Source of the DNA: Geosiphon pyriformis
Lineage: Eukaryota; Glomeromycota; Glomeromycetes; Archaeosporales; Geosiphonaceae
Reading direction: 5' to 3'
DNA length: 64,000 nt
NCBI GenBank assembly: GCA_016748015.1
Contig: JAAOMT010000480.1
Span: 498,101 to 562,100 of the forward strand
Within the stretch, counting starts at the first letter, position 1; each line of letters starts with the position of its first letter. This document shows positions 1 through 64,000 of this stretch, piece after piece. The notes under the pieces were generated by a model, which searched no databases, had not been told where the DNA came from, and saw nothing but the letters and a program-made list of their open reading frames with translations. A program made the position numbers and the translations under genes.

Positions 1-1280
1 TTTTTTTATATAAAAAAAAAAAAAAAAAAAAAAGTCAAAGTTTACTTGAATAAATATAATAGGAAAAAAAGTTGGATTTTCAATTTAAAACCTGTCAAAA
101 TTTTTTTTATTTTGACAGCTGTTAGAGATAAATAAAGGAAAAAAAAAATCTTTATTATTATTATTATTATTATTATGAAATATCATTTTGATCTGTGTAT
201 TAATAAATATTGGGAAATATTATGTGGTTCCCGGTTCCGGTACAATAAGGTAAAAAATTCTTCTTGAGTAAAAGGTGGTCAAAACAAAAAGAAAGCCACC
301 ATCTACTTAACTTTGATTAAAAGAACTTGAAAAAAATTATGCCTTTTTTTAGGATAATAAGAATATTCGAGATCAAAGTTTTCAACAATTTTTTTTTTTT
401 TTTAAAAAATCCCATTGAATGTTACATTAAAACCGTTTTCAAATAGATTTCTTATGAAACCTGTCAAGGAGATTTTAATAAATAAATAAAAAAAAAAAAG
501 AAAATTGGTTACAATCTTTTCTTGATATTTACCAATACGATATTTTGAAGATTTTTCGTGTTTTGAAGTACAATAAATGAAAAAATAACTTTAAAGAATA
601 TTGAATAGAATAAATAAAGTTTACCTTTGAATGATTTTCTTTCGAATAATTGATCCCAATTCAAAAAAAAAAAGAAGAAAAAAAAAGATTTATTCCGAAA
701 ATCAAAATCTTTTTAATCAGAAATCAAAAGGTCTTAACATTTACTTAGTTTCACAAGGTAAAAAATTTAAATTGTGGCGAGAGAAATCATTAAATTAGAA
801 AATTGAAAGAATTTTTTTTTTCCAAGGATGAATGTAGATGAAATAGATACAAGGGGTTCGGGGGAACGGGATGTTTATTTTTTGTGAAAAATTAAACACA
901 TCGGCATTGTGTGAAAATCCGATTATAGAAGCTCTTTAAGGACTGTTTTTTTTTTTAAATTTTTTTTTATTTTAAATACTATATTGATCATCAATTTCTT
1001 TCGTCCCCTGGTAACTTTAGTTACTCAAAATGACACAATGTTGATGTGTTACAATGAAAAGAGTAGGATCTTGCACTTTCAATGATTTGGGCGTCGGTCT
1101 TCATAACCAAAAGAAGCAATATTATAAACTTTATGCCTGTTATATGCAAGTAAACATCACTTTTCATGATTAAAAATTTCATATTTTTTAAATTATAAAA
1201 ATCATTGCATTTCTTGTCTTACAATTTGCAGAAATTAAGTAACATTGTTTTGACGTTCTTTACTGAAATTTTCATGAAAT
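1..1280. other. AT-rich non-coding stretch
   Basis: No coding region that I can support. The sequence is dominated by A and T runs, including a short TTA trinucleotide array near 151-178 and many 8-15 base homopolymers. A short open stretch near 1056-1165 on the plus strand has somewhat higher GC, but I see no convincing start, domain or splice pattern. Confidence 0.6.
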
Positions 1281-1327
1281 TTTTTTTTTTAAAAAAAAAA
1301 AACCCCCCCCCCCCAAAAAAAATTTTA
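1281..1327. repeat. T/A/C/A homopolymer block
   Basis: A run of T is followed directly by about 12 A, about 12 C and then about 8 A. A long C run is exceptional in this AT-rich window. Confidence 0.8.
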
Positions 1328-1457
1328 GCATGATTACGATATTATATAAACCGATTTTACAAGGACGGATCTTATTGGATTAAATATCTTTCAAAAATTG
1401 ATTATTTAAACACCCGAAAAATGCGCGGGAGTTTTTCTTTTCCAACATTACGTAGTA

Positions 1458-1495
1458 TGATGATGATGATGATGATGATGATTATAATGATGATT
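1458..1495. repeat. ATG/GAT trinucleotide microsatellite
   Basis: About nine near-perfect GAT/ATG units followed by imperfect ones. It lies in non-coding sequence. Confidence 0.85.
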
Positions 1496-1548
1496 CACCT
1501 CAAGTGCAGACTTTTTAACACAGCATTAAATCATACTCAAATATATTG

Positions 1549-1671
1549 AGAATCAGCTTTACACTGGTCAGCTACTTAACGCCCCTGTACTCCAAGAAAA
1601 ACACCAATCTTTTACTGTATTTGAAGCTCATGTCAAATTCAAGCAATCCAATTGGCTGATCAATAAAATTT
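1549..1671 (+). pseudogene. Possible exon or gene relic, function unknown
   Basis: An open frame of about 40 codons (starting ENQLYTGQLLNAPVLQEKHQ) has more balanced codons and higher GC than its surroundings, which suggests former or present coding sequence. A stop lies just upstream and a TAG at the end. No initiator ATG, clear donor or family match is visible. It could be an exon of an unrecognised gene, a relic, or chance. Confidence 0.25.
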
Positions 1672-1944
1672 AGTAACACGAAAAAAAGATTTTCAAAGAA
1701 AACCTTGATAACTTGTCGCGTGAATTAGGAACTCGTATATTTCTTGTTTTCTTTTCAATGAAATTGGCCTATCACTATTTTATGAAAAGGTTTTGCTGTA
1801 GTTGGTTACAGAATTCTAGAGTTTTAGCTATTGGCGAAAACAAAAAATCTAATGCTGGCATAAATGAATAGGCGGAATTTGAGGAAAAAACTCGTGGCTA
1901 CCCGTTTCATGTAATCATGATATTTTCAATCAGTTAAATTTTGC

Positions 1945-2089
1945 TTTATTTTATTTTATTTTTATTTTTATTCTATTCTATTCTATTTTATTCTATTCTA
2001 TTCTATTCTATTTTATTCTATTTTATTTTATTTTATTTTATTTTATTTTATTTTATTTTATTTTATTTTATTTTATTTTATTTTATTTG
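1945..2089. repeat. TTTTA/TTCTA pentanucleotide array
   Basis: About 145 bases of TTTTA units, with a TTCTA variant in the first half that gives way to pure TTTTA units. The block structure of the variant suggests slippage expansion. Confidence 0.9.
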
Positions 2090-3395
2090 ATTACGTTACA
2101 AAATACTTCGAAATTTCCAAGACACACAGGAAATAATATATAGTTTTCAATCACCTTTTTTTTTATAAATTTAAAAAACTTTTGTCAATTTTTGGTAATC
2201 TCATGTTGCTGCTAAAAATGGGCATGAAGAGATAGTTTTAAAAAAATTTTGAGGAATAAAAAAAAGATTTTTTAATTTGTAATTTGAAACGTTAAAAATG
2301 ATAGGTGAACTTGATTTAAAAGTTTGATAATAATTAACAAAAAAAAAATACATTTCAGAATTTCATTTTCAAATCATATTAATAAACGTTTTTAATATAT
2401 ATTGAAAATAGTTTTAATGAGAATTTGTAAAGTAAATAAATGGGAAAATTTTATTTTTGGTTAAATATCTATAAATAAAATAGTTTTAAGGGTTAAAAAA
2501 ACAGTTCAATTGAATTACTTTTTCTCAAAAATATATTATAAATGTTTAATTATCATAATTTATTCTGTAAAAATACATAATTTAGACAAAAATCCAAATC
2601 TCTTTCTTATTTTGCAAAATTCAATAAAAAATACATTATTTAAGTAATTTTCCAAAAAAATATTATATAAGGTAAAAAAAGGGGTTATTTAATAATTTAT
2701 GATGGATTATAATAAAAATAAATGCCATAAGAAAATGGCATACTTTCACGTGTCTTATTCACAAGATCAAAGTTTTTAAAAAAAATTAAATATGGAATGC
2801 AAATTGACAAATTTTTTAATTTACAAAGAATTATATATATAGTTTTCCCAAAAAAGAATAATTTATTTTTATATAGTAATAAAAAATTGGAATATTTTTA
2901 TTATTTTTTTTTGATTTCTTTAAATTTAATTTTCTTGTTCAAAATTATGAAGAGAAAATATTACCATTTTAAAATATTTTTAATCAATTCAAAAAAAAAA
3001 AAATTCAAAATTTTTTTTGACTTAAAGCCGAAAATAAAACTTTTATTTTATTTTATTAAAAATCTCAATTAATTATAATTTAAAGCTAATATAAATCTGT
3101 TCCAAAGATCTTTCTTCCTATATATTTTAAGATAAATGAATAAAAGTTCGAATGATATTCTTTTGCTGCATGTACTATGGAAAAATTTTGCATCTGCCAA
3201 ATAAGGTAAAAGAATAAATTATCTTATTTAACTTATCATTTTAAATAGAAACATATTAAAGTAAACGTGATAAAATTTTTTTTCATGGAAAGTTGGTAAT
3301 GTAAAACATCGGAAAAGACTATCCTTTTTTTTTCATCTTAAAAACATCAAAAACATTAATTTCTAATTTAAGATTTGAACTCAAAATCCCGGACG

Positions 3396-3396
<1 letters not shown>
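2090..3396. other. AT-rich non-coding stretch
   Basis: Nothing supportable as a gene. The 91-codon frame at 2797-3072 is made of Lys, Asn, Ile, Phe and Tyr codons, as expected from unconstrained AT-rich DNA. Confidence 0.6.
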
Positions 3397-3439
<43 letters not shown>

Positions 3440-3440
3440 T
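3397..3440. repeat. TAA trinucleotide microsatellite
   Basis: About 14 TAA/ATA units. On the minus strand it lies in a 77-codon open frame (3319-3552) and would encode a poly-Leu run. No other support for a gene was seen. Confidence 0.85.
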
Positions 3441-4564
3441 TATTTTGTACATCAATTGGAAATCGGGTCGAAATTCTACGGAATCGAATTCCTGGGATAA
3501 ACATAAATTTTAAGGCAACTTTATTTTTAAAAGAAAATCCGAACTGAAACACGAGTAATCTTCTTTCTTCCTTACAATTGTGTGTCCACTTTGGAAATGC
3601 GATAAATTAATTATCAAATATGTAATCGATGTCCAAGCGTTTATTTCAATTCGAAACTAATAATTTAAATTAAATTCATGGAAAAAAAATATGGTTTTTT
3701 CTTTAAATCAAACATAATAGAACCTTAAACTTTTCCAAATTAGATAGTTGGTGTAGCAAACCGTCAAATTTTTTGTGAGACATGAAAATCAAAAAATGTG
3801 TAGTAATTGATGGTTTTGTTTCACTGGTACTTTACAGTACATGCATTATTTTACAGATCTTTGTGTTTTATAAAAAAAAAGATCAAAGGATACGAATATG
3901 TGTTTTATATTAAACCGCACATTTTTTTTTGCTTTTGAAAAAATGATCGTTATTGTATACTCAACATATTCTTTTGTTTAAATTTTTTTTTTTTTTTTTT
4001 TTTATTCTAATTCAAGATGAACACTAAAATGTATTTATTTTTTCCCACCATTTCAGGTGAGTTGGAGATTTTAATTAAAACACGTTTAATTTTTATCAAG
4101 AACCCGAAATACGCAATATAAATTTGGTTGTACCGAATTAAGCATGTGAATTTTGTACTTAACCTTGCATGAAAAAATGACCGCTCTAATCCGAGGCTTT
4201 AAAAATCATTCAAACTATTTAATTATTCCTTTTAGAAAAAATCTATTGAAAATTAAAGAAAAAAATTTTCTCATAGATTTTGTTATAAATACTTATAGAT
4301 TGGGGACATTTCGTTCCAAAATTTCTGAAATTTGTGATCCACGTACAAGTCAATAATAATCAAAAGATTTAGTATTCAAAGAATTGGTTAAAAAGTTATA
4401 AATTATTCAAAAGATTTAATATAGTCATTTAATTAAGCAAGTTTTGGCAAAATTTTTTACAATTTATTTATTTTTCTTGAAAATAAATTTCTTGGATCAA
4501 ATTATTAAATTTTATTTAGTGAAATCAAAAGAAATTAATAATTTTCAAGTGATCATAAATTCAA

Positions 4565-4597
4565 AGAAATATAAATATAAATATAAATATAAATAGA
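4565..4597. repeat. AAATAT/ATAAAT hexanucleotide array
   Basis: About five copies of a 6-base ATAAAT unit in otherwise non-coding AT-rich DNA. Confidence 0.8.
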
Positions 4598-4599
4598 AA

Positions 4600-5899
4600 C
4601 ATCCGAAACTTGCACTTCGAAAGGAAACTGAATTTTTAATTGGACCCGTTTCATTAAACAAAATAAAGAATCATTTGATTCAATTGAACTTTTTAATAGG
4701 GTATTTATATTTATAATTATATCTTTTAATTTCAAAAATCTTAAAGTTTTTTTTTTTAGCCAAATTTCTCCTTTGACAGAAATAAAGCATTGAAGTCACT
4801 AAATTAAAATTTGCTCTAAATTTTTTTTGAAATGGTAAACTCCTAAAAATAGGTGCAACAGAAAATCAAAATTAAGGTTTATTATTTGTGAAAATCATCA
4901 TACCAATTTTCTAAATAAACCCTTAACTTGGAGATGATCACACTAACTCTAATGTGTCACACTGATAATAAATTGAACTAAATAATATGTATTATTGTTT
5001 CGGTGTTAAGATTTCCTATTCTGCTAAAATTATGAGTGTAAAGCATGATCAGGGTGCGAAAATTTTTGGATGTATTAAATATTGTTAGAAAGGTTTATCC
5101 GCGCTCTAAAAAATTTTATTGTCTCTATTGATGCATGAGAATTTTAAAAAAGAGCTTCTGAAATTCGAATCTTGGAAGGCAATAATTCGATCCGTTCTTA
5201 TAGTTTGGAAAGAAATCAAGTTTAATCATGAATTAAAAATTTGATTTTTGTCAAAGTTTTTTTGCGAACGAAAAAAAAAATTTTACCTTTGTAAAAGATA
5301 CAGATTGAAAAACGTGTAAAAGGTTCTTAGGAATATTATAATTAACTAAAAATTTACAGTTAACTTAACTGTTGAACAAAGAGAAGTTATTATTTATGAT
5401 TACCTTTGAAAAAAAAAATTATTTTATTATTGTAGCTCATGTTAATTGTAAAAAATCTGTCATAAGTAGTTTTTATTTGTAAATTCCATAAAATAAGAAC
5501 TACTAAATCACCAAACACATATTATGAATTTTTATATATTTTCTTTTCACTTTTAATTTTGCTCTTAAAATTTTAATAAAGAAAATTATTAATTGAATAT
5601 TTTCCAAGTAACACTTTTTTTGTTGCTAAAAAAAATTATAATATTTTAAAATACATTGTTTTTTATATTTTTTGCAAAAAATTTAAAATTTTATATATAG
5701 TTTAACTGAAATCATTTTTTTACTATCAATTTTATTACCAATTGAAGTTTAATATCAAAAATAATATATATTAATCCATTTCAATTATTTTAAAGATCAT
5801 AATTTTTAAATATTTTAAACAAATTATATTTTTTTGACTTTTAAATTATAAAGTTTTGTTTATAATTTATGAAATTGAATTTAATAAAATTAATTATTA
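4600..5899. other. AT-rich non-coding stretch
   Basis: I see no gene, RNA or clear repeat boundary here. Base composition becomes even more AT-rich toward 5.6 kb, where the decayed repeat probably begins. Confidence 0.5.
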
Positions 5900-7560
5900 T
5901 TTTTACATATTTTTATTCATGTTAATTCATTTTTTTTTTAAATTATTTTAATTTAAAACTATTATTAGTTTGTAAAAATGTGTTTTAATATATATATTTT
6001 TTTTGGTTTTATTTATTTAAATTTTAATATTTATATAAAATATTTATTGTTATTATTACTATTATTTATAATAAAAAAAAATATAAAAACTGATTCTTTC
6101 TTTTTTATTTTATTTTATTTTATTTTTATAACTATATCTAAAAATAATTTTATTCCTATTTTTAATATTGTTTTTACTAATTTTAATACTAAAAAAACTC
6201 TTTTTAAAATAAAAACAGCTAGTTAAAATGTTTTTTTTTTGTGTAAAATTTGTATTTTAGACTTTTTAAATATTGTTTTACAGATTAAACTTGCTAAATT
6301 ACTCTTTTTTTCATTTTTAAGTTTGCAAAATCTTTTGTAATATCTGTTTCTGCTTTTGTTTTTGTTGTTATAACTCTTTATAATATTTTTTTGAATGTTT
6401 TTTTCAATATAATCAAGAATTTTTTAAGTATTTTGTGTATTTTAAGTCTTTTAAAACAGTTAATATTGTTTTTACTTGTTGGTTAATTCTTATAATAAAG
6501 ATTAATATTAAAATTTTTCTTTGTTAATTAAAAAGAAATTATCGTTTTTATAATGCTTTTAAAATTAAGTTAATATTTTTTTACTTGTATAGTTTTTAAA
6601 ATCAGTAATTTAGTTTTTTAAGTCGGTAATCAAATTTGTTTTATTTTTTAGTTTTTTAACATTAATTGTTATTTTTAAGTTTAAAAAAGCTTTTAATAAA
6701 ACAGTTATTAAGATTGTTATTTTTTTAATAATTTTCTATTTTGGTTATTCTGTCAATAAAACATATAAGTCTAAATTGGTTTTCTTAAAATCCAAGTTGC
6801 AAAATTTATTTGTTATTGTTAAATCTATAATTGCAAAAATTGATTTTTTGATAAATTTAGTTACTTCTTTTTTGGCTACCAAAATTAATTTTACTATAAA
6901 TATTAATAATTGTTTGGCTTTTTTAAAACTCAAATTAAATGTGTTATGAACTTAATTACTGTTGTGCTTAAAAAATTTTAGCCAGTTTATAATCAGAAAA
7001 AAAAACTTATTTGTCTAATATAAATGGTTTTAAAAGTTATAAGTCAATTGTTATTAGTTATAAAAAAATATATAATATGTATACTATAATAGAAAACAAA
7101 ATTAAGTTTAATAAAAATACAACTAAAAAATAGTTGCACAAAACAAATAGGCTTTTGTTAAGTATTTTAGTAAAATTGAAACATTAGATGACTTTGGTTT
7201 GAGTATTTATTGGCTTAAATCCAGATGTTTAATTATGTATTGTAAAAAACATAAACCAAACCTATAATTTAAATTTTAGAAGTAAAAACAATTTAGATTT
7301 TTGGTAGGAATACACTTATAAACAATAAAAAAAATAAAAAATAAATAGTTTGTTTTGTCAGTTTTAATTTTTTAAAAATATTTTATATTGATTTAACTCT
7401 CAAAATTTCAATGTAAATTAAATCAAAGAAAATAAATTTTTAAATTCAAAATTTAACCTAAATTATAAAAGATCCGGTTTTAATTAAAAATTAAAAATTT
7501 TAATTTGCTTTTTTTTTAATTTTATTATTATTAATTTTTGCATTAAAATAAAATAAAATA
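5900..7560 (-). mobile_element. Heavily decayed transposon copy, family unnamed
   Basis: The minus strand of about 6.70-7.27 kb aligns over roughly 500 bases with plus-strand 21.06-21.60 kb at conserved spacing, so the two are inverted copies of one repeat. Matching stretches include the region around 7140-7270 (opposite 21,060-21,180) and that around 6730-6800 (opposite 21,540-21,610). A 62-codon minus-strand relic at 6745-6933 has gag-like or LINE-ORF-like lysine-rich composition but no diagnostic motif. Outer limits are estimates. The strand given is that of the better coding relic. Confidence 0.55.
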
Positions 7561-8357
7561 AAATAATTTTAATAGACTGTTTGCTTAAAAATTAAATAAA
7601 ACAAATTAGTCTTTAACTTTATTTAAAAAATAAATTAACAATCTTTTTTCAGACCCATTATTGCTTAAACCTCAATATTGTCACTACTTTAGTACTAAAA
7701 ATATCATAATGCTTTAAAAGCTTTTATATTAACAATTTGAAATTAACAAAATAATAACCCTTTGAAAAATATTAAAATTATTGGACCAAAAATGACAGTA
7801 TCATTTTACTAATATTTTCCATTTGGTTCAAATTTTTCAATATAAAGAAATCAACGAAACGAGTTAGGTTTATGATTATAATCACAAATTCGAGATACAA
7901 GTACAAACCTAATACTAAAATTTGAAAAGGCCTACAACTTAGAATCATTGTGATTCGCTCTCTTACCATATTCAAGAATTTATCTAAAAAATCATTTTTT
8001 TTCTTGAATCATACATGAATCCGTTTCTCAAAGATGGAGTTTTTGAAATTACTAAACTTTTTTTACTTTTTCGAGTGTTAGGGCACAACAGATCAATGCC
8101 ATTGCTATTTAAATTTATTAAGAGACGCCTCATCGTAATTTAAAGAACTAATGAAAGGATTCAATTTTTTTGAATAAAATTTTCAAATAAAATACAATTT
8201 AACCTTAAATGATATAAAGTTGTTTCAATTAAAAAAAATTGGTTTCAAATGCCATTTGTTAGAATACCTCAAACTTGTGAATTCAACAAGGTATTTGCAA
8301 AAAGTTCTTTGATACATGCTTTTTAAAAATATAAAAAAAATTCGAATTTATACATAC
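7561..8357. other. Non-coding stretch
   Basis: No supported gene. A 65-codon minus-strand frame at 7778-7975 begins with an ordinary-looking segment (MVRERITMILSCRPFQ) and becomes hydrophobic. It has no family match and no clear splice partners, so it is left uncalled. Confidence 0.5.
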
Positions 8358-8455
8358 GCTGTTTCTCCTATGCCTAGCCCTATTGGCGGACTAACAATGC
8401 AAATATCTTTTCGTGTCTTTCTTTAATTGCAAAATGCAGAGATGTCCAGTTCCCG
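8358..8455 (-). pseudogene. Ankyrin-repeat-like exon relic
   Basis: Read on the minus strand after a TTTCAG acceptor, the frame gives GNWTSLHFAIKERHEKIFAL. This fits the ankyrin consensus (G-x-T-x-L-H-x-A-x-x-x-x-H-x-x-I-x-x-L-L). It then meets an in-frame TAG before a possible GTATGT donor. Ankyrin repeats mediate protein-protein contacts. With one repeat and a stop, this is probably a decayed exon. I found no flanking exons that extend it, so chance remains possible. Confidence 0.35.
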
Positions 8456-9756
8456 CTGAAAGTGATGCAAAGTATTTCACAAGAGTTAAATAATCTTGAC
8501 ATTATAAGTAATTATAATATTAAGATTAATCATTAACCTTTGACAAAGCCCAAAATAAAGATATTGATAAAACATAACCTTTTTATTTTTATATAATAAC
8601 TTTGACTCCAGTTTGAACTAATTCTTTCCCTATAAATAAAACCCTTAGATCAAAAGTAAAGCCTAATAGAAAACACATAAGCTTAACTGTATTGTATGTA
8701 ATTATTCTTAACTGAAATCATTAAAGATGCTCATCGGTCATGTTTCATACAATTCATATCTATATTCAAATGATGAGATAAAAACTTAACACATTCTAAA
8801 TTATCAATTACTTTATAAAATGTGTTGCTTTTCTGAGTTTAATATGTGCTTATTTAATTCTGAAACCTTCCAAAAAGAGTTATTATTGAGTTTTTGCATA
8901 TTATGAATATTAAATCCTATAATATCTACACTAAATTCCTTGAAAATAATTTCAAGACATTATTACAATTATTTCGTTAACTGCTTTTTTTTGAGCAATT
9001 ATGCTTTTATTTGATAGATTATTGTGGCAAGTATAATAATAAGGCTTTGCATTATGTGAAATTTGATTTTTCATTCATTCTATAATGGGAAGAATTTTAG
9101 GATGATAACGCATAATGTAGTATGAGTAAAAGAGAGAAGATTAAGCTAGTATAAGCCCAAAAGATCACTTAAGAATTAATCTTTTTGCAAATTTAAATAG
9201 TCCAATCGGGATTATTATATGGCTGTATAGTGAAGTTGATAAATCACAAATTGTAATTCACGAGATTAAATATAATTATATAAAAGTGACCTTACAGTTG
9301 AGTTGGTTTAGCATTATGGTTCTACTTTCATTATATAATATCATTAGAAATGAACTTTAAATTATCTTTTCAGATTCAAAAAATTTAATTTTTTGCCGTT
9401 TTGAAAGTAAGTAACTTGAAACGAATACAAATTCCTTTACAAACTTATGTTTTAAATATTCCTACCTTTAAATATTTGTTACCGAATTAAGTATTAAATA
9501 AAATTTAACTAGATAAAACTCATGTCTAGAAAGTTATTTTAGAAAAGCAAAAGATATAAAATGTTCAAATCGAATTATTTTTTATAACAATATTTAAAAA
9601 TGGAAAAATTATTCATTTTTCGATATTTTAATTTCGTGACCTTTTTTTTGTTTCAAAGTTTTTGATTGGCCCCCTAATTAGTAATATTCAAAGTTTTTGG
9701 ATATCAGCAAAAGTTTTGGGTTAAAAACCAAATAAGGTAAATGTCTTAAGAAGGAA
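8456..9756. other. Non-coding stretch
   Basis: AT-rich sequence with no open frame, RNA gene or repeat I can support. Confidence 0.5.
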
Positions 9757-9945
9757 GGCGTGACGCTTAAACACATAACATATGTCCGGAAACTATCCAT
9801 CCGAGTATGACGTAAAACTATCTGTCGACGGAAGACGACACTAAATAAGCCGTCCCAATATGAAATAATGTAAATCTTCCCATCAAAGGGAGACGTTAAA
9901 AGTACCCGTCAGGGGAAATCACGGTAAATAATATCTGAGCGTTGA
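9757..9945. repeat. CpG-rich imperfect tandem repeat (about 54-bp unit)
   Basis: Two units align well (starting near 9797 and 9880). They share CCATC, GACGT, AAAA, GTC, CAC and TAAATAA at the same spacing. A half unit lies between them and a weaker unit precedes them. The block holds a dozen or more CpG sites, whereas the surrounding sequence is almost CpG-free. No convincing long frame crosses it. It may be a regulatory or structural repeat or a recent non-autonomous insertion. Confidence 0.55.
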
Positions 9946-10467
9946 TCTTTAATATAAACAGTTTTTTTATCTTTTTTTTCCTTTTCTCTTCTAGCTTTTT
10001 ATTATTTATGGTGAAGAATTATATTTATCAGAAACAAATATACTTAAATATATATATTTACAGTAGATATAAGTTGCCCAAATAGCAGTTAGTTGATTGT
10101 AGCTGAATAATTCTTTCATAAATTCCTATCTTGGTTCCAGTTTGAGAAATTGGATAAACGCCTTGAACAAAAATATAAAAAATGATCAGGCCTCAAAAAG
10201 GATTTATACTAATTGTTATCTTATCGAAAAATAACTAAAGGGTCAAATGGTTTGTTCATTTTATGAATTTTAATTGATAAAATAAATAAAAAATTTTAGT
10301 ATGTTTGTTTTTTACCGGTAAATTAAATTATTTCTATTATAAATCTAAAACATATAATCAATAAACAGCTCTATTAGTTATTTTCTTGTTCATATGGCAA
10401 CAATACTTCAGATTTTATGGTAAACTAGAATCAAGTAAAATCGCTAAAGGATTTGTTTGAAATTTTT

Positions 10468-13400
10468 TTATGCTTCGATCTCGGGTAAATATTCAGAATC
10501 AATTTTCTCAGAGGCGTTATAATTTGGCTGATTTTTTTTCTGGAAATGCAATACACCATGATATAAGCGAACTATTATCGTATGAAAAATAAAAACTCCA
10601 CTCGAGCAAATTGTGATTAGCGTGACTATATCATGTATAATCGTATTCTGCCAATAGTAAATCTGCATAAAATATGAAATTGGAATGATTTTAATTTTTA
10701 AGTTGGGGAATGATTAAAAATTAGAATATTGTATACATAAAAAAATCTTTTTAATTACCTTTATAATAAATTGTGGTATATCTTCAATAAATAAAGTGAC
10801 CACGCTTATAATATATATTACTAATTCGCCATGTTTAGAAAAGGTAGCTGAGAATATTTGAAGCCCAGCTATCCGAGAGGATAAAATATGAAGGATCTCA
10901 ATATTAGTACTAGCGAAGAGCGTAGAAATTGCCGCGACATGAGGATACTAAATATATAAATATAGATATATATAAGGTTAAAAAAGAACAAACTGAACTC
11001 GAAATTTAAAAAATTGCTTACATTGCGAAACCACGAATTAAACTGGTCATTATTAGAATTCTCAGAGAGAATAATATAAAAAGCACTCAAACAATTAACA
11101 ATAGTTGGTATAACTATTGTTAAAAGGCTTCATATAAGGTGTTTTAAGTTAGAGTTTTTTCATCCTTTTTCCTCTAATTTTGAAAAAAATTAAAAAATAC
11201 CTTGGGATAAAAAGTTTGGGAAGATCTTTTCCGTTTCTTATTAAAAAGACGAAGTCAAAGATAAAATCTTGGATAACTAGAATAATAGTGATTATAAACA
11301 TGTTTCTTCCCTAAATTAAATTTTTTTTTAACTTTTTAATACTTTTTATGATTTTTTAAATAATAAAGCTTTTCATCCCTTACCTGTTTATTAAGATGCC
11401 GAGCGTAAAAGTATATGGCCATAAGAATTATACCGGAACCCAATGCAATAAAGAGAGTAAATTTATACTTATCCCATAAGTCGACTATAGAAAAAGTTCA
11501 ATTATTATGAATCTTTAATATAAATCATTCTATTTTTAAAGCATAACGACCCGTTTTCTTTTACCTGTTTCTTGAAATCCATATGTGCCATCAATCCATG
11601 AAGTATAATTTTCCATGGAAAATCTTGTAAAATCTCTATTCTTAATAAGACTGTTCAAATTTTTGGCAGTGATATCAACGCTATTATCAGAATGGCTCCT
11701 TCCTGGCGAAATATTAATGCGAAGCAATATTTGTTTTGATGCTGGGTCGACTTGAAAATGTCTTTTTATATTAATCATGGAGGGATTGACCGGAATGATA
11801 TGTGCAATTTTAGTTTCAAAGTCATTAAAGAAATTTGCTGAATCATTTTTTATTGCTGCTTTAAAGGCAGGGGTCGAATCCATAGTTAATCTAATCAGAC
11901 CAGAGGTTGCTTTATTTCAAGGGTATTAAAGAAATTTATCAAGTGAGCGATTTGAATTAATTAATCAGTCATATTATTTTTTAATTAAACTAAATAACAT
12001 ACCCGAGTTATGATATTCATTACCAAGATCTAAATTAAAATTAAGAAATTAGTTATATTTTTAAATTTGAAAAATCAATTTATGCTTTCAAAAATACATA
12101 CCGACTCCAGTGTAAAAAAACCAATTTCCTTCCGAGATTCCTATAAATGGCTCATCAGAAATGGCTGCTCGAACAAAACCAATATCAATAATAACCAAGT
12201 ATGTGGTATTTGGTATGTTGAGTGTACTATCTAATAAAGGAATCGATATTGTGTTTCCATTGAGCGTTGTTTGAAAATTCCGGTCTAATCCTGAGCATGT
12301 TTGTCGTAAAATTAGTCCTATACTTGTATTTTGGTAGATTGAAATATTCTTTGTTGAGAGTAGAATTGAATCTTCATAAGTGATATTTATGTGAGTTAAC
12401 GTTGATGACAGCACAATTTCTCCTATTTTCGGTACTGTTTTCAGTATATTTGGATTTTCATATCCTTTATCAGCGTCTGCCAAATAAAAAAAAAGATTTA
12501 ATCAATTCTAAGAATCATTTAGAAGCCTAACTATCCAGCCAAAACCCTAATTTTGAACTTACCTTTTACTTTGATCCTGGAAAATTCTTTTGTAATGATA
12601 CTCCACTTTCCATCAGTTATATTACTCCTTCTAAGACCCCAAGCGATATTTTCCTCAGCAAAATAGCCGTATATGCTGGTTAAAAAATCAAGGTTCCACA
12701 TCTGAATAAAGTCTCCATTTTGATTTAATATTTCGCCGCCAATCAAGGGTTTTCCTTCAACTGTAACCGTTCGAAAAGCGACAAAACCCCCATAAAATAA
12801 GGGTAGGAAGTAGAAATTAACATATTCACTCTTGATGTCGATTTCTAATTGTCGGATAGCAGTAATGGTACCCTGAGAACCAAAACTGATACCCGTCACA
12901 GTGGAATTTTCTTGCTGACTTGTTTCTTTTAATTGTTCAATTAAAAAAAGACACCCATTTCCTGAGCCATCCCAAACATTACCGCAACCAGTGTTGATTA
13001 TGTTAATAGATGTAAGAGGAGTTTGATATAAAATAATTAGTTTCGATGATATTGGCCTTGACTTTGAGAGAAATGATACGTATGAGATCCAGCGTGGGAT
13101 TGTGAAGTTAATAGTTTGATTGAGGTTATCAATTTCATTTTTAATTAAAATGACACAAGCGAAGCCACCACTCGAGATACTGATGGGAAAAAAACTTTTT
13201 AGGGTTTCTAGATTTGTCTGCGAATAAAAAATGCCTTGACCATCATCGTAGACTCGACCGTATATATCCCTTTTATCGTGAGCAAAAATTATCTAATATT
13301 AAATTGATAAAAATTTCTTTATGAATTTTATTCAAATTGAACTTACGGATAACTAAATCTTTTCCAAGCTAAAGTTCCGTTGAGAAATTGATAGGCTCGT

Positions 13401-13992
13401 AAAATTCCATCTTCTTTAAATAATCCATTCACTACTTTAGATCCAGCTATTATGCCATCACCAAGACTAAAAGTACTGCAATCAAAGAATAAAATATTTA
13501 ATTAATATGAAGAAAAAATAAACTTCCAACCATTTACCTTTTAAAATTTCCCCAAAAATCTAAAACTTGACCTTTTAGTTCATAAATTCCTTCAGAGGAT
13601 GGTTTCTCGAAAATATTCAAATAATATATAATAATAAACTCTTTTGTCAAGGCTGAAACATTTATTGCTGCTTTGTTACAATAAGTGTATTCATTAAAAG
13701 GAAAATCAAAATCAAATGCACGAACTGTGCTGTTTTTAAAAATAATTCTTAAATGCATTTTCGGTTTGTCAGGAAAAATACATTCATAAGAGGCATTTCC
13801 TTTGACCATTCTGATTAAAATTGGTCCATAATCATTTTCGTAACTTTCCCAGATTTTGAGATCGTTTTCTTCTTCCGTATATTCAAGACTTTGGTATACT
13901 TCGGCATATGCAAACAAAAGGGAGCTCAATAAAAGTGAATGAAGTATAATATAACATTGAAATTTAGAAATTCGAAATCTCCAAAGCATCAT
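10468..13992 (-). CDS. Large membrane protein with secreted ectodomain and C-terminal TM bundle (912 aa, 11 exons)
   Basis: My exon model on the minus strand is 13538-13992, 13347-13475, 12563-13269, 12102-12476, 12003-12029, 11565-11909, 11384-11484, 11201-11310, 11022-11127, 10759-10947 and 10468-10662. It totals 2739 nt (912 codons plus TAA). Every intron is GT-AG and every phase is consistent. The protein starts with a signal peptide (hydrophobic core IILHSLLLSSLLFAYA). A Ser/Thr/Asn-rich ectodomain of about 680 residues follows, with many N-glycosylation sequons. About six hydrophobic segments lie in the last five exons, including one carrying LFIEDIPQF. The tail is polar (ends LPEIEA). 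An E-D-[IL]-P-Q motif inside a membrane segment is known in XK-related and other multipass families, but I cannot assign a family. A surface sensor or receptor-like role is inference. Exon 5 is only 27 nt. Confidence 0.85.
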
Positions 13993-15095
13993 GGCAAAAT
14001 CTTCTACTGAGACGAGTGGCTGTAAAAAACATCGCTTGGCATTTTGTTAACTACAATTTTTAATTGATCAGCTTTTGTGCGGGGTTACACTACCGTTTGG
14101 CCGGAATAGCGAAATTTTTAAAGTTTGCAAATTGTTTTATGAATTTGATTTTCATTAACTGATTTTTCATGTCAATAGGTCGAGAAAACTAAATATTTGA
14201 TTCCTAAATAGGATGTTATTATAGTACACAATGGTTTTTTAGCAATATTAAATAAAGCCTTGAGTTCGAAAACGCAGGTACCAAACAAAATTGAAATCTA
14301 GACAAATTATCTAATATTGCCTGCATACTTTGTAAGACAGTTATTATAATTTAAGATTTTGATTATTATATGATTATATTTTATCGGTCCAAATATAAAT
14401 TTTAATAAATTCAATACCGCATTAAGTGGTCTTTTATTTGTAAATGGGAGAAAAATCAAAGCCTTTGTAAAAAAAAAAAGAAAAAGGTATGGACATTGTA
14501 AACAAATATTTTAATTAAAATTTTAATTTAAAAAGTTTGTCTTAATGTTAATTAGTATAGCATATCAAATTTAAAGAGATTAATAAGTTTTCAATTGAAT
14601 ATATGTCAATAATATATTTCAATTGAATCTAATAAATTTATTTCTCATTATAATGATAATTACCGAATTTCATTTAAAATAACATTTATAATTTATACTT
14701 CAAGTTGATTCTTGATAATAAAAATTTTGTTGTAGCATTTTCTTTAACAAGTTTAATGCTAGAGATAATTCATTAAACCTTTGGGTAAAAATTATGGCAT
14801 TATATATAAAAGCAAGTCAAAATAAATAATCCTGCTTTAATCCTAATATATAATTAAAATTTAAAAAAAAAGTTATTTATATGTTTCAGTTAGGAATAGT
14901 CCTAATGGCGTTTACCTTTGTGTTTGTTATTGAGTTTTAGATGACTATGTATTAATTTGGAGGTTTTTTTTAAAACGTTTTAAATTATATAAGCCAAAAG
15001 TGCTGAATGAAGGCTTCTAAAATTTTAATTTGGTGATATATCATGACGATGATGGTCAAGTGAAGACAATGTTCAATACAAATACTCTACAACCT
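13993..15095. other. Intergenic region
   Basis: The upstream region of the membrane-protein gene lies at 14.0-14.2 kb. I see no gene here. It is AT-rich apart from a short GC-richer stretch near 14,080-14,115. Confidence 0.55.
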
Positions 15096-15227
15096 TTACA
15101 TAATCGAGCATTGACCATTGCCGTTACCATCAGCTGGGTCACTAGTCGGTCCTTTGATAGAGCCGTTGGCAAGAAGGATTATTGATAGTGGATTGAAAGT
15201 GGATTGATTGTTTGTTGTTGGTTGCAT
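15096..15227 (-). CDS. 43-aa CaaX-box peptide, candidate lipopeptide pheromone precursor
   Basis: A complete intronless ORF on the minus strand. ATG at 15225-15227 sits in a good context (GAAAAAATG) and TAA at 15096-15098 ends it. It begins MQPTTNNQSTFNP, has a hydrophobic patch (LSIILLA) and a Gly/Asn/Asp tail, and ends DPADGNGNGQCSIM. CSIM is a CaaX motif whose X=Met favours farnesylation, followed by proteolysis and carboxymethylation. This size and layout match fungal a-factor-type mating pheromone precursors (short, no signal peptide, processed N-terminal extension, CaaX end). GC is about 42% by hand count against roughly 20-25% around it. A TATA-like element lies about 97 bases upstream. 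Alternatives are another small prenylated protein, the last exon of a prenylated protein, or chance. Family membership is inferred from architecture only. Confidence 0.6.
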   Translation of the reverse strand: MQPTTNNQSTFNPLSIILLANGSIKGPTSDPADGNGNGQCSIM

Positions 15228-15323
15228 TTTTTCAAATTATTTGATTTGCTTTCAAAAGTTATTGGTTTGTGTGCTTTTTTTCCCTAATTATTTTTATTAG
15301 ATAGATTGCGAAGACACGTCCAG

Positions 15324-15330
15324 TTTTATA
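15324..15330 (-). promoter_or_regulatory. TATA-like element upstream of CaaX peptide ORF
   Basis: TATAAAA on the minus strand, about 97 bases upstream of the ATG at 15227. The motif is weakly informative in AT-rich DNA, but it is followed by a GC-richer segment typical of a leader. Confidence 0.35.
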
Positions 15331-16028
15331 AAAAAAAAATCATAGTTATCTCCTTAAAAACCTATAATTTCAAATAATAACTTATTGTCCCGTTGTATCA
15401 TGATTTTAGCAAACATATTGTATTGTTAACATTCAAAAATATTGTTATTTAATTATCACTTATATTAAAAATCAGGCATTAAAGGATTTTTTTATGTTCA
15501 TGTGAGTTAGACATGCATGAACTCATGATTTAATAAAAAGATTTTCATTAAAACATGACACTGTTTTACAGAGTTTCAGGATTATGCTAAAAGCGTTTCC
15601 TAAATTTCCCTTCTCCAATTTCTAATGATAATCATTCTATGGTTTCAATAAGTTTGTAAAAAATAGTATATATCCAATGCGATATCTAAATATATTGTTC
15701 TTTATTTATTTAAATCCAAGAATTAATCGGAATAAGATCTAAAAAGTACCTTTGACGCTAAAGAAAGGTATTTTTTTTTAGTTTAAGTGGTATTTATTTT
15801 GTTAGAATAATTTTTTTTATTTCAAAAGAAAAAATATATTTCCTAATATGCAATAATTGGAGACTTTTTATAAGATTTATCTAATGAAATAAAATAATAG
15901 AGTTTTCAAAAAACAAAATCATTTTTAGCTTTTAAAATTTTTTAATCGGCTTTCGTTTTTTAGAGCCAAGGTAAATCATCTTTAATGAATGCTAAATATT
16001 AATTTCCGCTAGCTTACTTTAAGTAACT

Positions 16029-16488
16029 ATGAAAACCGGTTTAACTATCTTTGCTTTAGTTAAAAGGAAAATATTTTTTTGTTAAGCCTACTATCCCATA
16101 TTTAATTTATACCCTTACCTTTTATAATTTGATTTTTCATTTCTTATTATTATTAAATAAATATTATGCATATCTTGCAGGGAATTACATGTACAAATGT
16201 CCTGAAAAGGATATGATGAATTTTGTAACACCATGTGTAAACGGCGCCATGGTCCCGAGTAAAACCGGTTTATTAAGTAATTATTTTGATTATGACAAAA
16301 TTTCATGTATTCCCTCCCTTATCAATTTACACTACATATCTTTAAGGACTTAAAAAGGTTTTAAATGGTAAACAAACGTTAGTTTATTAATTTTTTGGCA
16401 GGAACCAACTTGGATAAATTTTTTGACCCAAGAACTTGGGATAAAGATGCTTATGATGATGATGATCATCATAAGCATCTTCTTCATT

Positions 16489-16556
<68 letters not shown>

Positions 16557-16580
16557 CATCATCATCATGGAATGAATTAA
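16029..16580 (+). CDS. Small histidine-run protein (108 aa, three exons)
   Basis: Exons 16029-16080, 16181-16276 and 16402-16580 give 327 nt in frame, with GTTAAG/TTGCAG and GTAATT/GGCAG intron borders. Exon 2 encodes a Cys-containing segment (NYMYKCPEKDMMNFVTPCVN). Exon 3 encodes KFFDPRTWDKDAYDDDD, a mixed His segment, about 21 consecutive His, a Pro, four His and GMN. The His run is written by a CAT microsatellite, so its length is probably polymorphic. A His run beside an Asp cluster suggests divalent metal binding, which is inference. The first exon (MKTGLTIFALVKRKIFF) is the least certain part; a different 5' exon is possible. Exons 2 and 3 are well supported by composition and splice sites. 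Confidence 0.6.
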
Positions 16581-17148
16581 ATGTCTTTTTCAGTTAGACA
16601 CTATCGGCTTCTTTAATCAAGAGAACAATTCTTTTAATTTGAGAAATCTGCACTTTTTACCTATAGTAACTATAAAGGAAAGAAACATTTGAATCAGAAA
16701 ATAAAACTAAAATAATTTTGCTAAATTCAAAGCTCTTTAAATTACGCCTTAGTGGATAAAGCTTATGTTTTAGAAAAATTATTTTGAGCTCAATTAAGCA
16801 AGAAAAAATTATCGTTTTCTCCACATTTTTAAATCATATTTGAATTTTTGCAGCCTATTCTAGAATGTGTTGTCATAATCATTTACATTTAAAAATTTCA
16901 GTCAAATTTCAAGAAAACCACAGTGCATAATCATGATTGAAAATTTTCCGATGAAAGAAAATTCTATTTGAAATAAGAAAGGAATTTCAACAATTCAATG
17001 ATTAAACAATAGGAAAAATTATCTTTGATCGCTAATATTTAAAACGTGTATGCATCAAATATCCATGTTTTAATTTAATTCAAAAACAAACAAATAAAAA
17101 TTTAAAAGTGGCGTTGCCATATGTTTTTGTGAATTAAATCAGGTTGTA

Positions 17149-17150
<2 letters not shown>
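16581..17150. other. Intergenic AT-rich DNA
   Basis: No gene or repeat recognised between the His-run gene and the poly(A) tract. Confidence 0.5.

Positions 17151-17211
<61 letters not shown>
17151..17211. repeat. Poly(A) tract of about 60 bases
   Basis: An uninterrupted A run of about 60 bases. It could be a slippage-expanded homopolymer or the tail of an old retroposed sequence. The upstream sequence has no recognisable retroposon body. Confidence 0.85.
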
Positions 17212-17213
<2 letters not shown>

Positions 17214-17437
17214 CTCGAATTTCACAGGTTACGCATAGGTGACGTTAATTTTGGCTAATATTTCAAAAAAATATTTCTAACTTTGATTTTTTCTTCACTT
17301 TGATTTTTTTTTCATCATTATGTGAACACACATTTAAAAATTTATTTCAAAGAAAAAATTGTTCAGATTCAACTTTTTTATTTTAAAATAATTTACCATA
17401 AATAATTTTCACAAAAAAATCTTTTAATTTACATTAA

Positions 17438-17438
<1 letters not shown>

Positions 17439-17470
<32 letters not shown>
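17439..17470. repeat. TA dinucleotide microsatellite
   Basis: About 15 TA units in non-coding sequence. Confidence 0.9.
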
Positions 17471-17475
<5 letters not shown>

Positions 17476-17639
17476 AAGTTATTCATTATTCTTGAGAAAA
17501 AAGTAAATTGCAAAGGCAATCAAAACTAAAGTTTAAAATTTAAAAGAAATTGATTATTACATAACAAAATCTTTGAGATTTTGGTGTTAATTTTAGAATT
17601 TTAAAATAAAATTCCTTTAAAAAATTTATCTTTGATAAT

Positions 17640-17775
17640 TTTAGCATCTCATTCCCTTTACGATCTACATATCCTGTGCAGAGATCTCGTCCACCAATAA
17701 AATGTTTATCCGAGAGGCATATACACATGCGAATATTGGAAGGAACGCAAAACCAAAATGCACCATTTATGAGAC
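17640..17775 (-). pseudogene. Exon-like segment of unknown gene
   Basis: On the minus strand, after an AAATACCAG acceptor, an open frame reads NGAFWFCVPSNIRMCICL and continues DKHFIGGRDLCTGYVDRKGN. Composition is far from AT-driven noise, with five Cys, and a possible GTAAAG donor follows at about 17663. No neighbouring exon or family could be identified. The plus strand also has a 34-codon ORF here, so strand is uncertain. Confidence 0.35.
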
Positions 17776-18166
17776 CTGGTATTTACTTGAACCACTAAAA
17801 AACTAAAAAATTAAACCCCTTTTTATATTAGCTATATATGGAGATGATAAGAAAACAAGTAATCAATTTAAAATGTTTTCATTCTATAGACTTTCTTAAA
17901 CCTTGTTTGAGTTGGGAGATTCGAGCCTATATTTTCTTCATTCTGATAGAGACTGTTCTTGCTCTTTCAAAAAAAAAAAGAAAAGATTCAAATAAAATCT
18001 TCTTGTTTTAAAGAATTTGAAAAGCCGAACGTTAATTTTGATTCATTTTAAAAAAAAAATCTGATATTGTTTGTATTTTTATTTAATGTTGAAATTATGG
18101 CTCGGAAAGTTTATTCCAAATAAAGTTATAATATATTAAATGCAACTCTATTTGATTTTAAAAATC

Positions 18167-18262
18167 AGAGAACCTGCAGAAGAACTCGGTCCAGGAGATT
18201 TGAGATCGGGATCTTTCCCAGTTAAACAAAGAAAATGGTTTACAAAAAGGTTTCACAAGAAT
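18167..18262 (+). other. Exon-like GC-richer segment upstream of the Zn2Cys6 gene
   Basis: After an AAAATCAG acceptor-like site the plus strand reads EPAEELGPGDLRSGSFPVKQ and continues to a Lys/Phe-rich end. The minus strand is also open in places. It may be a non-terminal exon of an unrecognised transcript or a relic. No function assigned. Confidence 0.25.
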
Positions 18263-18417
18263 TTTAATGTTCAAAATTTTTATTTTTTATTAAGTTATTT
18301 TATCCAGGTTTAAAATGTACGCAAAAAACTATAAAATAAGTCTTCAAATTTCATCTCTTTTTTGAAGACACAAATTCACTTTCTTCCACTGTCACTTTCC
18401 CCGATTTCTGAAGCATA

Positions 18418-19417
18418 ATGTTTTCTAAACGACATCATGTTACTACCGCTTGTCTAAACTGCCGCGAAAGAAAAGCGAAATGCACCGGCAAACCACATTG
18501 TCAACGTTGCTTTAAAAATAAACTCCAATGCATATTTGTTCAGCCATGCAAAAAAAGGGGTCCCCCGAAAGTCAAGCATGGCAATGAATTTATTGAATCC
18601 GCACGTACTAGGGCTCAAAGAATTGCTCGAAGCTTAACCTTGCCTAGCCTTTCAGAAGTGTCTTGGTCAAGTCAAAATGAATTTTTTATGGATTCAAGGG
18701 GATCATATTTTTCAAAGTTAAACACAAGCGATCAAATCCCTCGGTTCCCCCCGCTTTCGAATGATATTCTTTCATCCGCTGAGACAAAGAATCCTGTGCT
18801 ACGTAATAATGAATTTCAGTCACGTGCTTCATCTATAGAAAGTTTGAATAAATTTAATGGTAAGAAAAATTTTTAAAAAAGAATTTGTTGTTTATAAAAA
18901 CTCTTAATAATTTTTGCATGTTTCTTCTTATGCAGAAAGTTTACGCTATCAAGATTCATTTGATATTTTCCTGGATTCTGATTTTGATAATCACACCCTC
19001 TCCAACCAACAAAGTGAATTTTCTCAGTCCTTCCCACATTCAGTATATTTACCAATACCGACCAAAATTCTCGACTCAAAACATGTTGAGCTTCAATCAA
19101 CAGCGAAATATCTTAGCAATGACACAGGGCTCAGACACGATTGCAGTGTTAATTTTGACACTTTTTCATCCCCTTCACAATCTCCTGTTTCCCCCGTAGA
19201 TCATTGCTTACAAAGCCCAAGTAATGCACAAATTTCTCGTCCCCTGTCCCAATCTCCGCAATCAAAATTTAATTGGAATTTACCAAGTTTTGGACAAAAT
19301 TACAAGAAAGTCGAAGGGCAACAACAAAATTGGCCTTGCTGTGGCCCTAACGAATATGAAAACCTGTCTAATACCTTTGTGTTTGCACCAATATGGCGAC
19401 CAAAGGAGAAATTTTAA
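18418..19417 (+). CDS. Zn2Cys6 (fungal-type) transcription factor, 307 aa
   Basis: Two exons, 18418-18859 and 18936-19417 (924 nt), are joined by a 76-bp GTAAGA/ATGCAG intron in phase 1. Residues 12-38 carry the fungal binuclear zinc cluster with spacing C-X2-C-X6-C-X5-C-X2-C-X6-C (starts CLNCRERKAKC). A basic linker with KKRGPPK follows. Such proteins bind paired CGG-type sites in the nucleus. The remaining 250 residues are Ser/Pro/Gln/Asn-rich and look like a disordered regulatory region. No middle homology (fungal_trans) domain is visible, so this is shorter than typical family members. The ATG at 18418 directly precedes the cluster. Target genes are unknown. Confidence 0.9.
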
Positions 19418-20299
19418 AACTTATTAACTTGCTATTCTTATTTTCTATTGATTTTTTTCTACCCAAAAAACTCGCTTCGACCTCTTTTTCTTTTCTCTTT
19501 TCGTTCTTTTCTTCGACCAAAATTTAAGATCTTTCTTTTTTAAGATTTTTTGATTTTATCGCCTAAAAAATTAAGAATTTATGAAATCGCATTCAAGTTG
19601 TATGGTTGTTTATAATTAAGCTTACGATCTCTTTTATAAGCATCATTTGATTTAAGAATTTATGCAAAAAGACAAAAAAAATTAAATTACTAGGCCTGGT
19701 GCAATACTATTTTTAAAACCTTTAAATATATTAGCTTACGAAATTTCTCAACTCAAAATTTGGCACAATAAAGATGAATATTTTTTAGTTGTATTAAGTA
19801 AACACTTGGCATTTTTTTAGACAGTTTCGAAAACCTATATTACAATTCTTTGAAAAAAAAATTGAAATTCCAAAAAAAACCCATTTCAAAAAATATAGTT
19901 TCTAACTAAGAGTGTTTTATAAAACCAATTTTTTGCTGCTGTAGGATTCGAATTCAAAGGAAATAAATGTTTCAGATTCAATTTATATCTTTCTTGAAAT
20001 GATAATCAGTAGTTTCTTATAAATTTATTGCTTCTTAAAAAATTCTTGATCCCAGAAAAACGGAATTAAATAAATATTGGTTTGAAAAGTAATATTTTTT
20101 ATTTACAATCAATAATGAAATTTATTACAGCCAACCAGAATAGCGTAAAAATGACAAAATGATAATGTGAAATAATAGGTTATATTTATTATTATTCTAA
20201 AGGCATTTTTTTTTATTATAATTTGAAATTATGGGATTTTTTGATCAATAAAACAAAATAAGTTAAATTGAATTTAATAATCTTTATAAGTAGAGCTTT
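19418..20299. other. Intergenic region after the transcription-factor gene
   Basis: Probably the 3' UTR and spacer. A CT-rich stretch at about 19,465-19,520 is followed by AT-rich DNA without a supported gene. Confidence 0.5.
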
Positions 20300-22565
20300 A
20301 CTAAACTCATAATAATATATTATTAAGAATTAACTTTCAATTCTGTTAAAGTTGATATTTTCTAATTAATATTGTTTGAAAAATGTGTTAAATAAAATGA
20401 ATTAGATATCTTATATTTTTAAAAAAGTTTTCCATATTGTATTTCACATTTTCACAATAGAAAGAGATATTATTTATTTGTATTATTATATTCTTGTTCT
20501 CGGTTTATTTTTGGAAATTTTGAAACTTTAAAAAGTAATTGTAATAACATTGAAACTGTTTTTGGTGCATTTTTTGAATAAACTTTATTACCAGTTAAAA
20601 CAAAATAAATGCTGTTAAAACAATTTTTAATAAAGAAAAATATTAATATAATTATTTAATATTATATTGTAAAATCTCAAATTTTATTAAAAATGATCCA
20701 AGAACCAGTTTACAAAAATAATTCGAAACTCTTTAAAATTTTCTTATTTTTTACAAAAAACCATTAATAATTGATTTTAAATATATTTAATTTTTTTACC
20801 GATTTAAAAATGCTTTTTTAATACTTTACTAAAAACAATACTTTAATTAAATTTCAAAATTGTTTTTGAAATATCAAACAACAACTAATTAAAACTGTTA
20901 CTACTTATTTAAAAGAATTAAACAATAAAAATTTTTAAAATTTTTTTTTAAAATATTTATTGTTAAACTAAAAAACAAACTTATTTAAAAATTGGCTTTT
21001 CTTTATTTATTTTAACTAAGTATAATTTTACTAAGTTTTATATTATTTTTATTCTTAAAAGTTAAACTATAGGTTTGGTTTATACATTTTTTACATGTAA
21101 TTAATCATTCAAATCCAAGTCAATAAATAGTCATCTATTTTTCATATAATTTGTCAATTTTACCAAAGTAATTAACAAATATTTGTTTAATTTATTTACA
21201 TATTTAATTTTCAGTTATATTTTGATAAAACTTAATATTATTATTTAACATATTTTATATGTTAAATATTTTTTTATACTTATCAATAATTAAACCAAAA
21301 TCTCTAAAACCACAATATTTTGTAAAATAAGCTTTGTATTTGTATTTGAATTAATTAAAATTTTTGAATACACTGATAATTAAATTAATTAAACATTATT
21401 TTTGAGTTTTTATAAAAGCAAAACAATTTTAAATATTTTTAATAAAATTTATCTTAAAGTCATCAAAATGTCAATTAAATCTACCAAAAATTTAAATTTT
21501 TATAACTATTAATAGAATCAAGCCAAAAATATTACACAACTTAAATTCCAAAAAAATCAATTTAGATTTATAGATATCTTTTTAACAAAAATAAAATTGA
21601 ATATTATTAAAAAAGTAACAACTTTAACATAAAATATAAAGCTAATAAAGTAATTACAAATATTTTAAGTATAACAAAAAACTTTAAAAAATTCTCTTAA
21701 AAAACCAAATAATTTAAATTTTAGTATTTATAACAATATTAATATTTAAAAGTTTTTTATTAAATATAATTTTTATACAAAATATTAATTTTAATAATTG
21801 TCGTATTAAAAAATTTTTTAAACTTAAAGATAATAATAATAATAACTTTTTTAATAATAAGTAATATTAAAAAATGAAAAATAAAACAAGTCTAATTGCC
21901 AATTTAAAAAAAAAATTAACTTATTTTTCAATATATTCAATAAACAACAATTTTTTTAATTAGTAAAAATATTTAATATTATTTTTTATTATTAAAACTG
22001 ACTAATAAACAAAAACAGCTTTAACTGTTTTTAAAAACTTAAAATATATAATAGTATATTGTTATAAATTAATAAATTTTAGCTTAATACTTGAAATTTT
22101 ATTGAAAACACATAAAGTATTTTTGATTTTATTAAAGCAAATACATATAAAAATATAATTCAAATTTATAATAACAAAAAAAATATTTTACAAAATAACA
22201 TATTTTAAATTAAAAATAATAATCTAAAAAATACCAAACAAATACTTTTTTTAAACATTTTAAAATAGTTGGTAGCAGTAGTTTTAAAAAAAAAAATGTT
22301 TTTTGTTTTTTGGCTTTTTGGTTTTTTTAGTTATCTGAATAATTATTAAAAAATAATATTTTGACTATTGGATTACTTTTAAAACTTTTTAAAATAATAA
22401 TAATTATATTATAATTGATCTTAATTAGTTGTTTAAAAAATACTTTGCATAAAAAAATGTTTTTTTAATAGTCAAAAACTAATAAAAGCAATAGAAAAAA
22501 AGAAAATATTTATTACTTTTTTGCTTTAATTGTAATTATAAAAAAACAAAAAACAAGTTTTTTTA
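20300..22565 (+). mobile_element. Heavily decayed transposon copy, inverted relative to 5.9-7.5 kb
   Basis: Plus-strand 21.06-21.60 kb aligns with the minus strand of 6.7-7.3 kb over about 500 bases at conserved spacing. The whole stretch is extremely AT-rich with no open frame, as expected after long mutational decay. Its right end abuts the LINE 3' end. Boundaries are approximate and it may contain more than one element. Confidence 0.5.
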
Positions 22566-22569
22566 GTTT

Positions 22570-22871
22570 TTAGTTTTTTTTAACAATTTATTAAATAAAG
22601 TTCAATTACTATCTAGTACATAGAACCAAACTAAGTGGCTTAAACTAAATACAATTTACACTTATATTATATGTAACTAGTTATTTAGACCAGACAAAAT
22701 AATACTATATACTTATACAAATATGTATATTATCACTCAAACCAAAAAAGAAAAAACATGATTTGTGTTTACCAAAATTAATAACAAAAGGCTTAATAAT
22801 ACTAAACAACCTAATCATTCTATCCAATAGCATAAACACCATATTACAAAACAGTTCAGATATTAAACTAC
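22570..22871 (-). mobile_element. LINE (copy 3), 3' end on minus strand
   Basis: The minus strand of 22,705-22,871 encodes the C-terminus of the LINE ORF2 (ending FFFFGLSDNIHICISI). It matches the last residues of LINE 1 at 48.6-48.7 kb. The adjoining 22,570-22,704 is homologous to the LINE 1 3' UTR (48.70-48.82 kb). The copy is cut at 22,872 by the 5' LTR of element A. No upstream part of this LINE is seen to the right of A. Confidence 0.75.
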
Positions 22872-23718
22872 TGTTATTCAAGTAGAAAAACCAATCCAAA
22901 GTTATAAAAAAAACATGACCAAAAATATAATGACATGGAATAACACAGAATAATATGAAATAATTAAAAAACAATTCTGTAAAACCAAAAAAAATATATA
23001 AAACAAGTAATTATAAGAGTTAAAAAAAACAACCAAACAAAAATCAATTTTACTTTTCCTTATAATTATTACATTTTATAAAAATAAAGAACTTATTTGA
23101 AAACTCAAAATCATTAATATATAGTCATTAATTATCTTGTGCTTTAATCAAACTAATTATTGTTTTATACTTTTGTTTTAAAACAGATGCTCTTAGCATA
23201 AATGCCTCAAACTTTTAACAATCTGAACTAATTGCTCTTAATTATAACAATTAATAATATTAATTTTTCTTTAAAATTTTATCTTTTCTTTTATTTTTTT
23301 TCTCTTTTTTTTTTTTTTTATTCTTTTGTAAAGCAGCAATATAAAAAAATTGACTATTTGAAAATAGACTTTGTGATAGTCTGGTAAAAAAAGGAAGCTT
23401 TTTTTAGGTTTAGATATTAACATTATCTTGTTAGCTTACTAAAAAAGTAAAAAAGACACTGCCAGACTCTAATGATTATGCTTAACTAACTCAGAGAAGA
23501 AAGCTCATATTGACAAATTGCAATACTATACAAACTATAACTCTGTGCTTTATAACCAAAAAACTTTACTGGTAAATTCATCTTCAGTAAAAAATTTTCA
23601 GAAACTGATAAACCAAACACCACAAATAAACTTATAAAAAAATTTTTAAAGCTTTCTTTAATCCAAAAATCAGAGCACTAAATATTATCACTATATCTTA
23701 CTAAGTTTACTTATAATA
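22872..23718 (+). repeat. 5' LTR of element A (847 bp)
   Basis: It begins TGTTATTCAAGTAG and ends TTATAATA, aligned with TGTTACTCGAGTAG and CCGTAACA in C. It lacks the long poly(T) and the tandem repeats that lengthen the C LTR. A primer-binding-like TTTGATGCTCTTTGTAAG follows at 23,719. Confidence 0.8.
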
Positions 23719-23772
23719 TTTGATGCTCTTTGTAAGATTATAAAATTTTCAAAGACAAAACACCCCAGAAAT

Positions 23773-25570
23773 TCACAAAAGTAGCAACCATTAGAACAAT
23801 AGAAAAAGATCACTTATATAGAAAAGCCTTACCTTAATACTTTAAAGAAAACTTAAAAATATTATCAAAACTATTATTGTAAAAAGTAATTTTTGTTATT
23901 ATTTATACACTAAAATTGACTGTTTATTAGGCCAAACAATAGATACAGAAAAACTCAGAAAACAAATTCATTAAAAGTTATTAACATATTTAACAAAAAC
24001 CACTACTTAAGCTATAGCTAAGACTCTTTATATAATTAATAAAAAAATTGAAAAATACACAGCACAATAATGCTCTCAAGTAAAAAGAAAACAAATAGCA
24101 AAGTCCGACTTCACAGAATTTGAGTCTGAATCTGATAATACAACAGCAGCACAAGAGCAAATCTGACCTACAGTTAACAAAAAATCAAGATTTTTTTTTT
24201 TAACTACTCCTTTATACTATTAGATTTCAGAAAGTAGAATCTTATTTAACCAACTCATAGAAATACAAACAAAAACTCCAAAAACTTTCAAAATTCTGTG
24301 CCCTTGAGACTATAATAATAATAATTTTTGGACAAAATTCCTGAAAGAATACAAATTATTATTTAAGAATCTTACTTCAACTGCCAGCCAATCCAGTAGA
24401 AACATGTCTTTTTAGGCACTATTATTAGCACAGCTCCTAACAAAATTGGTAACCACTCCTACAAAAAAACAGCCATCTTGTCACTTATTGGTCCTAACAA
24501 CAAAAAGAAACAATTAACATTAGCATTTAAAGAACAATACAGTATACCACTATCAAACTTTTTATCATTAACTAGTAAACTACCTTCTGTCACTTAGATA
24601 ATAGCTTACTGAGATATTGCCAAACTGAAAAAATTTTCTGGTAAAGAAGACAATATATACACATAAATAGTGAAAGCTAAAAAAGCAATTATTGTCAACA
24701 ATTAGAATAATGACAGAATAATTTAAATACTACCATTTTTCTTAATAGAAACTGCAGATTCATGGTACTAAAATCTTAAAAAAAAACTTATCATCTTTAC
24801 TGCTTTTAAACAGATCTTCTTACAATATTTTTGTGATCTTAATACATTTATTAAATTATAAAATCAGTTTAATATAATAAAACAAAAAGATTATGAAACA
24901 GTAACTACTTATTTCAGATAGTTTAATCAAATTCTTCAACAAATACTGGCAATTAAGAAAGATTACTACACTATAGTACAAGTCTTCAATTAATTTATCA
25001 AAAGATTAAAAAACAGTATTTTATAATCTATAAAACTCTGTTATTTAACAAACTTACAAGATGCAGTCATCTTTACTCGAAATTTTAAATTAACAAAGTA
25101 AGAAACTAATTATACTTAAGCCATTAACTTGGCCATCAATAAAATCTTAGATATTAATGCAAAAATAACCCAATTAAGTAAGACATTAATTCAGAAAATT
25201 GAGAAATTCTTAGCCAGTACTATCAGAACCTATTAGTCACCCCAATAAAGAGACAAAAACAACAACAATAACAGATACCAATAGCAACAGAATCATTAAT
25301 AACAACAACAATTCTGAAAATTAGATCTTTATAATTGTTACTACTGTCAAAAACTCAAACATATTGTTTGAAACTGCCAAAAAAAATTGGCAAATCAGAA
25401 CAAGAAAAATTAATATCTACAACAACAAAAATATTTTCAAGCTTTAGGATTCCAATATTCTGTACCTTAATATTAGCCACCACAATACATACAACAAATG
25501 TCTCAAAATTATTATCAGTCATCTGCAATAGTGCCAATAACATCTTAATACCAAACACTCATTTATAACT
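23773..25570 (+). pseudogene. Element A gag remnant
   Basis: It aligns codon by codon with the C gag (57,976-59,709). A CCHC zinc knuckle is still readable near 25,340-25,380 (CYYCQKLKHIV, stop, NC), keeping all four metal ligands. Many premature TAA and TAG codons remain, so it cannot be translated. The first in-frame codon aligned with the C start is GTA, not ATG. Confidence 0.75.
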
Positions 25571-25899
25571 AATCCAGATTTTAAGCAATTAACTATAATC
25601 AAGAATAAAAAAATACTAGTGACAATTAAATGCAAACTAGCGGTGGACTATTCTGACTAGTACAGCACAATAATCTACCACCATGACCAGCACAAGCCAA
25701 ATATCTTAATCAAGCATTGTACTTTGGTCTAATAGAAACTCTGGATTTTTGTGATACTATACTTTTAGAAAGGTAAAATATAGTCAAAATAATTAATTTT
25801 TTTATTTTAAACCAATGTTAAGTTATCAAAACAATTTTACCAGTCACAATCACTGAAAATTATATCTTTGTCACTATATTTTTATTTAACATTGAAAAT

Positions 25900-27280
25900 C
25901 TGAATAACCCTAATCTTTTTAGTAGAGCTGTTATCAACCAAAACAAACCAATTACAGTAATATATACCAATACTAAAATAGAAAAAATAAACATTAAATT
26001 GATACTTGATAGTAAATCTGCAGGTAGTATAATCACAAAACAACTTATGGATTAATTAGATCATCAAGTAGATTATGTAGCTACTGTCTGAATTATCACT
26101 GTAAATAGAAATACAAAAATTTTAATAGGAGAAATTAACAATTTTTTATTTAAAATCAGCAGAATTCAAATTTCTACCAAAGTGCTTATCATAGAAATTA
26201 CATAATATCAGACTCTTGTAAAAAATTATTGGTTAACAAAAGTCTATATTACACTAAATTGGAACACACAGAAACTTTAAATAACTTTTAACAGACAATT
26301 TGCTTAAGTACTTGCAATGTGTAAACACTTTTAAAAAGCAATCTCAGAACAATCATTAATTAAATTCAATAAACCTATTTCTCAATCCACTTTAGAAACA
26401 TATCAAGTTTTCTAGATGAACAATTTTTGAATAGAACTATTACTACTCTTTACTTGAGAAAAGAAAAGAAAAGAAAAAAATAATAAAAAACATTAGATTT
26501 TACCACCAATTTATCAAATATTGCATTAAAGAAATCAATTATATTAACTGCTAAAATTAATCTGTGTTGATTGTAAAAAGAAATTATTTTTAATGGGTAT
26601 TTGCATTAGAAACAATGAAGTTTGGCCAACTGTTACCAAATATTATTGTTAACCATGTGTGCTAAAAAAATTTGGATGACCAAAATGACAAAACAAATGG
26701 GATAACACACTCTGCTTTATATGTAATAAAATTCTGTTAAACAAAAAATTATGAATTAACATTTTTGGCAGAAAAGGAATATGTAATGAATTATGTTAGT
26801 ACACTATTTTAATTAATGACTAGGCTTGGAAAAAAACTTTGTTTGCTACCATATATTAATAAGCAATAAACTGACTGGATACATATCCTCACAATGAAGA
26901 AGAAATATGGAAATTAGCTTTAGCTAAATGAGAGGGTGCCACTATCAAGGAGATATACATCATCAAAAATATTCTAATAGCTATTGAGAAAATAAATAAC
27001 ATATTTATAAATAACTCTAAAGCATTTTAAGACTAGTACCAAGAACTGGGTTCAATCTGAAAAAAACAAAAACAGAGACTAACAAATCTTAATACAAAAC
27101 TATGTGATTATTGCTTAATTTTTTGTTATTTTTAGTACTGTAACAAGTGTAATTTCTTATTTAATCTAATTTTAAAAACACTATATTCTATTCTCAAACT
27201 ACTAAAACCAAAAGAAAAATATGAGTTCAACATTAAAAACATGTTATTTCTAATACTACTGAAATAGAATAATATCTTGC
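25900..27280 (+). pseudogene. Element A protease and Cys-rich pol remnant
   Basis: The aspartic-protease loop is DSK at 26,008-26,016 where C has DSG, so the conserved glycine is lost. Downstream Cys-rich segments align with C, including KLCDYCLIFCYF at about 27,104. The remnant ends where the element is truncated. Confidence 0.7.
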
Positions 27281-28156
27281 TATTACTCATAGAAAAGAGT
27301 ACAAAAGAAATAGTAAGAAAAATAAATAAGAAAAATAAACCAATAAGAGAATAGTATTGAGCATGTAAGCACATTGCTAATAAATTATAGCACATTGTTC
27401 AGCAATGTAAGCAATGTTTGTAAATTAAGACATATTGTTTAACAATATAAGTATTGCTTAAAAAATTATAACACATTGCTTACAAATATGTAAGATCTTA
27501 TAAAACATCAATTATGTATATATAATGAAAGTATTAAAAGCAAAAAAGACAAAAATAATAGCTAGAATACACAGTTAGCATTTCTGATTAAGAAACACAG
27601 TTAGAAAAAAGTTTTAAATCTACATTAAATATCAATAAATTATCAATTACCATTTGAATCTATGTTATTATCACTTGATTAAAAAAATAACCAATCATTT
27701 CCACTCTATTAACACTTCATGTTGATAGAATTCACACTTAACTATACTAAAATAATAGCTATTAATAGAATACTAATTTCTTTTTTTTATTTATTTTTTT
27801 TCTTTATTTTTTTTATTTTTTTTTTATTTTTTTTTGGTTGTATTGTTTACTAATTAATTGAAAAATTAAAACATGTAGAGTTATTAACATCAAAAAAACT
27901 GGTAAAAAACCCAGAAATAAAGGTAAACACTCAGAAATTAAGAATAGTTTACCAGAGAATTACTGACCATTAAATTGAGAAAAAAATTTAATAGAATTGC
28001 AATTTTAGAAGGCTATTGAGAAAACATTATTAAATTTCTGTTTATTATATAAAAGATTTAACCAAAATCTTTAGATATCACCAACCATATTAAATATTAA
28101 GTATCAAGTTATGGATTTGTTATTTGTTTCCAAACTCCAAATAAGCACCTATAATA
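27281..28156 (+). repeat. 5' LTR of element B (876 bp)
   Basis: It begins TATTACTCATAG and ends CCTATAATA (decayed TGTTAC...GTAACA). It contains an array of AGCAATGT/ACATTGCT palindromic motifs near 27,350-27,490. It is homologous to the 3' LTR and, in reverse, to the solo LTRs at 28,165 and 53,550. Confidence 0.75.
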
Positions 28157-28164
28157 TTTGGTGC
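28157..28164 (+). other. Element B primer-binding site, left half
   Basis: TTTGGTGC follows the 5' LTR directly and matches the start of the primer site in C. The remainder (GTGCTTTTTGTAAGAT) resumes at 29,070 after the solo LTR. Confidence 0.65.
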
Positions 28165-29069
28165 TATTACAGGTGATTATTTGGGGTCTCAAATCAAATA
28201 ACAAACCCGTAACTTGGTGCTCAATTGATATAATGTTGTTGGTAATATCTGAAGGTATTGTTATCTGAAGGTTTTGGTTGATTTCTTTGTATAATGGACA
28301 GAGATTCAATGGTGATGGTAGTAGTTTTCCTGGAGTCGTAATTATGCCCAATTTTTTTCTCAGCTTGGCAACCGGATTTATTCTGGTAGTCGTGCCCTTC
28401 TGGTAAGCTATCTGTTAATATATATAATTCTACCCTTATTTCTGGGTCTTTTATCAGGCTATCCTTGACATCAATAACTCAGTGCTTAATTCTTTTAATC
28501 AATTAGTAAACAACAAAAGAAAATAAAATAAAGAAAAATAAATGAAAATAAAGAAATAAAGAAAATAAAATAAGAAATAAGTGTTCTGTCAATAGCCGTA
28601 ATCAAGAACTATTGTGCCAGCAGATTAAGTAGTAGATAATAACATGGATTTAAAAATAATGGATAATTTCATTAATATGGGAGTGATTTCACTTCAAGTT
28701 ATAGTATTCTATCTTTTAAAGGAAAGGTATTTAATAATTATGACCTGCGAGTCTAATTGACTCTGAGAGTCCTACTGACTCTTAGTCTTCTTAACTTTGA
28801 GCCTAATTGACTTTGGGAGTCTATTTGACTAATTTTCTAGCTTCTGATACTACTGCTATATATACATAATTGAGATTTCTCAATTTTTCAATTCTTCACA
28901 CCAGGAATCCTGGAATTCCTGGAATCCTGCAATTCCTCATATGAGAATCCTGAAATTCCTGAAATCCTGTAATTCCTCTAAGAGAAATCCTGGAATTCCA
29001 CATTTACTATGTCTCCTTCTGATTGGCTAATTTATATATTAATATACTTTCTATATCCTATAAGTAACA
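28165..29069 (-). repeat. Solo LTR (905 bp) inserted in element B primer site
   Basis: In plus coordinates it begins TATTACAGGTGATT and ends AAGTAACA. It is flanked by a perfect 4-bp duplication GTGC (28,161-28,164 and 29,070-29,073). It matches the solo LTR at 53,550 over most of its length, but its right part carries GGAATTCCTGGAATCC-type palindromic repeats instead of the AGCAATGT repeats. Relative to the element B LTRs it is in reverse. Confidence 0.75.
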
Positions 29070-29129
29070 GTGCTTTTTGTAAGATATAATTTAACAGAGA
29101 ACCAGCACTAATAGCAATCATCCAAAACA

Positions 29130-30640
29130 ATGACAGAATTAAAAGTAACAGGGGCAAATTACTTGGAATTTACAAAATTTCTATTTCAGCAATACTATCA
29201 ACAATTAGAATTAACCAGCAATTAATGGCCAGTTGAATCAGTTTTTAATTATTATGTCAATAACAGAATTACATATTTTTAGGAAGATCAACAGATACTG
29301 AATTAGCAAGAAAAAATTTTTACAACAAATTAATTTAATACACTAATCTATTATTAAATCACAACTTTGTTTTTACTATTACTGAAATCAACCAAAGAAT
29401 TGAAAGTTACATCCAACAAAAATTTTTCATTATCTACACAGACCATTCCAAAACAATCAAAAAAAAGCCAATTTATTGAGAATCTATGGCAATTTTTTTG
29501 AAAAATTTAAATTGTAATTACTAATGCCAACTGGATTTTAATTACTGCCACTTTAACCTGATTTCAGAGCTGCTAATTCTTGAAAAATAACTGACTTAGG
29601 AAAAAAAAAGACAAAGATTAGAAATTTAATTATCAAAATCCAATTTTAGAAACCCAGAAATACAAACTCTAATTGTTTCAATTCAGCAAAATCAGAACAA
29701 TCCAAATTTAGCTCTTATTGTTTCTCAAAACTTATCTCTAGTAATTGTAATTGATTCACTACCAGTTGCACCAATTGCCTAACAACAATTTCAACAATAG
29801 CAATAACAATAACTATTACTAATAGCCTATACACCAATTGCAAAACTCAAAAAGTTCACTAGTAAAGAAAATGATGTACAAGTCTGGCTCAATAATATAA
29901 AAAAAGCCATTATAGCCAATAGATAAAATGACACTAGAATATTATAAACAATTCCATATTTTTTTTAAGATACTGTTAACTCATGGTATTAAAGCCTAAT
30001 CCAGAAACCCCAAGACTTCAATGCATTTAAACTGAAATTTCTAAGATATTTTAGTAATAATAATAGCATTAATTATCTAGCAAATATTTTTACAACTATT
30101 AAACAAGGAGATATTAAAGTAATTACTACTTACTTGGGATGCTTCTATCAAAATCTACAGCAAATACAAGCCATTAATGTGAACTACTTTACTATGCTCC
30201 AAATCTTGAATCAATTTATCTATAGCCTATACAGTAATCTCCTACAATATGTGTATTCAATGTATTTTCAAACACTCCAAAATACTGTTATTTATGCCAA
30301 AAATTTTGAATTGGCTGAGCTAGAAACCAACCATACTCAAGTGATTAATCTAATAATAAATAGATTATCTGACTTAAATTCTAAATTGAAACAGTTTAAT
30401 GATTTAATCAATCAGAAATTTGAAAGATACTTAGCTAACAGTCAAACAATTTATCAATCTCTATAATGCCATGAAAATTCAGAAAATTTTAATCAATTTC
30501 AGAATTAGTCATGTTTATCTTTCTTATTAACAAATTAACCATAGCAACAAGAAATGCATATTTGCTATAACTGTGGTAAACAAAGACATATTAAGACTAA
30601 CTGCTGATTTTATAATAACTTATAATTGGGAAATCAATAT
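29130..30640 (+). pseudogene. Element B gag remnant
   Basis: It starts at ATG 29,130 (MTELKVTGANYLEF) and is broken by many stops, e.g. TAA at about 29,222. A 110-codon open stretch at 30,134-30,466 aligns with the C gag capsid region. The CCHC zinc knuckle at 30,563-30,604 (CYNCGKQRHIKTNC) keeps all four ligands and is followed at once by TGA. Confidence 0.75.
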
Positions 30641-31119
30641 TAAAATTCTAATTACTGGTTTTAAACTCCAAATTATCCCATAAATTAAGACCAATATCAA
30701 TCTTATTATGCCTTAATAACACAACAAATAATATACTTACTGCCAATCTATCAGTCTTTAATACTGATAATATATTAACTACAGTTACAGATCATCTATT
30801 AGCCTCAATCAAATTAGAGTTAGCTGTAGAACTTACCTCAAAATAAAAGTCAAAGACCAAAAACTACTCAAATCTACCAAAATTGGTAATCGACTATAGT
30901 AATATACCAACCAATTTCCAGTTCAGCAGTTCAGCAATCTGGATCTCAACAACAAAATTTAGAAACTAACTACACCTAAAACTCAAATGTCCAACATTAT
31001 TTAAGTTTTTTGGTATCCTTAGAAATCACAACACCCAATCCATCAAAACCCAATTAAATTCAACTATCTCTTAACAATATTTCACCAACAACAATCATTA
31101 AAGATGAATTACTTATTAC

Positions 31120-31560
31120 TATCTTTCTTTTTGAATTTAAAAAAACAATTAAAGCATTTTTATTCAGTAAAGTTGCTCTTGAATCAAAATCTCTTACTAT
31201 AATGTATATTAATACTAAAGTTGATAATCAGCTCATTAAACTAATTCTAGATAGTAGATCAGTTAACAGCATTATTACATGACAACTTATGGACCAATTA
31301 GGTTACTAAGTTAATCATACTGTTAGTATTAGGATTATTATAGCTGATAAAGCAATCAAAACTCCTATTGGTGAAATTGATGACTTTTTTTTTGAAGTTA
31401 ATAACATCACTACTCCTATTAAAATATTAATCATAGAAGCTACTCAATATCAAGCTCTAGTTAATAATGACTGGTTATTTAAGACCAACATTATACTTAA
31501 TTAGACTATCAAGAATTGCAACTTAGCCAAAATAGTCAGCACATTTGAGTACCAGCTATT
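31120..31560 (+). pseudogene. Element B aspartic protease remnant
   Basis: The active-site loop reads LILDSRS at about 31,241-31,261: the Asp is kept but the Gly is Arg. The downstream sequence aligns with the C protease (QLMDQLG, then IEATQYQALVNNDWL-like sequence). It is interrupted by TGA and TAG codons. Confidence 0.65.
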
Positions 31561-32521
31561 TGCAATTATTTCAAACCCAACACCACCTCAACAATATTAA
31601 TTGATCTTAAAAAAAAAGAAAAAAAACCTACTTAAAAAGCCTATTAAAGTATTATAGGCTAAAGAAGAACATAATAAACTGCCACCAATTTTATTATGGG
31701 ATAATAAAAGAAAAGAAAGAAAAAAAGATGAATTACAAGCCACCACCAATACCAGTAAAACTACCAAAAGTTGGCACACCTCATACTCAGTAAATACAAG
31801 AAAAAAACCACCCTATATTCTTCTTAAGTATATTAACTACAAGAAGAAATTTTCATTTATGGGAGCTTAGATTATATTAGACAAAAACTACTAGACATAT
31901 ACTCACTATTACTACAAGCCATGTCATTAAAAATGTTTTGGCTACCCAAAACAACAAAAAAAGTGGAACAATAAATTATGTCTTATTTGTGAAATAACAT
32001 TACTTGATAAAAAAATGTAGAATAACATTTCTGGTCAAAGAAAAATGTGCAATACATCATGTCAATACATGATTTTTATTAGCAATTGGATAAGCCGAGG
32101 AACTTTTTTTATTACTGCATAGAACTAAACACTCTCATGCTTGAATGGTTACTCACACAATAAAAACAAAATTTGGTGAATAATAAGTGCTAAAGTTGAA
32201 AACATTTCGTTTAATAAAATATTGACAATTAAAAATAACTTACAAGAACCAGTTAAAACCATTCTTATCCCAAATTCAAATATATTTTTTAATATTATAA
32301 GTAACCCAGAGCAATTCCACAAATACTACCAAGACTTGGCATCTACACAAAAAGAACAAAAATAATATTTAGAAGAGCTAAACACTTAGTTATGTGACTA
32401 CTGTTTAATTTTATATGACTTCAAGTATTGTAATAAGTGTAATCTTATCTACAATTTACCACTACACATAATCTATTCAATTTTTGAAGAGGAAGAACCA
32501 ATTAGTAAGTGTGTTGCAGAA

Positions 32522-33115
32522 TTGAAATCAAACTTCAATTTCAATTTAGATTTTAATAATAACAATAACAATAGTTTTAACTCTGTTTACTATGACAATA
32601 ATAACAATGATTTAAACTCCAATTATAACTCTAAACAATATATCATGCTCCTAGATCTCTCAATAGAGCAGAAACTAAAATGGTTCAGTGATAATAAGGA
32701 AGATATTATGCCAGAATACACACATAATACTGATGCAAGATTTGATCTCAAATATTCAAGAAAAACGGCCATCAAATTAGAACCACATTTGCATATTAAC
32801 ATTGATCTGAAAATAGCACTGGAAATTTTAACAACAACAATAGTTTAATTAGTATCTAGATCTAGTTTAACAAAGAAGGAAATTAATATTAGAGAAGAAA
32901 TAATTAACACAGAATATGTAGAAAATATTATTGTAATAGTACAAAATGATTTAAAAAAATCATATATAATTGAACCAAATAAAAAGATAACACAGGCAAT
33001 ATTTCTACCTCTAATAAAAATAGCTTAATTAATAATAGTAGGAACAAAAAAAAAATTAGAAATTACAGCCAAAAAAAAAAAAATTCGAATTCATAAGTAG
33101 AATAGATGTACTAGT
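32522..33115 (+). pseudogene. Element B dUTPase-domain remnant
   Basis: Trimeric dUTPase motifs can be followed: DARFDL (motif 1, near 32,732), SRSSLTKKEI (motif 2, near 32,852), INTEYVENI (motif 3, decayed) and KKITQAIFLPL (motif 4, near 32,985). Motif 5 is lost. A TAA ends the first open stretch at 32,848. The enzyme hydrolyses dUTP to dUMP and keeps uracil out of new DNA. Here it lies between protease and reverse transcriptase, and the copy is dead. Confidence 0.7.
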
Positions 33116-33639
33116 TAATATGGCAAAGAAAAAAACAATTAATAAAGAAAAAATTATCTTCACTTATTAATCAGTTTCCATTCTACTATATAATTAGTAC
33201 ATAGTAATAATAAAAAGAAAAATAAAGAACCAGCCCCAGATTTTTGAAACAAAACCAACTATTTGTAAATCAGAAAAAATTAGAATTATCAATTTCTACA
33301 TACCAGCCAAGAATTATAAATACATCAAAATTTCTATTTACAATACAACTGGAGACATTATTGAAATACCAAGTAGAACTATTATTGGATACTTAAACAC
33401 TAAAGTTGAGAACCAACCACCAAATACCATTCCAGATTTTTCACAACTGTGTAAATATATGAATATTACATCACAAACAATATACGAATAAAAAGAATGT
33501 TATTTGTTTTAACCAGAACAATTAGACCAAATAAACTTGGAAAACTTAGACTTACTTCAATAAATACAACTCAAAATGCTTCTCAACAATTTCACTAACA
33601 TATTTGTCAGTGAGAACAAATTTGGCAGAATTGATATTA

Positions 33640-34925
33640 TCTAACACTAGATCAAAACTAAAGATACTATACCAATTAAACAACAAGCATACTAAATGCC
33701 ACCAGCCAGCCATAAAATCATCTAACAGGAAATCAACAGAATGTTGAATGATAGGTTAATTCAATTATCAATAAACTCATAGTTATTACCAGTGGTATTA
33801 GTCTAGAAGAAAAATAGAAAAATCTGCTTTTGTGTAGATTACAAAAAACTTAACAGTGTAACTTATAGAAACAGCTATCTAACTCCATAAATTCAAAAAT
33901 TATTCAATGTATTAGGAAAAAATAAATGGTTTTCAACACTAGATTTAGACAATAGTTATTGACAAGTAGTTATGAATTCAGCTAACAAAGAAAAAACAGT
34001 ATTTATTATATAAAAAAAGAATTTTGAATTCAATATTGGAATTGACTTAATTAGACTATTAACAATAACCAGCAGAAGCAATCATTATATAGCAGTAGTC
34101 ATAAATTATTTCACTAAATAGCCAAAAGCAAAAGCAATTTAAAGAGCAGATGCAAAATTTGTAGCCAAATTTGTTCATTAAAATTTAATTTGTCAATACA
34201 GATGTCTAAAAAAATTATTATTAGATCAAAAAACTCACTTTGTAAACAAGGAATTAACAGAATTGAGTCAAAAATTTGGAATTAAGAGACCATTATCATT
34301 ATTATATTATCTACAAACAAATGACTTAGTTGAAAAGTTCAACAGAACATTGTGTAAAACAATAGTCAAGATTAGCCAAAAAAACCATAATGTATAAAAT
34401 TTGTTTGTACTATTAATACTATTTGCTTATTAAACAATAAAGCAAGATACTATACAAGCAATACTATTTGAACTTGTTTATAGTAAAACAACAACATTAT
34501 CAGTTGAGATAGACATCAACACATATTTAATAAAACCAATAACAGAAGTCAATTTACAAAAAAAATTGCTAAAAAAAACATATGAACTAATAGAAACTTC
34601 AAAAAACAAAAAACAAAGAGCAGTTGATAATATTCAAAAGTCACAAAAAAAACAAAAAAAATAACACAATAACTAATTACCAGATAAACCAGTTAAATTC
34701 AGAATTGGAAACAAAGTATTATTATATTATACCAAAACAAAAAAACAATAGAGTAAAAAATTTAACTCTAAATTGAATGGATCATTTCATATTGAAAAAA
34801 TTTTAAGAAATAAAGCTTATAAACTAAGATAAAACAACAAAATTTTAGCTAAAACAATATATAGAAATCAATTAAAACCATATTACAATATAGCATTATC
34901 ATTTATTAATAATATTTTATAACTG
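33640..34925 (+). pseudogene. Element B reverse transcriptase start fused to integrase core
   Basis: The RT N-terminal part is readable (KICFCVDYKKLNSV, then WFSTLDLDNSY and NFEFN). At about 34,036 it passes directly into the integrase core (IGIDLI, then NYFTK, LLLDQKTHF and VEKFNRTLCK). The RT catalytic YLDD region, RNase H and the integrase zinc-binding domain are missing, which implies an internal deletion of roughly 1.5-2 kb relative to C and D. Integrase core acidic residues (D, D, E) remain visible. Many stops. Confidence 0.75.
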
Positions 34926-34999
34926 AAAGCACAATAAATACTAGTTTAACTAAATAAAATTTCACAAGATCTGGAACCAATTATAATCATCAATACAAA

Positions 35000-35700
35000 T
35001 ACATCAAAGTAATTAACCAAAATAATATAAAAAGACACAGTATACATGACAAAAGCAACAACAAAAAAATAGAAATTCCAAATTATATCTACTTAATGGT
35101 TCAACAATTATTCTAAGCTGTAAATCAATAATAATTGAATATGGAAATCATTATTAACCACTAAATAATCTGCTATCAGAACACCAAAAGAGAAAGAAAA
35201 GCAAGAAATATACTATATTAGCAATCACTAAACTCAACAAAACATTGGTCAGATAAAATAATAGAAAAAGTAAAAAATACTTTTGGAAAAATACCCATAA
35301 TTATTTTAACAAAAGAGCTAATAAAAAAAAGTTGGAAACACTAGACAAAACAACTTCCAATATTATATTATTACTATTAGTTAAAACAAAAGCTGAATAT
35401 TTAAGACCTATATATCAACAGATCCAAAAAAATATTCAATTAAAAAATAATACAGCAAATTGAAAACTTTATCAGAAAGAAGACAAACTTATTACTTTAC
35501 ATTAGAATAATCTATTAGCTATATACCATATTTTAAAATTATTCAGAAATATTATTACATCCAAAATAAAAACAATAACTATTAACCAGTAAGAAAGAAT
35601 AAATAACTCACAAGTAGAAAACATAAGAACCAGAATTAAACAAACAATATCAGAAAAAAAAGTAATAAAATTAATCCAAAATAAAAATTTTAATAGAACT
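35000..35700 (+). pseudogene. Element B extra ORF after integrase (remnant)
   Basis: Downstream of integrase lies another degraded frame with recognisable stretches (HWSD, then KIIEKVKNTFGKIPIIIL and KELIKKSWKH). It occupies the position of the third ORF in element D. Function unknown. It is not similar to a viral envelope as far as I can see. Confidence 0.5.
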
Positions 35701-35705
35701 TAATA

Positions 35706-35723
35706 TTAAAAAAGAGAAGATAA
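35706..35723 (+). other. Element B polypurine tract
   Basis: A purine-rich run (AAAAAAGAGAAGATAA) lies directly before the 3' LTR start TATTATTTATAG, as expected for the plus-strand primer. Confidence 0.55.
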
Positions 35724-36707
35724 TATTATTTATAGAAAAAAGTATAAAAAAAATAATAAAAAAAACAAATAAAAAAATAGACCAATAAGAGAATAGTATT
35801 AAGCATATAAGCATATTGTTAATAAATTATGGCACATTGCTTAGCAATATAAGCAATATTAGTAGATTAGGATATATTGCTCAGTAATATAAGCAATATA
35901 GTAGATTAAAACATATTGCTTAACAATATGAGCATTGTTTGAGAAATTATAGCACATTGCTCATGAATGTATAAGATCTTATAGAATATCAATTATGTAT
36001 ATATAGCAAAAATATTAGAAGCAAAAAAGACAGAATCCATAGCTAAAACACAAAGCTAGAATTTTCAGTTAAAAAACATAGTTAAAAGCAGTTCAAAATT
36101 CATATTACATATTAATAAATTATTAATTACCACTTAAATTTATGTTATTATTGCTTGATTAAAGAATATTAATTATTTCTGTTTTATCAACACTTTATGT
36201 TAATAGAATTTAATACTTAATTATACTAAAACAATAACTTTTAATCACAACTATTGATGAGATACTAATTTTTTCTTTTTATTTATTTATTTTTTATTCA
36301 TTTTTATTTATTTTATTTTGTTTTGTTGATTTACTAACTAATTAAAAAGATTAAAGTACAAAGTACTGACATTAGAAAAAGAATTAGTAAAAGACCCAAG
36401 AATAAGGGTAAACACTCATAATTAAGAGATAACTTACCAAAGAACTGGCCATCAAGCTGAGAAAAAAATTGACAGAATAAGATATTTTAAAAAGCTATAG
36501 ACAACAACACATACTAACTCAAAAGTTGGACAAAAAACTAAAACATTACAACAAGATATTGATATTGAATTTCTGTTTATTATACAAAGGACTTAACCAA
36601 AACTTTCAGACACCAAAACTTTTAGATATTACCAACTATATTACTTATTAAGCATTAAGTTACAGGTTTGTTATTTGTATTAACACTTTAAATAATTATC
36701 TGTAATA
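35724..36707 (+). repeat. 3' LTR of element B (984 bp)
   Basis: Same orientation and sequence order as 27,281-28,156, including AGCAATAT-type palindromic repeats near 35,790-35,960. It ends CTGTAATA and the next bases are LINE 1 coding sequence. Confidence 0.75.
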
Positions 36708-39700
36708 GTGTTAACATAGAAGAATTTTAAACATATTAAAAGAACAATTAATTATGTATTTGTTTTTTTGAATTTGATTAATACAGTAGGAGATCATAAT
36801 GTTTTGAATGTTGAAGAATATTTTGACATTAATTATCAAACTGTTTTTGTTTCTGTAAATTTGGATAGTCTGCTAAATGTGTATTTGAACTTTTTGTGTA
36901 AGCAAGCAAATAAAGATTGTTAGAAGTTTGATTTTAAGAGTTCTAATAAAGTAAAATGAAATAGATTTAAAGATGCTATAATAACTAATGCTGAAATGTT
37001 TTTTGATAAATTTATAGTATCTAAGAGATTATTGAATTTGGATCCAATACAAAATATTATTCATAAAATAATATGTCTATTGGCCAATAAAATATTCAAA
37101 AAAAGTAGTTTAAAGGCTTCAATAAAGTTTTTACCAAGAAGTTTTTTAAGTTTTACAAATTGAAGATATTGGTATTAAAGATTATTAAATTTTTACATGA
37201 AAAAACTAGTGTTGAATTTATTTTTTTAATAAATTATTGAGTATTTTTGGATAATAATAAGGCTTCAAGTATTCAAATGTTATTAAATTTTGGTGCTAAT
37301 TCTAGATTTATAAAATCTGCTCTTTTTGGCATAAAAAAAGCATATCATATCTTAAAACTTGCCAAATTGATAAAAGTAGAAGAAGCAAATATTAGGACTG
37401 CTATTGACAAGAAAATAAAAAGTTTTGCTGCCAACAAAAATCACATAATTAGAAGTATATTAGAGTGCTCTTTTTAAAAATTAGTGTTGAATCATTTGGT
37501 TGTAAATAGTAAATTAGTTATAAATTCTGAAAAGATAAAATATAAGATTGATATAATTATGGAGAGTTAAACAAAAAAAAAATCAGTATTAAACAGTATT
37601 TCCAATTTGTGACACTATTAATACATGTTATTGACTTATATTGATAATACTACTTTTTTCAAAATCATGAGTGCTATTGAATATAATAATATGATATACA
37701 TAATTAAAGATTTATTTAATAAGAAGACCACTAATTTGTTTACTATTATAAATAAACTTTAAAAGCACTATAATAATTCAATACTGTTGATGCTGTTGAA
37801 TGTTCTAAACACTTGTTTGGTATATGAATTGGTATTTTAATTATGAAAAAAGGCTTGGGTGTTAATGATTCCTAAATTATATGAATAAGAAAGCATTTTA
37901 ATTAACATCAAACTAATTGTTTTAATTAAAACTGCTTGAAAAATTTTTTTCAAAATACTCTACAACAGAATTTCTATAGCTTATAGAAAATTTAATGTTT
38001 TTCATAATGACAATTTTTTTGTGTTAAAAGGTACTATTACTCAGTTTTTTATTTTTATAGCAGGCTTGGTAATTAAAAATGCTCTGAAAAAAAATTGTAA
38101 ACTCTGGTTGGTTTTGTAAAACATGCAAAAAACTTATAATTTTGTTGATTAATATTATTTAGAAAATAGTTTAGTTCGAATTAAGATGTGTAAATGATTT
38201 ATTAGATTTTTTGGAAGTATTTACAATGATAAAATCAATCAAATTATGATAGATTATAGACTTACTAATAAGTACTAAGTACATGATAGTCTGAATTAGG
38301 ATAAGGTTTTTTTCTTTTTACTTTGAAGAATTTTTTATGACCCTTTTTTATGTGAAATCAAAAGGCATCAAAGCTTATGTAATTATTATATTGATATTAG
38401 GTTTGTTGCCAAAATTGGCAGACTAGAAAATTAGTATAAACTGATTTTTTATTTAATAATTAGTGCTTTTGTCAATAACACAACTTGGGTAAGAAGTAGT
38501 TAAACTGTTATTTAATATATTTTGAATGTTATAAATAATTTTTTTAAGATAAATAACATTTCAATAAACAATATAAAAACAGTAGTCATTCTTATTAATC
38601 AAAAAATAAGAGATATTTTATAATTAATAAGTAGTCTGCCAATATCTGTCATTTAAAAAAAGAAATTTTACAGATATCTTGGTATTTTTTGTCTTTTAAG
38701 AGTTTATCAAAACCTAGTTTAGTGAAAACTTATTTTAACATCAGGTTTTTTGCTAATTTGGTCCTAAAAAAAGCTATTTCAGACAAACAGTTTTTTTATT
38801 TGGTCTTGACTATGCTGTAGTCTATAATTGATTACAGAATTTAGTTTAATTTTATTTTTAAAAATATGTGTAATAAGTGGAATACATTGATTAGGAAGAG
38901 TTTGAAAATAAAAGCTGGTTTGCCAAAAATTTTTTTAACAAAACTCTTTATTATTTATTATTATATGGCTTAAAATTATTTAAACAAATACAAGCTAAGA
39001 ATAAGATGGCTTCTATAATAGGTTTTTCAAATACTAGTAAAGTTTTTAGTTATTTGTTTAATTATAAGTCTTTAGATTTACAGATTTTGAGTTGGTTTTT
39101 TATTCACTTTTTGTATTATCCTATAAAGTTAAGAGTTAATCCAATTAACAAAATACAAGCTGAGAGTAAAATAATTTCTGTATTGAGTTTTTCAAATACT
39201 AATAGAGTTTTTAGTTATTTGTTTGATTATAAGTTTTTGGATTTGCAGATTTTGAATTGGTTTTCTATTTACTCTTTATATTATTTTGCAAAATTAAAAG
39301 TTAGTTTAATTAAAAACTTTCTGGCTGGTGTGGTAAAAATATTTTTAATTTATAACATGTTTCTTAACAACAATTTTCTTTCTGCATTCTGTTTTTTTGG
39401 TAGCATTCTAATGTTTTTTGTTTTAGAAAATTTGGTATTCTATGATGTTTTTTGCTCACTTAAGAGATTTAATATTGCTTTTGTTAAACAATTGTATAAT
39501 AAAAAAAATTTAGTTTTTAACTGGAAAAGCTTTTATTATTGAAAAAAACTTGATTCTAGAAATTTGGTTCTTGTTTAGTTTGGAATAACACATGACTTTT
39601 TGGCCAGTTCTGTATTTTATCTTAATACTTAGTTGTCCAATAACAACTCTTAGCCATTGAACATTTTTAATATTGGTGGTTTTTTTAAGATCAAGCTTTG

Positions 39701-40102
39701 TTTCACTAATATTAATTTGGATATTGTTAATATTTATATAAATGGATCTTTAGAAAACTTGAATATATATAAAATAAGGTGTAATGTGACTGTATTTTTT
39801 TCTAATTTAAATGCTAGTGTTGGTATTAAAGTTGGTAGTTTGGTATCTTTTATGATAGTAAAATTGCAAGTAATTGCTCTGGCTTTAAAATATGTTCCAG
39901 TTCACAGTATTGTTATAGTGTATTTAGACAATTAAACTGCTTTGAATGTTTGTGCTATGGAATTTATCATAAATTTGCCAGATTTTCACAATAGTTGCTG
40001 GCTAAAAAGATGTTATATTGTAAACTTTGTTAAAAATAAGAGACTTAATGTCTTTTGGAATAAAGTTAAGAAACATTTGGGTGTATTAGGCAATGAATAT
40101 AT
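36708..40102 (+). mobile_element. LINE (copy 1), 5'-truncated first part
   Basis: It encodes, with many stops, the end of the endonuclease, the reverse transcriptase and the start of the RNase H region of a LINE ORF2. The same family is seen at 51.6-56.6 kb. Recognisable parts are LINTVGDHNVLNVEEYF (36,770), NKIICLL (37,065), KLWLVL..MQKTYNFVD (38,100) and the catalytic box, now FVNN, at 38,468-38,479. RNase H follows, now YINGS, at 39,740. A 165-bp tandem duplication lies at 38,986-39,315. It is interrupted at 40,103 by element D. Confidence 0.8.
38986..39315 (+). repeat. 165-bp tandem duplication within LINE 1
   Basis: Two adjacent 55-codon units both encode an NTxxVFSYLFxYKxLDLQIL segment. 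The motif CAAGC recurs exactly 165 bases apart (38,991 and 39,156). The frame is kept. The units differ at many positions, so the duplication is old. Confidence 0.8.
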
Positions 40103-40828
40103 TGTTACGGTTGAAACACATAGTTTTTATTAATTATTACATGTATTAGCCAATGATGTCATATAATTAGCCACCCTATTTTTAGATAGTGATCATTGAC
40201 CTGATCAATGATCTGACTGTTAACCTGATCATTGACCTGATCATTGACCTAATCAATAACCTGATCATTGACCTAATCATTGATCTGATCATTGACCTGA
40301 TCATTGACTACTTTAGATAGCTATATAAGCGATGATTCCCTTAGCTGTAGAAAGATATAATCAAAGTAATAAAATAAACAATATCAATTACTTCCTCTCA
40401 TAATCGCTTATTCCCTTTTCTTTACCTTCAAGTATCTACTTGTTGGCATTCACATACCTTATCTTTTTCTCTTCTTGATTTGTATTTGTTAGAATTAGCC
40501 TGAGAAGCAATTGGCTTGCTCTTGTAATTCATTGAATAAAGAAACAATTGAAAAGTACAACGATACCTGTTATTGATTCTAAAAATCACTGAGTTGAGGC
40601 ATAGAATAATAGCAGCAGTGTTATCTTGTTGACAATCATGGACTATTCCTCTACCTTTAGATTTAAGAAAAGATTAGTGACTGTGATTTTTATGAGACTG
40701 ATCACACACATTGAATTCCTATTTATTCAATTCGCTCTCTTATTGTAATTCCTTCTTTGTTTATTTCCATCACCATACAATACTGTTCTCCTTTGCTATC
40801 TATTAGCTTGTTACTCCAACTTGTAACA
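40103..40828 (+). repeat. 5' LTR of element D (726 bp)
   Basis: It begins TGTTACGGTTGAA and ends CAACTTGTAACA. It is 108 bp longer than the 3' LTR because of a 12-bp palindromic tandem repeat at 40,191-40,308. Confidence 0.93.
40191..40308 (+). repeat. 12-bp tandem repeat in the D 5' LTR
   Basis: About ten units of CTGATCATTGAC with C/T variants. Each unit contains the palindrome TGATCA. The 3' LTR has a single degenerate unit at the same place, so the array expanded or contracted after or during insertion. Confidence 0.9.
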
Positions 40829-40833
40829 TAAAA

Positions 40834-40851
40834 GTGATGCTCCCTGTGAGG
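40834..40851 (+). other. Element D primer-binding-site candidate
   Basis: GTGATGCTCCCTGTGAGG lies 5 bases after the LTR. It matches the equivalent position in A (TTTGATGCTCTTTGTAAG) and C (TTGGTGTTCTCTGTGAG). All four elements therefore seem to use one primer RNA. I could not name the tRNA. Confidence 0.5.
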
Positions 40852-40880
40852 TTGTCAAAATTCACTTATTCCCTCATTGT

Positions 40881-42434
40881 ATGGGTGATTACTCATATCT
40901 GCCACAGCAATCAGAAGAACACTTTGCAGCACACAACAGAAACAACCAAAGTTTTATTGAACTTAATCCTCTGCCCTCCTGCTTGATCTGCTTCCCCCTT
41001 GAAGAACAATCCAGTAGACAATTCCAAGACTTTTGGAACTGGTTTCTGAACGAGCATTCAGCTGAAATCTACAACACTTATACAACCTATTACTTTGACC
41101 AAGCTTATTTTGAAAACAACTTTGAAGAAAGAAACAATAGTATCAATCAGCTCTTATATTCTGCAACCTTTGAACAACAGCTTCCTGATTTCAAATATCT
41201 GAATCATCAAATCCACATTTGGATTGCTGCCCATTAAGCAACTGAAACTCCCTTTGAAACAGAAGAAGAAAGCTACCAAACTGCCCCTGTTTTTGATCTT
41301 TTATCAAGTAAATCAGACTTGTCTACACAAACAGTTACCCCTGAACTAATGGCTAATGACCCCATGCAAGCAAACATTTTGGCTGCCCTCCAAGGTATAC
41401 AAACTGCTCTAGGGCAAAGAAACAACATCCCAATACCATTATTTAGAGGTGATGCACAAGATTCAATTGAATGGTTAAATAACTTTGAAAGAGCCGCTAC
41501 AGCCAATCAATATGATGATAAGTACAAATTCCAAATTGTCGGTGGCTACCTTCAAGGATCCCCTGCTACCTGGTTCTCACAAGAAACAGATGTCAATGCC
41601 CAGCAAAGAATTGTTAGATGAACATCAGCAAATGTGGGAGAAATCAACACTTCTTTCACTACCCGGTTTGAAAACAAGTTTAGAACCCCAATATTAATAT
41701 CAAAATGGCATATGGAATTGGAAAGAAGAACCCAAGATCCCGGTGAAGTTGTAACCGAATACGCCAAAGCAATCAAAAAGTTAATCAAACGAGTAGACAC
41801 TGAAAGAAATTGGACAAAAGAGCAGAAAATTCACTCCTTCACAAAAAGATTGAGAACTGATCTATCGTATGCTCTTTGGCTCCTCCTGGTCCTGAAAGAT
41901 AATCTCACCATGGATATGGCTATTGAATTAGCACAAAGAATTGAAGACAACCAAAGGATGCACTTGGGATCCATATTACCAGTTTTTGCTCCTGTTCCTG
42001 TCATGGCTTCTGCCCCTCAAATGGCTGCTACTTCTTTTGCCACTTACACTCAAGATCCAAATGAACAGTTAATAGACAGACTCACAGCAAATCTTGCTTG
42101 GTTATTAGAACCCTTAGCCCAAGCAGTCAGAGAAAATCAGCAACCACAAAGACTCAGATTTGAACCACGTTTCAATCAGCCTCAGCAACTACCTTATCAA
42201 AGACAACAAAATCATGGCCCACCTGTATGCTATCGCTGTGGATTAACTGGACACTTTTCAAGAGATTGCAACAATCCTCCACTGCTTCCACCAGTCCCCA
42301 GAAACAATGATGCTCAAAACAACAGGATCAACAACAACAATGTGTCCAACCAAAGACCCAATCATGCCAACATCAATTTCTTTGGAGAGAATCCCCTAGT
42401 TAAAGCCACTGTTTATCAGCCTTTAAACTGGTAG
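40881..42434 (+). pseudogene. Element D gag with two premature stops
   Basis: One frame from ATG 40,881 to TAG 42,434, broken only by TAA at 41,235 and TGA at 41,619. Both are a single C-to-T change away from CAA and CGA. The capsid region (IPIPLFRGDAQDSIEWLNNF, then TWF, RFENKF and EYAKAI) is of the retrotransposon gag type. It is followed by a Gln-rich linker and a CCHC zinc knuckle at 42,228-42,269 (CYRCGLTGHFSRDC) that binds the RNA genome. The capsid forms the virus-like particle. It ends at the frameshift site. Confidence 0.9.
42422..42428 (+). other. -1 ribosomal frameshift heptamer at gag-pol junction
   Basis: T TTA AAC in the gag frame is a canonical X XXY YYZ slippery site. The zero-frame stop TAG follows after one codon (42,432-42,434). 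The pol frame is exactly -1 and open from CTG 42,428 onward (VGAPPKSESATQPEEN). A short imperfect hairpin around GGTGCACC may follow, but I could not evaluate a pseudoknot. Confidence 0.75.
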
Positions 42435-45400
42435 GTGCACCTCCAAAGAGTGAGAGTGCAACCCAACCAGAAGAAAACCTCTTTTACGCTTTTAACTTAA
42501 CTGATAATGACCATGACATGGATGAATTAGCAATCAACCTCTCTGAATCCACAAGAAAGAAGAAGAAAGCCAAAGTTGATTTCGTTCTAGACTCCAATAA
42601 AGCTTCTACATCAACTGCTGACAACAATAAGCTCCCAAAAGCCAAAGTTTTCAAGAATTCTTCAAAGTTGAAACCCCCAGAAATAGTACAAAAATCCGGT
42701 CCCTATTCTGTTGTCAAAGACTTTATGGAAACCCCAGCACATATAACCTTTGGCCAATTGATGACCCATCCACAATTCAGAAAAGATTTTCGCAAATCCC
42801 TGATTCCAAAGAAAAAGACACCCAAAACCAACAAACACCCTTGCCAAGCTGGACTTGCTGACAATAGCAATATCATTCCTCTAATTTGTAAAGCCCAAGT
42901 GGCTGGCTACTTCATTAATTTGATCCTAAACAGTGGATCATCTGTTAGTGTTATTGCCAAACACTTTCTTAAAGCAATTGACAGAAAAATTAATGAACCA
43001 TCTACATGACCAATGACCAATGTGCATGGTGATAAGAAAAAAAAGCTTGGCATAGCCAAAGCTATTCCTGTCTGTATCAATGGCATCAGCATTGAAACTG
43101 ATATAGAAGTGTCTAAAGTAAAAGAATACACCATCATTGTTGGCAATAAATGGCTTAAGAAAGCAAAGGCTTTGCTTGATTATGAACTCTGTGAACTAAT
43201 CATCAGATGTGGTGAGAAACCCATTGTGGTTAAGTATCACCATTGGACAACTCCCCCAGTACCCAAGCAGAGCCCAGAAGAAAATGAATTAGATAAATCA
43301 GATGATAAAGAAAGTGAGGAAGAAGAAAAACAAGAAGAACAAAAAAAAACTACTGAACTCGCCTATACCATCTTTACTAGCAATGACAAACCACTGGATA
43401 ATGTTAAGGCAGATAAAGAAGGAATCATTGTCAATGGCAAGCTGATCTGCTGGCCTTATTATGACATGCTCAGAAGAACCTTTGACAGAAAGCCAGGCAA
43501 GAAAGCCAAATACAGTTATTGGTGGCATGGTCCTTATGCCTGGTGCTGGTGCGACAAACTATTGTATTCTCCTAGCGATGAATGCATGTCCTGCCTGATC
43601 TATTACAAAGATTGGGAACCAATCAGCTTGATACCCCAAGAGGAAATAAAAAAAGTCCAAAAGTCCTTTGAAAATGAACCACCTGAAATCCAATCATTGG
43701 TTGTAGAACAAAGAGAACTCTCTCCAAAAGAAAAAAAAGTAGACATTGAAAACCTGCTGGCTAAAAACAGCCCAGTTATCTCAAAAGAAAGTGAACCTCC
43801 TGGACGTACACATGTGATACAACACACCATCATCACCAGAGAAACTTGCCCCATCCATTTGAAGCCCTATCAATCTAACTGGCACAATGATGAGTTTATC
43901 AAAAAAGAAATAACCCGAATGAAAACCCTTGGATTCATACAGGAAACCAAGAGTGAATGGGCATTCTCAGTTGTAGTGGTATCCAAGAAAGGAGGAACCC
44001 TACACTTTTGTGTTGACTATCGCCAATTAAATGCTATTACTGAAAGAGACATGTACCCACTTCTCAAGATTGATGCAATGCTAAACCAATTCCATGGTGC
44101 CGCTTTCTTCTCAACCATTGACTTAACTGCTGGATTCTGAGAAGTAAAGATGGATCCAGAAAGCAGAAAGAAAACTGCTTTCATCACCAAGTATGGTACC
44201 TACGAGTTCACAGTCATGCTTTTTGGTCTCACAAATGCTCCTTCCACCTTTCAATGCTTAATGAACAAAGTATTTGAATCAGTAAAAGAAAACTTTGTTC
44301 TAGTCTACTTGGACGACATAATGGTATACTCAAAAACCTGGGATGAACACCTTGAACATTTGCAAAAGGTTTTTGATCTCCTTAGAAATGCTGGTCTCAA
44401 GATCAATCCAATCAAATCATTCTTTAGGCATCAATCCACCCAGTTTCTTGGCCATCTTATTACAAAAGATGGAATCTTCTCTGATCCAGCCAAAATTGAA
44501 AAAGTTCAAAACATTAGACAACCAATGAATGTTCATGAACTATGCTCTTTTCTTGGTTTGGCCTTTTATTATCGCAAGTTTGTCAAAGATTTCTCCAAAA
44601 TTGCTGCTCCTCTCAATCAGCTACTTAGGAAAAACATCAATTATCACTGGAGCACTCATCAACAAAAAGCATTTGAAATTCTGAAGGAAAAACTGGTTAC
44701 AGAACCCATCTTCATGCAACCTAATTTGGATCAACCTTTTATCCTCCACACTGATGCATCTGGCTATAGACTTGGTGCTGTTCTTTCCCAGAAAAATGAA
44801 AATGACAGGGAACATGCCATAGTATATGCCAGTAGAACTCTCACACCAGCAGAAAAAAACTATTCAGTTACTGAGCAAGAATGCTTAGCAGTAGTTTGGG
44901 CTACCAGCTACTGGGACAAATATCTTAAGGGTGTGAAATTTTTGGTGGTAACAGATTATCAAGCTATGGTTTGGCTACGCAACAAAAAAAACCTGGAACA
45001 TAAATAGATAACTTGCTGAATACTCCACTTGGACAAATTCGACTATGACATTCAACACCACAAAGGAGCTAATCATCAAAACGCCGATGCTCTCTCCAGA
45101 CTTACCATCCAGTGATAGTAAAACCCTCTCAAACCAAACCAACTTAATTATTTGTAACTCCCCTACAAACAAACACGATAATGGACTTGGACAACTACTC
45201 TGCTTTAATGAAATTTTTGGGTAAAGGACAATATCCGCCAGACTATACTTGACAGCAAAGAGAACATTTGTGCAAACAATCAAATTTCTATTTGATTCAC
45301 CAGAACCAGTTATATAAAAGAAATAAAAAAGATCCTGACCACCCCCAGAGAGTCATTAGATTTGAAGAAAAAGAAATTGTGATCTACAATATGCACACTG

Positions 45401-46488
45401 ATTCATTAGTTGGACACTTTGGAAAAACAAAAACAATTCAGAAAACTTTAGCTCACTATTATTGGCCTACCTTGGGAAAAGACATTGCTGAATACATCAA
45501 AACCTGTGATACTTGCCAAAGAAGAGGAAAACCCAATCGCAAGGAAGATATCCATCCAATCTCTGTTGGTCAACCATTTGATAGAATTGGTATAGATGTT
45601 GTTGGACCTTTAACAGTAACTCCTGATGGCAACAGATACATTATCACAGCTACTAACTATCTTACAAAATGGGTAGAAGCAAAAGCCACCCCAGATCAAA
45701 CAGCAGTTTCAATTGCCAATTTCATTTATGAAGATATTATCTGTCACCACGGCTGTCCCAAAAAACTTTTATCTGATAGAGGAAGAGCTTTTCTCAGTAC
45801 ACTGGTTGAAGAACTTTGCAGAAAAATGGGAATACGTCATAAACTCTCTTCCCTTTATCACCCCCAAACAAATAGCCTAGTGGAACATTTCAATAGAACA
45901 CTATGTGAAACCCTAGCCAAAACCAGTGAAGAAACCAACCTATGGGACAAAGTATTGTCTTCAGCCTTGTTTGTTTACAGAACTGTGAATCATGACATAA
46001 CAAGTTATGAACCCTTTTATCTACTCTATGGACGAATGGCAACTCTACCAATAGAAACGGATATAGAAACAATACTTTTTGAAGAAATAACAATAGGAGA
46101 TTACAAGAACATTTTGCAAAGAAGACTTGGTACCATTCTTGACTCATTAGTAGAAGCATAGATAATTGCCTTTGAAAAGATAAAACAGGTTCAAGAGAAG
46201 CTCAAAAAGAAAAAGACCTATAAAACACTTTCCTTAAGTGTTGGTGACTTAGTTTTGGAATACCATTCAGACAGAGACAATGTCTATGGTAATAAATTCT
46301 CTAGCTGGTGGAAAGGACCCTTTATAGTCAACAAAGTTTTGAACAATGGTTTTTATATCTTACAAGATCAATATAGAACAATATTCAGTGATCGTCCTGT
46401 TCATGGCACACGACTCAAGAAATATCACAAACAACCTGATTGGTTATCTGTTGTGGTAATACCGACCCAAATAATCAGCAAAAATTAG
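42428..46488 (+). pseudogene. Element D pol: protease, reverse transcriptase, RNase H, integrase
   Basis: Order: linker, protease with NSG at 42,929-42,937 (family consensus DSG, so catalytic Asp is Asn), and a Trp/Cys-rich segment (YWWHGPYAWCWCDK, 43,520-43,560). Next come reverse transcriptase with intact YLDD at 44,306-44,317 and RNase H with TDAS and VTDYQ. Integrase follows from 45,268 with an HHCC zinc domain (CDTCQRRG), catalytic Asp, Asp and Glu, and a GPF-type C-terminal motif near 46,310. Stops at 43,007, 44,138, 45,005 and 46,159, plus an indel between about 45,110 and 45,190, break it. It would copy gag-pol RNA to DNA and insert it, but this copy cannot act on its own. Confidence 0.9.
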
Positions 46489-46535
46489 ATATAAATAAAT
46501 GCACCATTCCCAAAACAGAGGTATCTTCAATCGAC

Positions 46536-47192
46536 ATGAACAATTATTTCCTGGATTAAAACATTCAAAATGTTTTCTATACTCTCTATAAGTACTGAAT
46601 CAAGAACTATCCAAATGCTACTCTGACTATCGGAAAACAAACCACTATAACAGACAACAGTGGAACTCACACTGTTATTAGACCAAAGAAAACAACTACC
46701 AGAAGAGAAAGAATTGGTAGCAAAATGGATAAATACCTGCTGGAAAGCATAATAGCAGCGATACTTTCATCTTCCAGCACAATTGGAAAAACAATACAAG
46801 AAATCTTGCCCATAGACAAAAACTTGTCATATGGAAGACAACTAGAACTCTATGGTCGTCTTGGTGAAATCATAGAAGACATGAAGCTCATGAAGAAAAC
46901 AACTTCAGAGATACAAGTGGAAATTTTGGGCATTATATGATTGAATGTCCCAAGAGTTTTGACCATTGCAAGAAGAGCCAGAACTCTTATACAAAGATTT
47001 GGTCTCTTGGATACAAAGCTTATTTCATCTCAAGTACTATATACTCTATCCACAAAAGACTTCAACAAACTAGTTAGTTTTGAGTTAGACAAAACCCTTC
47101 ACATAGACTATCCCATAAATAGTTTGATTTTGCCGGAGCTCAATCTCTTTGGAGAGGATGATGTTATGGTTGAAACACATAGTTTTTATTAA
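46536..47192 (+). pseudogene. Element D third ORF after integrase, function unknown
   Basis: A separate frame starts at ATG 46,536 and runs about 218 codons to a TAA inside the 3' LTR. It has stops at 46,563 (TAA), 46,596 (TGA) and 46,938 (TGA). Readable parts include NYPNATLTIGKQTTITDN, a Lys/Arg patch (PKKTTTRRERIGSK) and a helical region (DKYLLESIIAAIL). No signal peptide or clear transmembrane anchor is seen, so an envelope role is not supported. Its last 31 bases overlap the polypurine tract and LTR. Confidence 0.6.
47151..47161 (+). other. Element D polypurine tract
   Basis: GGAGAGGATGA directly precedes the 3' LTR start TGTTATGG at 47,162. Confidence 0.7.
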
Positions 47193-47779
47193 TTATCACA
47201 TGTATTAGCCAATGATGTCATATAATTAGCCACTCTATTTTTAGATAGTGATTGTTGACTACTTTAGATAGCTATATAAGTGATGATTCCCTTAGCTGTA
47301 GAAAGATATGATCAAAGTAATGAAATAAACAATATCAATTACTTCCTCTCATAATCGCTTATTCCCCTTTCCTTACCTTCAAGTATCTACTTGTTGGCAT
47401 TCACATACCTTATCTTTTCCCCTTCTTGATTTGTATTTGTTAGAATTAGCCTGAGAAACAATTGGCTTGCTCTTGTAATTCATTGAATAAAGAAACGATT
47501 GAAAAGTACAATGATACCTGTTATTGATTCTAAGAATTGCCAAGTTGAGGCATAGAATAATAGCAGCGGTGTTATCTTGTTGACAATCACAGACTATTTC
47601 TCTACCTTCAGATTTAAGAAAAGATTAGCGACTGTGATTTTTATGAAACTGATCATGCACATTGAATTCTTACTTATTCAATTTGCTCTCTTATTGTAAT
47701 TCCTTCTTTGTTTATTTCCATCATCATACAATACTGTTCTCCCTTGCTATCCATTAGCTTGTTACTTCAACCCGTAACA
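47162..47779 (+). repeat. 3' LTR of element D (618 bp)
   Basis: It begins TGTTATGGTTGAA and ends CAACCCGTAACA. By eye it differs from the 5' LTR at about 38 of roughly 610 aligned bases, and all the differences I found are transitions. Confidence 0.93.
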
Positions 47780-48830
47780 ATATTAATAAACTGGCCAATT
47801 TGGTTTTGTATTCAAATTTGATGCTTCTTATTATTATTAATAAGAGATATATTAGGACTAGTAGAGTGGTAATATTTAAAAATGTTTATTATTTTACTCA
47901 TAAAATTTTTAGAGCTGTTTACTGTATGCACTAAAAAGTTGGGTCTGGATCTAATATTATTAATGTAAATATAATGAAAAATGTGAATTGAATTCAGATT
48001 TTTTCAATCTAACACTTTAATTTTCATATGACAGCTGGTTTCATAAGTAAGTCTACTGCTGGTTTACACTCATATTTCATAAAAACTCTATACCATTGCT
48101 TGCCAATTACTGTCTGTAAACATTTGTACAATAGAAAATATCCTAGTGTATTATGCTTTTATTGTGAAAAATAGAGACTTTTAATTATTTTTTTGTGTAT
48201 TTGATAAACTTTACTACTTGTATTAATTTGTTTGAGTTGTGTTTGATTCAGTAAAATGTTGTGTTAGATTTGTGTTTACTGTTGTCTTATATTTTGCAGA
48301 TGCTTTCTTTGTGTAATTTCAATAATGCTTTGTATATTGCCTTATATAAGAGTTTTGTGCTTAAAAAATAATGTTTAGAAACTGTATTTGATTTTAATAA
48401 TGCCAAAGTTGTTTATAAAAAGATTGTTGATTTGGTATAAAACTTAAAAATAGCTCACTATATTAGAACATGAATAATAAAAACTAAGTATAAAGCAATA
48501 ATAGAGAAAAAAAATCTGATTATATATAATAGTTCAATGCTTTTTGAAATAAGTAATTTGTTATTTCTGCTCTCTAATAATATTATTAAGTTGCTTAAAA
48601 TTGTAAAAACACATGGTATTAGTTTTGGTTTTCATAAACTTTGTAGTTTTTTCTTTAGTATTAATAGTGTAGTATCTGTTAAAATAGGTTTATAGTATTA
48701 CTCTAATTGATTCAAATGGCTGATTATGTATAAAAAATGCATAATTTGTGCTTAATTTAAATTACTTAGTTTAATGTATTGTACTAGGTAGCATTTGGGT
48801 TTTACTTATTAAATATATAAAAAAAATACA
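47780..48830 (+). mobile_element. LINE (copy 1), 3' part
   Basis: It resumes the LINE ORF2 frame cut at 40,102, with TAGF, TAGLHSYFIKTLY and NRKYPSVLCFYC readable at 48.03-48.17 kb. The ORF ends at TAG 48,695 (ending FFFSINSVVSVKIGL). The next 130 bases match the 3' UTR of LINE copy 3 (22,570-22,704). Many stops. The 3' terminus is near 48,820-48,830 in an A-rich stretch. Confidence 0.8.
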
Positions 48831-51580
48831 TTTTTAATTATAAAATTTTTGTTAATAATAAGAATTATAACTTTAAAGCTAAATGTTAACTAATAATACT
48901 TTTTAAAAAAACTAAATTTAATAATTAAAATAAATAAAAGTTTAACTTTGTTAAAAATATATTATATTTAAGATAATATATTTTTAATATATTATTATTT
49001 ATCAAAAAAAACATAAAATCAAATTTGGAAAATAAAAACAAAAAAAACTTTATTAATTATATTAATTTATAATTCATAGTATAATTGAAATATTTTACAA
49101 AAATAAAAATAAAAATTAAACCAAAAAAAACATAAATTAAAATATTTAAAAAAACTTTTATTTTTATTTTTAAAAATATTAAAAAAAATCTAAATAGTTT
49201 TTAATTTTAGACTTGACTAATAGAAATTAACAAGTAAAAATAAATTATAAAAATTATAAAAAGACAGTTTTTACTATTTTAAAAAATTACCAATTCAAAA
49301 TTAGACTTTTTGGTTTAACTAATATATTAACAATATTTTAATATTTAATAAATATTATATATTTAAAATTTTTGTGAACATTAGTAGTTGTTTTAAATAA
49401 TATTAACATTAATTCTCCAATTTTTAAAACTTATTTTAATAATTATTAAGAGCTAAATTGAAATAAAATATTTTAAAAATGTTATTTTAAAAAAATTTTA
49501 AGCATTATATATTTATTTATTAACCAAATAGAATTAACTTTATTCTGAAAAAATTGACAAAGTACATAATTTTCTAGTTTTCTAAAATATTATTAAACTT
49601 AAAAAATTTATTAATATTAAATTTTTTAATTATTTATTTAACAAAAATATTTAAAACAAATAAATTCAAAACAACAAACTGTTATAATTTTTATCTATAT
49701 TGGTTTTAATAAATAATCTTATTATTAAGTTATTTAAGTTTTGAATCATTTTTAACAATATTTACTTATAAAATTAATATTATTATTGATAATATTATAT
49801 TTAAATGGCTTATTAACAACTAAAATTAACCCAAAAAAATTTGATAAAATGAATTCTTTTTAAATTACAATTACTTTGTTTATTATAAATCAGAAAAATT
49901 ACACTTAATATTTACAGTTTTTTAGAAATTAGCTTCAATTAAATTAACATTAATAGATTTAAAAACATATAAAAATATTAAAAATGATTTAAAAATACTT
50001 ATTATATTAGTAAAATATCTTTAAATAAAAAACATTTTTTCAACAAACAATTAAAGCAATATTTTGTGTCAAATAATCTATTTAAAATAATTTAAAAACT
50101 CGAAAAAAAACAATCTTTTATATTATGTATTTAAATTTTATTTTAAAAAAGACAGCACTATTTAAAAACTTTAAAACATTATTTTTGGTTTTACATATAA
50201 GCAAAATAAATAATATGTTGACTTTTACTATAGTTATTACAAAAACAAAATTAACAAATCTTTAAATTTAATTAAATTTGGACAACTATTTAATAAATTA
50301 AAATCAATCTAATTTGATTTTATTTATTACAACAAAAAATTATACTATTATAATAACTGTAATTTATTTTACAAAATAACCAAAAACCAAAATTATTTAA
50401 AAAACAAAGCCAAAATTTGTAGTAAATTTTAACTACAATAAATTGTGTTCAAATATATGAAATTAATTAGACTATTTTCTAATCAAAAAGCTAATTATAA
50501 ATAATTTAACATCAAAAAATTTTTATTTTAAACAAATAAACTTGTAAAACATTAAAATAAGTTATTATTAAGTTTATGTTATTTATTTTGATATATTATT
50601 ACAATTTAAAATAATGTATTAAAACACTAATAAATAGCAAAAAATAGTTATTGTATAATAATAATAATAATAATTAAAATATTTTTTAATTAAAAATAAA
50701 TAAATAAGTATATTTATTAATGTAATCAATTTTATATAAATTATAGTTGTTATCTTTTAAAAAAAATTAAAAAATTAAAAATAATATATTTATTAAATTT
50801 TAATATAGTTATTATTATTATAAAAACTTAAAATTTTTAATTATAATTTTATAATTAAACTAGTATTTTTTTTGGTATTAACTAAATAAATAAAAAAGTC
50901 AAAACTATCTTTTTTTTTATGTAAAATAGATAAATTTTAATTTATTAAAATACCAAAAAACAGTATTTTTTTAGTATTTTTAAAATAATACTTTTAATTC
51001 AAAACTTTTTTTTTTTATAAAAATAAAATTTTAGTTTTTTGGTGTTTTTATTAACTTTAATACAATAATATTAATTATAGTATTTGATTTTTTTCTAATT
51101 ATAAAGAATAATTTATTTTTTATTTTAAATAATAACAATAATAACATATTTATTAAAGTTAATAAAAATTAATATTTGATTATATTGCTTAATATAATAA
51201 ATTTTAATTGATTTTTATTGATTTAAATTTAATTTTTAAAAACAAAATGATTTATTTATTTTTTATATTTACAATTAAACAATATTTTTATTATAATATT
51301 ATTTATATTAAGTTAAAATTCCTTTTTAAATACTTTTTTAATTATTTTATTATTAAATAATTTTGTTATTAATAGAATATTAACAATAAATTAAAAATTA
51401 TTAATTAATTTTTTTAATTTATTTTTTATTTTTTTTCTATTATTTTTAATTTACTTATTCTGTTTTTATTTAATTTAATATTTATTTTTATATTTAATAA
51501 AATTAATTTTAATTTATAAAATATAATTGAATACTATATTTTTTTATTAATAAGTAAAATTTAATCATATTATATATAAA
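48831..51580 (+). mobile_element. Ghost Ty3/gypsy element E, extreme AT decay
   Basis: The stretch is almost purely A and T and has no open frame. Yet 49.26-49.45 kb still translates to RT-like sequence (KTVFTILKN, then RLFGLTN and the former YLDD box as LNNI at 49,393-49,401). The region 50.36-50.55 kb aligns with the integrase of element B (34.10-34.25 kb). LTRs are not recognisable. It fills the gap between LINE 1 and LINE 2. Confidence 0.55.
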
Positions 51581-51594
51581 ATAAAATTTTTTTT

Positions 51595-53549
51595 TTGTCA
51601 ATCCCCTAACCACAATGAGAGTAAAAATTTTTTTGGAAAAGTTGCTTTTTATTTTTTTTTTCTTTTGTTTTCCTAAGTTATTTTATCTAATACACTTTTT
51701 TTTGTCATAATAAAACAGATGAGCTTATTTGCTGGTGGTTTTGGTTTGGTTTTGGCTAGGTTGGGAATCCAGTTTGATAATAAAAAAAAGCATGTGTTGA
51801 GAATATCTACTTTCACAATTTCTTATTCAAAAAAACAAAAAAGTCTAAGATTTCTAGTGTTATGATGGATTCATTAACTGGATCTTTGTCTATTGATATG
51901 TTGTAAGCTACTAATATTAAGTGTACTAAATCTTGGGGCAGTAAAATAGACAACAAAAAAAACAGTGTTAGTAAGGTATTAAATGTAGAGAACATAAAAA
52001 ACACAATTGCTAAAGAAATAATCTATATTGACTCCAACATTTCTAAGATAGACAACATGATGGATAACACTACTCCAAAAAAGATACATACAGGAATTTA
52101 TGTATTGAGACAGCCACCAAAGATGCCTTTTTTCAATATCTTGAATGACAATAGTGCTGAATTAGTGCTCTCAGCACCTAAGTTTTCTGGATCTTATAAG
52201 CTATTATTAACTGAATTAAAAAATAAGAAAGTTAGAAGTTTTAATTCTGTTAAATCATTCGCATTAGATATTAAACTGTCGACAATACTTGGAAAAACTA
52301 ATAGTGATAAATTAATTGCAATCAAAAAAATTTTCTATTGAGTTGATGGTTTTGGAAGGGCTTCTACTTCCTCAAAATTTCTAGGAATTATTAGGTCATC
52401 TTTTACATCTGAATTTAGTTTGAATAAGACAAAGGAATTGGCAATTAGTAAGAAAATTTTTGTTAATATTGATTTTAAGAATATAAACAACCATTCAGAT
52501 TGGGAAGTGATAATTAAGAAGATTTTTGTTAATCTTCCAAAATCAACTGTAGAGTCAGTATTTTTTAAGTTTGGTAAGATTGTATTAATTAAAATACAAC
52601 TGATTGGTTTATGGCAAAAAACTTTGGTAGAATATAAATTATCTGAGATAGCTAATTTGGTCACAGCTAAATGGTTTGTTTTTATAGAAAAAGATTCTGT
52701 TTGTGTGGCAAAAGCTATTAATAACAAACAAACATAAATGTTTAAAAACCAGTATTGGGCTTTATTATACACACTTTCAGTTGGCACTATTGCTTATGAC
52801 CTATCTGATTTATTGGTTTTTTATAATAGAAAAACTTGTGTCATTGGCTATAATCCAAATTCATATGTGCATGATAGGTGTGCTATTATGTGTTTTGAAA
52901 ATAAGGCATTCAAATTAGCTGCTATTGACTCTACTTCAGTGTTTAAGGGTGTAAATTTGTGTTGAGCTGGTCTCTCTTTGACTTGTTGTACTCAGTGTAA
53001 ACAATTTGGTCATATTTTTGTTAATTGTGTAGTAAGTAGAAATTCTGGTAGTCATAATAAACAGATGGTAACTTCTCAAAATTGTGTCTATTTGGCCAAC
53101 ATTTATAAAAAGAAGCAGGCACTTATTGCTTGTTTGGTTTTTTTTGGTAACAAAACTTGGGCCCAGATTGTTGGTGGTTTTTTCTTTCATATGTTTTCAT
53201 TAAATTTTTTCAGTACTGATTTGTCTTTGGGTGTAAAACTCATCTTAATGGTTTTTAATTCTTATAGTGATTCCTGTTTGATTGATTGTTTGGCTTCTTT
53301 GGAATGCTCTTTGAAGCTTTTGGCAGATTAGGTTTCTGTTATTTTAAAAAAATTGAGCTTTATAGAAATAATGCCACTGGCATTCATATTTCATGTCTTT
53401 CCTTTGGTTGCTCTGGCACTTTTGGCTTCTAATTTGAGTTTGTCTGTTTTTCTTACTTTTTAATAAGTAATTTTGTGTAAAAAATTACTATGTGTAATGT
53501 TTGCAGTATCAATGTCTTTGCCAAATAAGAGAACATTATTTGTTGACAT
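51595..53549 (+). mobile_element. LINE (copy 2), 5' UTR and ORF1
   Basis: A GC-richer leader at about 51,597 marks the start. ORF1 begins at ATG 51,719-51,721 (MSLFAGGFGLVLARLG). It encodes, with frameshifts and stops, a nucleic-acid-binding protein with a CCHC knuckle near 52,981-53,025 (CCTQCKQFGHIFVNC). Long open pieces at 52,057-52,341 and 52,420-52,737 remain. ORF1 proteins coat LINE RNA. The copy is cut at 53,550 by a solo LTR. Confidence 0.8.
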
Positions 53550-54461
53550 TGTTACAGATGATTATTTGGGGTCTCAAATTAAATAACAAACCCATAACTT
53601 GATACTCAATTAATATAATTGGTATTGGTATCTCTAAAGGTGTTGTTTTATTTGAAGATTTGGTAGATCTGAAAGTTTTGTTGTAGAGTTCTTTGTATAA
53701 TAGACAGAGATTCAGTAATGATAGTAGTAGTTTTCCTGGAATTGCAATTATGCTCAATTTCTTTTTCAGCTTAGCAGCCAGATTTATTCTGGCAGTCATG
53801 CTCTTCTGGTAAGCTATCTGTTAATATATATAATTCTACCCTTATTTCTAGGTCTTTTACCAGCTATCCTTGATGTCAATAACTCAGCACTTAATTCTTT
53901 TAATCAATTAATAAACAACAAAAGAAAATAAAATAAAAAAAATAAAAGAAAATAAAGAAATAAAGAAAATAAAATAAGAAATAAGTGTCTTGTCAATAGC
54001 CATAATCAAGAGCTATTGTGCCAACAGGTTAAGTAGTGGATAATAATATTAATATAGAAGTGATTTCACTTTAAGTTATAGTATTCTATCTTTTGAAGAA
54101 AGGATATTTAATAATTATGACCTGCAAGTCTAATTAACTCTAACAGTCCTACTGACTTTCAGTCTTCTTAACTTTGAGCCTCCTTCTCTTTTTTTCTAGC
54201 TTCTGATACTACTGCTATATATACATAATTGATGTTTTATAAGATTGCTCACATTCTCAAGCAATGTGCTATGATTTCTTAAGCAATGCTTACATTGTTG
54301 AGCAATATGTCATGCTTTCTGTTATTGCTCCACATTGCTGAAAAATGTGCCATAATTTTTGTTATTGCTCTACATTGCTGAGCAATGTGCTTACATGCTA
54401 AATACTATTTACTTATTGATCTACTATTTTCTCTATATCTGTTTTTTTTTTATAAGTAACA
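53550..54461 (-). repeat. Solo LTR (912 bp) in LINE 2, element B family
   Basis: In plus coordinates it starts TGTTACAGATGATT and ends AAGTAACA. It is flanked by ACAT and GCAT (a 4-bp duplication with one transition). It is homologous to the solo LTR at 28,165 and, in reverse, to both LTRs of element B. It contains a tandem array of ATTGCT/AGCAAT palindromic units at about 54,250-54,400. No internal element sequence is present, so it arose by LTR-LTR recombination. Confidence 0.8.
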
Positions 54462-56632
54462 GCATAGAAATTTTGGGAATTTGGTATCAATAGTTACAGA
54501 GACAAAGTTAAGATCTAACAGTAGATCATAGATTAAGAATAAGTTTAATGAGATTAGGGTTTTTTTATCTGGGTTGAATAAGAGGTTTCTTGGTGCTGGA
54601 GTAGCAATTATTATAAACAATTCTCTAGCTTATTATGTATATAAGGTTTTTAAAGTGCCTGAACAGCTCTTTTCTGTTAAGTTGCTTTTCAAATATAAGC
54701 TTTCTGTGTTAATATTGGGTCTCTATGCTGGTGTTTTTCTAGCAGTTTGTTTTTTTCAAGCTGGCAAGATCAACTTTTTGATTGCAAAAGCTATAAATCA
54801 ATCTTCTTTTATTATCCTGGGTAAAAATTTTAATGAAGATAGTTCTCATAAATATGTCAGTTTCAAAAAATGTCTTAGTTTAGGGTTGGTTAATTTTCTG
54901 TTGGAAAGTTTGGTTGCAAAGAGTTCTACATAGAAAAATTCAAAAGGTGCTAAAAAGATGATAAACTATGTGTTTATTTTTTCAAGTTTGGTCAATACAG
55001 TTGTGAGTTGTAATGTTTTGGATGTTAGTGAACACTTTGACACTAATCACCATACTGTTTCTGTATCTGTAAATTTGAGTAGACTTTTAAATATGCAGCT
55101 AAACTCTCTTTGCAAACAAGCAAATAGAGATTATTGAAAATTTGATGTTAAAAATGCTGATAAGGTAAAGTAGTACAGGTACAAGAAGTTTACAGTAGTA
55201 AATACAGCAATATTCTTCAGTGAGTTTTTTGTGGATAAAAGATTTAAGAATCTGGATGCTATGTGAAATGCTGTTCACAAAGTAATATGTCTTTCAGCAA
55301 ATAAGATTTTCAAAAAAAAATAGTTTGAGAACTTTGATGGCATTTTTATCAGAAAGTCTTCTAAGTTTCATAAGTTGGAAATTTTAGTGTCAAGAATAGT
55401 CAAGTTCTTACATAAAGATGTTGGTGGTATATTTAAGTCTTTAATAAGTTAATGAACATCTCTGGACATTGATATAGTGTCACCTGTTCAAACTTTGTTG
55501 AATTCTGGTGTGGATTTTGATCAAGTATGTTCAGTTCTTTTTAATGTATGTAAATCATATTATGTCTCTAAGCTTGCTGAGTCTTTGCAAACTAAGAAGT
55601 TAAGAATTAAGTTGGCTATTTATAAATCAATAAAGAATTTTGCAGTTAATAAAGATCACACAATTAGGAGCATGCTGGAGCATTTTTTCCAGAAAATGGT
55701 TTTGGACTATTTAGTTATTAAGAATAAACTGATTTTGGAATCTAATCCGATTAAAATCAAGATAGATGAGATTATGAAGAGCTGGACTAAAAAGTATAAG
55801 ATGGTGGTGGATTTCTCTGATAATTAGTCTCATCAATACTGGCCTTTAGAGTATGTTTTTGATGATGTCTTTTTAGATGTAATGTGTTCAGTTAGTTTCA
55901 ATGAGTTGCTTAATGTGGTTTTTAATCTGCTTAATGATAAAGCTGCTGGTTTTTTTGGAGTCTCAAATAAGCTCTAAAAGCATTGTAATAAGTTAGTCTT
56001 GGATATGCTTTTGGTGCTTTTAAATTCTTATTTGTCTTGCAAAGCAGTGCCTAATACTTGAAAAGAAGCTTGAATCTCAATAATTCCCAAGCCATATAAG
56101 TGGAAGGGATTTTTTACAAATATCCAATCTATTGCATTAATTGAGACTGCTCACAAAATTCTCTCCAAGATCTTCTTGGACAAAATTTCTTTGGCATGCA
56201 GTATTTTTGATGTTTTATGTGGGGACAATTTCTTTGTTTTAAAAGATATAACAATGCAATCTCCCATTTTTGCTATTGGTTCAGTTATTAAGGACACTTT
56301 GGAGAAGAATTGTAAACTCTGGCTGGTTTTGCAGAATATGCAAAAGGCCTATGATTCTGTTGGATAAGAGTATCTTAAAAAAAGCTTGCTTAAGATAAAA
56401 ATGTGTGACAAATTCATTAGATTTTTTGGTAGCATTTACAATAATTTTTTAGCAAAGTTATGACTGATTTTGAATTGACAAATGGGTATTGAGTGCATGA
56501 TAGTTTGAATCAAGGAAAAGTGTTTTTATCTCTTCTTTAGTGCATATTCTATGATCTTTTTTTATGTAAAGTTAAAAGACAAAAAAGTGTGTGTGGATAT
56601 AAATTGAATTCTTATTTTATTACCAAAACTGG
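54462..56632 (+). mobile_element. LINE (copy 2), endonuclease and reverse transcriptase part
   Basis: It resumes after the solo LTR with an AP-endonuclease-type domain: VTETKL with the catalytic Glu near 54,496, LGAGVAIIINNSLA, and the former GDFN box as KNFN near 54,820. The reverse transcriptase N-terminal half follows (SPIFAIGSVIKDTLEKNCKL, MQKAYDSVG near 56,340). Open pieces remain at 54,574-54,933, 55,477-55,827 and 56,176-56,367. It is cut at 56,633 by element C before the catalytic FVDD box, and the remainder must lie beyond the window. Confidence 0.85.
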
Positions 56633-56684
56633 TGTTACTCGAGTAGAAAAACCAATCCAAAGTTATGAAAAAATGTGACCAAAA

Positions 56685-56890
56685 TGTGACATAACACAGA
56701 ATAATGTGCAATAACATTGGATAACACATTATAACATAGAATAACATGTTATAATGCAGGATAACACAAAATAGCACGCAATAATGTAGGATAACATATT
56801 ATAACGCAGGATAACACAGAATAACATGTAATAATGTCAGATAATGTGTTATAACATAGGATAACTAGCAATAATGTAGAAAAACAAAGC
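56685..56890 (+). repeat. ATAACA/AATGT tandem repeats in the C LTR
   Basis: Irregular units of about 14-30 bases built from ATAACACAGAATAATGT and ATAACATGTTATAATGCAGG variants. Several contain the palindrome ATAACATGTTAT. They are nearly absent from the A LTR. Confidence 0.8.
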
Positions 56891-57277
56891 AATAACAGAA
56901 ACAACAAAGCAATAGCTAGTGATAACGAAACAATTGAAAGCAATCCTGTAAAACCAAAAGAATGTATAAAAGCAAATAGTTGTAGAAGTGAGAAAAGACA
57001 AACAGATAGATATGAACTTTTAGACAAAAATTAAAATATCTATACCCCTTCATCCTTTATTATCTTCCCTCTTTCATCTCCTGAAATAAACCAATTATTA
57101 AAGAAATCAGAATCACAAATTTATGTTCTCGAATTTCATAGAATTTACATGAATTAACCCTTGTCTCATATCTCTATTCTAGGACAGATGCTCTTAGCAT
57201 AACTGCCTTGAACTTATTAATGATTTGGACCAATCGCTCTTGATCATGGCAATTGATGATACTAATTTATCTTTTCT

Positions 57278-57278
<1 letters not shown>

Positions 57279-57341
<63 letters not shown>

Positions 57342-57365
57342 TTTTTTTTTTTTTTTTTTTTTTTT

Positions 57366-57430
<65 letters not shown>

Positions 57431-57444
57431 TTTTTTTTTTGTTT

Positions 57445-57509
<65 letters not shown>

Positions 57510-57510
57510 C
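57279..57510 (+). repeat. Poly(T) tract of about 230 bases inside the C LTR
   Basis: An almost pure T run with six isolated G. The A LTR has only a short T run at the matching place (about 23,280-23,330). The poly-Phe and poly-Lys frames here are artefacts. Its assembled length may be unreliable. Confidence 0.9.
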
Positions 57511-57913
57511 TTTTTCTGTCTTATTTTTGTGAAGTGGCAACATAGTAAAATTGACTGTCTGGAAATAGACTTTATAATAGCCTGGTAAAAGAGAGAAGCT
57601 TCTCCTAAGTTTTGGATATTAACTTTATCTTGTTAGCTTACCAGAAGGGTAAAAAGACAATGCCAGACCCTAATGACTGTGCTCGTTAGCTCGGAGAAGA
57701 GAGCTCACATTTACAAAAAACATTGCAATCAATGAAAGACAAACTCTGTGCCTTATAACCAAAGAACTCGACGGGTAAATTCACATCCAGGAATAGACCT
57801 TCAGAGACTAATAATCAAGACTAAGCCAACAAAATTACATGGAAGATGTGTCATCAATAATTGAGAGCACCAAACATTATCATTTCCCATACCCATCAAG
57901 TTTACCCGTAACA

Positions 57914-57932
57914 GTTGGTGTTCTCTGTGAGA
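57914..57932 (+). other. Element C primer-binding site
   Basis: GTTGGTGTTCTCTGTGAGA follows the LTR, with TGG at the expected place for pairing with a tRNA CCA end. The same motif follows the LTRs of A, B and D. The tRNA is not identified. Confidence 0.6.
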
Positions 57933-57975
57933 TTATAAATCCACAGAGACAGAGCACCCCCAAAAATACATAAAA

Positions 57976-59709
57976 GTGGCGACTATTAGAACAATAGGAA
58001 AGAACTACTCCTCATATGAAAAAGCACTATTTCAATACTTTCGAAAAGACTTAGGAATACCAGTAGAAACTGCTTACGCAAAAAGTGATTTTTGTAATTA
58101 TATTAACACAAAAATTGACTGCTTGTTAGGCTGCGCAACTGATACAGGAAGACTTAGAGAACAAATCTATCAAAGCTTACTAGAGTACTCAACAGCCATA
58201 ACTACCCAAGCAATCACTGAAACTCTGCACATAATCAATACAGACATTAAATATTACGTGGCACAACAATTCCCTCAAGTACAACAACCAGTGGAATCTG
58301 ACTCTGAAGAATACAAAAACAAATCTAACAACTCCATAACTGCCCAAGCCAAGTCCACAGTCAACAAGAAACCAAGGGTTCTCTCCCTAACAATTCCATC
58401 ATACTATTAGACATCTCAAAGTAGAATTGTATTCAACCCACCCCTGAAAACCCAGTCAGAAACACCACGAACTCCTGGAAATCTACACCCTTGGAATCAA
58501 CACAGTTGGACCAAATCACTAGGAGAATACAAATTGCTGTTTGGAAATCTTACCCCAGTGGCCAGTCAAACAGAAGGAAACCTGTCAACTTGGGAACAAC
58601 CACCAGCACAAAATCTAGCAGAATCAGCATCTCCCCTGATGGAAGAAACAGCTATCTTACAACTTATTGGTTCAAGCGACAAAAGAAAGCAACCAGTATT
58701 AACACCCAGAGAACACTCGAATACGCGGACACCAATCCCTTTAAACATAACCAGTAACACTCTACCCATTAACTGGATCATGGCTTATCGGGATATTGCT
58801 AAATTGGAAAAATTCTTTAGTGAAGAAGATAATGCATATTCTTGGATCACGGATGCCAAGAAAGCAATTACCACTAACAGTTGGAACAATGACCACACAA
58901 TTCAAGCACTGCCATTCTTTCTGACCAGAACTGCCAATTCATAATACCAGAGCCTGACAGGGAAGCCTACCTCCTTCACCGAGCTTAAACTCGCATTTCT
59001 GCAATACTTCTGTGACCCCAATACGTTAATCTGATTGCAGAATCAATTCAGCATAATTAAACAAAAAGATCATGAAGCAGTAACTACTTATCTCAGACAA
59101 TTCAATCAAATCCTGCATCAAATATTAGCTATTGAAAAGAACTACTACACCGCGGTGCAAGTTCTTAATCAATTCATTAAAAAATTGCGGAGTAGTATTC
59201 TAAGATCCATAAGACCCTGTTATCTGACCAGTTTACAAGATGCCATTGCTCTCGCTCGCAATTTTGAGTCTGCAGAACAAGAAGCAAATCATACTCAAGC
59301 CGTTAATTTAGCCATTAATAGAACCTCTGATATCAATGCAAAGATAACCCAATTGAGTGAGAAACTAACTCAAAAAATTGAGAGATTCTTAGCCAGAACT
59401 ACAGGAACTTATCAACCACTCCAACAAAGAGAAAATAACAACAACAGCAGATATTCACAGCAACAGAACTGTCAGCAACAGCAACAACCTTGGAGATCCG
59501 ATCCCCACAACTGTTACTACTGCCAGAAACCTGGACACATTGCCTGTGACTACAGAAAGAAGATTATGAACCAAAATCAAGGAAACCCATACCAACAACC
59601 CAGATATCAGCAAAACATGGTACCCCAATATTCCATATCTCAGAATCAACCACCCTTATACGCACAACAAGTCCCATACACTCAACCACTGCCCCAAAAT
59701 TATTATTAA
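57976..59709 (+). pseudogene. Element C gag with premature stops
   Basis: One frame is aligned from 57,976 (GTG where a start is expected, so the true initiator is uncertain) to TAA 59,707, with stops at 58,408, 58,942 and 59,032. It contains a capsid-type region (from WIMAYRDIAKLEKFFSEEDN at 58,777), a Gln/Asn-rich tail and a zinc knuckle near 59,512 (CYYCQKPGHIACDY). The last ligand is Tyr (TAC) where A and B have Cys (TGC), a G-to-A change. The frame then continues into pol without a shift, unlike element D. Confidence 0.8.
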
Positions 59710-60610
59710 CCACCACCAATGACACAAACAATCCTTCACTATCAAACTTCCTCTTACAGCCCGTCCAGATCTCGAGCTATAGACTATAATCAGGGATGGA
59801 GGAATCCCAACAACAATCAAGTGCAAACCAACAGTGGACCATCTTGACCAATCTCTTGTGGTCCTGCCCAATCTTGACCAACACCAACTGGATACCTGAA
59901 TCAAGCTTCCTATTTCAGTCTTATGGAAGACCAGAGTTTTGATAAATCTACACCTGTGGAAGGGGGGAATATAGAACAAATCTCCCAACCTTCCAAGCAA
60001 ACAAAAAGCAATATCCTACCAGCTACTATTATTGAAGACACCATTCTAGCTGCCATATTTCCTTTTGACATCAATAATTTAAACACCCATAACCTTTTTA
60101 GTAGAGCAGCTATCAATCAGGATAAACCAATAACAACCCTATACACTGATGCCAGAGTCAGAGGAATAGACATTAAATTAATCCTGGATAGTGGATCAGC
60201 CAGTAGCATAATTACGAAGCAGCTTATGGACTAACTAGGTTGCCGAGTAGACCATGCCACTACTGCTCGGATCATTACAGTGGATAGAAACACAAAAACC
60301 CCAATAGGAAAAATTGACAACTTCCCCTTCGAAATTAATAAAATCCAAATTCCTACCAAAGTACTCGTCATGGAAGCTACTCAATATTAAGCTTTAGTAG
60401 GAAACAATTGGTTGTCAAAAGCCAATGCTATTTTTGACTGGAACACCCAAGAACTTCAATTCATGTTCAACAAACAGCATGCCCAAGTCCCAGCTACGTG
60501 CGGACACTTTAAAACCCAACATACCAAGGAACCTCTTATTGAATTTGAAGACACATTAATGCCACCAACCATCAAGACCTATCAGGTTTTATGGGCAGAT
60601 GATTATTGAA
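59710..60610 (+). pseudogene. Element C aspartic protease region
   Basis: Same frame as gag. The retropepsin loop LILDSGSASS lies at 60,178-60,207 (DSG at 60,187-60,195, intact). Downstream are ITKQLMD, TAG/TAA stops at 60,232 and 60,388, and a conserved ALVGNNWLSKAN segment. The protease would cut the gag-pol polyprotein. The N-terminal part is Pro/Gln-rich linker. Confidence 0.8.
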
Positions 60611-60689
60611 CTGAACTACTCCCACCACCAACCTGGAAAGAAAAAGGAAAAGGCAGAGCCAAAAAAAACCCCCAATCGTTATCACTAGA

Positions 60690-61345
60690 ATATGTAACCT
60701 TGAACCAAAGAAACTTATTTTACCAACTTCTAAGACTAATATGTGTTAATTGTGGGAAAAAACTATCCACTATGGGTGCATGTATTGGGAACAATGAAAA
60801 ATGGCCCACCACTACCAAATACTATTGCAGATCTTGTTTACTGGAAAGATTTGGATGACCAAAATGACAAGGCAAGTGGGACAACATGCCGTGCCTCGCA
60901 TGTGGCAAAATTCTGCCAGATGAAGGACTTAGAATAATGTGTCTAGCAGAGAAGAAACATGCAACAAGGCTTGTCAATACATCATATTAATCAATGATTG
61001 GGTATGAAAGGGAACTCCCATCGAGGATGCTTGGAAATGAACACTCAACAGACTGGACGGTTATTCACATGATGACCACAAAATCTGGAGAATGGCAAGC
61101 GCCAAGACCGAAGGCCCCACGCCCGAAGAAATACGAGAAATCAAGAACAACTCTTAGATGCCCAAATATAATGGACCTGACTATTCCGAGGATGATTTCT
61201 TCACAGATGACCGAGATGCATTTCAGAACCAATATCAGGAATTGGCCCCAACTCACGAAAAACAGAAACAAAAGTTGGCCAATTTAAATACCAAACTGTG
61301 TGATTACTGTTTGATCCCCTGTCACTTCCAGTACTGCGATGAATG
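60690..61345 (+). pseudogene. Element C Cys-rich (zinc-binding-like) pol segment
   Basis: Between protease and dUTPase lie paired Cys motifs: CVNCGKKL, CRSCLL, CLACGKIL and then CDYCLIPCHFQYCDECDLM at about 61,295-61,350. The pattern resembles treble-clef or ribbon zinc sites but fits no domain I can name. A one-base frameshift near 60,940 and stops at 60,856, 61,005 and 61,155 interrupt it. A and B contain the same segment. Confidence 0.65.
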
Positions 61346-61469
61346 TGATCTCATGTTCAATCTGCTTCCAAGAATACTGTTTCCAATCACTGAACTACCT
61401 GAGCCTAAAGAAAAGGTATTGATTACTGAGGACATGTTGTTTCAAGATCCAACTGAAAATACCAAAACA

Positions 61470-61985
61470 GAACAGTATCTCGTGTATCCTGACCTATTCA
61501 AAGAACTAGAGCTAAAATGGTACAGTGACAATAAAGAAGAAATCTGCTCCAAAAGAGTGCATGACACCAATGCTGGTTTTGACTTACAATACTCTGGACA
61601 ATCACCCATCATTATAGTCCCACATTCCTTCGTAAAAATAGATCTTAAGATAGCATTAGAAATTCTTGTTAGTACAATGGTACAAGTTGCCTCTTGATCT
61701 AGTCTAGCCAAGAAAGGAATCAACATAAAAAAAGGAATCATCGATGCCAGTTACATGGGAAACATCATCATGATGCTACAAAACAATTTAGACAGACCCT
61801 ACAAAATAGAATCACAAAAAAGATTGCCCAAGCTATCTTCCTACCCCTAGTCAAAATACCCCAATTAATCCTGGTAACAACCCAAGAAGAGTTAGGCCTC
61901 ACTGCCCAAGGAATCAATGGGTTTGGATTAAGTAGAAGAGAAAATGTACCAGTTAATTTTATGGAGAAAGACAGTGACCAAGTAG
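61470..61985 (+). pseudogene. Element C dUTPase domain
   Basis: Trimeric dUTPase motifs in order: DTNAGFDL (61,563-61,586); SSLAKKGI directly after a TGA at 61,695 (family Arg codon lost); GIIDASYMGNI (about 61,733-61,765); KIAQAIFLPL (about 61,820); and GINGFGLSRRE (about 61,912), where the usual GFGS is GFGL. A one-base deletion in an A run near 61,816 shifts the frame. The domain converts dUTP to dUMP, limiting uracil in the cDNA. It sits between protease and reverse transcriptase. Confidence 0.85.
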
Positions 61986-62044
61986 AATTTATCAACACCG
62001 ACACCATCATCTCTATTCCCCCATACTGACAATACATCCTTAAG

Positions 62045-63240
62045 GTGAATCAAAAGATCCAAGATCAAGCTCTGTTATTCGAAGCCAGTCCCAAAATCTG
62101 TTCCCTAGCCAATGTTGCTAATCTATACCTACTGGTCAAAGCCCATAAACACTTCAAAATCTCCATCCACAACCTGACAGAAGATGTCATTGAAATCCCT
62201 GAAGGGACCCTCATTGGTTCCATATCCGCAGATATTCAGAATCCTGAAAAACCCCAGTTCATTCCAAATTTCACACAATTATTCTTATTCTGTGACATTA
62301 CCTTACAAGTATGGAATTTGCCAAAAGAAAGTTACTTGTTTACACCAAAAGAGATCAATAAATTGAATTTAGGAAATTTAAGTACCCTGCAACAAATGCA
62401 ACTCAAAGTCCTTCTGAATCAGTATGCTGATGTCTTTGCCAGCAAAAATGAGTTCGGACGCACCAACATCGTTAAGCATCAGATTGATACGGGAGATGCT
62501 CGACCAATTAAACAACAAGCTTACTGCATACTCCCATTTAGTGATAACCTAATTAAGCAAGAAGTACAATAGATACTTGATAATGGTCTAATCAAAAAAT
62601 TGTTAAGTCCTTGGTTCTCTCCAGTAGTCTTGGTTACCAAGAAAAACAGAAAAGTGCAATTCTGTATAGATTATCAAAAACTAAATAGTGTCACATGAGG
62701 AGATAGTTATCCCACTCCTCTCATCCAGGAAATTTTGGACAATCTAGGGAAAAAGAAATGGTTCTTGTCATTAGATTTAGCAAGTGGTTACTGGCAAGTT
62801 AAAATGAATTCCAAAGACAAAAAAAAAACAGCATTTACCACTTGAGACAGAAACTTTGAGTTTAACGTAATGTCTTTTAGACTTTGTAATGCTCCTGTCA
62901 TGTTTCAATGTCTGATGGATGTAGTATACAAAGAAATTCTTTGGAAATCAATAGTGGTCTACCTAGATGACACAAATGTGTTTTCCGAAACATTCGATGA
63001 TCATTTGCTCCACTTGTAACAAGTCTTTGAATGCCTTCATAGTGCTGGATTAAAACTCAATCCCGAAAAGTACTTCTTTGGAAAAACTAAGTTAAAATTT
63101 CTAGGACATGTAATTGGCAAGGACGGAGTTAAACTCAATCCAGATAAAGTACAAAAAGTCAAGAATTTTCTAGCCCCAATCAACCTCAAAGAATTATGAA
63201 GATTTCTAGGATTGGCAGAATATTATCATTGATTTGTCAA
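62045..63240 (+). pseudogene. Element C reverse transcriptase
   Basis: The conserved RT blocks are readable: IKQQAYCILPFSDNLIKQEV, PVVLVTKKNRKVQFCIDYQK, WFLSLDLASGYWQVKMN, FNVMSFRLCNAP (family F-G-L, here F-R-L), YLDD intact at 62,960-62,971, and FLGHVIGKDGV. Stops at about 62,570, 62,696, 62,843, 63,017 and 63,197 break the frame. Confidence 0.88.
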
Positions 63241-63329
63241 AGGTTTCTCGAACATCACAAAACCACTCCATCAATTGTTGTCCAAATATGTACCGTACTT
63301 GTAAAAAGAAGATTAACAGAAAGCATTCG

Positions 63330-64000
63330 ACTATCTCAAGCAGCAATTGATCACATCTCCAATCCTGATTTACCCAGATTTCACTAAACAGTTCATTGTT
63401 GCTACAGATGCCTCAAAAAATGCTCTAGAAGCAGTCTTATCACAGATAAAACCTGACAATAGAGAACACCCAGTTGCCTATGCTAGTTGCAGCACTAGCC
63501 CAGCAGAAAAAAATTACAGCACAACAGATCTGAAATGTCTTGCCATTTATTGGACTGTACAGACTTGGAAATATTACTTCAGTCAACCATTTAACTTATA
63601 TACCAACTACAAAGAACTTATTTGGTTACTCAACAATCCACAACTAGAAGGAAAATATGCAAGATGGAGTACTTATCTGCAACAATTCCCACTCAAAGTT
63701 TATTACAAGGAAGGATCCAAGAACACCAATGCCAACAGTTTGTCAAGGATGCCACAAACCTAATCCCAGACTCATGGACACACTCACTTATCAATGACTA
63801 CATCAGTACTTATCGACACTATGTTTCAAGGAAATATTATCTCAACAGAAACAGAATACCATATGAAAACAAGCCTGAAATTATTTTATTCAAGACAACC
63901 AACTATATTGATGAGAACGCCGAAACCACCCCAACCCACAACGACTAATCAAGAACAGTGAAAAAGAAATTATACTATATAGCATGCATTTAGATCTGAC
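63330..64000 (+). pseudogene. Element C RNase H and pol continuation (partial)
   Basis: RNase H follows RT (VATDASKNALEAVLSQ at about 63,398, AEKNYSTTDLKCLAIYW, then YTNYKELIW). The third catalytic Asp (family TDH/TDY) is Asn at 63,605-63,607. A connection segment ends NANSLSRMPQT at 63,761, then a TAA. Degraded sequence follows to the window edge. Integrase is expected beyond. Confidence 0.8.

What the first reader, a model, noticed from the sequence alone, without database searches (positions are those of the whole stretch)
15096..15227. A 43-codon CaaX peptide gene resembling a fungal lipopeptide mating pheromone precursor
A complete minus-strand ORF below usual annotation size ends in CSIM, a farnesylation-type CaaX box. 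It has no signal peptide, a Thr/Asn-rich N-terminus and a Gly/Asn-rich pre-CaaX region (DPADGNGNGQCSIM). GC is about 42% in a 20-25% background, with a good start context and an upstream TATAAAA. This is the architecture of a-factor-type precursors, which are hard to annotate and of special interest in fungi thought to be asexual. Architecture is seen; the pheromone role is inference.
Basis: partly seen in the sequence, partly recalled or inferred. Interest (0 to 1): 0.87.

Follow-up and report, generated by a model that had tools for sequence, protein, structure and literature searches.

The report
Lipopeptide mating-pheromone-like gene family
A tiny gene in the symbiotic fungus Geosiphon pyriformis, present in over thirty copies that encode nearly the same protein, looks like the missing partner of the fungus's single mating-pheromone receptor, in a group long thought to be asexual.

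Summary
The ORF is real; the window is Geosiphon pyriformis (G000:C356). A CaaX ORF alone is not beyond chance (3 in the window, 1.95 per random window). A family settles it: 34 full-length genomic matches, 33 of them open 43-codon ORFs ending CSIM-stop. Across 31 of these, 32 of 43 third codon positions vary but only 7 of 86 first and second positions; dN/dS 0.015. Array copies with drifted flanks encode identical proteins in 92 of 95 pairs. The genome has one Ste3-type receptor gene, matches to CaaX-processing families, and a palindromic AACAATG element 170-285 bp upstream of 19 copies. Arbuscular mycorrhizal fungi were reported to have STE3 and STE6 but no identified pheromone gene (PMC3834313, passages). 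Best explanation: lipopeptide pheromone precursors, probably the Ste3 ligand. Expression, farnesylation, receptor binding and sex are unshown. The window copy is the most divergent intact copy, with 8 substitutions from the majority protein (7 at positions 18-37) and no ACAATG site: a variant ligand or a weakly regulated copy. No relatives outside Geosiphon were found with these tools.

The parts
15096..15227 (-). 43-codon CaaX peptide precursor gene (complete ORF with stop)
   Evidence: translation; 32 other open copies with the same frame, length and CSIM end
15177..15227 (-). Codons 1-17, near-invariant N-terminal leader (MQPTTNNQS.FNPLSII)
   Evidence: one substitution (S10T) in the window copy relative to the majority protein
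15111..15176 (-). Codons 18-39, Gly/Asn/Asp-rich segment presumed to contain the secreted peptide; carries 7 of the 8 substitutions of the window copy
   Evidence: difference list; the processing site is inferred, not shown
15099..15110 (-). CaaX box CSIM (farnesyl-type), codons 40-43
   Evidence: invariant in 33 of 33 open copies while Cys, Ser and Ile codons vary synonymously
15228..15252 (-). Conserved 5' leader just upstream of the ATG
   Evidence: gapped alignments of the window copy to other copies begin between -19 and -42
15324..15330 (-). TATAAAA, at -103
   Evidence: TATAAAA at -147 to -103 in 32 of 34 copies; background 67 of 612 pieces of equal length
15422..15446 (-). Two AACAAT sites (15422-15427, 15441-15446), possibly degenerate counterparts of the AACAATG palindrome upstream of other copies
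   Evidence: the window copy has no ACAATG in -600..-45; the correspondence is inference

Best explanation
It is a member of an amplified family of genes for a farnesylated (a-factor-type) lipopeptide signal, most likely the ligand of the genome's single Ste3-type receptor. Proposed working: HMG-box factors binding AACAATG palindromes switch the genes on; a 43-residue cytosolic precursor without a signal peptide is farnesylated at Cys40, loses SIM, is carboxymethylated, is cut within roughly residues 18-30, leaves by a Ste6-type ABC transporter and acts on Ste3 of neighbouring hyphae. Shown here: the gene family, its CaaX and coding constraint, the receptor gene, matches to processing-enzyme families, the promoter element. 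Inferred: prenylation, cleavage site, export, receptor binding, HMG control and mating role. The window copy encodes a variant core and may be a second ligand form or a relaxing copy.
For: 34 full-length genomic matches, 33 open, all 33 ending CSIM-stop. dN/dS 0.015 over 31 copies; variable columns 5, 2 and 32 of 43 at first, second and third codon positions. In 95 array-type pairs (at least 400 aligned flank bases, flank divergence over 0.12, C216:57705 left out), pS is 0.239, pN 0.0005, and 92 encode identical protein. Window copy against 32 others: dN/dS 0.15; Fisher test on rounded counts p=3e-5. One STE3 gene: 239 bits over the whole PF02076 model; relatives at 52% in Ambispora gerdemannii and 46% in Diversispora eburnea. 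ICMT, Prenyltrans and Ste24-type matches. ACAATG upstream of nine copies on nine contigs: 25 against 2.6 expected, 0 of 200 shuffles; top hexamer, and over 34 copies 15.6 per kb at -300..-201 against 0.62 per kb in the window. Of 34 CATTGTT-N9-11-AACAATG palindromes in the genome (5 for the backward-read control), 19 lie 170-285 bp upstream of family ATGs. Halary et al. 2013 (PMC3834313, passages): one STE3 and a STE6, no pheromone peptide gene found. Cryptococcus species examined carry multiple identical pheromone genes (PMC9296135, passages); red-yeast pheromone genes of different strains showed only synonymous changes in one example (PMC3236058, passages).
Against: No expression or biochemical evidence. 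No relative outside Geosiphon in about 5.8 billion proteins, GTDB contigs or IMG/VR contigs, although short unannotated ORFs of other fungi would be invisible to these. The charged pair expected 10-15 residues from the end of basidiomycete precursors (PMC5100862, passages) is absent. Eight NCBI gene models (P0002-P0009) do not end at the CaaX. The window copy and 4 of the other 33 lack ACAATG in -600..-45, and STE3's own upstream has it only at -948 and -938. No peptide copy lies on the STE3 contig C303. Other candidate signal peptides exist in AM fungi: Rhizophagus has many KEX2-processed secreted peptides with alpha-pheromone-like signatures (PMC6339444, passages). Over 30 copies is far more than the pheromone gene numbers I know of (recall). 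STE6 was not sought in this genome.
Confidence: 0.74

Rival explanations
1. A farnesylated signalling lipopeptide that is not a mating pheromone, for example a hyphal self-recognition or fusion signal, or a signal in the Nostoc symbiosis, made in quantity from many gene copies.
For: Over 30 copies encoding nearly one protein suggest high dosage; sex is unproven in this lineage; 24 of 33 copies encode one identical form, as a self-signal would.
Against: A Ste3-type receptor exists, and the literature passages I saw assign it no ligand in AM fungi; the promoter element resembles HMG-box sites (binding preference recalled), a class tied to pheromone response in other fungi (PMC7490403, passage).
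Confidence: 0.15
2. An intracellular membrane-anchored small protein (farnesylated but not exported), such as a regulator of GTPases or G proteins.
For: CaaX proteins are mostly intracellular (general knowledge); no export test possible.
Against: No Pfam family is matched at E up to 1, the G-protein gamma family included; a Gly/Asp/Asn-rich core and large arrays are unusual for such proteins (judgement).
Confidence: 0.07
3. First exon of larger proteins, as eight NCBI models suggest, with the conserved ATGTRA end serving as a splice donor.
For: Gene models P0002-P0009 are 50-76 aa and continue past, or leave before, CSIM; ATGTRA contains GTRA in all 33 open copies. Whether RNA evidence backs these models is unknown to me.
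Against: The models leave the shared sequence at several different points; two of them read the same downstream flank in different frames (CENYRRHF versus CEKLSSGF), matching a one-base indel seen in the flank (GTGAAAATT versus GTGAAAAATT), so the tail is not held in frame; the window copy aligns to others no further than +129 to +164 in the main alignment.
Confidence: 0.03
4. A chance ORF, or cargo of a duplicated repeat unit without protein function.
For: CaaX-ending ORFs of this size occur about twice per random window; array copies, and some copies on different contigs (C160/C394, C401/C402, C254/C380), share hundreds to thousands of flanking bases.
Against: Nearly synonymous-only drift, dN/dS 0.015, invariant CaaX and stop; flanks drift while the protein does not.
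Confidence: 0.01

Closest known systems
Saccharomyces cerevisiae a-factor (mature YIIKGVFWDPAC-farnesyl-OMe)
   Same: Short precursor, CaaX end, single peptide at the C-terminus (general knowledge). The window peptide shares I-K-G-x-x-x-D-P-A in register with the mature a-factor: 6 identities, reached by 7 of 100,000 shuffles; the majority peptide 5, reached by 341 of 100,000 (a-factor sequence as printed in PMC7035247, passage). The yeast precursors' MQP start is recalled, not retrieved (one search found nothing).
   Different: Hydrophilic Gly/Asp/Asn-rich core and an extra stretch before Cys; CSIM rather than CVIA (recalled). The resemblance may be coincidence: it is one hand-picked comparison, and from recall a-factors of other yeasts do not keep it.
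Basidiomycete lipopeptide pheromone precursors (Ste3 ligands of PR loci)
   Same: 40-100 aa precursor with CaaX and Ste3-type receptor (PMC5100862, passages); multiple identical copies as in Cryptococcus (PMC9296135, passages).
   Different: No charged pair (ER, ED, EH) 10-15 residues from the end; no copy on the receptor's contig; many more copies.
Putative pheromone-sensing pathway of Rhizophagus and Glomus (Halary et al. 2013)
   Same: One Ste3 receptor and, there, a Ste6 transporter (PMC3834313, passages).
   Different: No pheromone gene was found there; this family supplies a candidate, so far in Geosiphon only.

Membership tests
Fungal lipopeptide (a-factor-type) mating pheromone precursor | Short precursor (about 35-100 aa) | tested here: met
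   43 aa in all 33 open copies
Fungal lipopeptide (a-factor-type) mating pheromone precursor | C-terminal CaaX box kept by selection | tested here: met
   CSIM in 33 of 33 with synonymous codon variation at C, S and I
Fungal lipopeptide (a-factor-type) mating pheromone precursor | No signal peptide | tested here: inconclusive
   By inspection the first 13 residues have no hydrophobic core; no signal-peptide program was run
Fungal lipopeptide (a-factor-type) mating pheromone precursor | Ste3-type receptor encoded in the genome | tested here: met
   One PF02076 gene, 239 bits over the full model; pairing with this peptide not shown
Fungal lipopeptide (a-factor-type) mating pheromone precursor | CaaX-processing enzymes present | tested here: met
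   ICMT, Prenyltrans (beta-subunit family, three loci) and Ste24-type matches over cut-off; these families also serve other proteins and farnesyl- was not told from geranylgeranyl-transferase, so weak evidence
Fungal lipopeptide (a-factor-type) mating pheromone precursor | Ste6-type exporter | not tested
   Reported for other AM fungi (PMC3834313, passages); not sought in this genome
Fungal lipopeptide (a-factor-type) mating pheromone precursor | Farnesylated, secreted, activates Ste3, needed for mating | not testable with these tools
   Needs experiments
Basidiomycete PR-locus pheromone subtype | Charged residue pair 10-15 residues upstream of the C-terminus | tested here: not met
   Charged residues of the window and majority forms are K25 and Asp only; no ER, ED or EH (definition)
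Basidiomycete PR-locus pheromone subtype | Pheromone genes linked to the receptor gene | tested here: not met
   STE3 on C303 (364 kb), no peptide match on C303; linkage beyond the contig is unknown
G-protein gamma or other known small CaaX protein family | Match to a Pfam family | tested here: not met
   0 families at E up to 1 for P0001 and P0002
Transposable or repeat element | Element-encoded protein, or sequence shared well beyond the ORF | tested here: inconclusive
   Window copy: main alignments end by -42 and +164. But arrays and some pairs on different contigs share kilobase flanks. L012 (9.5 kb) has one other frame of 70 aa or more, 72 aa; L009 (10 kb) has six, one of them holding the peptide; the rest were not identified

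The most novel reading that the evidence does not exclude
A working lipopeptide-Ste3 mating or partner-recognition system exists outside Dikarya, in Glomeromycotina: more than thirty dispersed and arrayed genes supply one pheromone under HMG-box control (at least 129 HMG-box matches in this genome, three within 14 kb of STE3), and the window copy encodes a second, diverged ligand form.
Probability: 0.4. Interest if true: 0.93.

Novelty: new variant of a known kind. Interest (0 to 1): 0.86.

Why it matters
Whether Glomeromycotina, ancient and presumed asexual plant symbionts, mate is a long-standing question. A Ste3 receptor and Ste6 transporter were reported without a ligand (PMC3834313, passages), and co-inoculation work saw no upregulation of pheromone genes (PMC7490403, passages). 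A defined 43-aa precursor family gives a peptide that can be synthesised and tested, and a search template (short CaaX ORF, AACAATG palindrome, TATA at about -110) for other species. The strong constraint on the peptide implies that it has been in use.

Tried and rejected
Chance ORF: rejected on codon pattern, although the CaaX ORF alone was not significant. Exon of a larger gene: disfavoured. Known Pfam family: none. PDB relatives of the peptide: none at E up to 10. Relatives in GTDB and IMG/VR contigs: 22 and 5 stretches matched a pattern, none confirmed. STE2 (alpha-factor receptor): no match, but the control genomes were silent too, so absence is not shown. Other words tested together with ACAATG were not clearly enriched: TGAAACA 1 against 1.4 expected, ATGAAAC 0 against 1.1, ACAAAG 4 against 3.1, AACAAAG 2 against 1.3, TTCTTTGT 2 against 0.5 (20 of 200 shuffles reach it), TATAAAA 11 against 6.9 (15 of 200). 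STE3's own upstream region has ACAATG only at -948 and -938, so shared control of ligand and receptor is not supported. My first flank test (ungapped) overstated flank divergence; the gapped tests correct it. One search used a wrongly written pattern (one codon short) and found nothing; one search is the corrected one. The undetermined residue that one search printed for C216:59934 was my script's placeholder for one base between two fetched stretches; that copy is read whole from L058. Literature: ten searches and passages of nine papers; none that I saw names a pheromone gene of Glomeromycotina, but most papers were seen only as listings, the library lacks most subscription journals, and the Geosiphon genome paper was seen only as a reference.

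Full report
What was claimed and what is there. The ORF at 15227-15096 (minus) is as described: 43 codons ending CSIM-stop, GC 0.42, TATAAAA at -103. By itself this is not remarkable: 3 of 265 ORFs of 25-80 aa in the window end in a CaaX-like motif, 1 with a farnesyl-type last residue; 20 dinucleotide-random windows have 1.95 and 0.25 on average.

Identity of the genome. The window is G000:C356:498101-562100 of a 124.7 Mb, 406-contig assembly. The length 120102 given for P0005 and P0006 matches no contig that I saw.

A gene family. A protein search of the own genome returned 34 matches; a DNA search returned 34 full-length or nearly full-length matches plus a 63-base fragment on C393. Read base by base, 33 are open 43-codon frames ending CSIM and a stop, TAA in 31 and TGA in 2; one (C216:39720) is degenerate. 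They lie on 12 contigs: eleven on C380, five on C241, five open plus the degenerate one on C216, three on C283, two on C318, and one each on C254, C160, C394, C353, C402, C401 and C356 (the window). A degenerate pattern for the N-terminus matched 34 places, 0 with the backward control, one of them (C353:140155) not otherwise matched. A pattern for the C-terminus matched 33 places, 0 in the control. Caveats on copy number: C318:387079 has a Tn5 mosaic-end sequence 64 bp upstream (its identity recalled) and may be an assembly chimera, and C241:314768 and C380:949174 are 98% identical over 2.9 kb, near contig ends, and may be alleles or one locus.

Selection. The 33 frames are 29 distinct DNA sequences but 8 distinct proteins; 24 encode one identical protein. 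Leaving out the window copy and C216:57705, 31 copies give pS 0.380, pN 0.0077, dN/dS 0.015, with 5, 2 and 32 of 43 first, second and third positions variable; with all 33 the figures are 9, 11 and 33, pS 0.387 and pN 0.0170. The window copy against the 32 others averages 13.5 synonymous and 9.5 nonsynonymous differences, dN/dS 0.15 (Fisher test on rounded counts p=3e-5): still constrained, but less so. It has the longest branch of the tree. Counts over pairs are not independent, and gene conversion among array copies was not modelled.

Flanks. Ungapped comparison suggested that identity falls to about 0.3 outside the ORF, but this overstated the case. Gapped alignment shows that array copies, and some pairs on different contigs (C160/C394, C401/C402, C254/C380), share flanks for hundreds to thousands of bases, while the window copy shares with the others mainly about -42 to +164, with a few short extra matches. 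The pairs with shared flanks are the better test: in 95 pairs with at least 400 aligned flank bases and flank divergence over 0.12 (C216:57705 left out), pS is 0.239, pN 0.0005, and 92 of 95 encode identical proteins (468 ORF-spanning alignments, 33 copies making 528 pairs). In L012, 9.5 kb with four copies, one other frame of 70 aa or more exists (72 aa); L009, 10 kb, has six, one of them holding the peptide.

Promoter. TATAAAA stands at -147 to -103 in 32 of 34 copies (background 67 of 612 pieces). ACAATG, one of seven words I tested, occurs 25 times upstream of nine copies on nine contigs against 2.6 expected, 0 of 200 shuffles reaching it; it is the top hexamer against window background and, over 34 copies, peaks at 15.6 per kb in -300..-201 against 0.62 per kb in the window. 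Two sites often face each other as CATTGTTA-spacer-TAACAATG. The genome has 34 CATTGTT-N9-11-AACAATG palindromes (5 for the backward-read control); 19 lie 170-285 bp upstream of a family ATG (one of these the degenerate copy), including 16 of the 19 with 24-base length. Because copies share ancestry, shuffles exaggerate significance. A check on this: among 149 pairs of these 19 copies on different contigs, 82 have their palindromes inside a common alignment and 67 do not; anchored on the palindrome, identity is 0.67 in the spacer (107 pairs of equal length), 0.52 and 0.44 in the adjoining 20 bases and 0.28 and 0.35 at 40-60 bases (the arms are identical by the choice of copies). So the element outlasts its surroundings, though part of the signal is shared descent. 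AACAATG is, from recall, the preferred core of SOX/MATA-type HMG boxes; HMG factors Prf1, Mat2 and Ste11 act in pheromone response in other fungi (PMC7490403, passage). The genome shows at least 129 HMG-box matches at E up to 0.01 (150 of 153 candidates scored). Five of 34 copies, the window copy included, have no ACAATG in -600..-45; the window copy keeps AACAAT at -219 and -200.

Receptor and enzymes. PF02076 finds one STE3 gene, C303:334886-335808; its spliced first 322 residues match the whole model at 239 bits, are identical to that part of the 526-aa protein G9A89_010645, and have relatives at 52% in Ambispora gerdemannii and 46% in Diversispora eburnea. ICMT, Prenyltrans and Ste24-type families give matches over cut-off, as any fungus should. 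Three HMG-box matches lie 6-14 kb from STE3; 1.1% of the genome is within 6 kb of a listed HMG box and 2.2% within 14 kb. STE6 was not sought here.

Function. An amplified, near-invariant, CaaX-ending small precursor with no known family, in a genome with a Ste3 receptor, fits a lipopeptide pheromone. Halary et al. (PMC3834313, passages) found one STE3 and a STE6 in Rhizophagus and Glomus but no pheromone gene, and named divergence and short length as possible reasons. Cryptococcus species examined carry multiple identical pheromone copies, thought to raise output (PMC9296135, passages). Against: R. irregularis has KEX2-processed secreted peptides with alpha-pheromone-like signatures (PMC6339444, passages), so other peptides could be mating signals in the group. 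The core of the window peptide shares IKGxxxDPA with yeast a-factor (6 identities, 7 of 100,000 shuffles; majority form 5 identities, 341 of 100,000). I do not lean on this, since it is one hand-picked comparison.

Limits. Nothing shows transcription, farnesylation, export or receptor activation. Searches found the family only in Geosiphon, with tools that see annotated proteins, prokaryote genomes and viral contigs. Eight NCBI models do not end at the CaaX; I think them wrong, because they leave the shared sequence at different points and two read a homologous flank in different frames, but RNA-seq would decide. The basidiomycete charged-pair feature is not met (definition), so I do not file it in that subtype; it looks like an a-factor-type precursor, and membership stays unproven until function is tested.

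Noticed in passing
G000:C303:334886-348967 (L027, L028 for STE3): The single STE3 gene has three HMG-box matches 6-14 kb downstream on the same contig, a possible MAT-like neighbourhood; 2.2% of the genome lies within 14 kb of a listed HMG box.
   Followed up: partly
C318:387079 copy (L051): A Tn5 mosaic-end (library adapter-like, recalled) sequence sits 64 bp upstream of the ATG, suggesting an assembly chimera.
   Followed up: partly
15 palindromes away from the family, e.g. C406:158493 and C406:167553: CATTGTT-N9-11-AACAATG palindromes not upstream of peptide genes, 12 of 15 with 25-base length; they may mark a repeat or co-regulated genes.
   Followed up: no
   Followed up: no
   Followed up: no
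window 18412-18876 (+): Open frame with a Zn2Cys6 transcription-factor domain (PF00172), on the right of the peptide gene.
   Followed up: partly
window 11536-14046 (-): Four adjacent long open stretches, perhaps exons of one or more genes, with no Pfam match.
   Followed up: partly
window 40827-46940 (+): LTR-retrotransposon-like stretch with zinc knuckle, reverse transcriptase, RNase H and integrase domains in separate frames; similar-looking frames at 58-64 kb were not scanned.
   Followed up: partly
window 16470-16570, 17149-17212, 17440-17470, 57190-57620: Simple repeats: CAT run, poly(A), AT run, and a long A- or T-rich tract.
   Followed up: no
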